The translations under genes and the position numbers were made by a program. Below the pieces are notes generated by a model. The model did not search any database and was not told where the DNA came from. It saw nothing but the letters and a program-made list of their open reading frames with translations. This document shows positions 1 to 64,000 of a DNA stretch of 64,000 nucleotides, one piece after another; position 1 is the first letter of the stretch; every line of letters begins with the position of its first letter. Source of the DNA: Sabellastarte sp. h YS-2021 (lineage: Eukaryota; Annelida; Polychaeta; Sabellida; Sabellidae). The DNA is taken from positions 5,769,962 to 5,833,961 of the forward strand of contig OZ024933.1 in the NCBI GenBank assembly GCA_964017235.1. The letters run 5' to 3'.

Positions 1-890
1 AAAGTCCATTTATCTTGATAGGCTCTAAAACAACATTAAACAACTCCTTCAGCACTTTCCAATCAATATTCTTGGTAATCAGGTCTCACCAGCACAAAGT
101 GTCAAAAACCTCAGTGGTGTTTGATTCTAATTTAACTCTTTCAGACAACGTGTCACAAGTTATAAAGTCTACCAGTGTTTATGCTAGAGATCTTTACAGA
201 ATTTGTCCCCTTCTCAACCTTAAAAAAATCAGTCCTTCTAGCAAATGCTTTGGTCAGCAGCAGATTGGACTACTGCAATTTCCTGTTTGTATCACTCACT
301 GATTTTGATTGCAGCAGGTCCAAAATTAACTTTGTAGTGTTGTCACTCACTCCTCTAAGTTCTACCATATTACACCTCAATTAAAGAAAACTCCATTGGC
401 TCCCAGTGAGGTACAGGGTACAATTTAAAATAGTCCTCATTACAAAATTCGAAACCACGGCCTACCAGCTTACCTAAGTGAAGTAATTCACCCCTACATC
501 TCCAGAAACACAAGATGCAGCAGCAATAAACTTAAGCTCCTTCACACACACACCCCCCCCCCCCCTCGTTTGATTGCACAGTTCACAAATCAAACAAACA
601 CATTTTGGATTCTTTCAGTCACTATGCCTCTGTTCTTTAGAACTCTTTCCCCTTCTAAGTAAGAAATAGTCCCTCTGTCACATCCTTCAGGAAACGCCTG
701 AAAACCCACCTGTTTAACTCCAGCTTCCCCACCTAGTCTCCACCCATAAACTCTGGATTACTGACCTTGTCCGCCCCTCAACTGTCTTGATGATTAATGT
801 ATTTGTTACCATTGTGCCCCGAGCTCCCCTTTGTGGGGAAGATATTGTGCCTCCAAAGCAGTAGATAAGATTAGATTAGACTAAACTGAA
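1..890 (+). mobile_element. L2/CR1-like LINE, 3' part, decayed
   Basis: This is the 3' end of a non-LTR retrotransposon. Translated pieces show the end of the reverse transcriptase and the region after it: FDSNLTLSDNVSQV near 120-165, then in another frame ANALVSSRLDYCN near 240-285, then a degraded 'LHWLPVRYR'-type stretch near 390-430. These are typical of L2/CR1 RT C-termini. The frame changes between 165 and 240 and stops follow, so it is dead. The 3' tail ends in short GATTA-type repeats near 865-885, the usual tail of L2-like elements. The 5' part lies outside the window or is missing. Confidence 0.8.
541..566. repeat. CA repeat and C run
   Basis: A short (CA)n tract is followed by about twelve C residues. 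It sits inside the LINE remnant and is simple sequence only. Confidence 0.8.
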
Positions 891-1409
891 ATTTTTAGCT
901 ATGGGACATAATCACTGATCCATAACCTACACCTGTACCAGAGGATGTGCAAATTGTTGTATGCAAGCCTTAGTTAAGGAATTAGAAGTACAAAGCCAGG
1001 ACATAGATATGGAAGGTCAGAATTATAATATGGCAGAAGCAAACCTGACAAATTTTATCAGCAGGTAGTCACAAGCAGGTTTTAAAGAATCATTGTGATT
1101 TTTAATTGCACTAAGAGAGATTAAAGGAGGAGTGATTTAGGAAAAGATCTTGAGTATTGTTGAAATTCTGGAGATAAATCTAAATTTATCATAATTTGTA
1201 CAAATGCTTTTTTGTTGGATATGTGAGATTTAGTGTAGTGGTTTGGTTTTGTTTTCTTATTCTGTCATTGATGATTTTAACATTTGTATATCCATTGCAA
1301 TATGTATGTGTTTAACACCAGCTACTAGATGGCAGAAAAATGCTTCCCAGTGTACTGAATAGAAGAATTGCACAATCAGAGCCCAAGTGTTACAACCAAA
1401 AACATGCTT
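891..1409. other. No gene recognised
   Basis: AT-rich DNA downstream (in minus-strand sense) of the secreted-peptide last exon. I see no coding exon or recognisable element. Confidence 0.5.
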
Positions 1410-1415
1410 TTTATT
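1410..1415 (-). promoter_or_regulatory. Polyadenylation signal AATAAA of the secreted-peptide gene
   Basis: AATAAA on the minus strand lies about 130 nt past the stop codon at 1546-1548. The position suits the 3' UTR of the peptide gene. The surrounding DNA is AT-rich, so a chance match is possible. Confidence 0.5.
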
Positions 1416-1545
1416 CATAATTAATAATAATTAATATTAATATATTAATATTATTATAACAAACTTTGACAAACACTGTAAAGTTGTCCGAAAAATGGGT
1501 CCGTCATTTTCCAAGTGTCAAAAATGCATTCAAACAACAATAATG

Positions 1546-1754
1546 TTAGCCTGCTCCTCCATAATCACCAAAGTTACAAGGATGCTGTTTCCCATACGTT
1601 TTCTTGTAGCAACATCTCGTCCTTCTGGGCTTGTCTAGATAATCCTTGCAGAATTTACTAAATCTTTTGACCTTGCAAAGCTTGTAACCTTTAGGACATT
1701 TGATGCCTTTGTAGCACTGAGCTTGGTCATAGCCCTCATAGATTTGTCCACACT
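1546..1754 (-). CDS. Last coding exon of a secreted cationic 8-cysteine peptide
   Basis: The minus-strand exon is preceded by a good acceptor (pyrimidine tract, then TAG at 1757-1755) and ends in TAA at 1548-1546. With a phase-1 intron it encodes 69 residues starting KCGQIYEGYDQAQC. There are eight cysteines, spaced C-x11-C-x5-C-x6-C-x8-C-x11-CC-x10-C, a Lys/Arg excess, and a Gly/Tyr-rich end (DYGGAG). The phase matches exactly the donors of the 54-nt basic exons at 8.6, 13.7 and 18.8 kb. The spliced product with exons 10003-10069 and 8599-8652 would be 109 residues. Small, secreted, basic and disulfide-rich suggests a host-defence (antimicrobial-type) peptide, but I do not recognise the cysteine pattern as a named family. 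A decayed DIRS element and L2 tail lie in the roughly 6.8-kb intron. Confidence 0.75.
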
Positions 1755-1789
1755 CTACAAAAATAGATGATAATGAAATCTCCTGTGAG

Positions 1790-2100
1790 GAGAAATTATT
1801 AGGTACATGTAATCCTGTGTTGTAATCATAAAGATTCTTGAGCTTTTTCAGACTCCAATGAAGAATTTGACTTGTACTTTTAAAATCATTCTTAGAAAAA
1901 TTCTAAGAATAAGACTAATTCTAAGAACAAGAATCTTTGTGAATACAGGCCCTGGTTAATAGACCAGTGTTACATTCACAAAGATTGTTTTGTCAGATTA
2001 AATTACATTTCTTTATTTTAATGAACTCTTTTTAAATTTTATATTGAAGAATGATTCTTCATTGTAAAGGACAATTCTATTTGTGGAATCCTGTGTTATT
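1790..2100. other. Intronic AT-rich DNA with short inverted sequences (possible MITE remnant)
   Basis: Contains a palindromic stretch of TTCTTAGAA-like words around 1885-1935 and a CACAAAG/CAGGGCC-like end near 1930-1955. This recalls the ends of the 60.8-kb MITE, but no clean terminal inverted repeat pair is visible. Confidence 0.3.
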
Positions 2101-2395
2101 TTAAGCACAATTTTCACACTTTTCGGTCCTGCATGTAGGTGCAGGGCAGATCAGTCCTAGGGGAGTCCTATTATCGATCAGTAAAATTTTAGTCTACACC
2201 ACCATGGGTTTTGTGTCCTGTCATCTTATTGGTCAGGCTTCTTTTCACGTGTAAGCTTGCCCTTTCCTTCTGCCATTTCAAATCTGGAGGGCAAGAAGGT
2301 GACATTGAGAAACAAAAAATTTTACTTTTTACCATTTGTTTAAGTTTTTAGTTTTTTTATGTTACTGTCTGTCGACATGGCTGGTACTTCCACTC

Positions 2396-2611
2396 ATCAG
2401 TTGCCTCCTTCAGAAAGAAGCTTAAAACATACCTATTTGCAAAAGCCTACCCACCATAGCCTCCCCCGTCACATCTGTGTCTCCTTGGTATGACCTGGCT
2501 ATGTCCCTTGATTAATGCTAACTGCCTTGCTTTATGTTTAGATGCGCCTTAGAGTCCATCAGTGATGGAGATTAAGTGCTATAAAAGTCCACATTAGATT
2601 AGATTAGATTC
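2396..2611 (+). mobile_element. L2-like LINE 3' tail nested in the DIRS Gag
   Basis: A short piece encoding SFRKKLKTYLFAKAYPP followed by a stop, then a 3' UTR with the '...TTAAGTGCTATAAAAGT' type end and GATTA repeats at 2596-2611. Gag coding starts directly afterwards. An ATG at 2377 (MAGTST) on the other side looks like the original Gag start. The LINE tail therefore appears inserted into the Gag reading frame. Confidence 0.65.
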
Positions 2612-2617
2612 CATTCG

Positions 2618-3615
2618 ATGGGCAAAGTGTCAGATTCCGAGTCGTCCATTAGTGAGTCAGACTGTGAAGCTCTGATAGCATCCGATCCTGAATCGGATGC
2701 TGAACAGCTGGAAACTAGTTCCCGTAAAGACAAGGTTGTTCAGGAAAGTAGTTCCGTAACACAAACTGTTATTAATGAAAAAATTCTTGCACAGCTTGAT
2801 AAACTTGGTAAAAGGCTCGACAGTATTGAAAACAATGTTAGTAAACAAGGTGTTGTCAAAAACAAGTGTAAAAAGTCAAAGTTGAAACCTGATTCCTCGG
2901 TCACAGTGTCACCTTGTGATCAAGTTAAGAAAATCCCAGATTTGACTGTACTTAGGCAAGACATGTCGGTGCAAGCATTGGTAGATCAGCACCTTAAACA
3001 GCTGGCGGATGCTGAGAAAACAGGTACAAAGATCAAATCTTTGCGTGGGGGTTCTGTAGAGGTTCTGGTTCCCAACCGTGTGAAATGGCCACTTGAGTAT
3101 GTCCTATCTGGCTTGAGTAAAGAACGTATATCATATGACCAGTTATCAACCACACAGTGGGTGGCTGGCTTTTGTCGCATCATGAAGGAAGAAAAAAATT
3201 CAAATATTAGGGACAATATGTTAGATTACATGATCTCGTTGTTTGATTATGCCAATGATTTTTCTTGGGATGTGGCAAAGGCCAGCCACGGGTCCTCCTC
3301 TGTAGAATGGAGCAGGGGGAAGACAGGGACTATAGTCAAACTGAAAAAATTGACAGGATACGTCGTGCCAATGCACAAAGGCATAATGTCACAACATTCG
3401 GTAACCAGAATCCCAAAAGATTAAACTCAAAACACATGAAGTCCATGCCATGCAATTATTACAATGCTGGGACCTGTTTCCATAGTAAAACACACGAGAC
3501 TAGGGGTGTATTGTACAAACATGTGTGTGCAGCCTGCCATGCGACAGGCAAGTCTTTTGGCCACCCAGAAATTGAATGTAGGTCCAAGAATAAAAAACTC
3601 CCAAAAAACGAATGA
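2618..3615 (+). pseudogene. DIRS Gag-like protein, frameshifted
   Basis: Two overlapping frames make one protein. The first (2618-3424) begins with an acidic Ser/Glu/Asp-rich region, then a predicted coiled coil (EKILAQLDKLGKRLDSIENN), then a region with RVKWPLEYVLSG. The second frame (about 3265-3615) carries the C-terminal zinc-binding stretch: C-N-Y-Y-N-x-G-T-C-x5-H, later HVCAAC and HPEIEC. This resembles the Cys/His C-terminus of DIRS Gag proteins. One frame change near 3300-3400 breaks it. The N-terminus is cut by the L2 insertion. Confidence 0.65.
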
Positions 3616-3681
3616 ACTTGGGTGGTCACACGAATATGACCACCCAAAGACAAAAAAACTAAAGTATATTACTCGTCTGTT

Positions 3682-5522
3682 GTGTCAAAGGCCAGGCAAC
3701 AGTCAAACATTGATAAAAATTTGGCCATTAGGTATTTCAACAAACAGAAAGCATATCAAAGTATAAGTGCCAACAAATCTTATGCAGATGCGCTAAAGTA
3801 TGGCAAAAATACTCTTGCTAAGGTTAACAACACCATACTACCACCTAGTCACATAACAAAGTCGGATCCGGTAAAACAAGGTGTATCCACAACAATTGGC
3901 AGAATCCCAGCCAATCTGGTCAATGCGACCACATGCTTTAACAAGACCTACAAGCAAGAATCTCCCGTACATATCACCTTGCATAATAGATTCAATGTTT
4001 TCAACACTGTTGATACAACAGACGAGGTGGATATTTCTTTGGTGGGAAAAAAAAACGAAACTGGGTGTCCTGATGAGGTTAACAAACACACCAAGCTGGG
4101 TAAGATGGCTACAAATAATTATACTTCTGTAAACTCTGTAGTACGGAACGTTTCAACTGACGGACATAGCCGTACCCATAGTGTTGATTCTAAAGAAGTA
4201 TTTGACAGAAACTATGTCCTCAATAGCTGTGACAATGTTACCCACATATCATGTACCAGGGGTGCTGAGAATGATAGTAACCATTTGAACTCTGTTGTTC
4301 ACAAGTTACAGTTTGGTTTTCTGCCTTCAGAAACCTTAAAACTTTATACAGGGGATCCCGTATACTATGAACAAATCCCAGATATCATAGCAACACATTT
4401 AATGGTTAAGAAAAGTGGTTTACCTAATTTCCTTCAATGTCGCATACCAGTTACATCCAACTTGAACGTTGACAGGTGGCGTTTCTACTTGCTCCCAGAT
4501 CTATTGGAGTACGGTTTTCCCATTGACTTTGACCGGAATTCTGCACTCACCTCCACATTTGTCAACCATACTTCGGCACTGCAAAATTGGGATCATGTGG
4601 CCAAATATATAAGTGAGGAACTTCAACATGAAGCAATCATGGGTCCATTTACCAAACCACCTTTTCCCATTCATATTTCTCCTTTAATGACTAGGGATAA
4701 GCAAGATTCCCTACAAAAAAGAACTATCATGGACCTTAGTTGGCCAAAAGGTATATCAGTTAATAATGGGGTTGACAAAGATAAGTACTTGGACACTCCA
4801 TATACCCTTAACTATCCTTCAGTAGACAACATAACTGCCTCACTGTGTAAGCTAGGTCCAGCAGCTCAGCTCTTCAAAATAGACATAAATAGAGCTTTCC
4901 TACAGATCAAAGTTGATCCTGGGGATATAGACCTTCTAGGTATCAAATTTGAGGATCACTATTTCATTGATTTATCGGTTCCATTCAGATACAGGCATAC
5001 TTCAAAAATTTTTCAGGTTGCACTGACTCAATTTGCCATATTATGGCTAAACATGGCTTTCCAGGTCTCTACAATTACATTGCTGACCTCATCTTTACTG
5101 GATTGCCCTCAAAAATTCATCTTGCATATGAATTCCTAAAGAATCTATTGTCAGAACTAGGTCTGGACATCAGTGATAAGAAACTGGTACCCCCAAGTAC
5201 ATCTGCAGTCTGTGTGGGCATACTAATTAACACTGTAGATAGAACCATATCAATTCCTCCCAAGAAACTTGAGGACATAGTCCATACTTGTAAAAATTGG
5301 AAAACTAAAACATATTGCAGTAAAAATCAACTTCAGTCACTCCTGGGCAGTCTTTTGTACATAACAAAATGCGTCAAACCTGCCAGGATATTCCTCAATA
5401 GAATACTCCAATTACTCAGAGATAACTTTGAAAATACAAAAACTCTACTGAATACGGAATTTTTCAGATTTTTGGCATTTGGCATTTTTGGCATGGTCCA
5501 ATGCATCCTTATCTCAATTTAA
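3682..5522 (+). pseudogene. DIRS reverse transcriptase, frameshifted, catalytic Asp lost
   Basis: The first frame (3682-5139) has a low-complexity N-terminal part, then the RT fingers and palm: QKRTIMDLSWPKGISVNNGV, and DINRAFLQIKVDPGD as motif A with its Asp. The frame then shifts near 5040-5100, and the rest is read at 5043-5522. There the catalytic box reads YIAD (5076-5087) instead of the usual Y-x-D-D, followed by TGLPSK and the connection region (LGLDISDKKLVPPS, then LLGSLLYITKCVKPAR). The missing first Asp and the frameshift make this copy inactive. Confidence 0.8.
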
Positions 5523-6037
5523 TGGAGTTACCTACTATGACCAAAAGTTCTCTAGAATTCCGGTCCATTTGGATGCATCTCTTACAGGATTGGGGGATCA
5601 TTTTGATTCAATGGTTTATTCCCTCCCCATACCTCTAGGTTTTATGGGTTATACAAATCATACACCTAGAGACACTCAACATTGTGGTAGCTGCCAAGAT
5701 ATGGGCAACCCATTGGTCAAACAAAAAAGTTTAAATGTTCTGTGATAATATGGCAGTGGTAGAAGTCCTAACGACTGGTAAGACTAGGGATAGAACTCTA
5801 GCCACATGTGCCAGAAATCTCTGGCTTATTGCAGCTATATTCAACATTGATTTCATCTTCTCTCATATTCCTGGTGTCAAAAATACTGTAGCTGACCTAC
5901 TATCCCGTTGGCAAAATGACCTACACCATAGCAGCAGACAGAATGGACCATGGCTTTACGCCCAACACTTTAAGGCAGGATGTGGTCTGATTTTCAGGCT
6001 TTTAAGGTGGCAGCTGGGCTGCTCACCTCTCAGGTAA
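5479..6037 (+). pseudogene. DIRS RNase H domain, frameshifted
   Basis: Follows the RT directly. One frame (5479-5745) has VHLDASLTGLGDHF with the first RNase H Asp. The next (5735-6037) has FCDNMAVVEVLTTGKTRD and the end SHIPGVKNTVADLLSRW, the usual C-terminal signature of DIRS and Ty3 RNase H. At least one frame change separates the two parts near 5735. Confidence 0.75.
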
Positions 6038-6863
6038 ATACACACATCTTGCTTGCTTTTATGGAGTATCTACACTCCAATGCCCAGTCAAAATCCAATA
6101 TTTCCAATTATATGGCCACTATTAGGGCCTTCCACATCATATATGGTCTTTCTACTCATTGCTTCAGGGATGAGCGTTTGTCACTTTTTCTTAAATCCAT
6201 CCAGAATTCAGCCCCTCTTACTACTAGGAGGAGTACACTTATCGACATTGAAACTCTCCATGATATTATTCACCAATGTGCAAATATGGACAACCCCATC
6301 ATTTTAGGCCCCTTTATCTACTATGTTTCTTTTCCTTTCTTAGGTTGTCCAATATCTTACCCCATACTACTTCCTCATTCGACGTTACCAGACAGTTGGC
6401 TCGGGGAGATTTTATAACACAAGATCAGGGTGGTTTGCTTCTCGTGAAATGGTCTAAGACCATTCAGAATCGTAGAGATACCATGACACTGCCTCTCCCC
6501 TGCTTGGGATCCTCCCCTTTGTGCCCAATTGCTGCCCTTAAATTAATGAATCAGGTCCTTCCCGCTGAACAAAATGCTCCCCTATTTTTGCTTCCACATA
6601 AACGAGGTCTAGTACCACTCACAGATTCAGTGGCTCGAAAACACCTAAAGTCTGTATCACTGGCTCTGGGTATAGCCCCTCCTTAGACATTCCATGCTTT
6701 TCGCAGGGCTGGGGCCTCATGGGCTTTTCATAATGGGGTTCCCCTTGAATACATCAAAAAACATGGTACGTGGAAATTGGATGCTGTCCACACATATTTA
6801 GTTTCCTCCCCCTCCTTGTCATCCCCTGTTTCCCAGGCTTTTGCTGCTTCCCTTTCCTCCTAG
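5980..6863 (+). pseudogene. DIRS tyrosine recombinase, broken
   Basis: Three frames give one recombinase. The N-terminal core-binding part is read at 5980-6330 (NISNYMATIRAFHIIYGL), the first catalytic part at 6276-6683 (FLRLSNILPHT, with the box-I Arg), then a TAG at 6684-6686 interrupts. Reading continues in the same frame with FHAFRRAG (H-x-x-R), a later His and VHTYL with the nucleophile Tyr, ending at TAG 6861-6863. The R, H-x-x-R and Y residues are all kept, so inactivation is by a frameshift near 6330 and one nonsense codon. Confidence 0.8.
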
Positions 6864-7450
6864 CTTACTACTTCCTACTTGGCACTTGGTTGCTTTTCCA
6901 TCTTCAAAACTTTAACCACTTGCCAGCCACTTTTCATATCTGGCTTACTTATATGTGGCATGGCTTTACTCCACTTACTATAAACTAAATTGCATAACTG
7001 TACAGGTTTAAAATTTAAATTATTCACATAAACATTACCCATACTCTTTTCATGTTTTGGTTTACATCTACGTAGTATGGTCTTCCTCTACCTTGGAGTA
7101 AAATCCATTTTCGCCTATCATACCTACAGTCATATTCACCTGCTTTTCTGCCATGGGGTCTATCCATAACCATGTAGTATATACTCAGATACACTGTCTC
7201 CACTGGTTGCATGTTCTCACTCCTTACATGGGTTTGAACCCATGTCCTTATGGCTATGCCATATTCGGGGTCACCTCACATTTCTTTCAAGGTCAAGGAA
7301 ATTGCTTGACCTTGTAACAAATTTCACCTGTCTCACTTTCGGTAGTGGTGACCTCCCCTTTTTTCAAGGTCGAGTCAAATTGACTCACCTTGACAAAATT
7401 ATTCATTCTCATTAGATCTATTCTGTGAGTTCCTCCAACCAGTGGTATCA
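6864..7450. repeat. DIRS 3' non-coding region with palindromes
   Basis: Non-coding end of the DIRS element. A perfect palindrome ACATGGGTTTGAACCCATGT lies near 7227-7246. CCACTGGTTG near 7200 reappears inverted near 7440. Two AAGGTC-based inverted repeats lie between 7285 and 7400. These may be pieces of the complex inverted termini that DIRS elements carry. Confidence 0.45.
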
Positions 7451-8524
7451 TAAAGCAAGTTCAGTAATATAAAGTTTATGAATAAAGCAAATGTAATATA
7501 ACTTGTTATGTGCATATTGAAAATATTTGGTAGATTGAATAGATATTTAAACTGGGGACTGTTAATAATTTGAATAATCCGGTGATATTTATTATTTTAG
7601 TTTTAACACTTGTCTTCTCTTTTAATATAATAAAACTTTTAAAGGTGTGGTTTCTAATGTTAAAATCAATACATTTTAATAAATAAATTTAATTATATGA
7701 CAGTTTATAAAGGATCTCTGTCATCCCAGTTCAAGCTGGGAGATAGTATCAATAATATTACTTGGTAGTCAGAGTTGGAAATTGACAACCATTTGACAAA
7801 GGTCATATTAGTACTACGTGTTCAGAGAGGTTTTTTTTGTGCTGTGTATAAACTAAACTCAATGGAAACATGATATTTAGAAGACATGCAGAAGAAAGTA
7901 GTGGTCAGTAGCATTTTATAAATAGGTTATGCACAACTTTCTTCTTGGAATGACATAATATTTGCATAATTATGAAGACATGTTACAAGATGCTAGATGC
8001 TCTGTTTACAAGAATATTTAGTACATCATTTTGGCTGGCCTATTTTCTACTAAATGAGTGATACCAAAAGTTGAAATTGAGCCTTTAAATCACTGAATTT
8101 AACAGATTTTTTGGCTTTGCGAATCGCTTACAAAAACTTTTATGACACAAATGTGTAATGTGTTAATTTTGAAGAAATTCTTGAAAAATCAACCCATGAA
8201 GAGAATAGACAACTGATTATTTTGTGCAAGTTTCCTCATTTTTAGCATTCAACAACTGTGGTACAATGCTACAATACATGAATGTCACATTTAAAAAACG
8301 CCTTCTTCCATTCTGGACGCATCAACATGTTTGTGATCAAGAATTTTTGTAGCATAGGTATATTTTAGAGAGATGCCGGGTTAATTGGCTGCAATATGCA
8401 TCTATTTATCACTCTTATTTGATATCAGAAAAGTGAAGCAGGACAGTTGTGTTTAGAATGCCCAGTCATTTTGGTATCTATAATCAGAATGAGGGTGGCA
8501 GGGGTCAGTTTATCTAAAGTCAAT
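7451..8524. other. No gene recognised; intron of the peptide gene
   Basis: AT-rich single-copy-looking DNA between the DIRS element and the first array unit. I see no exon and no clear repeat. Confidence 0.5.
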
Positions 8525-8598
8525 GGTCAAGGCAACCAAAATTGCTTCAGACAACTCAGACTGGAGGAGAATTTGTGATATGAGTGATTGTAACTTAC

Positions 8599-8652
8599 TG
8601 CCAATATACTGGTCAGGCTTTGGTCTACGTCTTCTTCTCCTTTGGGGATTAT
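8599..8652 (-). CDS. Basic propeptide-like exon, unit 1 (secreted peptide gene)
   Basis: 54-nt minus-strand exon between acceptor TTTTAG (ending 8653) and donor GTAAGT (from 8598), phase 1 on both sides. It encodes D-N-P-Q, six arginines in a row, then PKPDQYIG. The arginine run is a likely proprotein-convertase site, so the mature chain may begin at PKPDQYIG. The plus-strand paralogue at 56392-56445 has the same length, phase and RPKP[DE]QY[IF]G ending. It joins in frame to the last exon at 1546-1754. Confidence 0.75.
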
Positions 8653-10002
8653 CTAAAATTTTCAGAAAGTGTGCATTTAATAAGTACAATTAAAATTAAT
8701 TTAGATTCATGGCAATGTTATGGAAATTTAAGCATTGTAGTTGGAATACTGCAACATTCCTTTTGTAAATGTCAGATCAACTATTAAGATTTGCCCAAAC
8801 GTAACTGCAGACTTGAGATATTAAGATAAAACTGCTTTCAAACAAGAATAACATTTTGTAAATGTGAGACAACTATTACGATCTTGCCAAAAGTAACTGC
8901 AGATTTGTGATATTAAGATAAGAATGCCTTCAAGCAAGAATAATTGTTTGATGTCAATCTAGTTTATTTTCTTGTCAGTCTGATTATTACATGAACTATA
9001 GTTAAATATATTTTTATGAATATTCAAAGGTGCAGTTTGAAAAACTGAGGAAATGATAGCAGACTGGTGGTGTGACAGACATAATTTTTGTGGTTTGCAA
9101 ATTTTCTCACAGACAGAAACAAGGTTTGGTGATTTTATTATACTGACACATTCTTACTGCACTAAACTATGTGAAATATGTTTATGTGTACATTAACTTT
9201 CTGTAGTACTTAAAAATGCCCACATTTGTTTCAAAGCTTTTAGACACATTTTTGGAAATAAATATGCATTTTTGTCTTTACATATATTGTTTTTATTTGC
9301 AATTGAAGAGGTCAGATATTTCATAATAACTATAATCTGTATAATTTTCAATCTGATATACAAAGACAATTCGAACCAGTATGTTCACTATAGCTTCTGC
9401 TATTTGAATTTTAAACTTCAATTGTACTTGCATTATCTTTTGATATATAAAACCCAGTTCACATCATCAAATACAGCACTTTACAACCTAGCTCCTGCTG
9501 ATTTAGCAACATTTTCTGTCCGGTTATAAGTTTGTAAAATCTCAAATGGTGTCTCATTAAAACCATACAGGCTAGAAATTAAGGAAAACATCTTTTTTAG
9601 TAATTAATTACTTTCTACAGTAAATAGATCACTAGTTTGTTGGAAACGGACAATGTTAATACATATAATGGAACCATGATCATATATATATATTTCTATA
9701 TAAGTTAAAGATTTTCATCTTCAGTAGTTATAAAATACTTTCCTGGGAATAATGACTACTATTTTGTTGATAATTAAATTGAAACTGACAATCTTGATAT
9801 AGATGTTTGAACCAATATGATATTAATATCAGAACTATTATCTTATATGATAGGATAGCAACATTGATATTTCACATCTCAAAGAAAAATATAATCACAC
9901 AGTAAAGTTATAACTGTACTTACTACTGACATATAAGACCTTCAGGGGCTAGGTGGCTGTGCTTAATAATAAAATTAATATAATATCAACAAAAATTCTT
10001 AC
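8653..10002. other. Intron between signal and basic exons, unit 1
   Basis: About 1.35 kb, AT-rich, no further exon seen. Small differences from units 2 and 3 are scattered here, including a 7-bp difference near 9850 and many substitutions. Confidence 0.6.
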
Positions 10003-10069
10003 CTGAACAAACCTCAGATACAATCAACAGCATCACCATTGCCACAAGGGCAATTTTGCTTGAAAACAT
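10003..10069 (-). CDS. Signal-peptide exon, unit 1 (secreted peptide gene)
   Basis: Minus-strand ATG at 10069-10067 opens 22 codons plus one base: MFSSKIALVAMVMLLIVSEVCS, then donor GTAAG at 10002. It has a short charged start, a hydrophobic core and small residues at the end, a standard secretory signal peptide. The phase-1 donor fits the basic exon at 8599-8652. A CCAG acceptor at 10094-10091 precedes it, and the block ATTTTGTGCTGTTA upstream of the ATG is conserved in the plus-strand paralogue, so a 5' UTR intron is likely. Unit 1 lacks two codons (Met-Leu) present in units 2 and 3. Confidence 0.78.
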
Positions 10070-12120
10070 GTCTAATTAACAGCACAAAATCTGGAAAACA
10101 TTGAAGAAAATACCCATAGATAAAATTATGTGAAACCTTTGATAGCTTTAGATTATGTCAGTTTGATGGTTGCTTTCCTAGAGTGTACATTACTTTCACA
10201 AAGTTAGTGTACATACAAAATTGGTACAACAATCTATTTACATTAATTGAATATAACAGAAATAATCTATTTTGCATTTTTGCAGCGTGGGAGTAGCATT
10301 TCTGTGTCATTATTAGTGAAGTAAAAGTGTTGTGTTTTTTCATATCACTTCTACTCAGTGTAAACTAATTATAATAGATTTATCTGATAACACTGTTATT
10401 CTCACTATTCCCGCACCAGCTCTGTAAGACCGGTGGCAAGAATATATTGTTTTCACTCCAGATTTTTGGTTTCCACTAAATGTGTAACATTGGGAGTTTT
10501 TTTAATCTTTGCTCGATAATTCATTTATAACTAGCAGCTATGGCCATCCTTTTGGTAAATGCATTAATTTTCTTTATTTCTACTTTTAAACACTTGATTA
10601 TTTATTTGACCTATGCAATAATTCAAATGACTCCAATTTGTTTTGGTCACTTTGAGCCCTTTTGGGAATATTGCTGCCACAGGCATAAATGTACTGTACA
10701 ACACTATCACCAACAGGGCCTTCATACAAAAGTGCAGACACATGCAAGTCCTGCCTTGGATGGCAGTAATAGCAAATCCCTGATGTATATTTCATTTCAC
10801 TTTATCAGAAAATAGTTGGACTTGAAACAAAATGGGAACAATTCCCCATAACCTCACACTCATCAGAATAAGGTTGATGATCCCCCAGCACACCCAATCA
10901 AACTTTCCAGACAATCATGTTAATATACTTTCTAATTTTTACCAGGGGTTGTAACTTATATATTGAATTATATTTAGATCCTTCATTTTAGATGCATTAA
11001 TTTTGGCGACTGTGATAATTTAATTTTTACATATTTCTGAGATCTTTAGGTGATAATTTTGATGCCATCTTGAGTAATTCTCTGAGTTAAAAGAAAACTA
11101 GTTGCATTTGTAATTGTTCAAAGTACACTGCACTGGCTTTGAAAATTGTTTGATTTGTTTTGCAATGCGATTGAAGAGCATCCAGGATACAGTACATGAA
11201 AAAGGAAAATTGCCCGACTATATGATTGTCCTTTGTGATGGTAGTTTTACTGTTGTGGAAGGTATGGCTTATTGATAACTAAAAAATAGTTAAGTGTTAT
11301 ATATCTTCAACTACTGGCTAGCCCTATGATCATGTATGCTTTACCTAATATATCTTATAATTTTTAGCTTTGAATAACAGGTTTGAGTTCATAGATTACC
11401 TTTTACCCAAATTAATGTTATATTACGTTGCTAGTCGCAAGGACAGCACATAGTATGGCTATGCCACCATTAAGACTGGTATATAGTATGCTTATACCAC
11501 CATCATCTGGTATTTTATGTTATTTAATTCATTTTTGTTGTGTTAAATAATGTATATTTCCCTTATTTGGCTCAATTAAAAGAAATATTGACTTTTTAAC
11601 CTTTTATTCCAGTGATAACTCCAAAAGAGCGAATTGCTGTCCACTTCCAAGCAATCTGAACTAGGTTTTAATGATATGCATGATCTAATTAAAATTTATC
11701 TGTCCTACATTATTATGTCAGGGTACCAGTCCATTTTGTATTCAATTAGAACAACCTCTTCAATTTTAAAGTATGTAACCGTGACATCATTCGTTTTTTG
11801 TTTACATTTCACAAATCTCCATTGAGCCAATCGCTGTCCCCCCAGTAACTGATATTTTCTTTTTCACCTTATAAAACAAACCCAGGAATAATTTGGAAAC
11901 CTGAAAGTTGAAATCTTATTGTTCTGCTAAAGCATATCCACCTTGGATTATACCAATATTTTCAATTTTTATGAATAAATGACAGTTTTTTATAACACAG
12001 CAGGATGAAACTGATGAATCAATTGAATCCTTTTTTTAAAGTATGGTATTTGATTTCACATAATGTCTGAACCTCAACATTAATTTAGCATCTTTGTTAC
12101 ATTTTAGGAGGTAAATATGA
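10070..12120. other. No gene recognised, unit 1
   Basis: AT-rich DNA upstream of the signal exon. I searched it for a cysteine-rich last exon that could serve unit 2 and found none. It should hold the 5' non-coding exon and promoter, which I cannot place. Confidence 0.45.
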
Positions 12121-12124
12121 CTAG

Positions 12125-12250
12125 TTATTCAGAGCAAAGGCCATCAGAGACACAAGGAGTGCACTGAAGCAGTCACCCATCCTGATACTAATGTAGCCCA
12201 TTGCCCCTTAACTTCTGTAAAAGACAGACACCCACAACACTACGCCACAA
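12125..12250 (-). mobile_element. 5S rRNA-derived SINE-like fragment, unit 1
   Basis: On the minus strand a stretch reads GAAGTTAAGG...AATGGGCTACATTAGTA...GGATGGGTGACTGC. It follows the 3' half of 5S rRNA (GAAGCTAAGC...TTAGTACTTGGATGGGAGACCGC). After it comes a body also found next to the 5S-like piece at 53.2 kb (GTGCACT...GTCTCTGATGGC). The shared 5S head plus body points to a 5S-derived SINE family. Confidence 0.6.
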
Positions 12251-13216
12251 TTCATGAAAGTCCGGAGACAAAAAACATGATAAAAAAATAGGAGTCTGTC
12301 TAGAGCTCGCTCTTACCAAATTACATTCTACTAAGAAAATATGCTGAATAATATAAGGGTGAGATTAGTTGTAAGGTACTTTTAGTGCAACATGAATAAA
12401 ATAGCTTCTGATGGAACTTTCTATTCTTAAACCAAGATATTCAAACAGATTATTTAATTTATTTTACTCTTTGTATATACTGTAACGTGTGCTATATTGT
12501 TGTCAGGTCTTATTACTTCTACTGAATTGAAAATTACTGTCGAAATTTACCAACATGTTAACCAAGGTAAAATATGTTTTTACCTTGTTAGACTTCTTTG
12601 ACTTCTTGTAAATGTACCATGCAGTCAGAAACTCAACTGTAATGCCAGTTATATATATAATCTATTTCCCAGCCCATCTTTTCACTTTCTTTCATTTTAT
12701 CTCATCAAGATGTCAAAATGTTCACTGAACATTTTTATGAACAGAGATGCTTACGCGTAAGCTTGCCATGGGAGTAAATAATAGATCAAAAGCAAAAAAT
12801 GTTGCTGTAATGCTTTATTTTATTCCTTTCATTGAAATGTAAAGAGAAACCTTTTTCTATGCTATTAATAAATATTGCATCTTTGCTTAGCTTTATGTTT
12901 TGACAAATGACGTCAGTGTTGTTTGCATCTTTTTACCGCATTGGGATATATACCAAACATATAGAATGAAACAGGATTGTCAGAAAATATGATTAATTGG
13001 AGGTGCAAACAATTGCCTCTTTGTTTCATCATTGAATTCAACAAATAACAAACATTTCAAAACAGGACAATTGATAAATTACCAAAATAGGCAAGAAACA
13101 AAAGCTACTGTGAACATATTCATAAATCATATCTGTTCTTATTATATTTTGATGTTCCTTTATGAGCATTTATATGAACGTTAGGATACATTTATGATAC
13201 ATTCTGTATCTTATGT

Positions 13217-13632
13217 GGGTGTTCCACCACACGACTAAGGCTCCCGATTAAGGGTTTTTGGGGGTCGATTTGAAATATTTGCTTAGTTCCAGACTTTCTG
13301 TAAGGGTCGGTTGTTGTCGGTTGGGGCCGTGTGAAAAATCAAACATGTTTGATATTTCTCACGACTACAACCGATTCATATTTCCCGCCGTCAACAAAAT
13401 GTCCAGTCCCAGGCGTCCTCAGGCCTCCTCAGACCCAAATTTACACAGTCGTGTGTTGTCCCAGGCCGCCTGCGACCCTTAGTCCCAGACCTCCGTAGCT
13501 TAGTCCCAGGAGGCCGGTTGTTAATCCCAGACTCAAATATGATGCGTATGAATTTCATGCGTGTGAAAGTGGGTCGGTTGCATTAGTCCCCGGAAGCCTC
13601 AGACCGTCTGCGGTGTCCTGGGACCCAAAAAT
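13217..13632 (+). mobile_element. Left end of Harbinger transposon, truncated by the unit 1/2 junction
   Basis: Begins with the TIR GGGTGTTCCACCACACGAC and matches 24231-24570 with small changes, plus about 90 bp missing from the 24-kb copy. It ends exactly at CCCAAAAAT, where the next unit starts with GGTCAAGG. It is a truncated fragment created by the tandem duplication, not an independent insertion. Confidence 0.85.
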
Positions 13633-13706
13633 GGTCAAGGCAACCAAAATTGCTTCAGGCAACTCAGACTGGAGGAGAATTTGTGATATGAGTGATCGTA
13701 ACTTAC

Positions 13707-13760
13707 TGCCAATATACTGTTCAGGCTTTGGTCTACATCTTCTTCTCCTTTGGGGATTAT
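13707..13760 (-). CDS. Basic propeptide-like exon, unit 2
   Basis: Same splice sites, length (54 nt) and phase as in unit 1. Two coding changes are present: the arginine run is RRRRCR instead of RRRRRR (CGT to TGT), and PKPD is PKPE. The extra cysteine would add an unpaired thiol unless removed with the propeptide. No last exon lies between this exon and the unit 1 signal exon, so it must either splice to 1546-1754 past unit 1 or be non-functional. Confidence 0.6.
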
Positions 13761-15105
13761 CTAAAATTTTCAGAAAGTGTGCATTTAATAAGTACAATTA
13801 AAATTAATTTAGATTCATGGCAATGTTATGGAAATTTAAGCATTGTAGTTGGAATACTGCAACATTCCTTTTGTAAATGTCAGATCAACTATTAAGATCT
13901 GCCCAAACGTAACTGCAGACTTGAGATATTAAGATAAAACTGCTTTCAAACAAGAATAACATTTTGTAAATGTGAGACAATTATTACGATCTTGCCAAAA
14001 GTAACTGCAGATTTGTGATATTAAGATAAGAATGCCTTCAAGCAAGAATAATTGTTTGATGTCAATCTAGTTTCTTTTCTTGTCAGTCTGATTATTACAT
14101 GAACTATAGTTAAATATATTTTTATGAATATTCAAAGGTGCAGTTTGAAAAACTGAGGAAATGATAGTAGACTGGTGGTGTGACAGACATAATTTTTGTG
14201 GTTTGCAAATTTTCTCACAGACAGAAACAAGGTTTGGTGATTTTATTATACTGACACATTCTTACTGCACTAAACTATGTGAAACATGTTTATGTGTACA
14301 TTAACTTTCTGTAGTACTTAAAAATGCCCACTTTTGTTACAAAGCTTTTAGACACATTTTTGGAAATAAATATGCATTTTTGTCTTTACATATACTGTTT
14401 TTATTTGCAATTGAAGAGGTCAGATATTTCATAATAACTATAATCTGTATAATTTTCAATCTGATATACAAAGACAATTCGAACCAGTATGTTCACTATA
14501 GCTTCTGCTATTTGAATTTTAAACTTCAATTGTGCTTGCATTATCTTTTGATATATAAAACCCAGTTCACATCATCAAATACAGCACTTTACAACCTAGC
14601 TCCTGCTGATTTAGCAACATTTTCTGTCCGGTTATAAGTTTGTAAAATCTCAAATGGTGTCTCATTAAAACCATACAGGCTAGAAATTAAGGAAAACATC
14701 TTTTTTAGTAATTAATTACTTTCTACAGTAAATAGATCACTAGTTTGTTGGAAACGGACAATGTTAATACATATAATGGAACCATGATCATATATATATA
14801 TTTCTATATAAGTTAAAGATTTTCATCTTCAGTAGTTATAAAATACTTTCCTGGGAATAATGACTACTATTTTGTTGATAATTAAATTGAAACTGACAAT
14901 CTTGATATAGATGTTTGAACCAATATGATATTAATATCAGAACTATTATCTTATATGATAGCAACATTGATATTTGACATCTCAAAGAAAAATATAATCA
15001 CACAGTAAAGTTATAACTGTACTTACTACTGACATATAAGACCTTCAGGGGCTAGGTGGCTGTGCTTAGTAATAAAATTAATATAATATCAACACAAATT
15101 CTTAC

Positions 15106-15178
15106 CTGAACAAACTTCAGATACAATCAACATCAACAGCATCACCATTGCCACAAGGGCAATTTTGCTTGAAAACAT
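15106..15178 (-). CDS. Signal-peptide exon, unit 2
   Basis: ATG at 15178-15176. It has 24 codons plus one base before GTAAG, with the sequence MFSSKIALVAMVMLLMLIVS then EVCS. It is two residues longer in the hydrophobic core than unit 1. Same upstream CCAG acceptor block and phase-1 donor. Confidence 0.7.
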
Positions 15179-17230
15179 GTCTAATTAACAGCACAAAATC
15201 TGGAAAACATTGAAGAAAATACCCATAGATAAAATTATGTGAAACCTTTGATAGCTTTAGATTATGTCAGTTTGATGGTTGCTTTCCTAGAGTGTACATT
15301 ACTTTCACAAAGTTAGTGTACATACAAAATTGATACAACAATTTATTTACATTAATTGAATATAACAGAAATAATTTATTTTGCATTTTTGCAGCGTGAG
15401 AGTAGCATTTCTGTGTCATTATTAGTGAAGTAAAAGTGTTGTGTTTTTTCATGTCACTTCTACTCAGTGTAAACTAATTATAATAGATTCATCTGATAAC
15501 ACTGTTATTCTCATTATTCCCGCACCAACTCTGTAAGAACGGTGGCAAGAATATATTGTTTTCACTCCAGATTTTTGGTTTCCACTAAATGTGTAACATT
15601 GGGAGTTTTTTTAATCTTTGCTCGATAATTCATTTATAACTAGCAGCTATGGCCATCCTTTTGGTAAATGCATTAATTTTCTTTATTTCTACTTTTAAAC
15701 ACCTGATTATTTACTTGACCTATGCAATAATTCAAATGACTCCAATTTGTTTTGGTCACTTTGAGCCCTTTTGGGAATATTGCTGCCATAGGCATAAATG
15801 TACTGTACAATACTATCACCAACAGGGCCTTCATACAAAAGTGCAGACACATGCAAGTCCTGCCTTGGATGGCAGTAATAGCAAATTCCTGATGTATATT
15901 TCATTTCACTTTATCACAAAATAGTTGGACTTGAAACAAAATGAGAACAATTCCCCATAACCTCACACTCATCAGAATAAGGTTGATGATCCCCCAGCAC
16001 ACACAATCAAACTTTCCAGACAATCATGTTAATATACTTTCTAGTTTTTACCAGGGGTTGTAACTTATATATTGAATTATATTTAGATCCTTCATTTTAG
16101 ATGCATTAATTTTGGCGACTGTGATAATTTAATTTTTACATATTTCTGAGATCTTTAGGTGATAATTTTGATGCCATCTTGAGTAATTCTCTGAGTTAAA
16201 AGAAAACTAGTTGCATTTGTAATTGTACAAAGTACACTGCACTGGCTTTGAAAATTGTTTGATTTGTTTTGCAATGCGATTGAAGAGCATCCAGGATACA
16301 GTACATGAAAAAGGAAAATTGCCCAACTATATGATTGTCCTTTGTGATGGTAGTTTTACTGTTGTGGAATGTATGGCTTATTGATAACTAAAAAATAGTT
16401 AAGTGTTATATATCTTCAACTACTGGCTAGCCCTATGATCATGTATGCTTTACCTAATATATCTTATAATTTTTAGCTTTGAATAACAGGTTTGAGTTCA
16501 TAGATTACCTTTTACCCAAATTAATGTTATATTACGTTGCTAGTCGCAAGGACAGCACATAGTATGGCTATGCCACCATTAAGACTGGTATATAGTATGC
16601 TTATACCACCATCATCTGGTATTTTATGTTATTTAATTCATTTTTGTTGTGTTAAATAATGTATATTTCCCTTATTTGGCTCAATTAAAAGAAATATTGA
16701 CTTTTTAACCTTTTATTCCAGTGATAACTCCAAAAGAGCGAATTGCTGTCCACTTCCAAGCAATCTGAACTAGGTTTTAATGATATGCATGATCTAATTA
16801 AAATTTATCTGTCCTACATTATTATGTCAGGGTACCAGTCCATTTTGTATTCAATTAGAACAACCTCTTCAATTTTAAAGTATGTAACCGTGACATCATT
16901 CGTTTTTTGTTTACATTTCACAAATCTCCATTGAGCCAATCGCTGTCCCCCCAGTAACTGATATTTTCTTTTTCACCTTATAAAACAAACCCAGGAATAA
17001 TTTGGAAACCTGAAAGTTGAAATCTTATTGTTCTGCTAAAGCATATCCACCTTGGATTATACCAATATTTTCAATTTTTATGAATAAATGACAGTTTTTT
17101 ATAACACAGCAGGATGAAACTGATGAATCAATTGAATCCTTTTTTTAAAGTATGGTATTTGATTTCACATAATGTCTGAACCTCAACATTAATTTAGCAT
17201 CTTTGTTACATTTTAGGAGGTAAATATGAC
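15179..17230. other. No gene recognised, unit 2
   Basis: Counterpart of 10070-12120. It contains the inferred crossover interval 16371-16495. No last exon is visible. Confidence 0.45.
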
Positions 17231-17233
17231 TAG

Positions 17234-17359
17234 TTATTCAGAGCAAAGGCCATCAGAGACACAAGGAGTGCACTGAAGCAGTCACCCATCCTGATACTAA
17301 TGTAGCCCATTGCCCCTTAACTTCTGTAAAAGACAGACACCCACAACACTACGCCACAA
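17234..17359 (-). mobile_element. 5S rRNA-derived SINE-like fragment, unit 2
   Basis: Direct counterpart of 12125-12250, identical as far as I compared. Confidence 0.6.
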
Positions 17360-18325
17360 TTCATGAAAGTCCGGAGACAAAAAACATGATAAAAAAATAG
17401 GAGTCTGTCTAGAGCTCGCTCTTACCAAATTACATTCTACTAAGAAAATATGCTGAATAATATAAGGGTGAGATTAGTTGTAAGGTACTTTTAGTGCAAC
17501 ATGAATAAAATAGCTTCTGATGGAACTTTCTATTCTTAAACCAAGATATTCAAACAGATTATTTAATTTATTTTACTCTTTGTATATACTGTAACGTGTG
17601 CTATATTGTTGTCAGGTCTTATTACTTCTACTGAATTGAAAATTACTGTCGAAATTTACCAACATGTTAACCAAGGTAAAATATGTTTTTACCTTGTTAG
17701 ACTTCTTTGACTTCTTGTAAATGTACCATGCAGTCAGAAACTCAACTGTAATGCCAGTTATATATATAATCTATTTCCCAGCCCATCTTTTCACTTTCTT
17801 TCATTTTATCTCATCAAGATGTCAAAATGTTCACTGAACATTTTTATGAACAGAGATGCTTACGCGTAAGCTTGCCATGGGAGTAAATAATAGATCAAAA
17901 GCAAAAAATGTTGCTGTAATGCTTTATTTTATTCCTTTCATTGAAATGTAAAGAGAAACCTTTTTCTATGCTATTAATAAATATTGCATCTTTGCTTAGC
18001 TTTATGTTTTGACAAATGACGTCAGTGTTGTTTGCATCTTTTTACCGCATTGGGATATATACCAAACATATAGAATGAAACAGGATTGTCAGAAAATATG
18101 ATTAATTGGAGGTGCAAACAATTGCCTCTTTGTTTCATCATTGAATTCAACAAATAACAAACATTTCAAAACAGGACAATTGATAAATTACCAAAATAGG
18201 CAAGAAACAAAAGCTACTGTGAACATATTCATAAATCATATCTGTTCTTATTATATTTTGATGTTCCTTTATGAGCATTTATATGAACGTTAGGATACAT
18301 TTATGATACATTCTGTATCTTATGT

Positions 18326-18741
18326 GGGTGTTCCACCACACGACTAAGGCTCCCGATTAAGGGTTTTTGGGGGTCGATTTGAAATATTTGCTTAGTTCCA
18401 GACTTTCTGTAAGGGTCGGTTGTTGTCGGTTGGGGCCGTGTGAAAAATCAAACATGTTTGATATTTCTCACGACTACAACCGATTCATATTTCCCGCCGT
18501 CAACAAAATGTCCAGTCCCAGGCGTCCTCAGGCCTCCTCAGACCCAAATTTACACAGTCGTGTGTTGTCCCAGGCCGCCTGCGACCCTTAGTCCCAGACC
18601 TCCGTAGCTTAGTCCCAGGAGGCCGGTTGTTAATCCCAGACTCAAATATGATGCGTATGAATTTCATGCGTGTGAAAGTGGGTCGGTTGCATTAGTCCCC
18701 GGAAGCCTCAGACCGTCTGCGGTGTCCTGGGACCCAAAAAT
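18326..18741 (+). mobile_element. Left end of Harbinger transposon, truncated by the unit 2/3 junction
   Basis: Same fragment and same end point as 13217-13632, showing that both junctions descend from one breakpoint. Confidence 0.85.
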
Positions 18742-18815
18742 GGTCAAGGCAACCAAAATTGCTTCAGGCAACTCAGACTGGAGGAGAATTTGTGATATGA
18801 GTGATCGTAACTTAC

Positions 18816-18869
18816 TGCCAATATACTGTTCAGGCTTTGGTCTACATCTTCTTCTCCTTTGGGGATTAT
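18816..18869 (-). CDS. Basic propeptide-like exon, unit 3
   Basis: Same sequence as unit 2 (RRRRCR and PKPE versions), phase 1 on both sides, same splice sites. No last exon lies between it and the unit 2 signal exon. Confidence 0.6.
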
Positions 18870-20214
18870 CTAAAATTTTCAGAAAGTGTGCATTTAATAA
18901 GTACAATTAAAATTAATTTAGATTCATGGCAATGTTATGGAAATTTAAGCATTGTAGTTGGAATACTGCAACATTCCTTTTGTAAATGTCAGATCAACTA
19001 TTAAGATCTGCCCAAACGTAACTGCAGACTTGAGATATTAAGATAAAACTGCTTTCAAACAAGAATAACATTTTGTAAATGTGAGACAATTATTACGATC
19101 TTGCCAAAAGTAACTGCAGATTTGTGATATTAAGATAAGAATGCCTTCAAGCAAGAATAATTGTTTGATGTCAATCTAGTTTCTTTTCTTGTCAGTCTGA
19201 TTATTACATGAACTATAGTTAAATATATTTTTATGAATATTCAAAGGTGCAGTTTGAAAAACTGAGGAAATGATAGTAGACTGGTGGTGTGACAGACATA
19301 ATTTTTGTGGTTTGCAAATTTTCTCACAGACAGAAACAAGGTTTGGTGATTTTATTATACTGACACATTCTTACTGCACTAAACTATGTGAAACATGTTT
19401 ATGTGTACATTAACTTTCTGTAGTACTTAAAAATGCCCACTTTTGTTACAAAGCTTTTAGACACATTTTTGGAAATAAATATGCATTTTTGTCTTTACAT
19501 ATACTGTTTTTATTTGCAATTGAAGAGGTCAGATATTTCATAATAACTATAATCTGTATAATTTTCAATCTGATATACAAAGACAATTCGAACCAGTATG
19601 TTCACTATAGCTTCTGCTATTTGAATTTTAAACTTCAATTGTGCTTGCATTATCTTTTGATATATAAAACCCAGTTCACATCATCAAATACAGCACTTTA
19701 CAACCTAGCTCCTGCTGATTTAGCAACATTTTCTGTCCGGTTATAAGTTTGTAAAATCTCAAATGGTGTCTCATTAAAACCATACAGGCTAGAAATTAAG
19801 GAAAACATCTTTTTTAGTAATTAATTACTTTCTACAGTAAATAGATCACTAGTTTGTTGGAAACAGACAATGTTAATACATATAATGGAACCATGATCAT
19901 ATATATATATTTCTATATAAGTTAAAGATTTTCATCTTCAGTAGTTATAAAATACTTTCCTGGGAATAATGACTACTATTTTGTTGATAATTAAATTGAA
20001 ACTGACAATCTTGATATAGATGTTTGAACCAATATGATATTAATATCAGAACTATTATCTTATATGATAGCAACATTGATATTTGACATCTCAAAGAAAA
20101 ATATAATCACACAGTAAAGTTATAACTGTACTTACTACTGACATATAAGACCTTCAGGGGCTAGGTGGCTGTGCTTAGTAATAAAATTAATATAATATCA
20201 ACACAAATTCTTAC

Positions 20215-20287
20215 CTGAACAAACTTCAGATACAATCAACATCAACAGCATCACCATTGCCACAAGGGCAATTTTGCTTGAAAACAT
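20215..20287 (-). CDS. Signal-peptide exon, unit 3
   Basis: Same 24-codon signal exon as unit 2, ATG at 20287-20285, donor GTAAG at 20214. The upstream acceptor block is kept. Confidence 0.7.
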
Positions 20288-21666
20288 GTCTAATTAACAG
20301 CACAAAATCTGGAAAACATTGAAGAAAATACCCATAGATAAAATTATGTGAAACCTTTGATAGCTTTAGATTATGTCAGTTTGATGGTTGCTTTCCTAGA
20401 GTGTACATTACTTTCACAAAGTTAGTGTACATACAAAATTGATACAACAATTTATTTACATTAATTGAATATAACAGAAATAATTTATTTTGCATTTTTG
20501 CAGCGTGAGAGTAGCATTTCTGTGTCATTATTAGTGAAGTAAAAGTGTTGTGTTTTTTCATGTCACTTCTACTCAGTGTAAACTAATTATAATAGATTCA
20601 TCTGATAACACTGTTATTCTCATTATTCCCGCACCAGCTCTGTAAGAACGGTGGCAAGAATATATTGTTTTCACTCCAGATTTTTGGTTTCCACTAAATG
20701 TGTAACATTGGGAGTTTTTTTAATCTTTGCTCGATAATTCATTTATAACTAGCAGCTATGGCCATCCTTTTGGTAAATGCATTAATTTTCTTTATTTCTA
20801 CTTTTAAACACCTGATTATTTACTTGACCTATGCAATAATTCAAATGACTCCAATTTGTTTTGGTCACTTTGAGCCCTTTTGGGAATATTGCTGCCATAG
20901 GCATAAATGTACTGTACAATACTATCACCAACAGGGCCTTCATACAAAAGTGCAGACACATGCAAGTCCTGCCTTGGATGGCAGTAATAGCAAATTCCTG
21001 ATGTATATTTCATTTCACTTTATCACAAAATAGTTGGACTTGAAACAAAATGAGAACAATTCCCCATAACCTCACACTCATCAGAATAAGGTTGATGATC
21101 CCCCAGCACACACAATCAAACTTTCCAGACAATCATGTTAATATACTTTCTAGTTTTTACCAGGGGTTGTAACTTATATATTGAATTATATTTAGATCCT
21201 TCATTTTAGATGCATTAATTTTGGCGACTGTGATAATTTAATTTTTACATATTTCTGAGATCTTTAGGTGATAATTTTGATGCCATCTTGAGTAATTCTC
21301 TGAGTTAAAAGAAAACTAGTTGCATTTGTAATTGTACAAAGTACACTGCACTGGCTTTGAAAATTGTTTGATTTGTTTTGCAATGCGATTGAAGAGCATC
21401 CAGGATACAGTACATGAAAAAGGAAAATTGCCCAACTATATGATTGTCCTTTGTGATGGTAGTTTTACTGTTGTGGAATGTATGGCTTATTGATAACTAA
21501 AAAATAGTTAAGTGTTATATATCTTCAACTACTGGCTAGCCCTATGATCATGTATGCTTTACCTAATATATCTTATAATTTTTAGCTTTGAATAACAGGT
21601 TTGATTTCATAGATTACCTTTTACCCAAATTAATGTTATATTACGTTGCTAGTCGCAAGGACAGCA

Positions 21667-22383
21667 TATTATTTAAAGCCCTGGAATGAAGCAGTAGGGA
21701 GTTTATGTTCAGTTACCTTGAGAACAGAAGCCGTGAATGGTACTATTTGGCCACTACATTAGATGTGGGGACGCAGGAAAACTAACAATAATTTCAAGAG
21801 TCTTATTGGTACCATTATTTGGTGTCGTCCATTTACAAATTAATTTCAAAGAGAATAAGCTAGAAATTTCTTCCCATTTCTCATACATTTAGTTAACACT
21901 TTAATTCGTGTACTTGTAAAACTCATTAATATTCATGGAGTTGACAGTAAATATGAGGTCACAGAATTTCTTAGGGTTTCCTAACAATATTTTATTAACA
22001 CAAAAGCTGCTTGAAGGTCATCTGCCAGGAACTATTGTAAGTGGAAACTGTACATAAGCAGTCCATATTGGTTGATTAAATTTTTGCAAAAAAAAATACA
22101 ATAGGGAATAATTCTAAGAAACAACTATAATGTCTGTTAAACTTTGAGCCAAAGACTCCAAAACAAGTCATTAGAGATCAGTTTGCAAAGACTGCGATAT
22201 GCTAGGGATAGCAATTAGCCATAATTAGCTATTTTTACATAAAATCTCTAAATACTAACTCTACAACCAAATATAACACAATTTCATTGTAAAAAACATA
22301 ATTACAACCTACCACTGCTGATTAATGACTTACTTTTCAGTAACTCAGAAATAGTTATTTATTCAGTGCTTTTTCACTTTGCA
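21667..22383. mobile_element. 717-bp insertion with 7-bp target duplication, unit 3 only
   Basis: Absent from units 1 and 2. It is flanked by GACAGCA on both sides (21660-21666 and 22384-22390), which is single-copy in the other units. No coding capacity and no convincing terminal inverted repeats. It is probably a non-autonomous DNA element of uncertain superfamily. Confidence 0.65.
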
Positions 22384-23058
22384 GACAGCACATAGTATGG
22401 CTATGCCACCATTAAGACTGGTATATAGTATGCTTATACCACCATCATCTGGTATTTTATGTTATTTAATTCATTTTTGTTGTGTTAAATAATGTATATT
22501 TCCCTTATTTGGCTCAATTAAAAGACTTTTTAACCTTTTATTCCAGTGATAACTCCAAAAGAGCGAATTGCTGTCCACTTCCAAGCAATCTGAACTAGGT
22601 TTTAATGATATGCATGATCTAATTGAAATTTATCTGTCCTACATTATTATGTCAGGGTACCAGTCCATTTTGTATTCAATTAGAACAACCTCTTCAATTT
22701 TAAAGTATGTAACCGTGACATCATTCGTTTTTTGTTTACATTTCACAAATCTCCATTGAGCCAATCGCTGTCCCCCCTGTAACTGATATTTTCTTTTTCA
22801 CCTTATAAAACAAACCCAGGAATAATTTGGAAACCTGAAAGTTGAAATCTTATTGTTCTGCTAAAGCATATCCACCTTGGATTATACCAATATTTTCAAT
22901 TTTTATGAATAAATGACAGTTTTTTATAACACAGCAGGATGAAGCTGATGAATCAATTGAATCCTTTTTTTAAAGTATGGTATTTGATTTCACATAATGT
23001 CTGAACCTCAACATTAATTTAGCATCTTTGTTACATTTTAGGAGGTAAATATGACTAG

Positions 23059-23184
23059 TTATTCAGAGCAAAGGCCATCAGAGACACAAGGAGTGCACTG
23101 AAGCAGTCACCCATCCTGATACTAATGTAGCCCATTGCCCCTTAACTTCTGTAAAAGACAGACACCCACAACACTACGCCACAA
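23059..23184 (-). mobile_element. 5S rRNA-derived SINE-like fragment, unit 3
   Basis: Third counterpart of 12125-12250. Confidence 0.6.
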
Positions 23185-24299
23185 TTCATGAAAGTCCGGA
23201 GACAAAAAACATGATAAAAAAATAGGAGTCTGTCTAGAGCTCGCTCTTACCAAATTACATTCTACTAAGAAAATATGCTGAATAATATAAGGGTGAGATT
23301 AGTTGTAAGGTACTTTTAGTGCAACATGAATAAAATAGCTTCTGATGGAACTTTCTATTCTTAAACCAAGATATTCAAACAGATTATTTAATTTATTTTA
23401 CTCTTTGTATATACTGTAACGTGTGCTATATTGTTGTCAGGTCTTATTACTTCTACTGAATTAAAAATTACTGTCGAAATTTACCAACATGTTAACCTGT
23501 TTTTAGCCCTTTTTGCTTAAACACAAAGAAACAATCAATAATAATAGGTTTCTCTCTCCAGAAAAATATGTTTTTACCTTGTTAGACTTCTTTGACTTCT
23601 TGTAAATGTACAATGCAGTCAGAAACTCAACTGTAATGCCACTTATATATATAATCTATTTCCCAGCCCATCTTTTCACTTTCTTTCATTTTATCTCATC
23701 AAGATGTCAAAATGTTCACTGAACATTTTTATGAACAGAGATGCTTACGTGTAAGCTTGCCATGGGAGTAAATAATAGATCAAAAGCAAAAAATGTTGCT
23801 GTAATGCTTTATTTTATTCCTTTCATTGAAACGTAAAGAGAAACCTTTTTCTATGCTATTAATAAATATTGCATCTTTGCTTAGCTTTATGTTTTGACAA
23901 ATGACATCAGAGTTGTTTGCATCTTTTTACCGCATTGGGATATATACCAAACATAGAATGTAACAGGATTGTCAGAAAATATGATTAATTGGAGGTGCAA
24001 ACAATTGCCTCTCAGTTTTCATTCCTGTCAGGCTTTGTTTCATCATTGAATTCAACAAATAACAGACATTTCAAAACAGGACAATTGATAAATTACCAAA
24101 ATAGGCAAGAAACAAAAGCTACTGTGAACATATTCATAAATCATATATGTTCTTATTATATTTTGATGTTCCTTTATGAGCATTTATATGAACGTTAGGA
24201 TACATTTATGATACATTCTGTATCTTATGTGGGTGTTCCACCACACGACTAAGGCTCCCGATTAAGGGTTTTTGGGGGTCGGTTTGAAATATTTGCTTA

Positions 24300-24770
24300 G
24301 TCCCAGACCTTCTGTAAGGGTCGGTTGTTGTCGGTTGGGGCCGTGTGAAAAATCAAACATGTTTGATATTTCTCACGACTACAACCGATTCATATTTCCC
24401 GCCGTCAACAAAATGTCCAGTCCCAGGTGTCCTCAGGCCTCCTCAGACCCAAATTTACACAGTCGTGTGTTGTCCCAGGCCGCCTGCGACCCTTAGTCCC
24501 AGACCTCCGTAGCTTAGTCCCAGGAGGCCGGTTGTTAATCCCAGTCTGCGGTGTCTTGGGACCCAAAAATCAAGGTCTGGGACTAAGCCCCGACTAAGGG
24601 TAACCGACCCTAACCGATCCAAACCGGCCTCCCCAGTACGCCTGGGACAGCACAAATTTAGTCTGCCACAGTCTGAGGACGCCCCAGGCGGCCTGGGACT
24701 AACAACTGATTAAGAACCGACTGTTTTCCGCGCGTCAGAAATTAAAAGGAGGCAATGAGCAGGTCTGGGA
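24300..24770. repeat. Left subterminal motif array of Harbinger
   Basis: At least nine copies of GTCCCAG or its complement CTGGGAC, often as CCTCCTGGGAC or GTCTGGGACTA, occur in both orientations. A matching cluster sits at 28510-28765. Such subterminal arrays often bind the element-encoded Myb-like protein; that role is inferred. Confidence 0.6.
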
Positions 24771-24772
24771 CT

Positions 24773-24779
24773 ATATAAG
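24773..24779 (+). promoter_or_regulatory. TATA box of the Harbinger MADF/Myb-like gene
   Basis: TATATAA in the context GGGACTATATAAGC, about 215 nt upstream of the ATG at 24992 and directly beside a subterminal GGTCTGGGAC motif. Confidence 0.55.
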
Positions 24780-24991
24780 CGACCGCGCACACTTTGTCAT
24801 TGTTACTGACTGTTTGGCTACTGAGAGACGTGTGTCACTGATTTGTAGGGGTTTTCAATTTTTATTTTATATATATTATACTTGAGCTTAAGGCAAATTT
24901 CACAGTTAGGAGACACATTTTACTATTTTTTTATTATTTTGTCGACTGGATCATGAGATAAGAGAAAGGAGGGAAGAGAGGAAGGAAAAAG

Positions 24992-26158
24992 ATGGATGAG
25001 AGGGAGAAGGAAAGTCAAGTAGAGGAGAGGAGTGAAATTATTACAGAAGAAGGAACTGAGAGGAGAGAGGAGGATGAGATTGAGGAAGGTCCAGCTATTG
25101 GGGAAGCTGTGGCAGAAGAAGAAGAGAGGTGTGAAGAAGATCCGGAGTGCCATTCTTCAGCCAAGAGAGCCAGGGTGTGTGCCACTTTTACAGACAGCCA
25201 GGAAGTTTCCATTGTGGAATTTGTAAAGCTGCACCCTGAACTGCATGACAAGGAACATTCACGTTTCCACCACAGGACCAGAAGAGAGGCTCTCTGGGCA
25301 GAAATATCTGCAGAACTCAAGCTCCAGCCCTTTGATGTGAGACGTTGGTTCTTGTCCCAGCGAACCTGTTATGGAAAGCTGTCTAAGCTCCAATCTGGCC
25401 AAGCCCCAAGGGAGATGACCAAGAGACAGTCCTGGATCTACCAACAGATGGGTTTTCTTAAAACCCATATCAGAAGAAAGGGGGCCAACAGAAGTTCAGG
25501 TTTTGAGGCCAGTCCAAATACCAGCAGGCAGGACGAATCACTTGGGTCAACTACTGACACAGAACACCTGAGGGAGAGGAGTCAGTCCATCATTACATCA
25601 ACACCCGTTTCAACTACAGACTCCAAGATTCTCGAACACTTTGAGCAGATGAGGACACTTATCTCAGGCTTTCTGCATCAGAAGTCAGACAGGCAGCCCT
25701 TCTTTGACTACGTGGCATCAGAGGCCGAAAAGATGACTCAAGAAGAATTTGAAGAATTAAAGGGCAAGATATTTAGAAACATCGAAACTATTAAGAGCAA
25801 CCGTAGACGTCAGCCATTGCCCAGAAGATCAGCCACTGTTACCACGGAGTCCCAGAGGGTCGGCCTACTGCCAACAACCACTCCACAGGCGTCTAGTTCC
25901 ACTCAAGCAGCAGCTAGCAGCAGTTTTGTGTACTATACACCAAGCCCCATTGGCTTCAGCAACCCGACATCTGTCCTAACTGTACAGGACAAAGGGAGCA
26001 GACACAATCTGAGTGGAATCTTAAGCCAGCTACCATGTCTGACATCAACACAGATCGTCGAGCAGCCTCAGCAGCAGCAGCAGCAACAACTGCAGCAGCT
26101 CTTTACTATCACCACTTCAGCACCGCCTCAACAGCAGCAGCAGCAGCCTCCTCAGTAG
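24992..26158 (+). CDS. Harbinger MADF/Myb-SANT-like DNA-binding protein
   Basis: 388 residues, start chosen because the preceding in-frame ATG is followed at once by a stop and this ATG has a purine at -3 and G at +4. Residues 1-55 are highly acidic (Glu-rich). Residues 62-135 form a MADF/Myb-SANT-like domain (TFTDSQEVSIVEFVKLHPEL, then REALWAEISAEL, then DVRRWFLSQRTCYGKLSKL). After it come basic and Ser/Thr-rich stretches and a C-terminal polyglutamine region (350-388). In Harbinger transposition the Myb-like partner helps bring the nuclease to the nucleus and to the element ends. The frame is open throughout. It lacks introns. The stop is 32 nt before a histone-type stem-loop. Confidence 0.82.
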   Translation: MDEREKESQVEERSEIITEEGTERREEDEIEEGPAIGEAVAEEEERCEEDPECHSSAKRARVCATFTDSQEVSIVEFVKLHPELHDKEHSRFHHRTRREALWAEISAELKLQPFDVRRWFLSQRTCYGKLSKLQSGQAPREMTKRQSWIYQQMGFLKTHIRRKGANRSSGFEASPNTSRQDESLGSTTDTEHLRERSQSIITSTPVSTTDSKILEHFEQMRTLISGFLHQKSDRQPFFDYVASEAEKMTQEEFEELKGKIFRNIETIKSNRRRQPLPRRSATVTTESQRVGLLPTTTPQASSSTQAAASSSFVYYTPSPIGFSNPTSVLTVQDKGSRHNLSGILSQLPCLTSTQIVEQPQQQQQQQLQQLFTITTSAPPQQQQQQPPQ

Positions 26159-26190
26159 CCATCCAGTCAGGGCGGGTCTTTGACCTGCCA

Positions 26191-26210
26191 GGCCCTTTTC
26201 AGGGCCACCA
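26191..26210 (+). terminator. Histone-type mRNA 3' stem-loop after the MADF/Myb-like gene
   Basis: GGCCCT-TTTC-AGGGCC forms a perfect 6-bp stem with a UUUC tetraloop, followed by ACCA. This fits the metazoan replication-dependent histone mRNA 3' end. It starts 33 nt after the stop codon, the usual spacing for histone genes. A block CTTCCAAAAACAATT follows. The same arrangement is found on the opposite strand behind the nuclease gene. An AATAAA near 26300 could also serve, so use of the stem-loop is inferred. Confidence 0.75.
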
Positions 26211-26970
26211 AATCTTCCAAAAACAATTATTTAGCTGCAAGTTATTCCAATTCCCCTCCCAAAACAAAAAAGTTCAGTACAAATACTTATCACAAGAAAA
26301 AATAAAAATTAAAGTCCAACACCCACACCACCCCAAACATGAAATAAATAACCCATGGTACCACACATAACAAAAAGGCCACATAAAAAAATTTTAAAAA
26401 TAACTCCCAATATGGCCATTAATCAGCCCATTTTTAGATTAAAATCCATGGGATAGTTTAAAATTTGTAATTGAAAAGTCCAACACTTACACCTTCCCTA
26501 GAGTTAAAAGGCATTATTACATAATTACCAACCCACAAACAGACAAACCCAATACCAAACATAACCCCCAAATAACAAACCCAGTACCAAACCTAACAGC
26601 CAACTACAAAAAATAAACCCAACCCCAGTAACCACCAACCAAGAAACACACAAACCCAAAAGTAAATAGAACCCATGCCAACGAACTGACAAACTATTTT
26701 GCAAACACAATCCCCCATTATTGAAAACAAAACTAGTTCCATGGTTATATTTTCCACATGTTTGTGATTAGAAGTGAAGATTTAAAATTGAAGATTTCCA
26801 TAAAAACATTTCTGCTACAAATAAATTTCCAACCCATGAACAAAAAAAATTGGTGAAATTAGGATGTGGATTTCAAAATATATAAAAAATTAATTCACTT
26901 TTGGATATTATGTGTGGCTTTGTGTCTGGCTTTTGTTTAACAATGGGTTTGTATGTTTCCTGGGTGAGTA
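26211..26970. other. Harbinger interior between the convergent genes
   Basis: AT- and A-rich non-coding DNA with C/A-rich low complexity at 26520-26700. No gene. Confidence 0.5.
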
Positions 26971-26974
26971 AGTT

Positions 26975-27122
26975 GTGGTTGTCTGTTTGTCAATCTGAAA
27001 AAGTTATGTTTGGCACGAGGTTTGTCTGTTTGTCCGTCTGAACAAGTTATGTTTGGCATGGGGTTTGTCTGTTTGTCCGTCTGAACAAGTTATGTTTGGC
27101 ATGGGGTTTGTCTGTTTGTCCA
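26975..27122. repeat. 43-bp tandem repeat, about 3.4 copies
   Basis: Units start at 27008, 27051 and 27094 (GTTTGGCAYGRGGTTTGTCT...), with a diverged partial unit before them. It lies between the 3' ends of the convergent Harbinger genes. Confidence 0.85.
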
Positions 27123-27139
27123 ATTGTTTTTGGAATATT

Positions 27140-27159
27140 TGGTAGTCCTGAAAAGGACT
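27140..27159 (-). terminator. Histone-type mRNA 3' stem-loop, distal, after the nuclease gene
   Basis: On the minus strand AGTCCT-TTTC-AGGACT makes a 6-bp stem with a UUUC loop, followed by ACCA and then AATATTCCAAAAACAATT. This is nearly identical to what follows the plus-strand stem-loop at 26191. It lies about 40 nt past the nuclease stop codon. Confidence 0.72.
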
Positions 27160-27162
27160 GTT

Positions 27163-27182
27163 TGTTAGTCCTGAAAAGGACT
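27163..27182 (-). terminator. Histone-type mRNA 3' stem-loop, proximal, after the nuclease gene
   Basis: A second identical 16-nt stem-loop, 17 nt past the nuclease stop (27202-27200), followed by AACA rather than ACCA. The duplication of stem-loop plus spacer suggests one may be a tandem copy of the other. Confidence 0.65.
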
Positions 27183-27199
27183 CTTTACTGCAACAGGAC

Positions 27200-28418
27200 T
27201 TATATTCTGCCATCTTGCCAGGCCACTGCTCCCTCATTATTGAAGTAGTCCTTCAGGTAATCCCTCTGTCTTTTGGCCTCTCTAGCAGGGTTTCTGTCTT
27301 GGCCACCACCAGCAGCACCAACAATCAATCCACAATCACCAGGCACATCATCATCATCATCATCCCCAGGCTGCTGACCAGCAGGTTGACCTTGATACTG
27401 GCTTCTGAGTATGTTGTGCAGAACCACACAGGTCATGACCACTTCTCTAACTGTTTCTGGGGGTAGTTCAATGGTGGTTCTCATCACTCTGAATCTTGAA
27501 ACCAGGATGCCAAAAGCGTTCTCCACAACTCTCCTGCCCCTTGATATTCTATAGTTGGCAATCCTTTCCTCTCTTGTTAATAGCCTTCTACCATAGGGTT
27601 TGATGAGCCAGGTCTTCAGGGCAAAGGCATCATCTGCCAGAATAAAGTAGGGGACATCTCTACCACCCTGTGTTATAGGAGCTGTGTCAGGGAAGCCTAT
27701 CCTGCCATCTTCAATCCTCCTCTTCAGCTGAGAGGCATTAAATATCCGGGCATCTGAGCAAGATCCAGCTGTACCCACATCCACCCATCTGAACTTGTAC
27801 TGTCCATCTACCAGGGCCAACATGACAATGGAAAAGAACCCCTTGTAGTTGTGGTAGAGGGCTCCAGAGTTCTTGGGTTTCTTCAGGGCCACATGCTTCC
27901 CATCCAGGGTTCCCAGGGCATGTGGAACATTCCACCTGATCCTGAATTCCCTTTCCAGTTCTTTCCACTCATCTGGAGTAGTAGGACATTTGAGGTACTG
28001 TGTATGACTCTCCAGTGGCCAGATATCTGATGGTGAGGGCTAACTTCTCCCCAACACTGATAGGAGCTCTGTAGTTGGTGGCCTGCCTGGCTAGACGTGG
28101 TTCCAGTCTGGTCTTCATCATTTCAAAGAATTCTGGGGTCATCCTCATGTAGTTGGTGAATCCTGGAATGTCTGTGGCATACAGATCAGCCATAATGTTG
28201 TGGTAGGCCCCCCTCTCCTCTCTCTGCAGTAGCCATGGCCTGACCCACATGTTGTGCCTTCTTCTAGGTCTCTGTATGGGTGCTGGTGGTGCTGGTGGTG
28301 GTGGTGGTGGTTGCTGTGCTTGACGTAAAAAATGGAAATACATGATTATTTGTAACTGAATAAAAACCAAAAAAGCCCTAAGTTGTTGTTGAATCTGTCT
28401 TCCATTAAAAGGTGGCAT
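27200..28418 (-). pseudogene. Harbinger DDE nuclease (transposase), internal deletion
   Basis: Read right to left. The first part (28418-27969) has a Gln/Pro-rich N-terminus, then the helical region leading to RYLATGESY. The second part continues in another frame with CPTTPDEWKEL and then the DDE domain: GTLDGKH (first Asp), FILADDAF (second Asp), RRVVENAFGIL (Glu), ending in QRDYLKDYFNNEG. All three catalytic residues are present. The frame changes at 27997-28004, where the roughly 30-residue segment normally linking GESY to the CPTT region is missing, so the fault is a deletion with frameshift, not an intron. Stop at 27202-27200, then two histone-type stem-loops. Confidence 0.85.
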
Positions 28419-28463
28419 CCTGCTGTGTTCCTAAAAAAGCAATGGTGATTAGATCGCGAATTT

Positions 28464-28475
28464 TATATATATATA
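28464..28475 (-). promoter_or_regulatory. TATA-like element of the Harbinger nuclease gene
   Basis: An alternating TA run on the minus strand about 45-60 nt before the first ATG (28418). It suits a short leader, but an AT run can be a chance feature. Confidence 0.35.
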
Positions 28476-28509
28476 CCCAGAAAATCCAGCAAATTTGCAA
28501 AACAATAAT

Positions 28510-28765
28510 CGGGGATCCTGGTCTGGGGAAGACTGAGGAGGCCTGAGGAGGCCGGGACTTAATCGTGGGTCAGTCGGGGCTTAGTCCCAGGAGGCCTGAG
28601 GCGTCCTGGGACCAAGTCGGTTTGTGTGCGACAGGATCGTGGTTGAAACCGACCCAAAAACTGGCTTAGTCGGTTCTTAGTCCCAGACCAGTCGGAGACT
28701 CTCTGCGGCCGCCTGAGGCGTCCTGAGGCCTCCTGGGGACGATCTGTTCTTAATCCCAGACTTCA
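28510..28765. repeat. Right subterminal motif array of Harbinger
   Basis: Repeated GTCCCAG / CTGGGAC / GGCCTCCTGGG words in both orientations, mirroring the left array at 24300-24770. Confidence 0.6.
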
Positions 28766-28997
28766 GTACCGACCCAGTATTCCCGCTCATTTTTGTTATT
28801 TTTCCACCGACTGTCCACAATTAAGGGTCGCCGACAGGATCGGGGCTTAATCTGTTGGTGGAACAGGGGCATTACCTAGTCAATCGCTATAAGGCAATCA
28901 AGGTAAAATCTACTTTGACCTGAGCAAGTTATCATTATTTAGGCTGATCTGATTCACCTTATACAACACCTCACTTCAAAAAAATTTTGAGATACAT

Positions 28998-29203
28998 ATT
29001 ATAAAGACCGGAAATGCACAGAGAACAAAAAACTTGTTGCTGTGCATTGTTGGTAGCGTACATTATAAAAATTACTTCCGCAGTATATGTAAAAGTACTT
29101 CCGCAGACTGGTTACCATTAAAGATATAGTTCCTACAAACAAGTACATTTATTGACTAGATTAATAGATGTTTTTGTGTTAAAATCATACCGGTCTTTAT
29201 AAT
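28998..29203. mobile_element. Short MITE with TATAAAGACCGG ends
   Basis: ATTATAAAGACCGG at 28998-29011 is repeated inverted as CCGGTCTTTATAAT at 29190-29203. The 206-bp element is non-coding and contains ACTTCCGCAG twice. The ends next to TA suggest a Tc1/mariner-type MITE. Confidence 0.5.
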
Positions 29204-29260
29204 AGCAATAAATATCAAATAATATGCTTTATAATAGCAATAGATGTCAAATAATATGCT
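29190..29260. repeat. Tandem duplication of about 33 bp
   Basis: TTTATAATAGCAATARATRT followed by CAAATAATATGC occurs twice in a row and overlaps the right end of the MITE. Confidence 0.7.
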
Positions 29261-29399
29261 CATACTGAATGCTAACAATACAGAATCTATTGGGTTTTTA
29301 GTCAAAACAGCAACGAAATATGATAAAAATCCCATTTCCTCTCAACATTCCGAGTGTTCCTTTGTGTCTCACAAATATTGACAGAAACTTTGGAGTTTG

Positions 29400-29715
29400 T
29401 TCGATGTAGGGCCCTCCTTTGATGTCAAACTTTGTATACCTACAGTACCAGGTGCAGCAATTTGAATGTTTCACAGTTCATGTCTTTCAGTGCATAAGAT
29501 TTGCATTTGATACACCAACTTTGTGTAATGAACTCCCTGAGGCTATCCAGGCACCTACTTACCTTCCATAGCCCTCCCACTTCCCTGGCATATCTGGTGT
29601 GAGCCTGCTATCTCTCTATACTTAGATTTTTTTTTCTTTCTCGCTTACGTCTTTGGTACCTTTTAGTCTGCTATATGATGGGTCTTAAGCACTATAAAAG
29701 TACTCTTTACATTAC
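29400..29715 (+). mobile_element. L2-like LINE 3' tail
   Basis: Contains a WNELP-like remnant (ATGAACTCCCTGAGGC) and a 3' end CTTAAGCACTATAAAAGTACTC, the same type of tail as at 2560-2600. Confidence 0.5.
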
Positions 29716-30143
29716 ATACCATTTTCAATTACTCAAAATTTCTGCCTACTTTAGGTGGTATCAAATTACCTCCCATAACCAGACATAACTGCACACTGTA
29801 CAATACCTGTTGTAGCGGATTTCCTCCTAATTCTGTGTGATTCTGTCTCATTCTAGGTCTACTACTGTTTTTCTCACTGTATACCGTATGTATCATGTGT
29901 ATGTTAAGCCCTTGACATAATGTCATAATCTTCTGGAACCTAACTATAACAAAGTTTTGGAGGACCAGCATTCCACCTATGCTTAGACCTGTATAGCCAC
30001 TAAAAACTCTGCCTGTATTGTGATTGGACCATAGCCTCAATATTAAGACTTTTAAAAGACTGTGTTTTCCAGTAAATCCACAAAGATGACATAACATGTA
30101 ACTAGTGTTCTCAATAAACCCTTTTTAGTAGGACCAGGTAGGT
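29716..30143. other. No gene recognised
   Basis: A 122-codon open frame exists on the minus strand (29729-30097) but shows no motif, no composition bias and no homology I can name. I do not call it a gene. Confidence 0.4.
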
Positions 30144-30869
30144 AGTGATTTCAACGGGTGGGTACCCGGGTGCTCGCGCCGATGTGCGATAATAGCTGAA
30201 ACTACAAAAATCTCCATATTTACAGACTTAAAACCTACAGAAATAGTGGGATAGTGGGATCCAACCATTTGCTTTATTTCTTGTCGGCCACTTTTTTGCA
30301 TTCAAAACAATATTACACGAAAGAAATGTTAAATAAAAAAGACTTCTGTACATTCAAAACACGGTTGTTTATGTAAAAATGGAGTCACATGACCTATCAC
30401 AAAAGCATTAGACTATTGCTCGAATGTAGTTTCGGAATTGTAACTTCATTTTTATTTCAGGTTGGTAACCACTGCGTTAAAATATTGCACTCTTATTTAT
30501 TTAAGGAGTGAAGGTCACTGTATAGCCAATATACAGCATTTTATGGACTCGGAATTAAGTAACTGTGTTGATATGCTGACGATTTTCAAAGGGATCCGGT
30601 ATTATAAACAACCAAAATAAAAGATAAATAAAATACTATAAACGGTGTACAAGGGTGAGAAAACAATATTCTTGTGTATTATAATTGAATAGTTTTATTT
30701 TTAAGTGAATTAATGAAGTCGAGATATATATCTGTACTTGGTCAGCCAACGTGGGCGATATTGGCAGAAATAAAGCTTAGATTCGGGTACTGGGGTATGT
30801 GATTTCGGATTCGGGTAAACATTCAGGGTTCGGGTACCCGGATATCCAGATACCCATTGAGATCACTAC
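30144..30869. mobile_element. hAT-like non-autonomous element (about 726 bp)
   Basis: Ends GTAGTGATTTCAACGGGTGGG and, inverted on the right, GTAGTGATCTCAATGGGT. Both sides then carry GGGTACCCGG words. The ends resemble hAT termini, but I see no 8-bp target duplication. Interior non-coding. Confidence 0.5.
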
Positions 30870-32340
30870 ATGTAACCATGCATAATCATGATATTTATTT
30901 TTCTGGTTAAAAGATAAACTGAAAACAAATATTAATCAGACAGCTATAAAATATAGTTAAATGGTACTCAATAGATACATTATGTCTTTTTCACTTCTGT
31001 TATTTTATTTCTCGTATTACTCTTCTTCCTAATGTACTTTCCTTCAGTTGAATTATAGCCAGTACCAGCAGAAGTTCCAGAATCATCAATTGTAACTCTC
31101 TTGTTACCAGATGTTATTACTAACACCCAAAGGACTGGCTTTGGTAAGTGCTGAATTCACCATAAGCTTATGAAAGACAGTTCATGTTACATTCACCAAT
31201 GCATTTATTGCTATTCATTAGAGCAATCATATCTTTTAACAAGCTTGCGCCCACTGGTGTAAAATCAAAACTTACTGCAGACTTGATAAACATATCACAC
31301 AGCTTTGAATAGAGTTTATGTATATTTCTTACGTGTCTCTTTCATGTAAGGGCTGGAGAGGACAGTTGGGCTCTGGTCGATGTGCATCAGTCTCACTTCA
31401 TTCCAACAAATATACCAGAAGTGGCAATGACTGATGTTCACCTTATGGGTGTAACAATTTCACTTTCTGGAACATAAAGGTTGTAAGGCTGCCTAAATTG
31501 TAACTAATTAGGTGGCCCATCAGGAGTGCTTATTTGTTGTTACACGCCTTAACCTTAAGCTTCATTTATGATAACAATAAGCATTGTCTTTCAGGAAAAA
31601 AAACTGTTGAACTACTGCTGTAAAATTTCAAAGTTTGAATTTCACTGTTATATTGAAATAAATTATTCAGCCACTTTTTACTTTCACCCTGTACCTGTTA
31701 TCTTGTGACCACCTTTACGTCATAAATGGATTTTATCCCCTCAGTTCACTTAGCTTTTCTCTTTTTAACCAAACGCGGCACAAAGAATATCCTGACTTTC
31801 TGGCAACCTTAAATTCTAATTATAAAAGGAGCTATGGCCCCCTTAAGGTCATAAAATTGGGCTAAAACCCTCTCGCTTATTTAGTTGTTTTTTTTTTTTG
31901 TTTTGTTTTGTTTTGTTTTTTTTCTTTTTTGTGTTTTTTTTGAGGAATCAAAATTTGCCACAGACATTGAAGTCTATAAATGCTCTACCTAGTTTATAGT
32001 TAGAAAATTTATTTAGTAAAATAAATGTTTATAAGTTACCTAACAGAGTAATGCCAATAGTTCCACCTGAGCTGGGTCCCCGCCGAATCTCAAAAAACAC
32101 GTCCTGAGTTTCCTCTATTCAGACCAGCAGTATTACCCCCTTTATTCTACAGTGGGCTAATGCCTCCTGCACTCACCAGCAGGCTATGACGTCACTTCCT
32201 CTTTTTTAGTTTAAAAACCCATCATTTTAAGGTTCTGACTCAATACATGTCAATCTGCAATTAAAAGTGATACAGTTGTGTAGTCTCAAAATAATTAAAG
32301 TACCTGAAATAAATGAACCACGTGCTGAATAAATTATAAG
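30870..32340. other. No gene recognised; T-rich simple repeat at 31885-31940
   Basis: AT-rich DNA. A TTTTG/TTTTTTTT tract lies at about 31885-31940. No exon can be supported. Confidence 0.45.
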
Positions 32341-32405
32341 TGTATCAACGTCAAAGTTTGGGTTTTGTGTCCCATTCAACAGCCAGGGTCATAGCTCACC
32401 ATCAT
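32340..32405 (-). mobile_element. SINE 3' end fragment
   Basis: On the minus strand ATGACCCTGGCTGTTGAATG...ACAAAAC matches the 3' end of the SINE at 50745-50995. Confidence 0.5.
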
Positions 32406-32444
32406 AGGACCTTCAGAAAAGTATCATGATGACAGAATACAGGA

Positions 32445-32700
32445 TGCCACTGTGGCCTAGCGGGTAGCACACTTGTCTAGGAACTCAGAGGACGTGGGTT
32501 CAAACCCAGGTACAGGCAGATACATAGTGGCTCGGATGACCACTTAAAATGGCGGTCCTCTGCCATTGGGTCGTTTCACCAGTGGCAGGCTAAAGAACCT
32601 CAAGGACGTTGATAAATGGTCAATCTTCAGCCTCTATCTTCCATTTAGGGAAATGTCAGTTACTTGTGAGTTGGGGCTGTATCTGTGCAGTCAGATGGGT
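32445..32700 (+). mobile_element. tRNA-derived SINE, second type
   Basis: Head with a tRNA-like A box (TGGCCTAGCGGGTAGCAC) and B box (GGGTTCAAACCC) about 35 nt apart, the internal pol III promoter spacing, followed by an unrelated body. The body differs from the SINE type at 33.7, 50.7 and 60.4 kb. Confidence 0.65.
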
Positions 32701-33529
32701 TTAATAGGCCTTTGAGTCCTGTAGTATATGGTGATATTGCGCTGAGTATAAATGCACAAATACAATAAAATACAGGAAGATTGAAGAAGGTACCTTATGT
32801 AGTAAATAAACAAAAATACACAAATTCCACAATTTAATCATAAAACAGCCATTGGTTGCATATATATTCGAACTTAGACTTTCACCAAGTCCTTTTGTCT
32901 TTTGTGAAATATATGGGTACTGTATGACTTTTGGAGAAACAGCCAGTCCTGACAAAAGGACTTTTCTCACTCACTTCAGGAAGTGACTGTCCGCCTAGTA
33001 TTTAAAAAAATAACTAAAGAACTCAGGAATTCCTGTGAACTTTTTAAGCCAATAAAAAAGCCCCATTCTTATATCCACAGGATAGTTCTATATTTAACCC
33101 AACAGAAGTTTTCTCCAGAATACTGGTCCCCATGAACTCTGTGGGACTTCTCATTTCCATGTTTCCATCTTTCAAGAGAATGTGCTGCTTGTCAGTACAT
33201 ACTACATAGTATCCTGTATGTCCAATTAAAAAGGGGAATTGAGGTGTTCAGTATTTTTTATGTTTTGTGGTCTATAATTATAGTTGTTTTTCTTGTGAAT
33301 AATTTCACAATTTCACTACTGTCCCCAAGCTATACAGCTTAAAACCTTTTTTTTACAAATTTTCAGAAAACTTTCTTCTATTAATGCTTTATAAATAGGT
33401 TAGCAATAATTGTCACAATTTTGAAGTCTTTTTATAAATGAATTTGTTTCAGCATGTTTCATTACAATTGGGATTTGAAGGTATGTTATCAATTTTCCAG
33501 ATCTAGTTACTGAGGAAAAAACTAATCAA
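32701..33529. other. No gene recognised
   Basis: AT-rich DNA without convincing exon or repeat. Confidence 0.4.
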
Positions 33530-34515
33530 GGGAAAATGCCTACTGGTAAAATATCTCCCAGAAAGAATACCTCCTGAAACAATACCTCCTTGAAAGAATA
33601 CCTCCTGCATATTTTGTATTCCGGAAAAAATAAATCGGCAATATTTAAAAACAATTTTTTTCTATGCACATATGTCATAGTGGGATGAGGCGAATAAAAA
33701 GCTATCGCTGGGATTAAAAAAACATACTTTATTTATCTATTTGGGTTTCATGTTGCTTTCAACACTGTACAGGACATATCACGATGGGTAGTTTTGCGGG
33801 CACAGGAAACCAATACATACAGGTCAAGGTTCTATACTGTAAACTGCCGATCATCAGTAAACAATGACCAACTTTCCCACATAAGGTCTGGGGTTTGAAC
33901 CACCAACTTCAGAGGTGGGAGGTGAGTGTGTTATCACTACACCACCATGGCAAAACATACTAAATGTGTACAAATAATGTCTAATAACATCAGCACCATT
34001 CAGTTTAGACCTTGACATAGGTATATTTTAAAGGGTAACTTTTTCTTGAAACTAAATGGAAAATGTTGTTTATTTTCAAAATGTAATATATAATTGATTT
34101 TAGGCAAATATTGGACTACCTTAGTACTGAGTACACTACTCCTCTAGGAACTCTAAAAAATTATGACTTCTCCAAATTTTGGCCACAATCTTGAATTTTG
34201 GCGGAAATAGAAAATGTTATTTATCTTAAAAACTATAACAGATAGGGTAACTTTGGCTCTCTGGATAATAAGGATTACTCCTTTAATGTCTAAATAATTT
34301 AGAATTTTCTTATTTTCGGCTGCCATCTTAAAAAATGCAGTTCATCTTCAAAACCATGTTAGTTGCCCTTTTCCAGTGGACACAAATGGCATCTGGCCAC
34401 ATCCTTGGTCTAGCTAAATTACTTTTTATTCTTAGGAGGCATTTTTTAATTGATGCAAAATATGCCATAGGCATTTTTTCCAGGAGATATTTTGTCCGGG
34501 ATGCATTTTTCCACA
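33530..34515. mobile_element. Possible element with long imperfect inverted ends
   Basis: AAAATGCCTACTGGTAAAATATCTCC with several ATACCTCCT words at 33535-33610 is matched in inverted orientation near 34425-34510. A SINE sits inside. The inverted ends are imperfect and I cannot assign a superfamily. Confidence 0.3.
33725..33957 (-). mobile_element. tRNA-derived SINE, minus strand
   Basis: In minus sense: tRNA-like head with B box GGTTCAAACCCC, then the body with GTTTACAGTATAGAACC, GTTTCCTGTG and the 3' end CTGTACAGTGTTGAAAG. Same family as 60445-60690 and 50745-50995. Confidence 0.65.
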
Positions 34516-36515
34516 CACTACAAAAAAACATCTTTTCTATCAAGCACACTTAACATTGTATTTTGTTGATAATCTTTCAAATGGAATTTTACAGTCTAAT
34601 AGGGCTGTTCCACTGTGTCTGATATATTTCAAGTCCTGAAAATAGGTTGGATGGGAAGTCAAACTTTTCATTTTGAGGATCCATAAACAATGATCGTAAC
34701 ATTTGAGAGCCTTCAGGCCTGGCCTGGAACCAATGGATAAACTTCAGGTAGAGATGAACTGTTTGTGTCCCTGATTAATTCATACTGTTTAAATTTGTCA
34801 AAAGTTTTGTGATCTTCTACAATCATTAGCAGAACTTAATTTGGGAACGCAATTCTAAAGCTATCTTTGTAAAGTTTGTATATCAATCTTTTCCATCCTA
34901 TGCTGGTATTGGCGAGACTTTCCTAAGTTCATAAGTGATTCAGGAAGATTTTGGAACAATCAAAAGTTTTTTAGTACCAATCAAAGTGTCATTTGGAAAG
35001 CAAATGTAACATCTACCCTCTTTATCCATAGATCAAGACCAATTTAAATTTTTCAAATTAATTAGGGACAAGGTATACAATTGGATCACCAAAATGGAAC
35101 AGCCCTCTTAGGGACTTTTACCAATTTTTACACAACATTCAAAACCATAGGATCTCAAAACTAAAACAAGGAACTATTCATACAAATACTCTGGGAAACT
35201 ATTACACATATTTAATTCATTTACATACTTTTCACTCTGATGTTCTCAAAGTAAACTCTCAACAAGTATATAAATTAAAGGGCTTCCAAGAGTTGGCTGT
35301 ATACCTGTTTATGTGTTCTACAATAACAAAGATCCACAGTTAGAAACCCAGCATGACAGCTGTGGCAGCATGCTTGCAAGAGGGAAAACCCCCATCATAT
35401 AAATAACAGTATGCTAATATGTTGGGGATTTCTCCATACTGTTGTGCATACAATCTGCATAAATGTGTCCCTCATTACAGTTGAAGCTAAATGGGTGGCA
35501 CAAGTCTTTGTTTTTTCAGAGACTACCCCCCTAACTCCAGAATGCTAGTGGTATAATGAACTCCTGTAAGTTTCCAATTTAAATTTAACTATTCAGGTTA
35601 CTGATGGATACAAATACAAAGACTTGGAGCAAGTCTAATTCGAACTAGATTCATAAAAATATTCAAACGGGAAAAATGACTTTTGTAATGGGTAACATGT
35701 AAAGGTTTTCAGAACTGTGAAATTTGGTAATAGGTCAATAATTTTCATGTATCTTTGGAAAAAAAAACTACTATCCTTAATTACCTCACTGTTAAAAAGA
35801 AAATATTTTTCATACCTTTACATGTGAAAACAGTTTCTATCAGATTGCATTACAATATGGCCTGAAACACTAAAAAATACAAGCAATCTTTAAAAAGTAT
35901 TCCTTTCCTCCTTGATTTATTAATCTGGCTGAAAATAAAGTCTTTTAAGCTTCCAATGTTAAATGTTTATTTCTTCTTCATCTATATTTCTGTGTAGCAG
36001 TGAAAATGTATGCAAAAATAATGTGTTTTCATTCAATGCATTTCAAAAGGTAAAACTCTTGATGTAGTGTTTATTTAAAAAAACTAACAAATGCATTTCT
36101 TATTTTAAATTATGCATAAAAGGAGTTGAAAGAAAACTTTAACTCATTATTTCTTTAGCTAAAGACATGTTTACACTTTGCATGTAGTAAAAATCTATAA
36201 CAAACAATTAATCCTCAAGAAAATGTATGAAAGCGACAAAAGCTCAGAAATATATAACATATAGCATAAAAAAAGTCATTACACCGGACTTTCTAGAAAC
36301 ATGGCTAGGTTAAATCGATGAATTTAACATAAGCACATTAATTCAGACAATTTTCTTGCTAGCAAGGTTATTTTAAATACATCACATCTCCACTGTATAT
36401 TTGTTATTTATTATTCTATTATATTTAGCATGTACCTTAACAAAGCAATTAAATATCAGAGGAAAAAGATCCACTGAATGCCTTGGAGTTTGAAGGATAG
36501 TAATCTTAGAATATA
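34516..36515. other. No gene recognised
   Basis: About 2 kb of AT-rich DNA. Overlapping open frames near 34328-34553 on both strands are mutual shadows without motif. Confidence 0.45.
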
Positions 36516-36605
36516 ATGGAATAGAAACTTTTATATAGAGCAAAATTGATACAATATCCTTTTATACGCTTGAGGTCAAAAGGGAAAAGTCAGGGGACAT
36601 GTCAG
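36516..36605. repeat. Dispersed repeat, also at 54925-55000
   Basis: ATAGAA...TTTATATAGAGCAAAATTGATACAA followed by CGCTTGAGGTCAAA-GGGAAA has a clear partner near 54925-55000. Family unknown. Confidence 0.55.
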
Positions 36606-36839
36606 GTTGAAATTCAATTTATCACCCACCAGGAGAGATATACTGTGGTGGAGGATATGCTAGTCTAAACAAGTAGGGTTGTAACAGGCCTATAGAGCTC
36701 ACCTATAGTGCCTTATAGAACTCACCATCTTAGTAAAACCAGATCTTTCTTTTATCGCCAAGACTACAAGATTCCCAGGGTAACAGAGGGCAAAACAGAA
36801 AATAAGTGAAAAATAACCCCGATGCAGATCTGGCAGAAA

Positions 36840-38400
36840 CATCTCAGTTTCGCCATCTGGTGAGCCACATCAGGCTGTAGTGTGTCATATGACAACCACC
36901 TGGCCAAGGGCTAGGCCAAAGACCCATTCATTAAGTCGATGTATTGGTTCCACACATACTACACCACACAATGTGTGTTACAAAAGATACAAATTTCTCT
37001 CCTTAGTGACACCTCACAGACCCGAAGCTCCATTGTTGAAACAGCGAGCACATTCGAGGCCCAAGAGCAATTCCTGGCAAACCTTGATGATGGCAGGATC
37101 GGTAGTTACAACAAAATCATGGTAGCAGCTAAGGGCCTGCTCTTGCAAATAAACCATGCGAACAAGGTGCCCCACCCCTCTGCACTTAGCAGCTGGAAGC
37201 TTTACAGATAGGAAAATAGTGGCAAGCCCCCAAGGACAGAACAACCCACCAAAAAGCCCACAAAAGAGCTTGCCCAAGAGCCTACTACAGAACTCGATCA
37301 CTGCACTGGACCACTAGGATGAAACAAATGCTCTTGTTGTTGGCGGCACGGCTTTTTGTGAGGTTACTTATGTTTTGGCTTTTTCACAGGCTGACAGGAA
37401 TAAACTCCTGACTACAAGGATGACAACCCAAGTTTTTACCACCCAATCTTTGGTTTTAGAAAGGAGGCTTAGGAGCCAGGAGACTATCAACCCAATAATA
37501 TGATGACAGCAGCTGCCTTGCTGGTTAGTTTGACCAGAGCCTGTCCCATTCTCATAGCCCACTCTTGTCACCTGAAGATGGATGGATGCAATGGGGATGG
37601 CGAGGGTGTGGTACCACTAGAAACACTTAGATCAAGAACGTGCTGATCGTCATTCTTATTGTGGTGAATCCCTTGTTCGCACAAGCGAGGACATATGTAC
37701 TCAGTCAGTGTGGTGTCTTCAAGAAGGAGCCCATTGATGGTTTCCCACATATAGTTGATTTGTGAGTGAAGGGCTTCTCTGTTTGCTGCAGCAGCCTCAA
37801 GACGAGAGGCCCTTTCATCTTGCAGGTCACTTAACGAGGCAGTATCTAGTGAACTTGTCAATATACTAAGAGTCTGCCGGGGGCATTTTTCCATGTTTAT
37901 ATGCTGATCCAGCTCTGTGAGCTTGGCTAGGTTGTTGGTGAGATTACCTCAGATGATCTGTAGGGCTTAATCTAGGCCCCAGATCTTGCGAAAATTGATC
38001 AAGAGTACATCAATGGTCTTGTGGAGCTGAAAACATTTTGGCATCAGTGAAGGTATATTCCATCTTCCTTGCACCAGCCCCAATCTGGGAACCCCAGCTC
38101 CACTCACATCGCCATAATCCCACCAGGCCAGCTGCTTATATCGGTGAATTCAAGGGGCCTCCCTATCTTTGAGTTTATGAGATCGATGTTGGGGTAAGCT
38201 TTCAGCTGTAACTGCCCCAACCAACTTAAATTTTGTTGTGTGTCAACCAGGTCAGGGCTGAGTCCCTGTTCAGCAAAAGTATTGTAGTAGCCATCTACCA
38301 CTGTCTGGAGAAGCTCATGATGCAGAGCAACATGAGTTCCAGTGGTCCCGATGCAATTGCTAATGCTGACATCATCTGTGAGGAGCATTTTACTTGTGTC
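36840..38400 (-). pseudogene. Unrecognised coding remnant
   Basis: GC content rises and several open minus-strand stretches line up in order. 38388-38104 includes ALHHELLQTVVDGYYNTFAEQGL. 37894-37568 is a likely coiled coil, RLEAAAANREALHSQINYM. Stops and frame changes separate them. It looks like a decayed intronless gene of a mobile element. The style resembles structural genes of large DNA transposons, but I cannot name the family. Confidence 0.35.
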
Positions 38401-38519
38401 TTGTGGTGCATCTTCATTATCTATTGTACCATATACATCGTCACAAACAGAGAATTATCAAATCTGAAGTCTGGCATATTTTATGGGTTTACATGACAAG
38501 GTTAAGTTAAAAGTCTGGC

Positions 38520-41500
38520 CACTGACATTTAATTTTTTTATATTTATTTTCTTTTTCAAACATAAAGACATACAATAATGATAACAGAAAAACATATTAC
38601 AACAATGGATGCATGGCTACGATATTTGTCACATCCTTACACTAGGATGATATATAGATATTTATATTTTATTTTCCTTGATATGACCAAAAGATAGTAC
38701 ATAACCACTGAGTAAAACTTATTTTCGATACAAATAACATTATCCATTTTTAGTGTGATTTAAGATATAGTCTGGATTAGGTTTGAAACAAGCATCCAAT
38801 TTCTTGTAAAGCGAGCGGAAGCATCTGTTATGGCATACAGGTATGATTGTTCATCAAAGACTCGCTTGATGTTAAGTTGTAATGCATTAAAACTTGGTTT
38901 ACAACTCTCTTTAAGACATTTAAATAAGTAGGATTTTACTATTGAGGTTATGGCATTTATGGAAAAGGTGATAGCACTGCGACCCTGAATTCCAAGTATT
39001 ATTGATTTTTTGTCAAAGTCAAATGCTGAACCTGTTTCCTGGTAAATCCAGTGTTTAAGTAAGTCCCAAATTTCAGTAGAATATAGGCAATCTACAAAGG
39101 CATGAGTTATTGTTTCAGGCATATTATTACAAAAGCGACAAAGACTGTTGTCAACTTTTTTCATTTTATACAGTAGAGCCTTTGTTCCCAATATGTTATG
39201 AAGTATTCTATACTGCAACCAAATAATCTGGTTATCAAGAATCGTTTTAAAGCAGGTCAGATGTATGTTTTTCCATTCTTTTAATTCTATATTTATTTGA
39301 AGTATTTTTCCCAAGTGTTTATATGGACTAAGTCCTTTTGAGTATCACTTTCTGTGAGCACATGGTAGAAATCTTTACAACCTTTCTTTGATTTGTTTAT
39401 CAATGATATAGTCTTTGGCCATATTGGTTTCTCAGGTAATTTGATCTGAAATCCAGCACCATTTTTATTTCTAAATTTTTCTATTCTTAACTGTATTCAG
39501 TTATAGTCTAGGGAATTAAGATTAGTTCCATAAGTATTTATAACTTCTAATGTCAACAGGTTACCTTCACTATTATATAAATGAGCAGGGTAAATTATTC
39601 CCACTCTGTACCACTGTGGCAGAAAGAGGGTTTCTTTTGAGATATTTGGATTGCACCATAGTGGGCAAGTTAGACTATGTGGTTGTGCATTATTCAGTAC
39701 TGCTTTGAGTACTCTTTTCCAATTTACCAAGATGTCCCCCCAAAATTTGTTTGAAATCTTGTTTGCAATAATATCGCACCACGATGGTCCCATATGCAAA
39801 AGTTTTTCCAAAGATTTTATGTTATATAAACAGAAATCGTAGTAGTCAGAATTTTGGTTTTGGACTAGTTTTCTCAACCATGTCAGTTTGAGGGCCGGTA
39901 TCTGTATACTTATATCAAGCATTCTCAAGCCCCCCCCATTTATAATCCATGCAGATGGTATTCCTTCTTATTTTGTCAGGCTTGTTATTCCAAATAAATT
40001 TAAAGAATAATCTCTCCAAAGTCTTTATAAAGTTTTTACTAGGATCCGGAATACATAAGAACAGATAATTTAGCTTTGACACTATGAAGGATTTCAGGAC
40101 TGTTATCTTTCCTATGGGTGACAACAAATGCCGTTGCCATTGGGCAAGTGACGCTCTTATTTTATTTAATGCAGGTTCGTAGTTAAGGCATTCGCTACCC
40201 CAATGTAGCTCCTTGTTTATCTTTACTTTGTCCTTAACTCCCTTTTTCTTCCCAATCCAGACTATTTGGGTTTTTTCAGTGTTTACTCTTAAACCAGATA
40301 TATTGCCAAAACTTTCTTGTATATTGAGAGCTGCTTGGAGGGAGTCTTCAGTTCCATTTAGTATAATAGTGGTATCGTCAGCAAACTGTGTTATCTTTAT
40401 TTCCTTTTGTCTAATCATGATGCCTTTTATATTTTTATCGTTCATAATCATCAGGTACAAAATTTGGGCACACAAGATAGATAGGGGGAGATTGGGTCTC
40501 CTTGTCTACATCCTCTTTTAATAGGCAAAGGGTTTGATAGGAATCCACACTGGCTAACTGAAGCTACTATATTAGTATTAAACAGTTTGATCCATTGTTT
40601 GAAGTTAATGCCAAAATTTTAAAATTCTAGAACTCGGTACAAGAATGTCCATGAGAGTCGAATGCCTTTTCAAAGTCCACCAACATTATTAGGCCAGGAA
40701 TATTTTCTTTCTCTGTATAATGAAGAAGGTCGTAGATCAAACGAATGTTTTCTCCAATATATCTTCCACTTATGAAACCAGTTTGTGTTCTAGAAATTAA
40801 TTTGTCCAGGACACCCTTGAGTCTATTTGCTATTGCCGATGATAAAATTTTGTAGACACAAGATAGAAGGGAAATTGGTCTCCAGTTCTTTTAGGTTTGT
40901 TGCCTTTTGGAATACAAGAGATTAAGCACCGCCGCAACGATATGGACATTTCTCCTTTAGTATAGGACCATTTATACGCTTTTAGTACAAAAAACTTTAA
41001 TTTTTTCCAAAAAAATTTTTAAAAATTCAGCAGGGTAGCCATCGATACCTGGACTTTTTCCATTTTTCATTTGTTTTAAAGCCTTACCTATTTCTTCAAT
41101 GGACAGTTCATGTTCTAAACCCTTAGCTTCCACTGAAGAAAGCTTTGCTGTTTCTAAATTATTCAAAATTTTTTTCAACTGTGGTTCACATTCATTTTTT
41201 GGTTGTGAAAAAAGTCTTTTATAAAAGGTTTGAACTTCATTCAGAATTTCTTCTTGGTTCGATATATATTGACCATCTGATTTTTGTAGCCTTTTGATAG
41301 TTTTGTCTATGTATCCTTTATTCTCTAGGGATGACAATAATTTAGAAGGTTTTTCACCATCTTTTAGCCATGTTGCGCGAGAATGAACCTTTGAAGCTTC
41401 TTGTTCTATTGCACGAAGTTTCACAAGAGCCTCCTTCTTACTAATTAATGTGTTTATATTTTTTGCATCACATGTTGCTTCAAGTTGTTCGATCTCTTTT

Positions 41501-42530
41501 TCTAAATTATTCTTTAAGTTGGCATTTTCCTTTTTAAGGCGAGATGCAAATTTAATAGTTTCTCCTCTAATCTTTAGAAGAAGGACCTCCAGAAATAAAT
41601 CGTCAGGAATGGTCATGTGAATATCTAGATCACTAATTTGATTAATGGTGCATGGATTATATACTAATGCAGCATTGTTCAGTTTTCCTGAATCTATTAT
41701 GTTGTTCACCATAATCAAATAATCTTTATTTTCCAGAAGAGAGCAATTCAATTTCCAGGTTCCCCTCCCCCTATTAAAGTTACATAACGTTAACTTTAAC
41801 TCTATTATTGAATGATCCGATCTGTACCCCGGCTTTATATTACTACTCTTTATGTGGTCACAAAGATTATCAGAACACAAAAAATAGTCTAGCCTAGCTT
41901 GCTTGATTGGAGTTTTACGACGTCAAGTGTACTGCCTGGTGGACGGGTGGAGAAGACGGAAGGTATCAACTAAGTTTTGTTCGGATATTATATCTATCAG
42001 GCGAGCACGGGCACGTGGGTTATTAATTGTTTTGTAGTTGTGATAATCCATTTTGGGATTTAATACCAGATTAAAATCCCCACATATGATTGTATAGTCT
42101 AGTTCATTGTTTATCAGAATATCATTTAAATTTTCATAAAACCACGGAGAATCTATATTAGGTCCATAAATATTGATTATTTTTAAAGTCATATTATCTA
42201 ATTTTAGATCTATAAATATTATATTATTTGTGTCATCACAGTAGCTGTCCAATATTTTGTATTCGAAGTTGTTTTTTAGCATTATTGCCACCCCCCGAGC
42301 ATTTGACCTGTGTTCATTGATTAGTATATGGCCTTGCCATAGTTTATTCAAGAGTTTTAAATCCTTTTCAATCCAATGGGTATCTTGTAGACAGATTATT
42401 GAGGAGTTTAAATTTTGTAAATAGTTTAAGACATCAGTACACTTATTCATATCTCTTAGACCTTGACAGTTTGCTGACAATATACTCAGTTCATTTAATA
42501 ACAACATGACATTGTTGTGGAAGACTCTTT
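38520..42530 (-). mobile_element. L1/Tx1-type LINE, nearly full ORF2, decayed
   Basis: A minus-strand ORF2 in natural order: AP endonuclease (42507-41600), linker, RT (about 41100-39500) and a C-terminal zinc knuckle (near 39150). I find no ORF1 upstream. The 3' end near 38530 is A-rich on the minus strand. Confidence 0.85.
38760..42507 (-). pseudogene. LINE ORF2 protein: endonuclease and reverse transcriptase
   Basis: The start at 42507 opens MLLLNELSILSANCQGLRD. The endonuclease shows IICLQDTHW, IINIYGPN, CGDFN and, after an in-frame TGA at 41925-41923 in place of the usual Trp codon, RLDYFLC and GYRSDHSIIELKL. The linker has WLKDGEKPSKLLSSLE and MKNGKSPGIDGYPAEF. The frame then breaks near 40975. 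RT motifs follow: RGCRQGDPISPYL near 40500, frame change, then FADD near 40400 and LRVNTEKTQIVW. Later frames (39928-39497 and 39314-38760) give the thumb and a CRFC...H...C knuckle. At least four lesions make it inactive. Confidence 0.85.
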
Positions 42531-43130
42531 ATGTTTACCAAAATTGACATTCATAATAACTTTTATTAACAAGATATATAACATTTTTATTAATCGAATG
42601 TCATTCTTGAAATAACGAAGATTAAGCCATATCTTAGCAAGGAGCATTTTTTAAAAGTGATTAACGTAGCCTTCTATGAACCAAAAGTTGAACATGACAA
42701 CAAACATTTAAACACAGAAACAAATACATATGTACATTACAAAATTTATCTAAAAACTTTGAAAGGACGAGTTTCAGAGGTCATAAAAAGGGAAGTATAC
42801 TTTGCTATGCATATACACTTTAGGTAAAAACATTTATTTTGTATTGGATGTTTTAACATTAAGTACACCAAAGGGCTTCTATTACCTTTAGGTAAAGGTT
42901 AACTTTTGTATTACATATTTTGACATTAGTTGCTCTCAAAGTGCCGCTTTTAACCTTACTACATGGCTTCATGCTCGTGTTTAGGCCATTGGTATGTGGA
43001 AATGTTTATTTAAAAAAAACTGTAGTTCTTTACTGTTGATAAATGTCCAACAATATTTCAAGTCAGGATTAATGATTTAATGGCCAGCATGTAAAACCAT
43101 TGATAACTTGACTTTTCACACTACTACCAG
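42531..43130. other. No gene recognised
   Basis: AT-rich DNA between the LINE 5' end and the satellite. It could include LINE 5' UTR. Confidence 0.4.
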
Positions 43131-46040
43131 AAAAATAATTTGACATTTTTTAACACACAGTATAGTGTGCAACGGAGGAAACCACTGTGGAGCACCATAT
43201 GACTTCTCATTAATCTAGACATACTAAACTGTATATAGGAGCTGTAAAGCACCACTTGACAGCTCATAACTGAATACAAAAGTAATCCATAACCAATCCG
43301 TACACTTGTTATAAAACACCGCATGATGGGTTATCGCAGAATGCACTGTAATTTAAGAAGCTGATTTCTATCTGTAATTAAGCATTAACACACTTGGTGT
43401 ATAAAGCTACAATGCTTGGAAACTGGGGTTTTTTTGGTTTTTTTTTTGCCCCACCATGTTTTGGTCTTTAGTGCAAAACATAAGTAACTTACACAAGTCT
43501 TTCCCTTTGTTATAAAGCACCATTTGACAACTTATTGGTGGGTACACAAATAGTCTTCAACCAATCTATACATTTGTTATAATCACCATATGACAAGTTA
43601 TCAAGGAATACACAAATAGTTTAACAAGATTATTTCTATTTGTAATAAAGCATTAACACACTTGGTGTATAAAGCTACAGTGCTGGCAGATTGCTAATGC
43701 ATATTTTGTGCCTTTTCACATGACCATGTTTTAATCTTTGGTGCAAGACATAAGTATGTGACTCACACAAATCTTTCTCTTTGCTATATGGTACCATTTG
43801 AGAGCTTATTAACTTCTATTTGTAATAAGACATCAACACAATTGGTACATTAAAATTATAATGTTTGGAGATTTAGTGCATATTTTGCTCCATCACATGA
43901 CCATGTTCTGGCCTTTAATGCAGGACATAAGTAAGTAATTTAATCTTTTCCTTTAGTATAAAGCACCATTTGACAGCCTATTGCTGAATAGACAATACTC
44001 CACAACCAAACCATACAATTGTTATAAATCACTATATGACAGGTTATCAAAAAAATACACAAATAGTCTAAGAAGATGATTTTTATTGCAATAGAGCATT
44101 AACACACTTGGTATATAAAGCCACAATACTGGAAGACTGTTAATGCATTTTTTTTTTTTGCCCCACCACATGACCATGTTTTGGCCTTTGGTGCAGGACA
44201 TAAGTAAATAACTTGCACAAGTCTTTTCCTCTATTATAAAGCACCATTAGACAGTTTATTGATGAATACACAAATAATTTAACAGAATGATTTCTATTCT
44301 GGGTATCACATTATTATGCCCTACCACATGACCTTGTTTTGGCCTTTGGTACAGGACATCAGTTGATGGTCCTTTTCCTATGTTATCAATAACTACATCA
44401 TTGCTGTTACCGAATCAAGATATATTCACAATTTTCGTTCTACAGTCTGTGTTGAAAAGGTAAGTAACATTGGAGAAAAATGTATATTTTTGCTCCACCA
44501 CATGATCATGTTCTGGCCTATTGTGCAGGACACAAGTAAGTAATTTAATCTTTCCCTTTAGTATAAAGCACCATTTGACAACTTATTACTGAATAGATAA
44601 TACTCCACAACAAGCCATAAATTTGTTAGTAAATCACTATATGACAGGTTATCGAGGAATACACCAACACTTTACGAAGATGATTTCTATTGTATTAGAG
44701 CATTAACACACTTGGTGTGTAAAGCTACAATACTGGAAGACTGTTAATGCAGTTGTTGTTTTTTTTGCCCCACCACATGACCATGTTTTGGCCTTTGGTG
44801 CAGGACATAAGTAAATAACTTGCACAAGTCTTTCCCTCTATTATAAAGCACCCTTAGACAGTTTATTGATGGATACACAAATAATTTAACAGAATGATTT
44901 CTATTCTGAGTACCACATTGTCACACTTGGTATACAACTCAACATTATCGGGAGACATTAATGCACCATTATGTCCTACCATTAGACGGTTTATTGATGA
45001 ATACACAAATAATTTAACAGAATGATTTTTATTCTGAGTACCACATTGTCACACTTAATATACAACTCCACATTATCGGGAGACATTAATGCACTTATTA
45101 TGCTCCACCACATAACCTTGTTTTGGCTTTTGGTACAGGACATAGGTTGATGGTCCTTTTCCTATGATATCAATAACTCATTGCTGTTACTAAATGAAGA
45201 CATATTTACAAGATTCGTTCTACAGTCTGGGTTAAAAAGGTAAGAAACATTTGAGACGGACATTGTGTAAGTATGTAACACACACAAATCTTTCTATTTG
45301 TTATATGGTACCATTTGACAACTTATTAACTTCTGTTTGTAACAAAAGCATCAACACAATTGGTATATTAAAACTATAATGTTTGGAGAGTTAGTGCATA
45401 TTTTTGCTCCATCGCATGACCATGGTCTGGCCTTTAGTGCAGGACACAAGTAGGTAATTTAATCTTTCCCTTTAGTATAAAACACCATTTGACAGCTTAT
45501 TATTGAATAGACAATACTCCACATCCAAACCATACATTTGTTATAAATCACTATCTGACATGTTATCGAGGCGTACACAAATAGTTTAAGAAGATGATTT
45601 CTATTATAATCGAGCATTAACACACTTGGTGTATAAAGCTACAATACTGGAAGACTATTAATATACATTTTTTTTTGCCCCACCACATGACCGTGTTTTG
45701 GCCTTTGGTGCAGGACATAAGTAAATAACTTGCACAAGCCTTTCCCTATATTATAATGCACCATTAGACAGTTTATTGATGAATACACAAATAATTTAAC
45801 AGAGTGATTTCTATTCTGAGTACCACATTGTCACACTTGGTATACAACTTAATATTGTCGGGAGACATTAATGCACCTATTATGCCCTACCACATGACCT
45901 TGTTTTGGCCTTTGGTACAGGACATAGGTTGAAGGTCCTTTTCCTATGATATCAATAACTCCTTGCTGTTACCAAATGAAGACATATTTACAAGTTTTGT
46001 TCTACAGTCTGGGTTAAAAAGGTAAGTAACATTTAAGATG
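43130..46040. repeat. Diverged satellite with higher-order structure
   Basis: A core CCACATGACCATGTTTTGGC followed by CTTTGGTGCAGGACATAAGTAA recurs about eleven times, spaced 160-310 bp. Companion words are GCATTAACACACTTGGTGTATAAAG and ACCATTTGACA. A rarer block (GATGGTCCTTTTCCTATG ... CTACAGTCTG.GTT.AAAAGGTAAG) begins at 44365, 45149 and 45931, which gives a higher-order period of 784 and 782 bp. No open reading frame. Confidence 0.8.
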
Positions 46041-46520
46041 GACATTGTCCAGCATTACTGTATTAGTCAACACAGTTAACAAATAGGTTCACAGTAATAT
46101 TAAGATGTAGTGGTAACAGCTTAATTAAACATGAGGTAACCACTGTATTCCTCTTTATACCAAAAACAATATCACGTTTGGTTAATTAGTAATTAACTTA
46201 TAATTTTGGCTTGAGCTACAATGTTACAATGGTTTGGTTATTTACTATCTTTTGCAATAAGTTTCTAAGGTTTGTTTTCCTGACAATATATCACACATTG
46301 TAGGTTACCTTATTACTTATGATGGTGACTTTATTTTAGGGTCTTCTTGCATGCTTTATCAATTTTGTCATAGAAAAAGGATCTTAACTGTTCTGATGTT
46401 TAATATGATAAGCTAAGTCTACAGCACATACGGAAAAAATATGATAAGCTAAGTCTACAGCACATATGGAAAAAAGCTCAACCCTTACAGTTGCCATATA
46501 TCCCCCCAAGAGACCAAGGG
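46041..46520. other. No gene recognised; short direct repeat at 46405-46475
   Basis: A block of about 36 bp (ATATGATAAGCTAAGTCTAC ...) is repeated in tandem. Otherwise AT-rich. Confidence 0.55.
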
Positions 46521-46559
46521 TATGTAACAGTCAATTGATGTAGCGCAAACAACCCCTGG

Positions 46560-47085
46560 TACGATTGGCCAGAACCAACAGCTTCATGTTCAGTTCCATA
46601 ACCTTCACACCAATGATGTTGCCCCCGGGGCTGACAGACTAACTCTTACAATGCCCCTGACCTCCATCAATGAGGACCAAACAGTGGTCCAGAACCTCGG
46701 TTAAGAAGATCACCGTCAAGATCCATGACAATGAAATGATGCCATTTAATAACAGTGAGGCCTACCACTGCTCTATAGACCTTTGGAAGATAGCCCACGA
46801 GAGAGAGAATACACAGTACCAGGGAATCGACACTTCAGACAAACAGAATGTTAGCAGAATCCAAGTTGGTGCAAAGAATGTCACAACCAATAATACCATT
46901 GACACTGCTATCACAAACGCCTGTGGCAACTGGTACTATGCCCCCCTCGACTTTGAGTTATTACATAGCCATACATCATTCTACCAGTCAGCCCTGGCTT
47001 GAATTTTCAATGACTACAGCAGTGTAATCCAATCCATGGAGAAACTAAAGCCAGCTACACCATTGAGAATGTCATCTTGAAACAG
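46560..47085 (+). pseudogene. Polinton-type major capsid protein remnant
   Basis: A first frame near 46595-46690 reads HNLHTNDVAPGADRLTLTMP and ends in a stop. A frameshift leads to 46700-47002 with KKITVKIHDNEMMPF, NTQYQGIDTSDKQNV and NWYYAPLDFELLHSH. A TGA follows, then FNDYSSVIQS and, in a further frame, ASYTIENVIL. The order and wording fit the double jelly-roll capsid protein of Polinton/Maverick elements. At least three lesions and loss of the C-terminal part make it a relic. It is convergent with the polymerase remnant. Confidence 0.65.
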
Positions 47086-47371
47086 GTCATCTTGTTACCC
47101 TTTGGGAGCAAAAGCTCCCTTCTGGGGTTGGTGTTTGCTATCTTTTCCAGCCTGAAGAGTTGGATGACAGGCAGCGCTGAGCCATTGAGCCGGTGTGGCT
47201 CAGACCAGCTCAAACGCTCAGTGACCAAACCCAGTTAGACTGTTTCGACTAATTAGATGTCACATCAGATGTGTCTCATTGGGGGTTCGTGGGGTCCATT
47301 GGGGGTTCGTCCTTGGGCAATGTAATACGTAACTCCCACCCGATGGGGTCCTCAGGCATTGAGAAGCTTGT

Positions 47372-48420
47372 CTATGAAAGCTCCACTGGAAGGGCTTTTT
47401 TGTGGCCATAGGCCAGAGTGTCTATGCCATTTTCTTCGACCCAGCACTTCAAGTCAAATGGTGATAGAGAGATGTTATTCAGGTGCTGCCAATAGATACT
47501 GTGGTACTCTGACCAAAGGACATCTATACCATGGCAAAATATCTGTTTTCCAAAGAGAGCCTTTTTGTTTGACTTGTGTATGATATGCTTTTTTATGACA
47601 TTCTTTCTCATTTCTTCAGGATGATGTACATTTTTACATCTTTATTTGGATTCTCATGAATTTCATAATGGGATGCCCAGTGCACCTTCATCTTGCTGAT
47701 GACCTTTCAGTTAACAGTGACCTGTAGTGGGTATTCTTCTGGGGAGTCAGATGTATGATAGAGGTCTACTTGCCTGCCCATGTCGTTATACACATACTCT
47801 GTCCGAGTGTCTGTATGAGTGTAGAGGAGCTGGCAACGGTCTCCATACTCCTTCTGGAGTTGATTATAGAAGTCATATATCAAGTACTTGGAGAGATCTA
47901 ATGATGCTCATTCCCAAAATACACTGGACAGTTGAGCTGTCCAAGAGAGAAAGATGTGTACTTTTCTGTGTTGTTGGGGATGTTGTCAACTTGCAATCTC
48001 TTTCCTGTTGTAGGTATCTCTCCAGCTCATCCTCCTCTTCCTCCTCCATTTTGTCTCCCTCTTCCTCCTGTCCCATCTCACTGGCGTTATCTTTGAAATT
48101 GTCTGCATGAGCAAGTCATAACCCCATTGATTGTGAAAAACTACAGGGATTGTTGTGGCTTTAGGGTTCAATCTCACTTCCTGGTTGTAAGCACTGTAAG
48201 ATGCACCTCTTTTTCTCCCTCATGGCGACTTTTTACAGACACGACAAGTAGTAGCAGTGATGTGAGCTTGCCAGTTCTCTCATGTCATCCTCATGCCCAG
48301 CTTTTCCACTATCTTTTCCTTCTCCTTCAACAATGCTTTCAGGAAGTGCTCTGAAGCATTGGATCCTCTATACTGCACAGGAGGCTCAGTATACCCATCT
48401 CATGGCACTACAATATTGCA
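47372..48420 (-). pseudogene. Polinton-type protein-primed DNA polymerase B remnant
   Basis: Minus strand. Near 48200-48100 a stretch YSAYNQEVRLNPKATTIPVV then FHNQWGYDLL fits the N-terminal part of Polinton PolB. Near 47905-47720 a stretch with DLSKYLIYDFYNQL and LLYTHTDTRTEYVYNDM corresponds to the catalytic motif C region, where the usual Asp-Thr-Asp core is altered to His-Thr-Asp. Near 47611-47372 the C-terminal end reads KHIIHKSNKKALFGK and LSPFDLKCW and GIDTLAYGHKK. Large parts are missing and stops interrupt. It is a dead relic. Confidence 0.7.
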
Positions 48421-48985
48421 GTAACTACATGCTTCATGTTGGTGTATCTTCTGAGTGTTGATTGTATGGGATCAAGCTCAGACACATTGATTTTTACTGC
48501 CATAGCTTCAAAGGTTATGTAAGGGGCTGGGAACTGTTATGGTGGTTCTGGAAGGTCAGCTAACTTTTTCCCTCCTCTGGGATTTCCACCCTGACTGTGG
48601 TCTTCCTGATACTGCACTCCAGTTTCTGGGCCTCCAGCAAGTCCCCATTGGAATAGCCATGCAGGCAGTGATCACAGAAGTGCTTCCATTCCGGGTGCTT
48701 GCTCAGAGATAGAGGAGTCGGTTGAGGTTCTTGATCCATGTATTGTGGAATTCACCTAACTTCTCAATCAACAGCAGAATGACCCTGGGCTGCTTGCTGA
48801 GGTGGTCGATAAGGACTCCTTTGTCCCACCTAAAAACCTTGATGACTAGGTTGTTTTGCACATTCCACCCAGAGAATCTCTGGGTCTCATGTCTCCAGAG
48901 TCTCTGAGATTTGAGGTGAAGTCTGGTCCAGAGCATCACTGATCTCAGGTAATTGCAAAATATATGGATATCAAATACCATTTTA
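48421..48985 (-). pseudogene. Probable further Polinton-derived remnant
   Basis: The open minus-strand stretch 48981-48703 (RFSGWNVQNNLVIKVFRWD, DHLSKQPRVILLLIEKLGEF) lies directly upstream of the polymerase remnant in the same orientation and similar base composition. I do not recognise a motif. Assignment is by context only. Confidence 0.3.
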
Positions 48986-49580
48986 TGTGCATGACTCCCA
49001 GTTGTTCATCCATTTATCTCCTGGAATTTGCTCGAATTCATTTTATCAGCTCAAGGCCTGTTTGAATCATACCATACCTGGATGTTTGAAAATAAGCTTA
49101 AATTAAATCCTGAAAAAACAGAGTTCATAGTCTTTAGTTTTACAGATAAGTATATAAATGACTCAAAATTATACATTAGTACCTCACCACTGGCAAGCCA
49201 AATACTTTGCCCTGTATTTGTCTTTATATACATCCAGAAAAGATGTTTCTCAAAGTTCCTTTCCGTAGCTCTTCAGTTCATAAATCTAAAGTTCATTTCA
49301 ACAAGCGCTTCTCATATGATGCTTCAAAACGCTGGAATGATTTGCCACTGGAAATTCAAACTGCTCCTACACTTTCATGTTTAAAAAGGTGACTTAAAAC
49401 TTATCTATTTCTATTTCAGAAGTCTTTCCCTCCCTAGGTTTTCTAACTACTGAACACCGATGGTCCAGTTGGTGGTGACCATGATGATCATGTTTTACAA
49501 ATTCTGATTTATGTATTATTATTTGGATGGTGTGCCATGAGGTTGGAGATTAAGGATATGGATACCTGATACCTGATCTT
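48986..49580 (+). mobile_element. L2/CR1-like LINE fragment
   Basis: Contains TWMFENKLKLNPEKTEFIVF from the RT thumb, then after a deletion FNKRFSYDASKRWNDLPLEI and a LKTYLF-like end, followed by a tail with GATACCTGATACCTGAT. Internal sequence between the two parts is lost. Confidence 0.7.
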
Positions 49581-49884
49581 TCCTACCTGCTGAAGGACCT
49601 CTTGTTTATAAAGTAGGACAAAGTTAGTGAACTCTGCAGCTCTATCTGGATTGGTGTTTTTGAGCTGAACCCTAAGAGCAAGCTAAAACTTGAGCATAAT
49701 GCTCAAATCTCTTCTTCAAGCTTTTCACCAAACTGGGGTGGTGGAAAGGCTTGGTGGATCTGCACCTAGTGGATGTCCTTCACGTACATCCATCTGCCAC
49801 CCCTGTAGAAAGCCAATGATGCCCATAGAGACTGCCTGAACACAAGTTTATCTGTTTTTTTCTCAGCAAAGAACTACAGGTGAT
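49581..49884. other. No gene recognised
   Basis: Some resemblance in composition to the Polinton-derived region, but no motif. Confidence 0.35.
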
Positions 49885-50440
49885 TTGAAAATTTCACACA
49901 TACAGCACAGTACAGAAACTTTTGATGCATTGTTTGATGTAAATTTTACCTTTGATAATCATGTCCACAACATTTGTAAGACTTGTTCTGTTTATGTGTG
50001 TAATCTCAGGTGGGCTAAACAGTACCTGACTGATGAGTCTACTATTCTGGCAGTACATGTATTGGTGAGTACTTGTCTTGTTTTTAGAATTTCAAAAGTC
50101 TGGCTCAAACATACACAATCTTAAGTGTATTCAAAATACACCTACTAGGATTGTCACAAACTGTAATGGACACACACGGGTTATTTCTATTCTCAAAGAG
50201 TGTATTGTGAAATACCACTGCATCTGCATAATAGTCAAATTGGCTCCTCCACAGTGGTTACTCAAGTTATTATACTCCTCATTTGTGACTTAGCTTTTTG
50301 GAATACACATGAAACTGAAACATTGGTAAAACTATTGCAAAACTGTAAAAAAGATTTTACTCTTAGATCACTACCTCAAGACACAAGTGTGTGGAATTCC
50401 CAACTAATGCTGTTTGACCCATACAGGGTATAATTCCAGC
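49885..50440 (+). mobile_element. L2/CR1-like LINE RT C-terminal fragment
   Basis: Reads ALFDVNFTFDNHVHNICKTC, then LKCIQNTPTRIVTNCN and ILKE. These are the end of the RT and the following region, in three successive frames. Confidence 0.7.
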
Positions 50441-50744
50441 ATAGTTTTTTTTTCAAGTTTTCCCATGCTTAATTGAATTTCTTATTTCGTTCCAACTTGT
50501 TCAAGAAATGCATTTTAATTACTCTTTGCAACCAATATATATTAATATCTTTCTTCTTTGAGGCACGTGTAAAAATACAATACCTTGTTATGATCACTAT
50601 AAAATTTAGAGGCCAGAATGATTTATCAGATATAAGATATCCTAAAGTTAAGATGATTGCATTTAGACATAATTAAATTTAAGTTTATTTTTTTTTTGTT
50701 TATCCAGGCATACACATTGTACCAAAGATTTTATACTTTGGTAC

Positions 50745-50995
50745 ACTCAGAAAATAAGCGTACTAGGTTCCTTCCTTCCGAGGTCAGATCGGAGGCTCGG
50801 TGGTGCTCTCGCCTCCAACCGCTGAGGCCGCCAGTTCGAATCTAGGGCCGGGCGCTTCATGTTGCAAAGTTGGTAGTTACTTGCCAATGTCCGATGGTTT
50901 ACAGTGCAGTATGCACTGGTTTCCTCCACTTGTAAACTACCCGTTGCAATATGACCCTGGCTGTTGAACGCCACGTAAAACAACAAATAAATCTA
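50745..50995 (+). mobile_element. tRNA-derived SINE, plus strand
   Basis: Head with GCTCGGTGGTGCTCTCGCC (A-box-like) and CCAGTTCGAATC (B box), then a body GTTTACAGTGCAGTATGCAC, GTTTCCTCCACTTG and a 3' end CTGGCTGTTGAACGCCACG with an A-rich tail. It shares the body with 60445-60690 and 33725-33957. Confidence 0.75.
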
Positions 50996-51009
50996 AATCC
51001 GAGGTCAGA

Positions 51010-53930
51010 TATTTTGGTTTTGTACTAGTAACAATTAACTCCCAAAATCTGGTGTAAAATTCTAAACTGGGACCAAATGTACAAATTGTCATTTATTGTA
51101 AAAAAAAGACAAGTTCTATATAGATGTTTCCAATTTTCTTTATCGATAATTTCATTCCATTTTATTTCATTTGTGTGAGATATTTCTTTATCAGAAATGA
51201 ACCAACAAATACTTTTTGTTGAAGTTTGACTGTAAGAAACAAAAATGATATGAAATAAGTATGTATATGGTCTACACATTTTAATTTTTTCATTTGTTTT
51301 ATGACGATTAATGAATACAGAAAATTCATGTTTATATCAAAGTTGTGTTTCATATCATCCACACTCATGACTTAACCTTCTGGGTCAACTACATCACCCA
51401 CAACATTAATATCACTTTTTGACCAAGTTTTAAAACAGATGTTATTTTTGCTCATGGAGTTGTTTTACCAAATAGTGCTTGTCAAGATATCTGCATTAGA
51501 ATTGATATTTTGTGATCTACAGGCTTCCATCCAGTACATAAAAACTGTCTTCCAAAATGAATTTAATTTTTTCATAACTGACCACCACACACTGCCAACT
51601 GTAACGCAGTTGTTACGATCACCTATTGTATTTTAGAAAAAACTGATACCAAATTGGTTCTTTGTTATAGAGTATATGTTTTCTCCAATTTAAATTTTCA
51701 GATTTTTCAAAGTTTTGAATGTTTATCATTCTGAAACCTCCATCAATATAATCAGCCCAATAATCAGGCTTTCTACCCAGGTATCCAAAAAACATTGTCA
51801 TTTCTTTCAGAGTTTTACAGGGGTTGAAATAGACATGAATATATGGCTAAATAATGGCAAGGTCAATGTATTTACAATAGCAATTCTACCAAGTGGTGTC
51901 AAATTTTCTGTGTCCGGAGTTTCTGAGATATGCCTAGCCATATTTACGGGTTTCTTTTCAAAATGTATAGCAATCATAGTATCTAATTTAGTGGAAAATC
52001 CAATGCCCAGCAATTCTGTTCCCCCAATGGAAGTCATATGTTACATCTAGCTCATATTACAGTACCTTTTGAACCAATTTAGTTTGATTAGCATTCATTT
52101 TAATTCCTGAAAGATTAATAAACAATTCTGAAATATTTAAGGCAGCCTACAAGTAACCTTTTGTGCCATTTAGTATCAGAGTAATGTCATCTGCAAATTG
52201 TGTAAGGTTTAAACATTGAGTTCCAATAGAAATACTGTGTATATCTTTGCTGTACAACATCGCCAAGCTTACGATTTATGCTCTGCCTAATGGTATGGAT
52301 TTGCATAGAATTTTAGGTACTTTCACCGATATGTCTACCACTGATAAAATAATATAATCTTATCAATGTAAGACTTACTTTCTAGTTTACTAAAAAAAAG
52401 ATATTGGCTTTTCTCCCTCACTCAGCCACTGAATTATAGATCTTAACACACTACCGTTTAGTTTTTCTTTATGCATCTTTTCTAATTCTAATTTTTGTTA
52501 TCTTCCAGAAATTGATTTTGATCTAGATTAGGCATATTTTCCAATTCATATATGTGTTTTATTAAGTAAGATTAAACTGAGTTTTGTTGTTTTTTTTTCA
52601 AATCTGATCCAGATTTAATAGTTTCATCTTTTATTCCCATAACCAAAGTTTCTAAAAATAAATCACTTTCTATGGTAAATTGGATGTCATCATTTGTATT
52701 AATGTAGTCATGGCTGTATACAGGTACTGCATACTTAAATTCTTCTTCAGTAATGGCTTGAATTATAAGGTTTAAATAGTCTTTGTTTTTGGTAATATAT
52801 TACAAATTTTCCATACACTTTTTCCATGATTAAACGTTACTTAGACAAATTTCCAATTTAACAATAGAATGGTGTGACCTATAGCCACATTTAATATTGC
52901 AATCTATTATTAAATCAGTCATTTGAGTTGTGGCTAGGAAGTAATCTAGGCGACATTTTAAACAGAGTTTTGGGGTCCAAATGTATTTTCTTTTGTTTGG
53001 ATCAAACCAGCGATAAACATCGACAAACTCAATTCTTGTAATAGCCTTGATAGACTTTGATGAAATTAACAACACCTGTGGACTCTGAATTGGTATCTCT
53101 TGCTCTCCATTAGCTAAAAGGACACATGTCCCTTTGGCTTTTTCCCATACATATTTCCTTCTTGTATCAGACCTTCGTGAATTGTGGCACAGAGCGATAG
53201 CTATTTCTCTGCGCACTGAAGTTAAGTGCCAATGGGCTATGTTAGTACTTGGATGGGTGACCGTCTCAGTTCGGGACCAGCTGTGGGATGTATCTAAGTT
53301 GGAATTTCTTTTTGTCATGAGATTTCGTTAATTCTAGTGCACTACTCATGTCTCTGATGGCTTTGCACTCTTGTTTTATCTTGATTTTCGGTTATTTGTT
53401 CTTACATATTCATAACAATTCTGAGCATTGTTTATAAAACAAGATTCAGGTCTCTACAATAAGTACATAGTGACGCTAAATAAAAGGAATCAAAGAATTG
53501 TGGTTCATATTTATTCCCACTATACAAAGAGATAAGTTAATTTTCATTCCATTACAAGTTTGTAGAATTTGTATGTAATGTCTCTTTATTGGCCTACTTC
53601 ACTTTATATTCAAAATTGTTATTCATCAAAATTGCAACACCATGAGAATTTCTATTTTGTTCTATGCAAATATACATCCGACCAAATTTGTTTTATGGAA
53701 TCATTCCTAGTCAAACGTGTGTCCTGTAGACAAACAATAGAGACTCCTATGAAAAGTGATTTATGATAAAACAGTTTTCCCCTATTGTGTAGAGACACAC
53801 GGTTGGTGTGTCTGACACAAACAAAATAACTGCTAATGGAGAAACTAGTAAGAATTAAATATTGATTCATTCCTTGAACCTTTCTGACATACAAAAGTGT
53901 TGATATAGCAGTCTAGTTTAGAAGAGCAAA
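51010..53930 (-). mobile_element. Second L1/Tx1-type LINE, heavily decayed
   Basis: Minus-strand pieces in ORF2 order. 53894-53652 has SIVCLQDTRLTRNDS (endonuclease). About 53080-52830 has RIEFVDVYRWFDPNKRKY, then CRLDYFLATT and GYRSHHSIVKLEI (endonuclease end). 52260-52130 is an RT remnant. 52037-51807 has LTPLGRIAIVNTLTLPLFSH (RT thumb). 51801-51619 has FGYLGRKPDYWADYIDGGFR. 51279-51025 has IWSQFRILHQILG. A 5S-derived sequence interrupts the endonuclease. Many stops. Confidence 0.75.
53181..53395 (+). mobile_element. 5S rRNA-derived SINE inside a LINE endonuclease region
   Basis: About 53190-53293 follows the 3' two-thirds of 5S rRNA: CTGAAGTTAAGTGCC, GTTAGTACTTGGATGGGTGA, CCGTCTCAGTTCGGGACCAG, CTGTGGGATGT. 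Part of the 5' portion is diverged. It is followed by a body (AGTGCACTACTCATGTCTCT and GATGGCTTTGCACTCTTG) that also follows the 5S-like stretches in the tandem array. A 5S pseudogene alone would not carry the shared body. Confidence 0.65.
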
Positions 53931-53939
53931 ACCAGTGCA

Positions 53940-54010
53940 TTCCTCGAGTGCACTACTAGTGTTTGTGATTGCTTTGCAGACTTGTTTTACGATGATAAAA
54001 CATTGCCTTC
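53940..54010 (+). mobile_element. 5S-derived SINE body fragment
   Basis: CTCGAGTGCACTACTAGTGTTTGTGATTGCTTTGCAGACTTG resembles the body at 53335-53380 without the 5S head. Confidence 0.45.
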
Positions 54011-54915
54011 AACAGAGAAATGTGAGTAGCAATGCACTCATTGTTTTATTATTTAATTTATCATGCTGGGTAACAATCAGTTCTTTAAATTCTTTTAGTT
54101 CAACTTCTATTTTCTCGTTTTTGTACTCTTTTGTAATTTCTTTAAATTCAATGAAATACAACCTACCTAAAATAAAACTAGAGACACTTCCAGTTTGAAT
54201 AATGCAATAGAAAGCAGAACAAAAGGAATTTCAAGGAATCCTGTTTTATCTTATTGATGTATCTTTGGTAACCAATATGGCATTTGTAGCCTTTGGACAT
54301 TAGACATTGTAAAGAAAGAGATTTTAAACCTGAAATCATTTGAACAGGTATGTATATGAGTTTAAATTCTTTTCAGGTAAAAGCTGATAGTTAATAACTA
54401 TTTTTTTTTATTTATGCATCAAATTTAGCTACATTTGGGTTAAAAAAACAATTGATGTGAAGATTTCAAACATTTTATCCATTATGTGTCATGATTTATC
54501 ACTTTCCCAGTGTAAAGTTTCATTGGTGATTGCTAAGATGTCACTGTACTAGCTATATAAAGTGGTAGACTCTATAGTCGGGAACTATTTTGGCCTTTCT
54601 GTCTCTGGTGATATCACAAATTAGTAAAATATATTGATATTCATTTGGCCTTTTTCTTACACTGTTTGGTGTAGATGCCTACTTGTGACATAACAGTGCC
54701 CATTTTATAAAATTTACTTCTTATTTTAGAGTAATGTGACAAGTTTCTCAAGGACTAATTAATCATTCTGCTATCGAGTTAGTCAGAAAAGTATAATAAA
54801 GTTACGAAAGGTGAAACTTAGTCACGTAAAATTTATGGGTATTAAATTCCTATCAAAGACCATGGTCATATCGTCACTGACACTTCAATATTTTTCGTCT
54901 CAAAGGTTTGAAAAA
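54011..54915. other. No gene recognised
   Basis: AT-rich DNA upstream of the plus-strand peptide gene. Its promoter and 5' non-coding exon may be here or further left, but I cannot place them. Confidence 0.4.
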
Positions 54916-54924
54916 TAGAATAGA

Positions 54925-55000
54925 ATAGAAGTATTTATACAGTGCAAAATTCATACAACATCCTCTTATGCACTTGAGGTCAAACAGGGAAAGTAAGCCG
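54925..55000. repeat. Dispersed repeat, partner of 36516-36605
   Basis: AGAATAGAAGTATTTATACA and then CACTTGAGGTCAAACAGGGAAAG match the 36.5-kb copy. Confidence 0.55.
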
Positions 55001-55334
55001 ACATATTCAATAAAGAGATCACATGTTTACTTGTTGGTTTTTCATTGTCTACACTGAGTAAAAGTTAAGTGACATAAAAAAATAATACAGTTATTCTTAA
55101 CCTAAACAATGCCAAATAAACATTTTGTTATTTTATTTGATACTACTCTTTTGGATTGTAACATCCATTTCTGATTAAGGGTAATTTTATGAGAAAGAAA
55201 TAAGGTTAAGCAAACAGCTTTCAATCTGAGATTTACATCTGATCAATATTTTAATGCAAAACTGTCGTGTTCACAGAAGATTGTTTAATTAATAAATTTC
55301 TTATTTTTATCCAGATTTAATGCTGTTAGTAGAC

Positions 55335-55401
55335 ATGATTTCAAGTCAACTTTTACTTTTGGCAATGGTGCTGATGTTGATTGTGACTGAAGTAACTTCA
55401 A
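55335..55401 (+). CDS. Signal-peptide exon of the plus-strand secreted-peptide paralogue
   Basis: ATG at 55335. It has 22 codons plus one base before GTAAG: MISSQLLLLAMVLMLIVTEV then TS. It aligns along its whole length with the signal exons of the array (shared M-x-SS start, LxAMV core, LIV-S/T-EV end). A CCAG acceptor at 55311-55314 and the following ATTTAATGCTGTTAGTAGAC match the array copies, so the 5' UTR intron is conserved too. Confidence 0.75.
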
Positions 55402-56391
55402 GTAAGAATTGGTGTTGTTAACATACATTGCAATGTCAGTATTTATTCATAATGATCCCAATATCTTAATTTAGAGTGTCAGTTTCAATATAATTTCCAA
55501 AACCTTAGTGATCAACATTATGAAAACAAGGATTTTTATAGATATTAAAGGTGAAATTTAATGTTTTAAATAATCCTGATTACAATCCTTATGAAAGTCA
55601 TGATCATTTTAAAATATGTTACATGAAATGAAATTGCTTAAATTATTATGAATTTGGTTGTAAAGTGGTGTAAATTGTACAATTTTCCCCACTTCAAACT
55701 TTAAAATGGCTAAAATTAAGTTTATGGTACCACACCTCTCACAGTAGTATTTGGGTGTATTTAAGTGTATTTGGGTGTATTTAAAACTTTCTGATCTAAG
55801 AGTCAACAGTAAAAGGACATGTTTTACAGTGGTTGTTGTTACTGATACTTTCAAATTTTCCATTACATTTTGTTGCTTACAATGTTGATTGATTTATGTT
55901 TGATTAATTTAGTAATTTGAAAAACAAAAATCAGTCATAACTTAGTCTTGAGTTTATGACTTTTATCCTAGCTAAAACATGCTTCATGAAATTCATGAGA
56001 GAAAACTCATAGATTTAAAAAGACTTGACTAAGCCTAAAATAAACTAAGATAAAGACATATTGTGAATCCGGTCCCTGATTCTGACTCCACTGCAAACAA
56101 TAAAGGTTTAAATAAATCACATGACTGATCATGTGACCATAAAACTATGCTATTGTTAAATCAGAAAATTCTTATTCTTAGAAATAATTCTTAACTAAGA
56201 TTTGTTTTGTGAATTCTTAGAAAATTTTCTTTATTTTTGTTATAACAATATTTATAAATATGGGACGATATTTAAATTATTTTTTAAAATGTGTAGCTCT
56301 GTTGCTGTTCTCTAATTACAATCTTTACATTTGGTCATGCATATTTAATTTCAATTGAGGGGATAATATGCAGATTTTCTGTCAATTGTAG
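55402..56391. other. Intron, with possible MITE remnant
   Basis: About 1 kb. At 55920-56080 there is ACTTAGTC/GACTTGACTAAG-like sequence ending in TTGTGAATCCGGTCCCTG. This is the inverted form of an end resembling that of the 60.8-kb MITE. Confidence 0.4.
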
Positions 56392-56445
56392 GTCCATTGT
56401 TCAATGAACAAAAGGGCAGACCAAAGCCTGAACAATATTTTGGCA
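56392..56445 (+). CDS. Basic propeptide-like exon of the plus-strand paralogue
   Basis: 54 nt, acceptor TTGTAG, donor GTAAGT, phase 1 on both sides. Encodes SPLFNEQKGRPKPEQYFG. The end RPKPEQYFG matches RPKP[DE]QYIG of the array exons. The arginine run is reduced to KGR. Exact conservation of length, phase and ending shows this is a real homologous exon. Confidence 0.75.
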
Positions 56446-57084
56446 GTAAGTCTCAATTATTCATCACACTGCCTTAAACAGGTTGAATTATCTACCCAAA
56501 TATTGTATGACATCACCATTCACATTAGATATATATATATACTGATTATATCACTCTCATAATAATAATAATATATTCTAACTTATTATACCAAGTCAAA
56601 GAAAACAATATACGCATGGTTTAGTTGATTAACATGGCATCTTTCTAAATATCCCCATGATAATACTCTTTATTTGAAAAAATGTGTGCCCTGATACATC
56701 TAAAATTAACGGAAGCATCCAAAATATGATCAAGATAAACTCTAACATGATATATCTTACTAAAATTGATGAATACCAAAATTGAGGATGTCACAAGAAG
56801 AAACTATACTTTAGGTGTAGCCCAAAATACTGTACATTTATGCCCCCACCTATCAAGGGGATCTGATCCAACTGTGACTCACTTTTTTACTGAACTATTT
56901 TTTTTTAACTTTTATACTTTTTGAGACTTTAAAATCATTAGTACAGGTGATTGAATCCAAACATTATCAAAAATACATTTCAAAATTAATAAACTATTTG
57001 TTCACACAGGTCTTTTGATTTATCTTAAAAATGACTTTCAAAATAATATAATTCACACTCAGTTAAACCCCAGTCACATAACAG

Positions 57085-57167
57085 GCAGTATAAGTCGCGG
57101 TAAAAGGTGTTGGGCAAAACGTCCTTGTCCTTCACCTACTATCCAGGGTTTGTATGCAACCTTGTGA
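57085..57167 (+). CDS. Candidate last exon of the plus-strand paralogue, possibly frameshifted
   Basis: After acceptor ACAG (57081-57084) the phase-1 frame encodes 27 residues: SSISRGKRCWAKRPCPSPTI and seven more, then TGA at 57165-57167. It contains GKR (possible convertase site) and two cysteines. In the +1 frame the DNA continues with VCMQPCEVVAKCPFLLNIA and a stop at 57205-57207, adding three cysteines. The continuation looks like coding sequence, so a 1-nt shift near 57140-57150 may have truncated a longer cysteine-rich peptide. Alternatively the short form is real. It is not similar to the 1546-1754 exon. Confidence 0.5.
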
Positions 57168-57207
57168 AGTAGTGGCAAAATGTCCATTCTTACTGAACAT
57201 TGCATAG

Positions 57208-59050
57208 GTTTGTAAATGTTTATTAACATTGACAATGCTTGTCAATGGAATATTAACGCTCTACAGACTTAAAACAGCCAAATTGGGCCAATTTAGTCAC
57301 ACTATGTTTAAAGGATTTGTCAACCGTCCCAAAAAGTACTTCAGGGACTGGAGACTGAGATAAATCATTGCCTTTTTTATGAGACTTCTTCAGATTATAT
57401 AAAGAGTCAAAATACAATCAACCTAATCGGTTCATTTTATCAGGCACATATATTTTATTAGCCTAGTCTGAACAGTGCAGGAAACAGCTTTGTTGATTTG
57501 TCAACCTTTACCTTTCATCGATGAATGTTTAAAATCATTTACTGAAGCAGTGCTAAAAAAGGATATGATTTCAACATGTGTTTTAATCACACAATTCCCT
57601 TAAAGAAATGTGCATATTTCTTTTAATTTATATTAAACAGCTATAGATTTTAATACATTAATAATTATGTTTAGATATACTGACATTATCTTCCAACTTC
57701 CAATAGTACCATAAATATCTGAATGACTGAAAATTATTTTCTAATAACAAAATCCCTGTTAACTTTAAAACCTGTACTCTCTCGAACTTTTTACCTCTAA
57801 GACTAATATTGTTTATACTAGGCCCAGCTGTTTTATTTACAATGAAAGTTACATTTAATGATGTACATCAACATTATAAATATCAAATTGCATCAAGTAT
57901 TGCTTATATACATTAATGAATATGAATATACCTTGATAACTCAAATGGAAACTTAACATAAATATACATTAAGCAGCTTAAAGGTTGATATTAATTATTT
58001 TAAAGATTGTTTTGATGTTGGTGTTTATTTTTATTTTTGTTTTGAATGTACTCAATAAAGTTGAATATGGATTTATGGACACTAATTTTATGCAGGAATA
58101 TATCTTGCAAAATATTGATTTCTATAGGTCTCTTTTTATCGTCTTCAGATACCACTGATTGTATTGATTTCATCTTCAAATAAAAATGCTATATAAATCA
58201 CTGTGAATATGCAATAAGAAACAAAGCTTAACCATAATATTCATATGCAAGATTTTTAAAAACAAATTACAATATCATAGTGTAATGTTAAACATTAATA
58301 AACATTTGCAAAACTATCCATAGCAAATATGTAAAAGAGTGCTTGACGTACAGCAATAAACACAAATAAACCCTATGTACCAGCCTCATCTTGAATTTGG
58401 ATGCTGATGTCACCATAGCTGTTAGCCATTTTGTTTTGGGATTGAGAAAAAGTAATGGTAAGTGTATCCATTTATATCTTAGTTTATATATCCAATCAGT
58501 TAAATGCACTAGTTTTTAATGTATGGGGCTTTATTTTAGCATGACAATGAGTGATGTGTAGTAAACAGTTTATTATATTTGTTTTAATGTAGACAGTTTT
58601 TTTATAAGGAACACTGAATTTAAGGCAGGAATTGCATTACTGAAAAGAGAAACTATCAGTGAAGAACAAGTATGATTTATCCTAATTAGTACGAATGTCT
58701 GTCCTTTTAGCCATAAAGTTGTTATAGTTACATTTTTAAATGCAAAATGTTTTTAAAACAGTTCATTTTACATCAATTTTAGGCTGAGATATTCATTGAA
58801 GAAATCATGTGAACAATAAAGACAAACAACAATCTGTCTTGGGAAGCTTTCAAACAAATGAGAAGTTGCAGGTGGTGACAATATTGGTGAAGAAATACTT
58901 TGCTACATAACCTTTACGATCAGTCAAGGGATATATTAGTCCTTTATTATGTCACCCCATTGAAAGTGGACATATTATTCTCGCTATTTTCCATCATTTT
59001 TTTAGAATTTGATATTTTTATCCACCAGAATCTTGTATCTCTTTTATTTT
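57208..59050. other. No gene recognised
   Basis: AT-rich. A stretch at 57190-57260 with GTTTATTAACATTGACAATG is related to the dyad-rich repeats at 61.5-62.3 kb. Confidence 0.45.
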
Positions 59051-59350
59051 TGTGACCTGAATGTTTTATGAGACTAGATTTGTCCTTGGACCCTTCCTTC
59101 TAGGTTAATTGTGATTTTAGACACTTGTGTGTAATGCCCTGTGTCCCCTTTAAAATTGGTCATACGACCATGAAGTCATGTGACCTGAATCTTTTGGTGG
59201 GGTGTGCTTGGATCGTGGACCCTTCTTTCAAGGCCCAGTCTGGTCCTTCATACTGATACATAAATTGTCCTGTATGTCATTTCCTAATACTTCGAGGTTT
59301 GGGGTGTGGGGACAACTTAAAGGTTATCATATGGCCATAATATTTTGAAA
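59050..59350. repeat. Diverged tandem repeat, about 128-bp period
   Basis: GTGACCTGAATGTTTT...GGACCCTTCCTTCTAGG at 59052 is repeated at 59180 as GTGACCTGAATCTTTT...GGACCCTTCTTTCAAGG. A third weak copy may follow. Confidence 0.55.
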
Positions 59351-60440
59351 GGGTCAAACATAACTGATCTTGAAAATATACTATATATGTCAGGTGCCTT
59401 ACCATTCATTTACAGAAATGCTGAATTCACTAACATTACACGATGTCTCATCCGAGCATGCACCTTGTTTTAGCTGTATATACAACTGTCAGTGTAATTG
59501 CATATTTATTCCCATAACTGAAACTAATTGTGCCTGAAAATGAGACAGGTAATTTTCTATATAACTTTATGAGTAATTTCTTTAATTTGGCAATAACACA
59601 ATGAAATTTGTCGGGAATTATTATTTGAAAGTTTTATATAGATTTGGGGTAGACTGTTTTTCAGTTACAGTTTGCAGAATCTTATCAAATCCTTTTGTGG
59701 AGAAATAGTGGGCCTTCTTTGGCATTGTTGGTCCTTTTTATTTATAGAATTCTGTTACATGACCGAAACTGATTTCTCCTGTAGATGCCATATTAAACAG
59801 CTTTCAAAGTTCCATACACATAAGGTGGTTCACATTGTGCTACTGCAGCAACACTTAAAAAGACAACCAGAGCACCACACATCTGAATCATGGAAGTGAC
59901 AGTTTGATGCAATAGGCACATTCTTGTGTTTAAGTATCCAACTATAAAAACATGTCAGGGTTGGAAGAATTTCTTCAGGTGATAGTGATTACTGGATATA
60001 CTATTTCAGTGTAAAACAGAATCAAACAGTACAAATTGATTATTCAGATAACGAAAGTTTGCATATCAGAGATTTCTGAATATATATGTGTACTGTATTT
60101 CACTGAAACAAATATGTATGGTTCAACCTTACTGTAAATGCTTTGATAAAATATGTACATGTTTTATGTATACATTTTACATTATTTGGGGTACTATTAC
60201 ACTATTTGTTACATCACTTGTATAGTATGTAAATGTAAGTCAAGTATTTCCAAATGTATTCTGAAGTACTATATTTGTAATGTATATAACCAAGATATTT
60301 AGTTTTATTGTTGCTGACATTTTCTGTCCCCATTTTTAGAATTAAGAATCAGAATATTTGCGAATTTGTAATTTACTGATGTAGTTTTAGATTGTTCAAA
60401 ATATTACAATTTCTGTCATTTTCGTCCCTTTGACAATTAC
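59351..60440. other. No gene recognised
   Basis: AT-rich DNA without supported exon. Confidence 0.4.
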
Positions 60441-60444
60441 TGTT

Positions 60445-60690
60445 ATTTATTTATTAATTCGGGTTTTACGTCACTTTCAACACTGTACAGGTCATATCAC
60501 GACGGGTAGTTGGAAGAGCAGAGGAAACCAGTACATACAGTTTGTCAGGGTTTTGTACTGTAAACTGCCCACCAACAGCAAGCAACTACCAGCTTTCCCA
60601 CTTAAGGCCGTGCCGGGAACCGAACCCCGGCCTCAGAGGTGGGAGGCAAGAGTGTTACCACACTGCCACCGTGGCCTCTCTTTGATAATT
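60445..60690 (-). mobile_element. tRNA-derived SINE, minus strand
   Basis: In minus sense: GGCCACGGTGGCAGTGTGGT head with B box GGGGTTCGGTTCCC, body GTTTACAGTAC and GGTTTCCTCTGCTC, and a 3' end CTGTACAGTGTTGAAAGTGA followed by TAAATAAATAA. The best preserved of the three copies. Confidence 0.75.
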
Positions 60691-60825
60691 ACAAATCAGA
60701 AAATAAGACACTCTAGTGTATACAACTTGTGTGTGATTTTATGATATAAACTCATCTGGTTGGGATCAGAATAAAGTGGAATTGAATTGGTACAATTTCT
60801 TTTAATTCACTTATTTAAGGTACAC

Positions 60826-61374
60826 CAGGGGCCGGTTTCACAAAGGGTCTCAGACTTAGGCTAAGTCAGGGACTTAAATCTGAGTTTTTTGTGTTTGCTA
60901 AGTCCTGAACTTAAATGGATTTCACAAAGGGTGACTTAGCGAAGTCCAAGCTTATCATATAACCACAGTGGTTTTCTATGTCATGTGACCCTTTATTTCT
61001 ACTCAAAATATTTTAGTGTAACATATATCCCTTGTTTAGCTCATTTTATCTTTGAAAAAATGCTGTATTTTTAAATGGGAAACCTTATAATCACACAGAC
61101 ATGTCCAAAGAATAATTTAGGGAGGTGTCCTATATATTTATTCTTTATTTTCAAGCATTTCAAATTTTGAAGTGAGAAAAATATATGGCGGCCATATTTA
61201 AGCCTTTGTTTACAAAAGTTAAGCCCACCCTTGGGTAGACTTAGCTAAAGCCTAGACTTAGCAGCTCTGTGAAATCCTTCAAGTCTTAGATCACAGACTT
61301 AGCCTCATTTTAAGACAAAAGTCTTCAATTTAAGTCTAAGTCTGGGCTAAGTCCTTTTGTGAAATCGACCCCTG
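60826..61374. mobile_element. MITE with CAGGGG..GGTTTCACAAAG ends (549 bp)
   Basis: Left end CAGGGGCCGGTTTCACAAAG and inverted right end CAGGGGTCGATTTCACAAAA. Both ends are followed by repeated GACTTAG/CTAAGTC words. The interior is non-coding AT-rich DNA. No target duplication seen. Superfamily uncertain. Confidence 0.65.
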
Positions 61375-61479
61375 TGTTTGAAATATATTTAGAATAGGTA
61401 TTGGGGATAGCTTTAAATGGCAAATGTGTTAGTCATTGTTGGAAAGCACCAATGGATATCCTACAAACCAAGCCATAAA

Positions 61480-62290
61480 TAAAAATGAGCTTGAAAAATT
61501 TCATTTATATTAAGTTAATAAACGTTAATGAAATAGATATTGAAAGATCTTGGTAACACTTGCATCACTGACAATTTGATATAATGTTTATCAAGAATAT
61601 TTTTTATTCAAATGTAAACATTTATTGAAAATGGTAAACAAACATTGATAATTATCATGTCAAGAAATGTTGATTAAATTGGCCCTGAAAATGTTCATAA
61701 TAGCAACATTGAGAAATGTTTGTGAATTTATCAAAGCATGTTATCAATATTAATATTGATAAAAGTTTATTAAGTTAGGATTGATACTACACTTACATTA
61801 AAATATTAATAAACATAGAAACATGTTAAATTTATCAACATTCATTAAACATTGAAATTATCAAGATTGATAATTGTAGAAATCACCATGTTAGTAATGC
61901 TAACATTGATTAATGTTTACATGAATAAAGTTGATAAACATTTGGAATCTAAATGTTGTACCTGTTTTCATTTTTATATGAAATATCAACGTTGAGAGTA
62001 TTAATATTAATATGCATTTATGAAATTAGCATTGGTATTAACAAATCTTAATAAATATAGAAACATGTTAAAATCATCAACATTCAAAAACGTTAAAATT
62101 GACACATGTTGAAATCGCCAACATTTAACAATCTTAGTTATACTAACATTGATAAATGTTTGTATGAAAAACGTTGATAAACATTTGAATCCAAACATTG
62201 TACCTGTTTTCATTTTTATACCAAATATCAACGTTTTAATGTCTGTGTTTATGAATGTTTATCAACACATGAAATGCTTATTGGGTTACC
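61480..62290. repeat. Dyad-rich repeats; two units of about 243 bp
   Basis: Built of AACATTGATAAATGTT-like words and their complements. A larger unit is duplicated: GTTGATAAACATTTGRA...GTACCTGTTTTCATTTTTAT and ATATCAACGTT occurs from 61930 and again from 62173. The sequence could fold into many short hairpins. Confidence 0.65.
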
Positions 62291-63435
62291 TTGCACATTC
62301 TGCGGAAGTTTTAGAATGTTTAAAATTTCTGCCTCTGAATTTGGTACCATGGACATCTGTAGATGAATGTAAGCATGCACAAAGATGAATTTAGTGCTAC
62401 GGTACCTGAAGGTGTAGTCCACGGTGTATATAAGATTGTGACTCAGTTGTCTTTTGGTGTAACATGGTGACACAATGCGAGTGGAGGTAAATAGACATTC
62501 CACCATTGTGTCACAACTTCGCATACAAACCTTACACGGTACTTAAAGGACAGCGGTGTTTCACCCAATGCCTGTAGTGTGATGGAAACACCAAATCTCA
62601 AATAGATATGATGCATTCTTGGAGGTGGTTCCGCCACTGAGTAAAACCTCTAACTGTGGAACACACCGCCTTTAGGGTTCTAGATTGAATACAGCTAATA
62701 ATAGTATGTAGGATTATTCTCTGAAGAACTGATATGACTTTTTAAAACTTTGTGGAAATTCTCAACTCGGATAGCTTCAGATAAGATTAGATAATTGGTT
62801 GTATCATATCTAAACTACCTATGCATTGAATATTTTGTACTAAAAAACTAAATCTTATGTGAAAATATTATATCTAATTTTGTGAAAATATTATATCTAT
62901 CCAGTTTTTGGTGCATTGATATTGATATATTTGTACGAGTGCATAGTGTACTCTTATGTACTCTTAGAAAGAAAACAAAAAGAAAGTTTTCTAATGAAAT
63001 ATGTACAAAGAAGTTTGTTGGTCTTAACTTTTTAGACAAGCCATATTTCAAAGATTTACTATTATTACAAGTGAAGCCAAGTGCCTACACTAAAATGTAG
63101 AATTATTTATTTATTCATTTATTTATTATTCCAGACTCTTAGTCCATAAGTAAATGTAAAATTATATAAAAAAGAAGTAAAATTGAAAAACAAACATAGA
63201 TTCACAGGATATTTCGGTGTACAAATACCTAAAATACTCAAACTTAAAACAATCTGAGACTAAATTCATTTGTATATTTACCTGCCGTAGCTAGCCCCAC
63301 TACATATGAAATCAAAACATATTTGAAAAATAAGACTGAAAGTGTATGGCTTTGAAACTTGATGTTTAGAAGTATAATCTAGCAGTAGTATAGGAGTTAG
63401 TATGGTCACACAAATAGTCACACAATCTACGTGGT
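62291..63435. other. No gene recognised
   Basis: AT-rich DNA with short TTTATTTATTTA tracts near 63105-63130. No exon supported. Confidence 0.4.
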
Positions 63436-63460
63436 CCCCCCCCCCCCCCCCCCCCCCCCC
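63436..63460. repeat. Run of 25 C
   Basis: Uninterrupted C homopolymer followed by TGGGGG. Length in the assembly is unreliable for such tracts. Confidence 0.9.
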
Positions 63461-64000
63461 TGGGGGTTGTATAGATTTTTGTGACCAGCAGTCACGGCCC
63501 ATCTGTGTGAGGAGGGGGATATGGGGGAGTTGGGGGGTTTACTTAATGCAGGGTGTTAATTATCTGTGAAAATTAGGTTGAAATGGAATACATTTATTGG
63601 AATGAAGTACATAAAATATTCATAGCATCACCAACAAATAAACAACATTTAAAGCTACATGAAGGCAAATAAAATCATGCCAAACAGCTAAAGTAAAATA
63701 AAACCAGCAAACATCCAAGGACCTTTAAAAACTAGTAAACAACTTTGGAATGTTTAAGCATCTACATATTTATAGCAACAAATAAGGGACATTTAAAACT
63801 ACAAATTATCATAAATATGAAACATCCAAAAAAGTTAAGACATTTAATCCCATACAAATTTGTAAGGACATTTAAAAACGAAATAGTCATGAAAGGTAAA
63901 ATGATTATATGGTCCATTAGCCGTTGAATGACTATAGTGTTTGCTACTTTTCATATTTTCAAAAATAAAAGCATCATAAAAATTCCTGGATTTCCATTGG
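63461..64000. other. No gene recognised
   Basis: G-rich patch (GGAGGGGGATATGGGGGAG) next to the C run, then AT-rich DNA. Confidence 0.4.

Follow-up and report, generated by a model that had tools for sequence, protein, structure and literature searches.

Histone-type 3' signals at both genes of a PIF/Harbinger-type transposon lineage

Introduction

Can the genes of a DNA transposon end in the way histone genes do? The question is raised by a transposon in the 64-kb stretch of DNA analyzed here (the window). Both of its genes are followed, tens of nucleotides past the stop codon, by a 6-bp stem, a TTTC loop, and an ACC tail, which are also found in the replication-dependent histone mRNAs of metazoans (Rfam family RF00032; SLBP/U7 pathway). 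A link between transposition and replication has long been suspected for cut-and-paste elements. In the open-licence literature we found no precedent for a transposon with a histone stem-loop. Here we describe a PIF/Harbinger lineage with histone-type 3' signals at both genes, the transcripts of which are most likely (we would put the probability at roughly 70%) cut by the SLBP/U7 histone pathway of the host.

Results and Discussion

The element and its two genes

An earlier note on this DNA had identified the locus as a Harbinger transposon, and the identification held. The element, which is highly abundant in this genome, is a PIF/Harbinger-type DNA transposon of 4644 bp with a DDE_Tnp_4 transposase and a MADF partner (Table 1). 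PIF/Harbinger elements duplicate a 3-bp TWA target, and TTA is found on both sides of the window copy, the one copy to which the duplication and the ends refer. The inverted ends are imperfect, one beginning with TGTGGGTGTTCCACCAC and the reverse complement of the other with TGCCCCTGTTCCACCAA, with 19 of 28 positions alike in an ungapped comparison. Together with the TTA duplication, the DDE_Tnp_4 transposase and the second ORF with its Myb/SANT-like domain resemble the PHIS superfamily, whose two-ORF layout is described in PMC4482050. Histone-type 3' signals are a difference from that superfamily; the words stem-loop, hairpin, and untranslated have 0 occurrences in the main text of the same paper.

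The two genes are convergent and each consists of a single ORF, a further likeness to histone mRNAs. The transposase frame of the window copy is broken, with about 91 to 92 bp of the relatives' sequence missing, and open transposase frames of about 430 to 440 aa are found in many relatives. These frames and the 388-aa MADF ORF are compatible with intronless genes, although introns may lie outside the ORFs.

Table 1. Features of the window copy, with positions in the window
Feature	Position	Strand	Basis
Left target-site duplication, TTA	24225..24227	.	Letters read directly; matches TTA at 28872-28874
PIF/Harbinger-type transposon	24228..28871	.	Ends and TTA duplication; transposase and copies
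MADF (Myb/SANT-like) DNA-binding-domain gene, single 388-aa ORF	24992..26158	+	Pfam PF10545, E 1.2e-9
Stem-loop GGCCCT-TTTC-AGGGCC of MADF gene	26191..26206	+	First base is the 33rd nt past the stop; Rfam RF00032
ACCA after MADF stem-loop	26207..26210	+	Letters read; ACC tail common to host H4 and H2A
Downstream element ATCTTCCAAAAACAATTATTTAGCTG	26212..26237	+	24/26 bases as in host H4
Core CCAAAAAC of downstream element of transposase gene	27126..27133	-	Letters read; tail alignment
Distal stem-loop AGTCCT-TTTC-AGGACT, then ACCA	27144..27159	-	40 nt past transposase stop; Rfam RF00032
Proximal stem-loop AGTCCT-TTTC-AGGACT, extra tandem copy	27167..27182	-	17 nt past transposase stop; without ACC tail
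Transposase ORF, C-terminal part, 230 aa as listed, DDE_Tnp_4	27200..27892	-	Pfam PF13359, E 6.2e-30
Transposase ORF, N-terminal part, 149 aa	27969..28418	-	Alone without Pfam match
Right target-site duplication, TTA	28872..28874	.	Letters read directly

Stem-loops past both stop codons

The stem-loop with ACCA past the MADF stop and the two identical minus-strand stem-loops past the transposase stop are where the earlier note had read them; of the latter two, only the distal one has ACCA next to it. By analogy with histone mRNAs, the ACCA of the MADF gene is the expected cleavage site. The claim that these are histone-mRNA-type 3' stem-loops was checked with the Rfam Histone3 covariance model (RF00032) using cmscan, and it stood. 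The MADF end matched at 26186-26231 (+) with 35.2 bits against a cut-off of 34, no other Rfam match in the window reaching the gathering level, and the transposase end matched at 27164-27119 (-) with 29.6 bits (E 1.5e-5), below the gathering score. The 6-bp stem, UUUC-type loop, and ACC(A) tail are present at both ends, with only the MADF end over the Rfam cut-off; the transposase-side stem-loop stayed under it in all loci tested, the highest score being 33.1 bits.

When the motif was relaxed to a 6-bp stem, a TTTC or TTTA loop, and an ACC-like tail, the window contained two instances, one at each gene end of the element, and 40 dinucleotide-shuffled windows held a mean of 0.15 and a maximum of 1. 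Genome-wide, there are 3114 + 3192 = 6306 exact matches of AGTCCTTTTCAGGACT and 1151 + 1035 = 2186 of GGCCCTTTTMAGGGCCACC, with 0 for the reversed control of each. With thousands of matches against none in the control, an assembly artefact or a chance origin has a negligible probability, and we rejected the chance hairpin on the shuffles and genome counts. The canonical host stem-loop has 39 exact matches, 38 of them beside histone genes (6 of the 39 are downstream of core-histone matches, and 32 of the 39 follow an H1 domain, in every case at a distance of 326 nt).

Match to the host histone genes

On sequence grounds, the strongest evidence is the downstream element, which is absent from the earlier note. 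It resembles that of the host histone genes: the tails of host H4 and H2A have the same layout as the element tails (stem-loop, ACC tail, and downstream element), and in both the CAARAAC core begins 11 to 12 nt past the stem-loop, a spacing equal within 1 nt. The MADF tail is near-identical to the host H4 tail, and CAAGAACTTTTATTT is common to the host H2A tail and the transposase tail of a second family of the element (family B, described below).

There are also differences. Histone genes encode histones, whereas the histone-type tails of the element sit on genes for a transposase and a MADF protein. The element stems, GGCCCT and AGTCCT, differ from the host histone stem, GGCTCT, and paired changes between host and element stems are found at 3 of 6 positions. 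Unlike histone mRNAs, the transposase gene has 2 to 4 tandem stem-loops in 29 of 34 copies.

Retention in other copies and in a second family

The earlier note had named stem-loops missing from the same place in other copies as an observation that would speak against its interpretation. We looked for such copies among the 30 best-scoring ones of the window family (family A; 150 scored out of 16597 candidates from a search with the transposase protein, the window copy being one of the 30) and found none: a stem-loop was present within 150 nt past the stop in 30 of 30. An ACC-like tail was found in 27 of these, and CCAARAAC after the last stem-loop in 26. On the MADF side, stem-loop and core were both present at 25 of the 29 stops recognised in 34 loci, and the stem-loop was kept at the other 4. 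The downstream core is damaged or out of place in 4 of 34 copies (transposase) and 4 of 29 (MADF). These copy counts are not independent because the copies are related.

Family B, with a transposase 56 to 59% identical, kept both signals, the stem-loop and the downstream element. Its stem-loop was found in 9 of 12 loci recovered by protein search (one being the seed locus), and the 3 misses have truncated transposase matches. The MADF-side signal was found by script in 4 of the 12 loci, which are short, and by Rfam in 1 more. By eye, the 3' untranslated regions (UTRs) of families A and B align poorly outside the signal island (13 and 14 element rows, one transposase row, L073, beginning at a wrong stop). 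At a third locus, L039, which is degraded, a stem-loop is present and the downstream core absent. In the covariation alignment pairing was 100%, by selection, since the rows were chosen for having the motif. Out of 500 shuffles, 31 had at least as many pairs with changes on both sides, and all 500 had at least as many pair types.

The signal is confined to part of the DDE_Tnp_4 elements of this genome. Among 30 distant loci found with PF13359, a stem-loop signal within 400 nt past the stop was seen in 0, although the 30 include several members of a single family and the frame of one locus (L051) is broken, so that the stop examined there is not the gene end. Rfam at E ≤ 0.1 gave no Histone3 match anywhere in 20 of these loci, L051 included. 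In a blastp comparison with the window element, 10 of the 30 are listed, at 21 to 36% identity. We thus rejected the signal as a general feature of DDE_Tnp_4 elements here. The two hairpins seen in these loci, in L061 and L071, are unrelated. Viral collections, searched by protein scan and motif scans, gave nothing.

What the sequences show is a complete histone-type signal at both genes of the element: the cis-signals themselves, their positions, their match to host histone genes, and their retention in two families and dozens of copies. An ancestral element might have captured histone gene tails by chance and kept them as functionless passengers. Capture would give the likeness of the MADF tail to that of H4 and of the family-B transposase tail to that of H2A, and other DDE_Tnp_4 loci manage without the signal. 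We consider such a fossil unlikely, since two families with otherwise poorly aligning UTRs have both retained the stem, loop, ACC tail, and downstream element, paired changes distinguish the element stems from those of the host, and the signals are placed right after both stops of convergent genes.

Host machinery and poly(A) signals

The host encodes SLBP: two segments of C6, separated by about 11 kb, matched PF15247, the first with E 3.7e-12 and the second, which has a TAG in the stretch read, with E 1.3e-5. The U7 snRNA model RF00066 gave 0 matches, with only 65 of 574071 candidates scored, and a pattern search gave 29 matches versus 16 for the control; the one candidate read (L087) was rejected, as it did not match U7 in Rfam and its fold was unremarkable. 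The sequence side of the earlier interpretation is borne out by the copies, the second family, the host histone tails, the downstream element, the host SLBP gene, and the negative controls.

AATAAA lies 143 and 185 nt past the MADF stop, and therefore a poly(A) route exists. In the window copy of the transposase gene there is no AATAAA or ATTAAA in 1000 nt past the stop, and shuffles give the same 15% of the time. Within 600 nt past the transposase stop, 8 of 34 family-A copies have either hexamer, compared with 27 of the 30 loci that lack the stem-loop; 34.5% of shuffled window tails contain no hexamer over that length, and the scarcity on the transposase side alone is not significant. Given these shuffle frequencies, we rejected poly(A)-signal depletion as proof because it is weak.

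Dual 3' ends are known for H2AX. The stem-loop of the element might similarly act through SLBP in mRNA export or translation, with transcripts also or mainly polyadenylated downstream. To this we assign a rather low probability. The two AATAAA hexamers of the MADF gene would serve it, and misprocessed histone pre-mRNA is reported in PMC6303110 to use downstream poly(A) signals; against it, the stem-loop has been retained together with the downstream element, whose role lies in cleavage, and the window transposase tail is free of hexamers, with the shuffle frequency given above. According to PMC1924863, C. elegans histone mRNAs are hairpin-ended and also have a poly(A) signal in the 3' UTR, yet a majority end 3 to 6 nt past the hairpin and are tail-less. 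Those hairpin-ended mRNAs come from histone genes, whereas the present case is a mobile element.

Probable processing by the histone pathway and its possible consequences

Under processing by the histone pathway, which we prefer, host SLBP and the histone pre-mRNA cleavage machinery would cut the transposase and MADF transcripts just past the stem-loop. The resulting mRNAs would have no poly(A), would be translated through SLBP, and would build up during S phase and be degraded at the end of replication; the transposition proteins would therefore be made in dividing cells during DNA copying. Cleavage, RNA ends without poly(A), SLBP binding, S-phase timing, and a benefit to transposition are what we infer from the DNA, a histone-type RNA signal at both gene ends suggesting protein production during DNA copying. 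We lean toward the broader view that a whole DNA-transposon lineage has equipped both its genes with the histone mRNA 3'-end code, making transposase a replication-coupled, poly(A)-less, S-phase-only product. If so, transposition would be tied to DNA replication through a defined cis-signal, the family may draw on the SLBP supply of the cell, with thousands of signals versus 39 canonical host stem-loops, and these thousands of signals would form a natural test set of the SLBP/U7 type beyond the histone genes.

The paired signals could instead serve mainly to end convergent transcription fast, avoiding double-stranded RNA and silencing, with S-phase coupling as a side effect. We regard this as very improbable, since it predicts no histone-specific signal over strong poly(A) sites, although the arrangement of the genes is what it would call for: they are convergent, and the 100 sites listed for C1 include 64 transposase stem-loop clusters, of which 30 have an exact MADF stem-loop 0.69 to 1.41 kb off on the opposite strand and 0 have one on the same strand.

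Histone-type stem-loops at the two gene ends of the transposon

The window contains a PIF/Harbinger-type transposon whose termini form imperfect inverted repeats, alike at 19 of 28 positions when compared without gaps, and which has two convergent genes, encoding a MADF protein and a transposase. This is the two-ORF layout described for PIF/Harbinger in PMC4482050. The transposase frame is broken in the window copy because approximately 91 to 92 bp present in relatives is missing; many of these relatives have open transposase frames of ~440 aa.

Features of the window (coordinates on the 64,000-nt stretch)
Feature	Position	Strand	Basis or remark
Transposon	24228-28871		TTA flanks on both sides, read directly
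MADF ORF, 388 aa		+	PF10545, E 1.2e-9
DDE_Tnp_4 transposase		-	PF13359, E 6.2e-30
Imperfect inverted repeat	26194-27156		formed by the two gene tails
43-bp tandem repeats	26979-27121		between the two gene tails
Other open frames	2618-6686 and 38760-42507		by eye, DIRS-like element and LINE

The earlier note had claimed that a histone-type stem-loop follows both stops, and sequence and Rfam bear this out. Downstream of the MADF stop is GGCCCT-TTTC-AGGGCC, followed by ACCA, and downstream of the transposase stop AGTCCT-TTTC-AGGACT occurs twice within 27144-27182, with ACCA on the distal one. Rfam Histone3 matches the MADF end with 35.2 bits (gathering score, 34), the sole gathering-level Rfam match within the window, and the transposase end with 29.6 bits (E value of 1.5e-5), which is below gathering. 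A relaxed stem-loop motif occurs twice in the window, compared to 0.15 times per shuffled window (40 shuffles). The repeats at the gene tails look as if the tail of one gene had possibly been copied onto the other. No gathering-level Rfam match lies near the DIRS-like or LINE frames.

Conservation in copies of the element

We searched with the transposase protein and, from 16597 candidates, took the best 30 of 150 scored, the window copy among them. The stem-loop is present in all 30 within 150 nt of the transposase stop, with an ACC-like tail in 27 and with CCAARAAC, the core of the histone-type downstream element, 3' of the last stem-loop in 26. Adding four motif-found loci gave 34 distinct transposase stops, followed by one (5 stops), two (12), three (16), or four (1) stem-loops; the core is located 3' of the last one at 30 of the 34, the exceptions being L011, L019, L032, and L037. 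An ACC-like tail was seen on 1 of 47 proximal stem-loops, so the last stem-loop alone is, as a rule, the complete signal. Among the matches listed on contig C1, all but one of 36 pairs of neighboring stem-loops are spaced 23 or 25 bp apart. On the MADF side of the 34 loci, stem-loop and core were both found at 25 of 29 recognized stops, and the remaining four retain the stem-loop.

Genome-wide, the two exact element stem-loops occur 6306 and 2186 times, and their reversed controls 0 times each. The 100 transposase sites listed, all within the first 23 Mb of C1, form 64 clusters, 30 of which have a convergent exact MADF stem-loop 0.69 to 1.41 kb away and none of which has one on the same strand; a transposase stem-loop is close to 30 of the 34 MADF stem-loops listed in that region.

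At an E value of ≤0.01, Histone3 matches were obtained in 16 of 18 element loci (not L074 or L084) and in both histone loci. The gathering score was passed by eight element loci, on the MADF side every time, and the transposase side reached at most 33.1 bits in the loci tested. In a 17-row alignment, three of six stem pairs show both-sided change; its rows were chosen for having the motif, and the 100% cell pairing should be read with that in mind. Slid versions gave 8 to 57% pairing. Among 500 shuffles, the doubly changed pairs were equaled by 31, the pair types by 500, and the covariation score by 0.

Comparison with host histone genes

A search with H4 protein located H4 at three places on contig C2, at one of them only in part. 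The host H4 and H2A tails share the stem-loop GGCTCT-TTTC-AGAGCC, followed by ACCTATATCTTTCAAAAACAATTATTCAGCTG in H4 and ACCCATATCTTTCAAGAACTTTTATTTGAGC in H2A; the MADF stem-loop of the element is followed by ACCAAATCTTCCAAAAACAATTATTTAGCTG. Counting from ATCTT, 24 of 26 bases are identical between the MADF and H4 tails. In the two window tails, the CAARAAC core starts 11 nt past the stem-loop; the distance is 12 nt in H4, H2A, and both tails of L003, a locus of a second element family. The matching spacing and the H4 match indicate that the element carries a histone-like downstream element besides the stem-loop.

The canonical host stem-loop with ACC has 39 exact matches in 1.79 Gb, a count that leaves out variant-ended histone genes (13 PF00125 matches and an H1 array on C5 have no exact stem-loop adjoining). 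Six belong to the C2 cluster, where an H4 or PF00125 match lies upstream of every one, and 32 are in a tandem array on C4, all 326 nt past a PF00538 (H1) domain. With 38 of 39 so placed, the exact canonical form occurs almost exclusively beside histone genes; C8:62488613 is the sole one without an adjoining histone match. The large H1 array without the C4-type stem-loop (C5:129.62-129.81 Mb and C138; period, ~1.69 kb) may end in a variant stem-loop or poly(A).

A second family and distant relatives

The L003 transposase is 56 to 59% identical to that of the window, and both gene-end signals are present. We found 12 loci of this family with the L003 protein (including the seed locus, L073). In nine, AGTCCTTTTCAGGACT lies close to where the transposase match ends, and the three without it (L074, L080, and L081) have truncated matches. 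CAAGAAC is downstream in seven of the nine tails, as CAAGAACTTTTATTTAGC in six and CAAGAACTTTTATTTACC in L075, and CAAGAACTTTTATTT is common to this family's transposase tail and the host H2A tail. A script detected the MADF-side signal in 4 of these 12 loci, which are short, and Rfam detected it in L077; the four scripted stem-loops read GGCCCT-TTTA-, with a 3' arm of AGGGCC or AGGGCT in three and AGGGTC in L074, and have H4-like tails. Outside the signal island, the two families have little in common by eye (alignments of 13 rows on the transposase side and 14 element rows on the MADF side). At a third, degraded locus, L002/L039 (34% identity over 62 aa), the stem-loop is present and the downstream core absent. 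L073:2950-3063, with below-gathering scores to several microRNA families, including mir-266 on both strands, is probably a palindromic repeat.

As a negative control, we used 30 distant loci from a PF13359 search, some of which are copies of one family. No histone-type stem-loop was found within 400 nt of the examined stop in any of the 30 (frame broken in L051), and Rfam Histone3 gave no match in any of the 20 of them tested. A poly(A) hexamer is present within 600 nt in 27 of the 30, compared to 8 of 34 loci of the window element's family, a contrast that is weak because copies are not independent and the window-tail shuffle test was not significant.

Possible use of the host pathway

PMC6303110 describes replication-dependent core histone mRNA as unique among known metazoan coding mRNAs in having a 3' stem-loop instead of poly(A), and PMC1924863 describes C. 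elegans histone mRNA as hairpin-ended although a poly(A) signal is present. We found no report of a transposon with a histone-type stem-loop signal in the open-licence literature. The simplest account is that the element uses the host histone 3'-end pathway for both its proteins; its RNAs would then be cleaved, lack poly(A), and be timed to S phase, to the element's advantage. For this pathway, C6 encodes the RNA-binding domain of SLBP, split into two pieces. A search for U7 snRNA, in which Rfam scored 65 of 574071 candidates, gave none, and with so small a share scored, the miss is no evidence of absence. One element tail resembles H4 and the other, in the second family, H2A, which suggests that the tails were captured from histone genes and then selected.

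At G000:C1:64935297-64942615 of the host assembly, six exact GGCCCT-type stem-loops are exactly 1460 bp apart, a signal-bearing tandem array that is perhaps an element-derived satellite.
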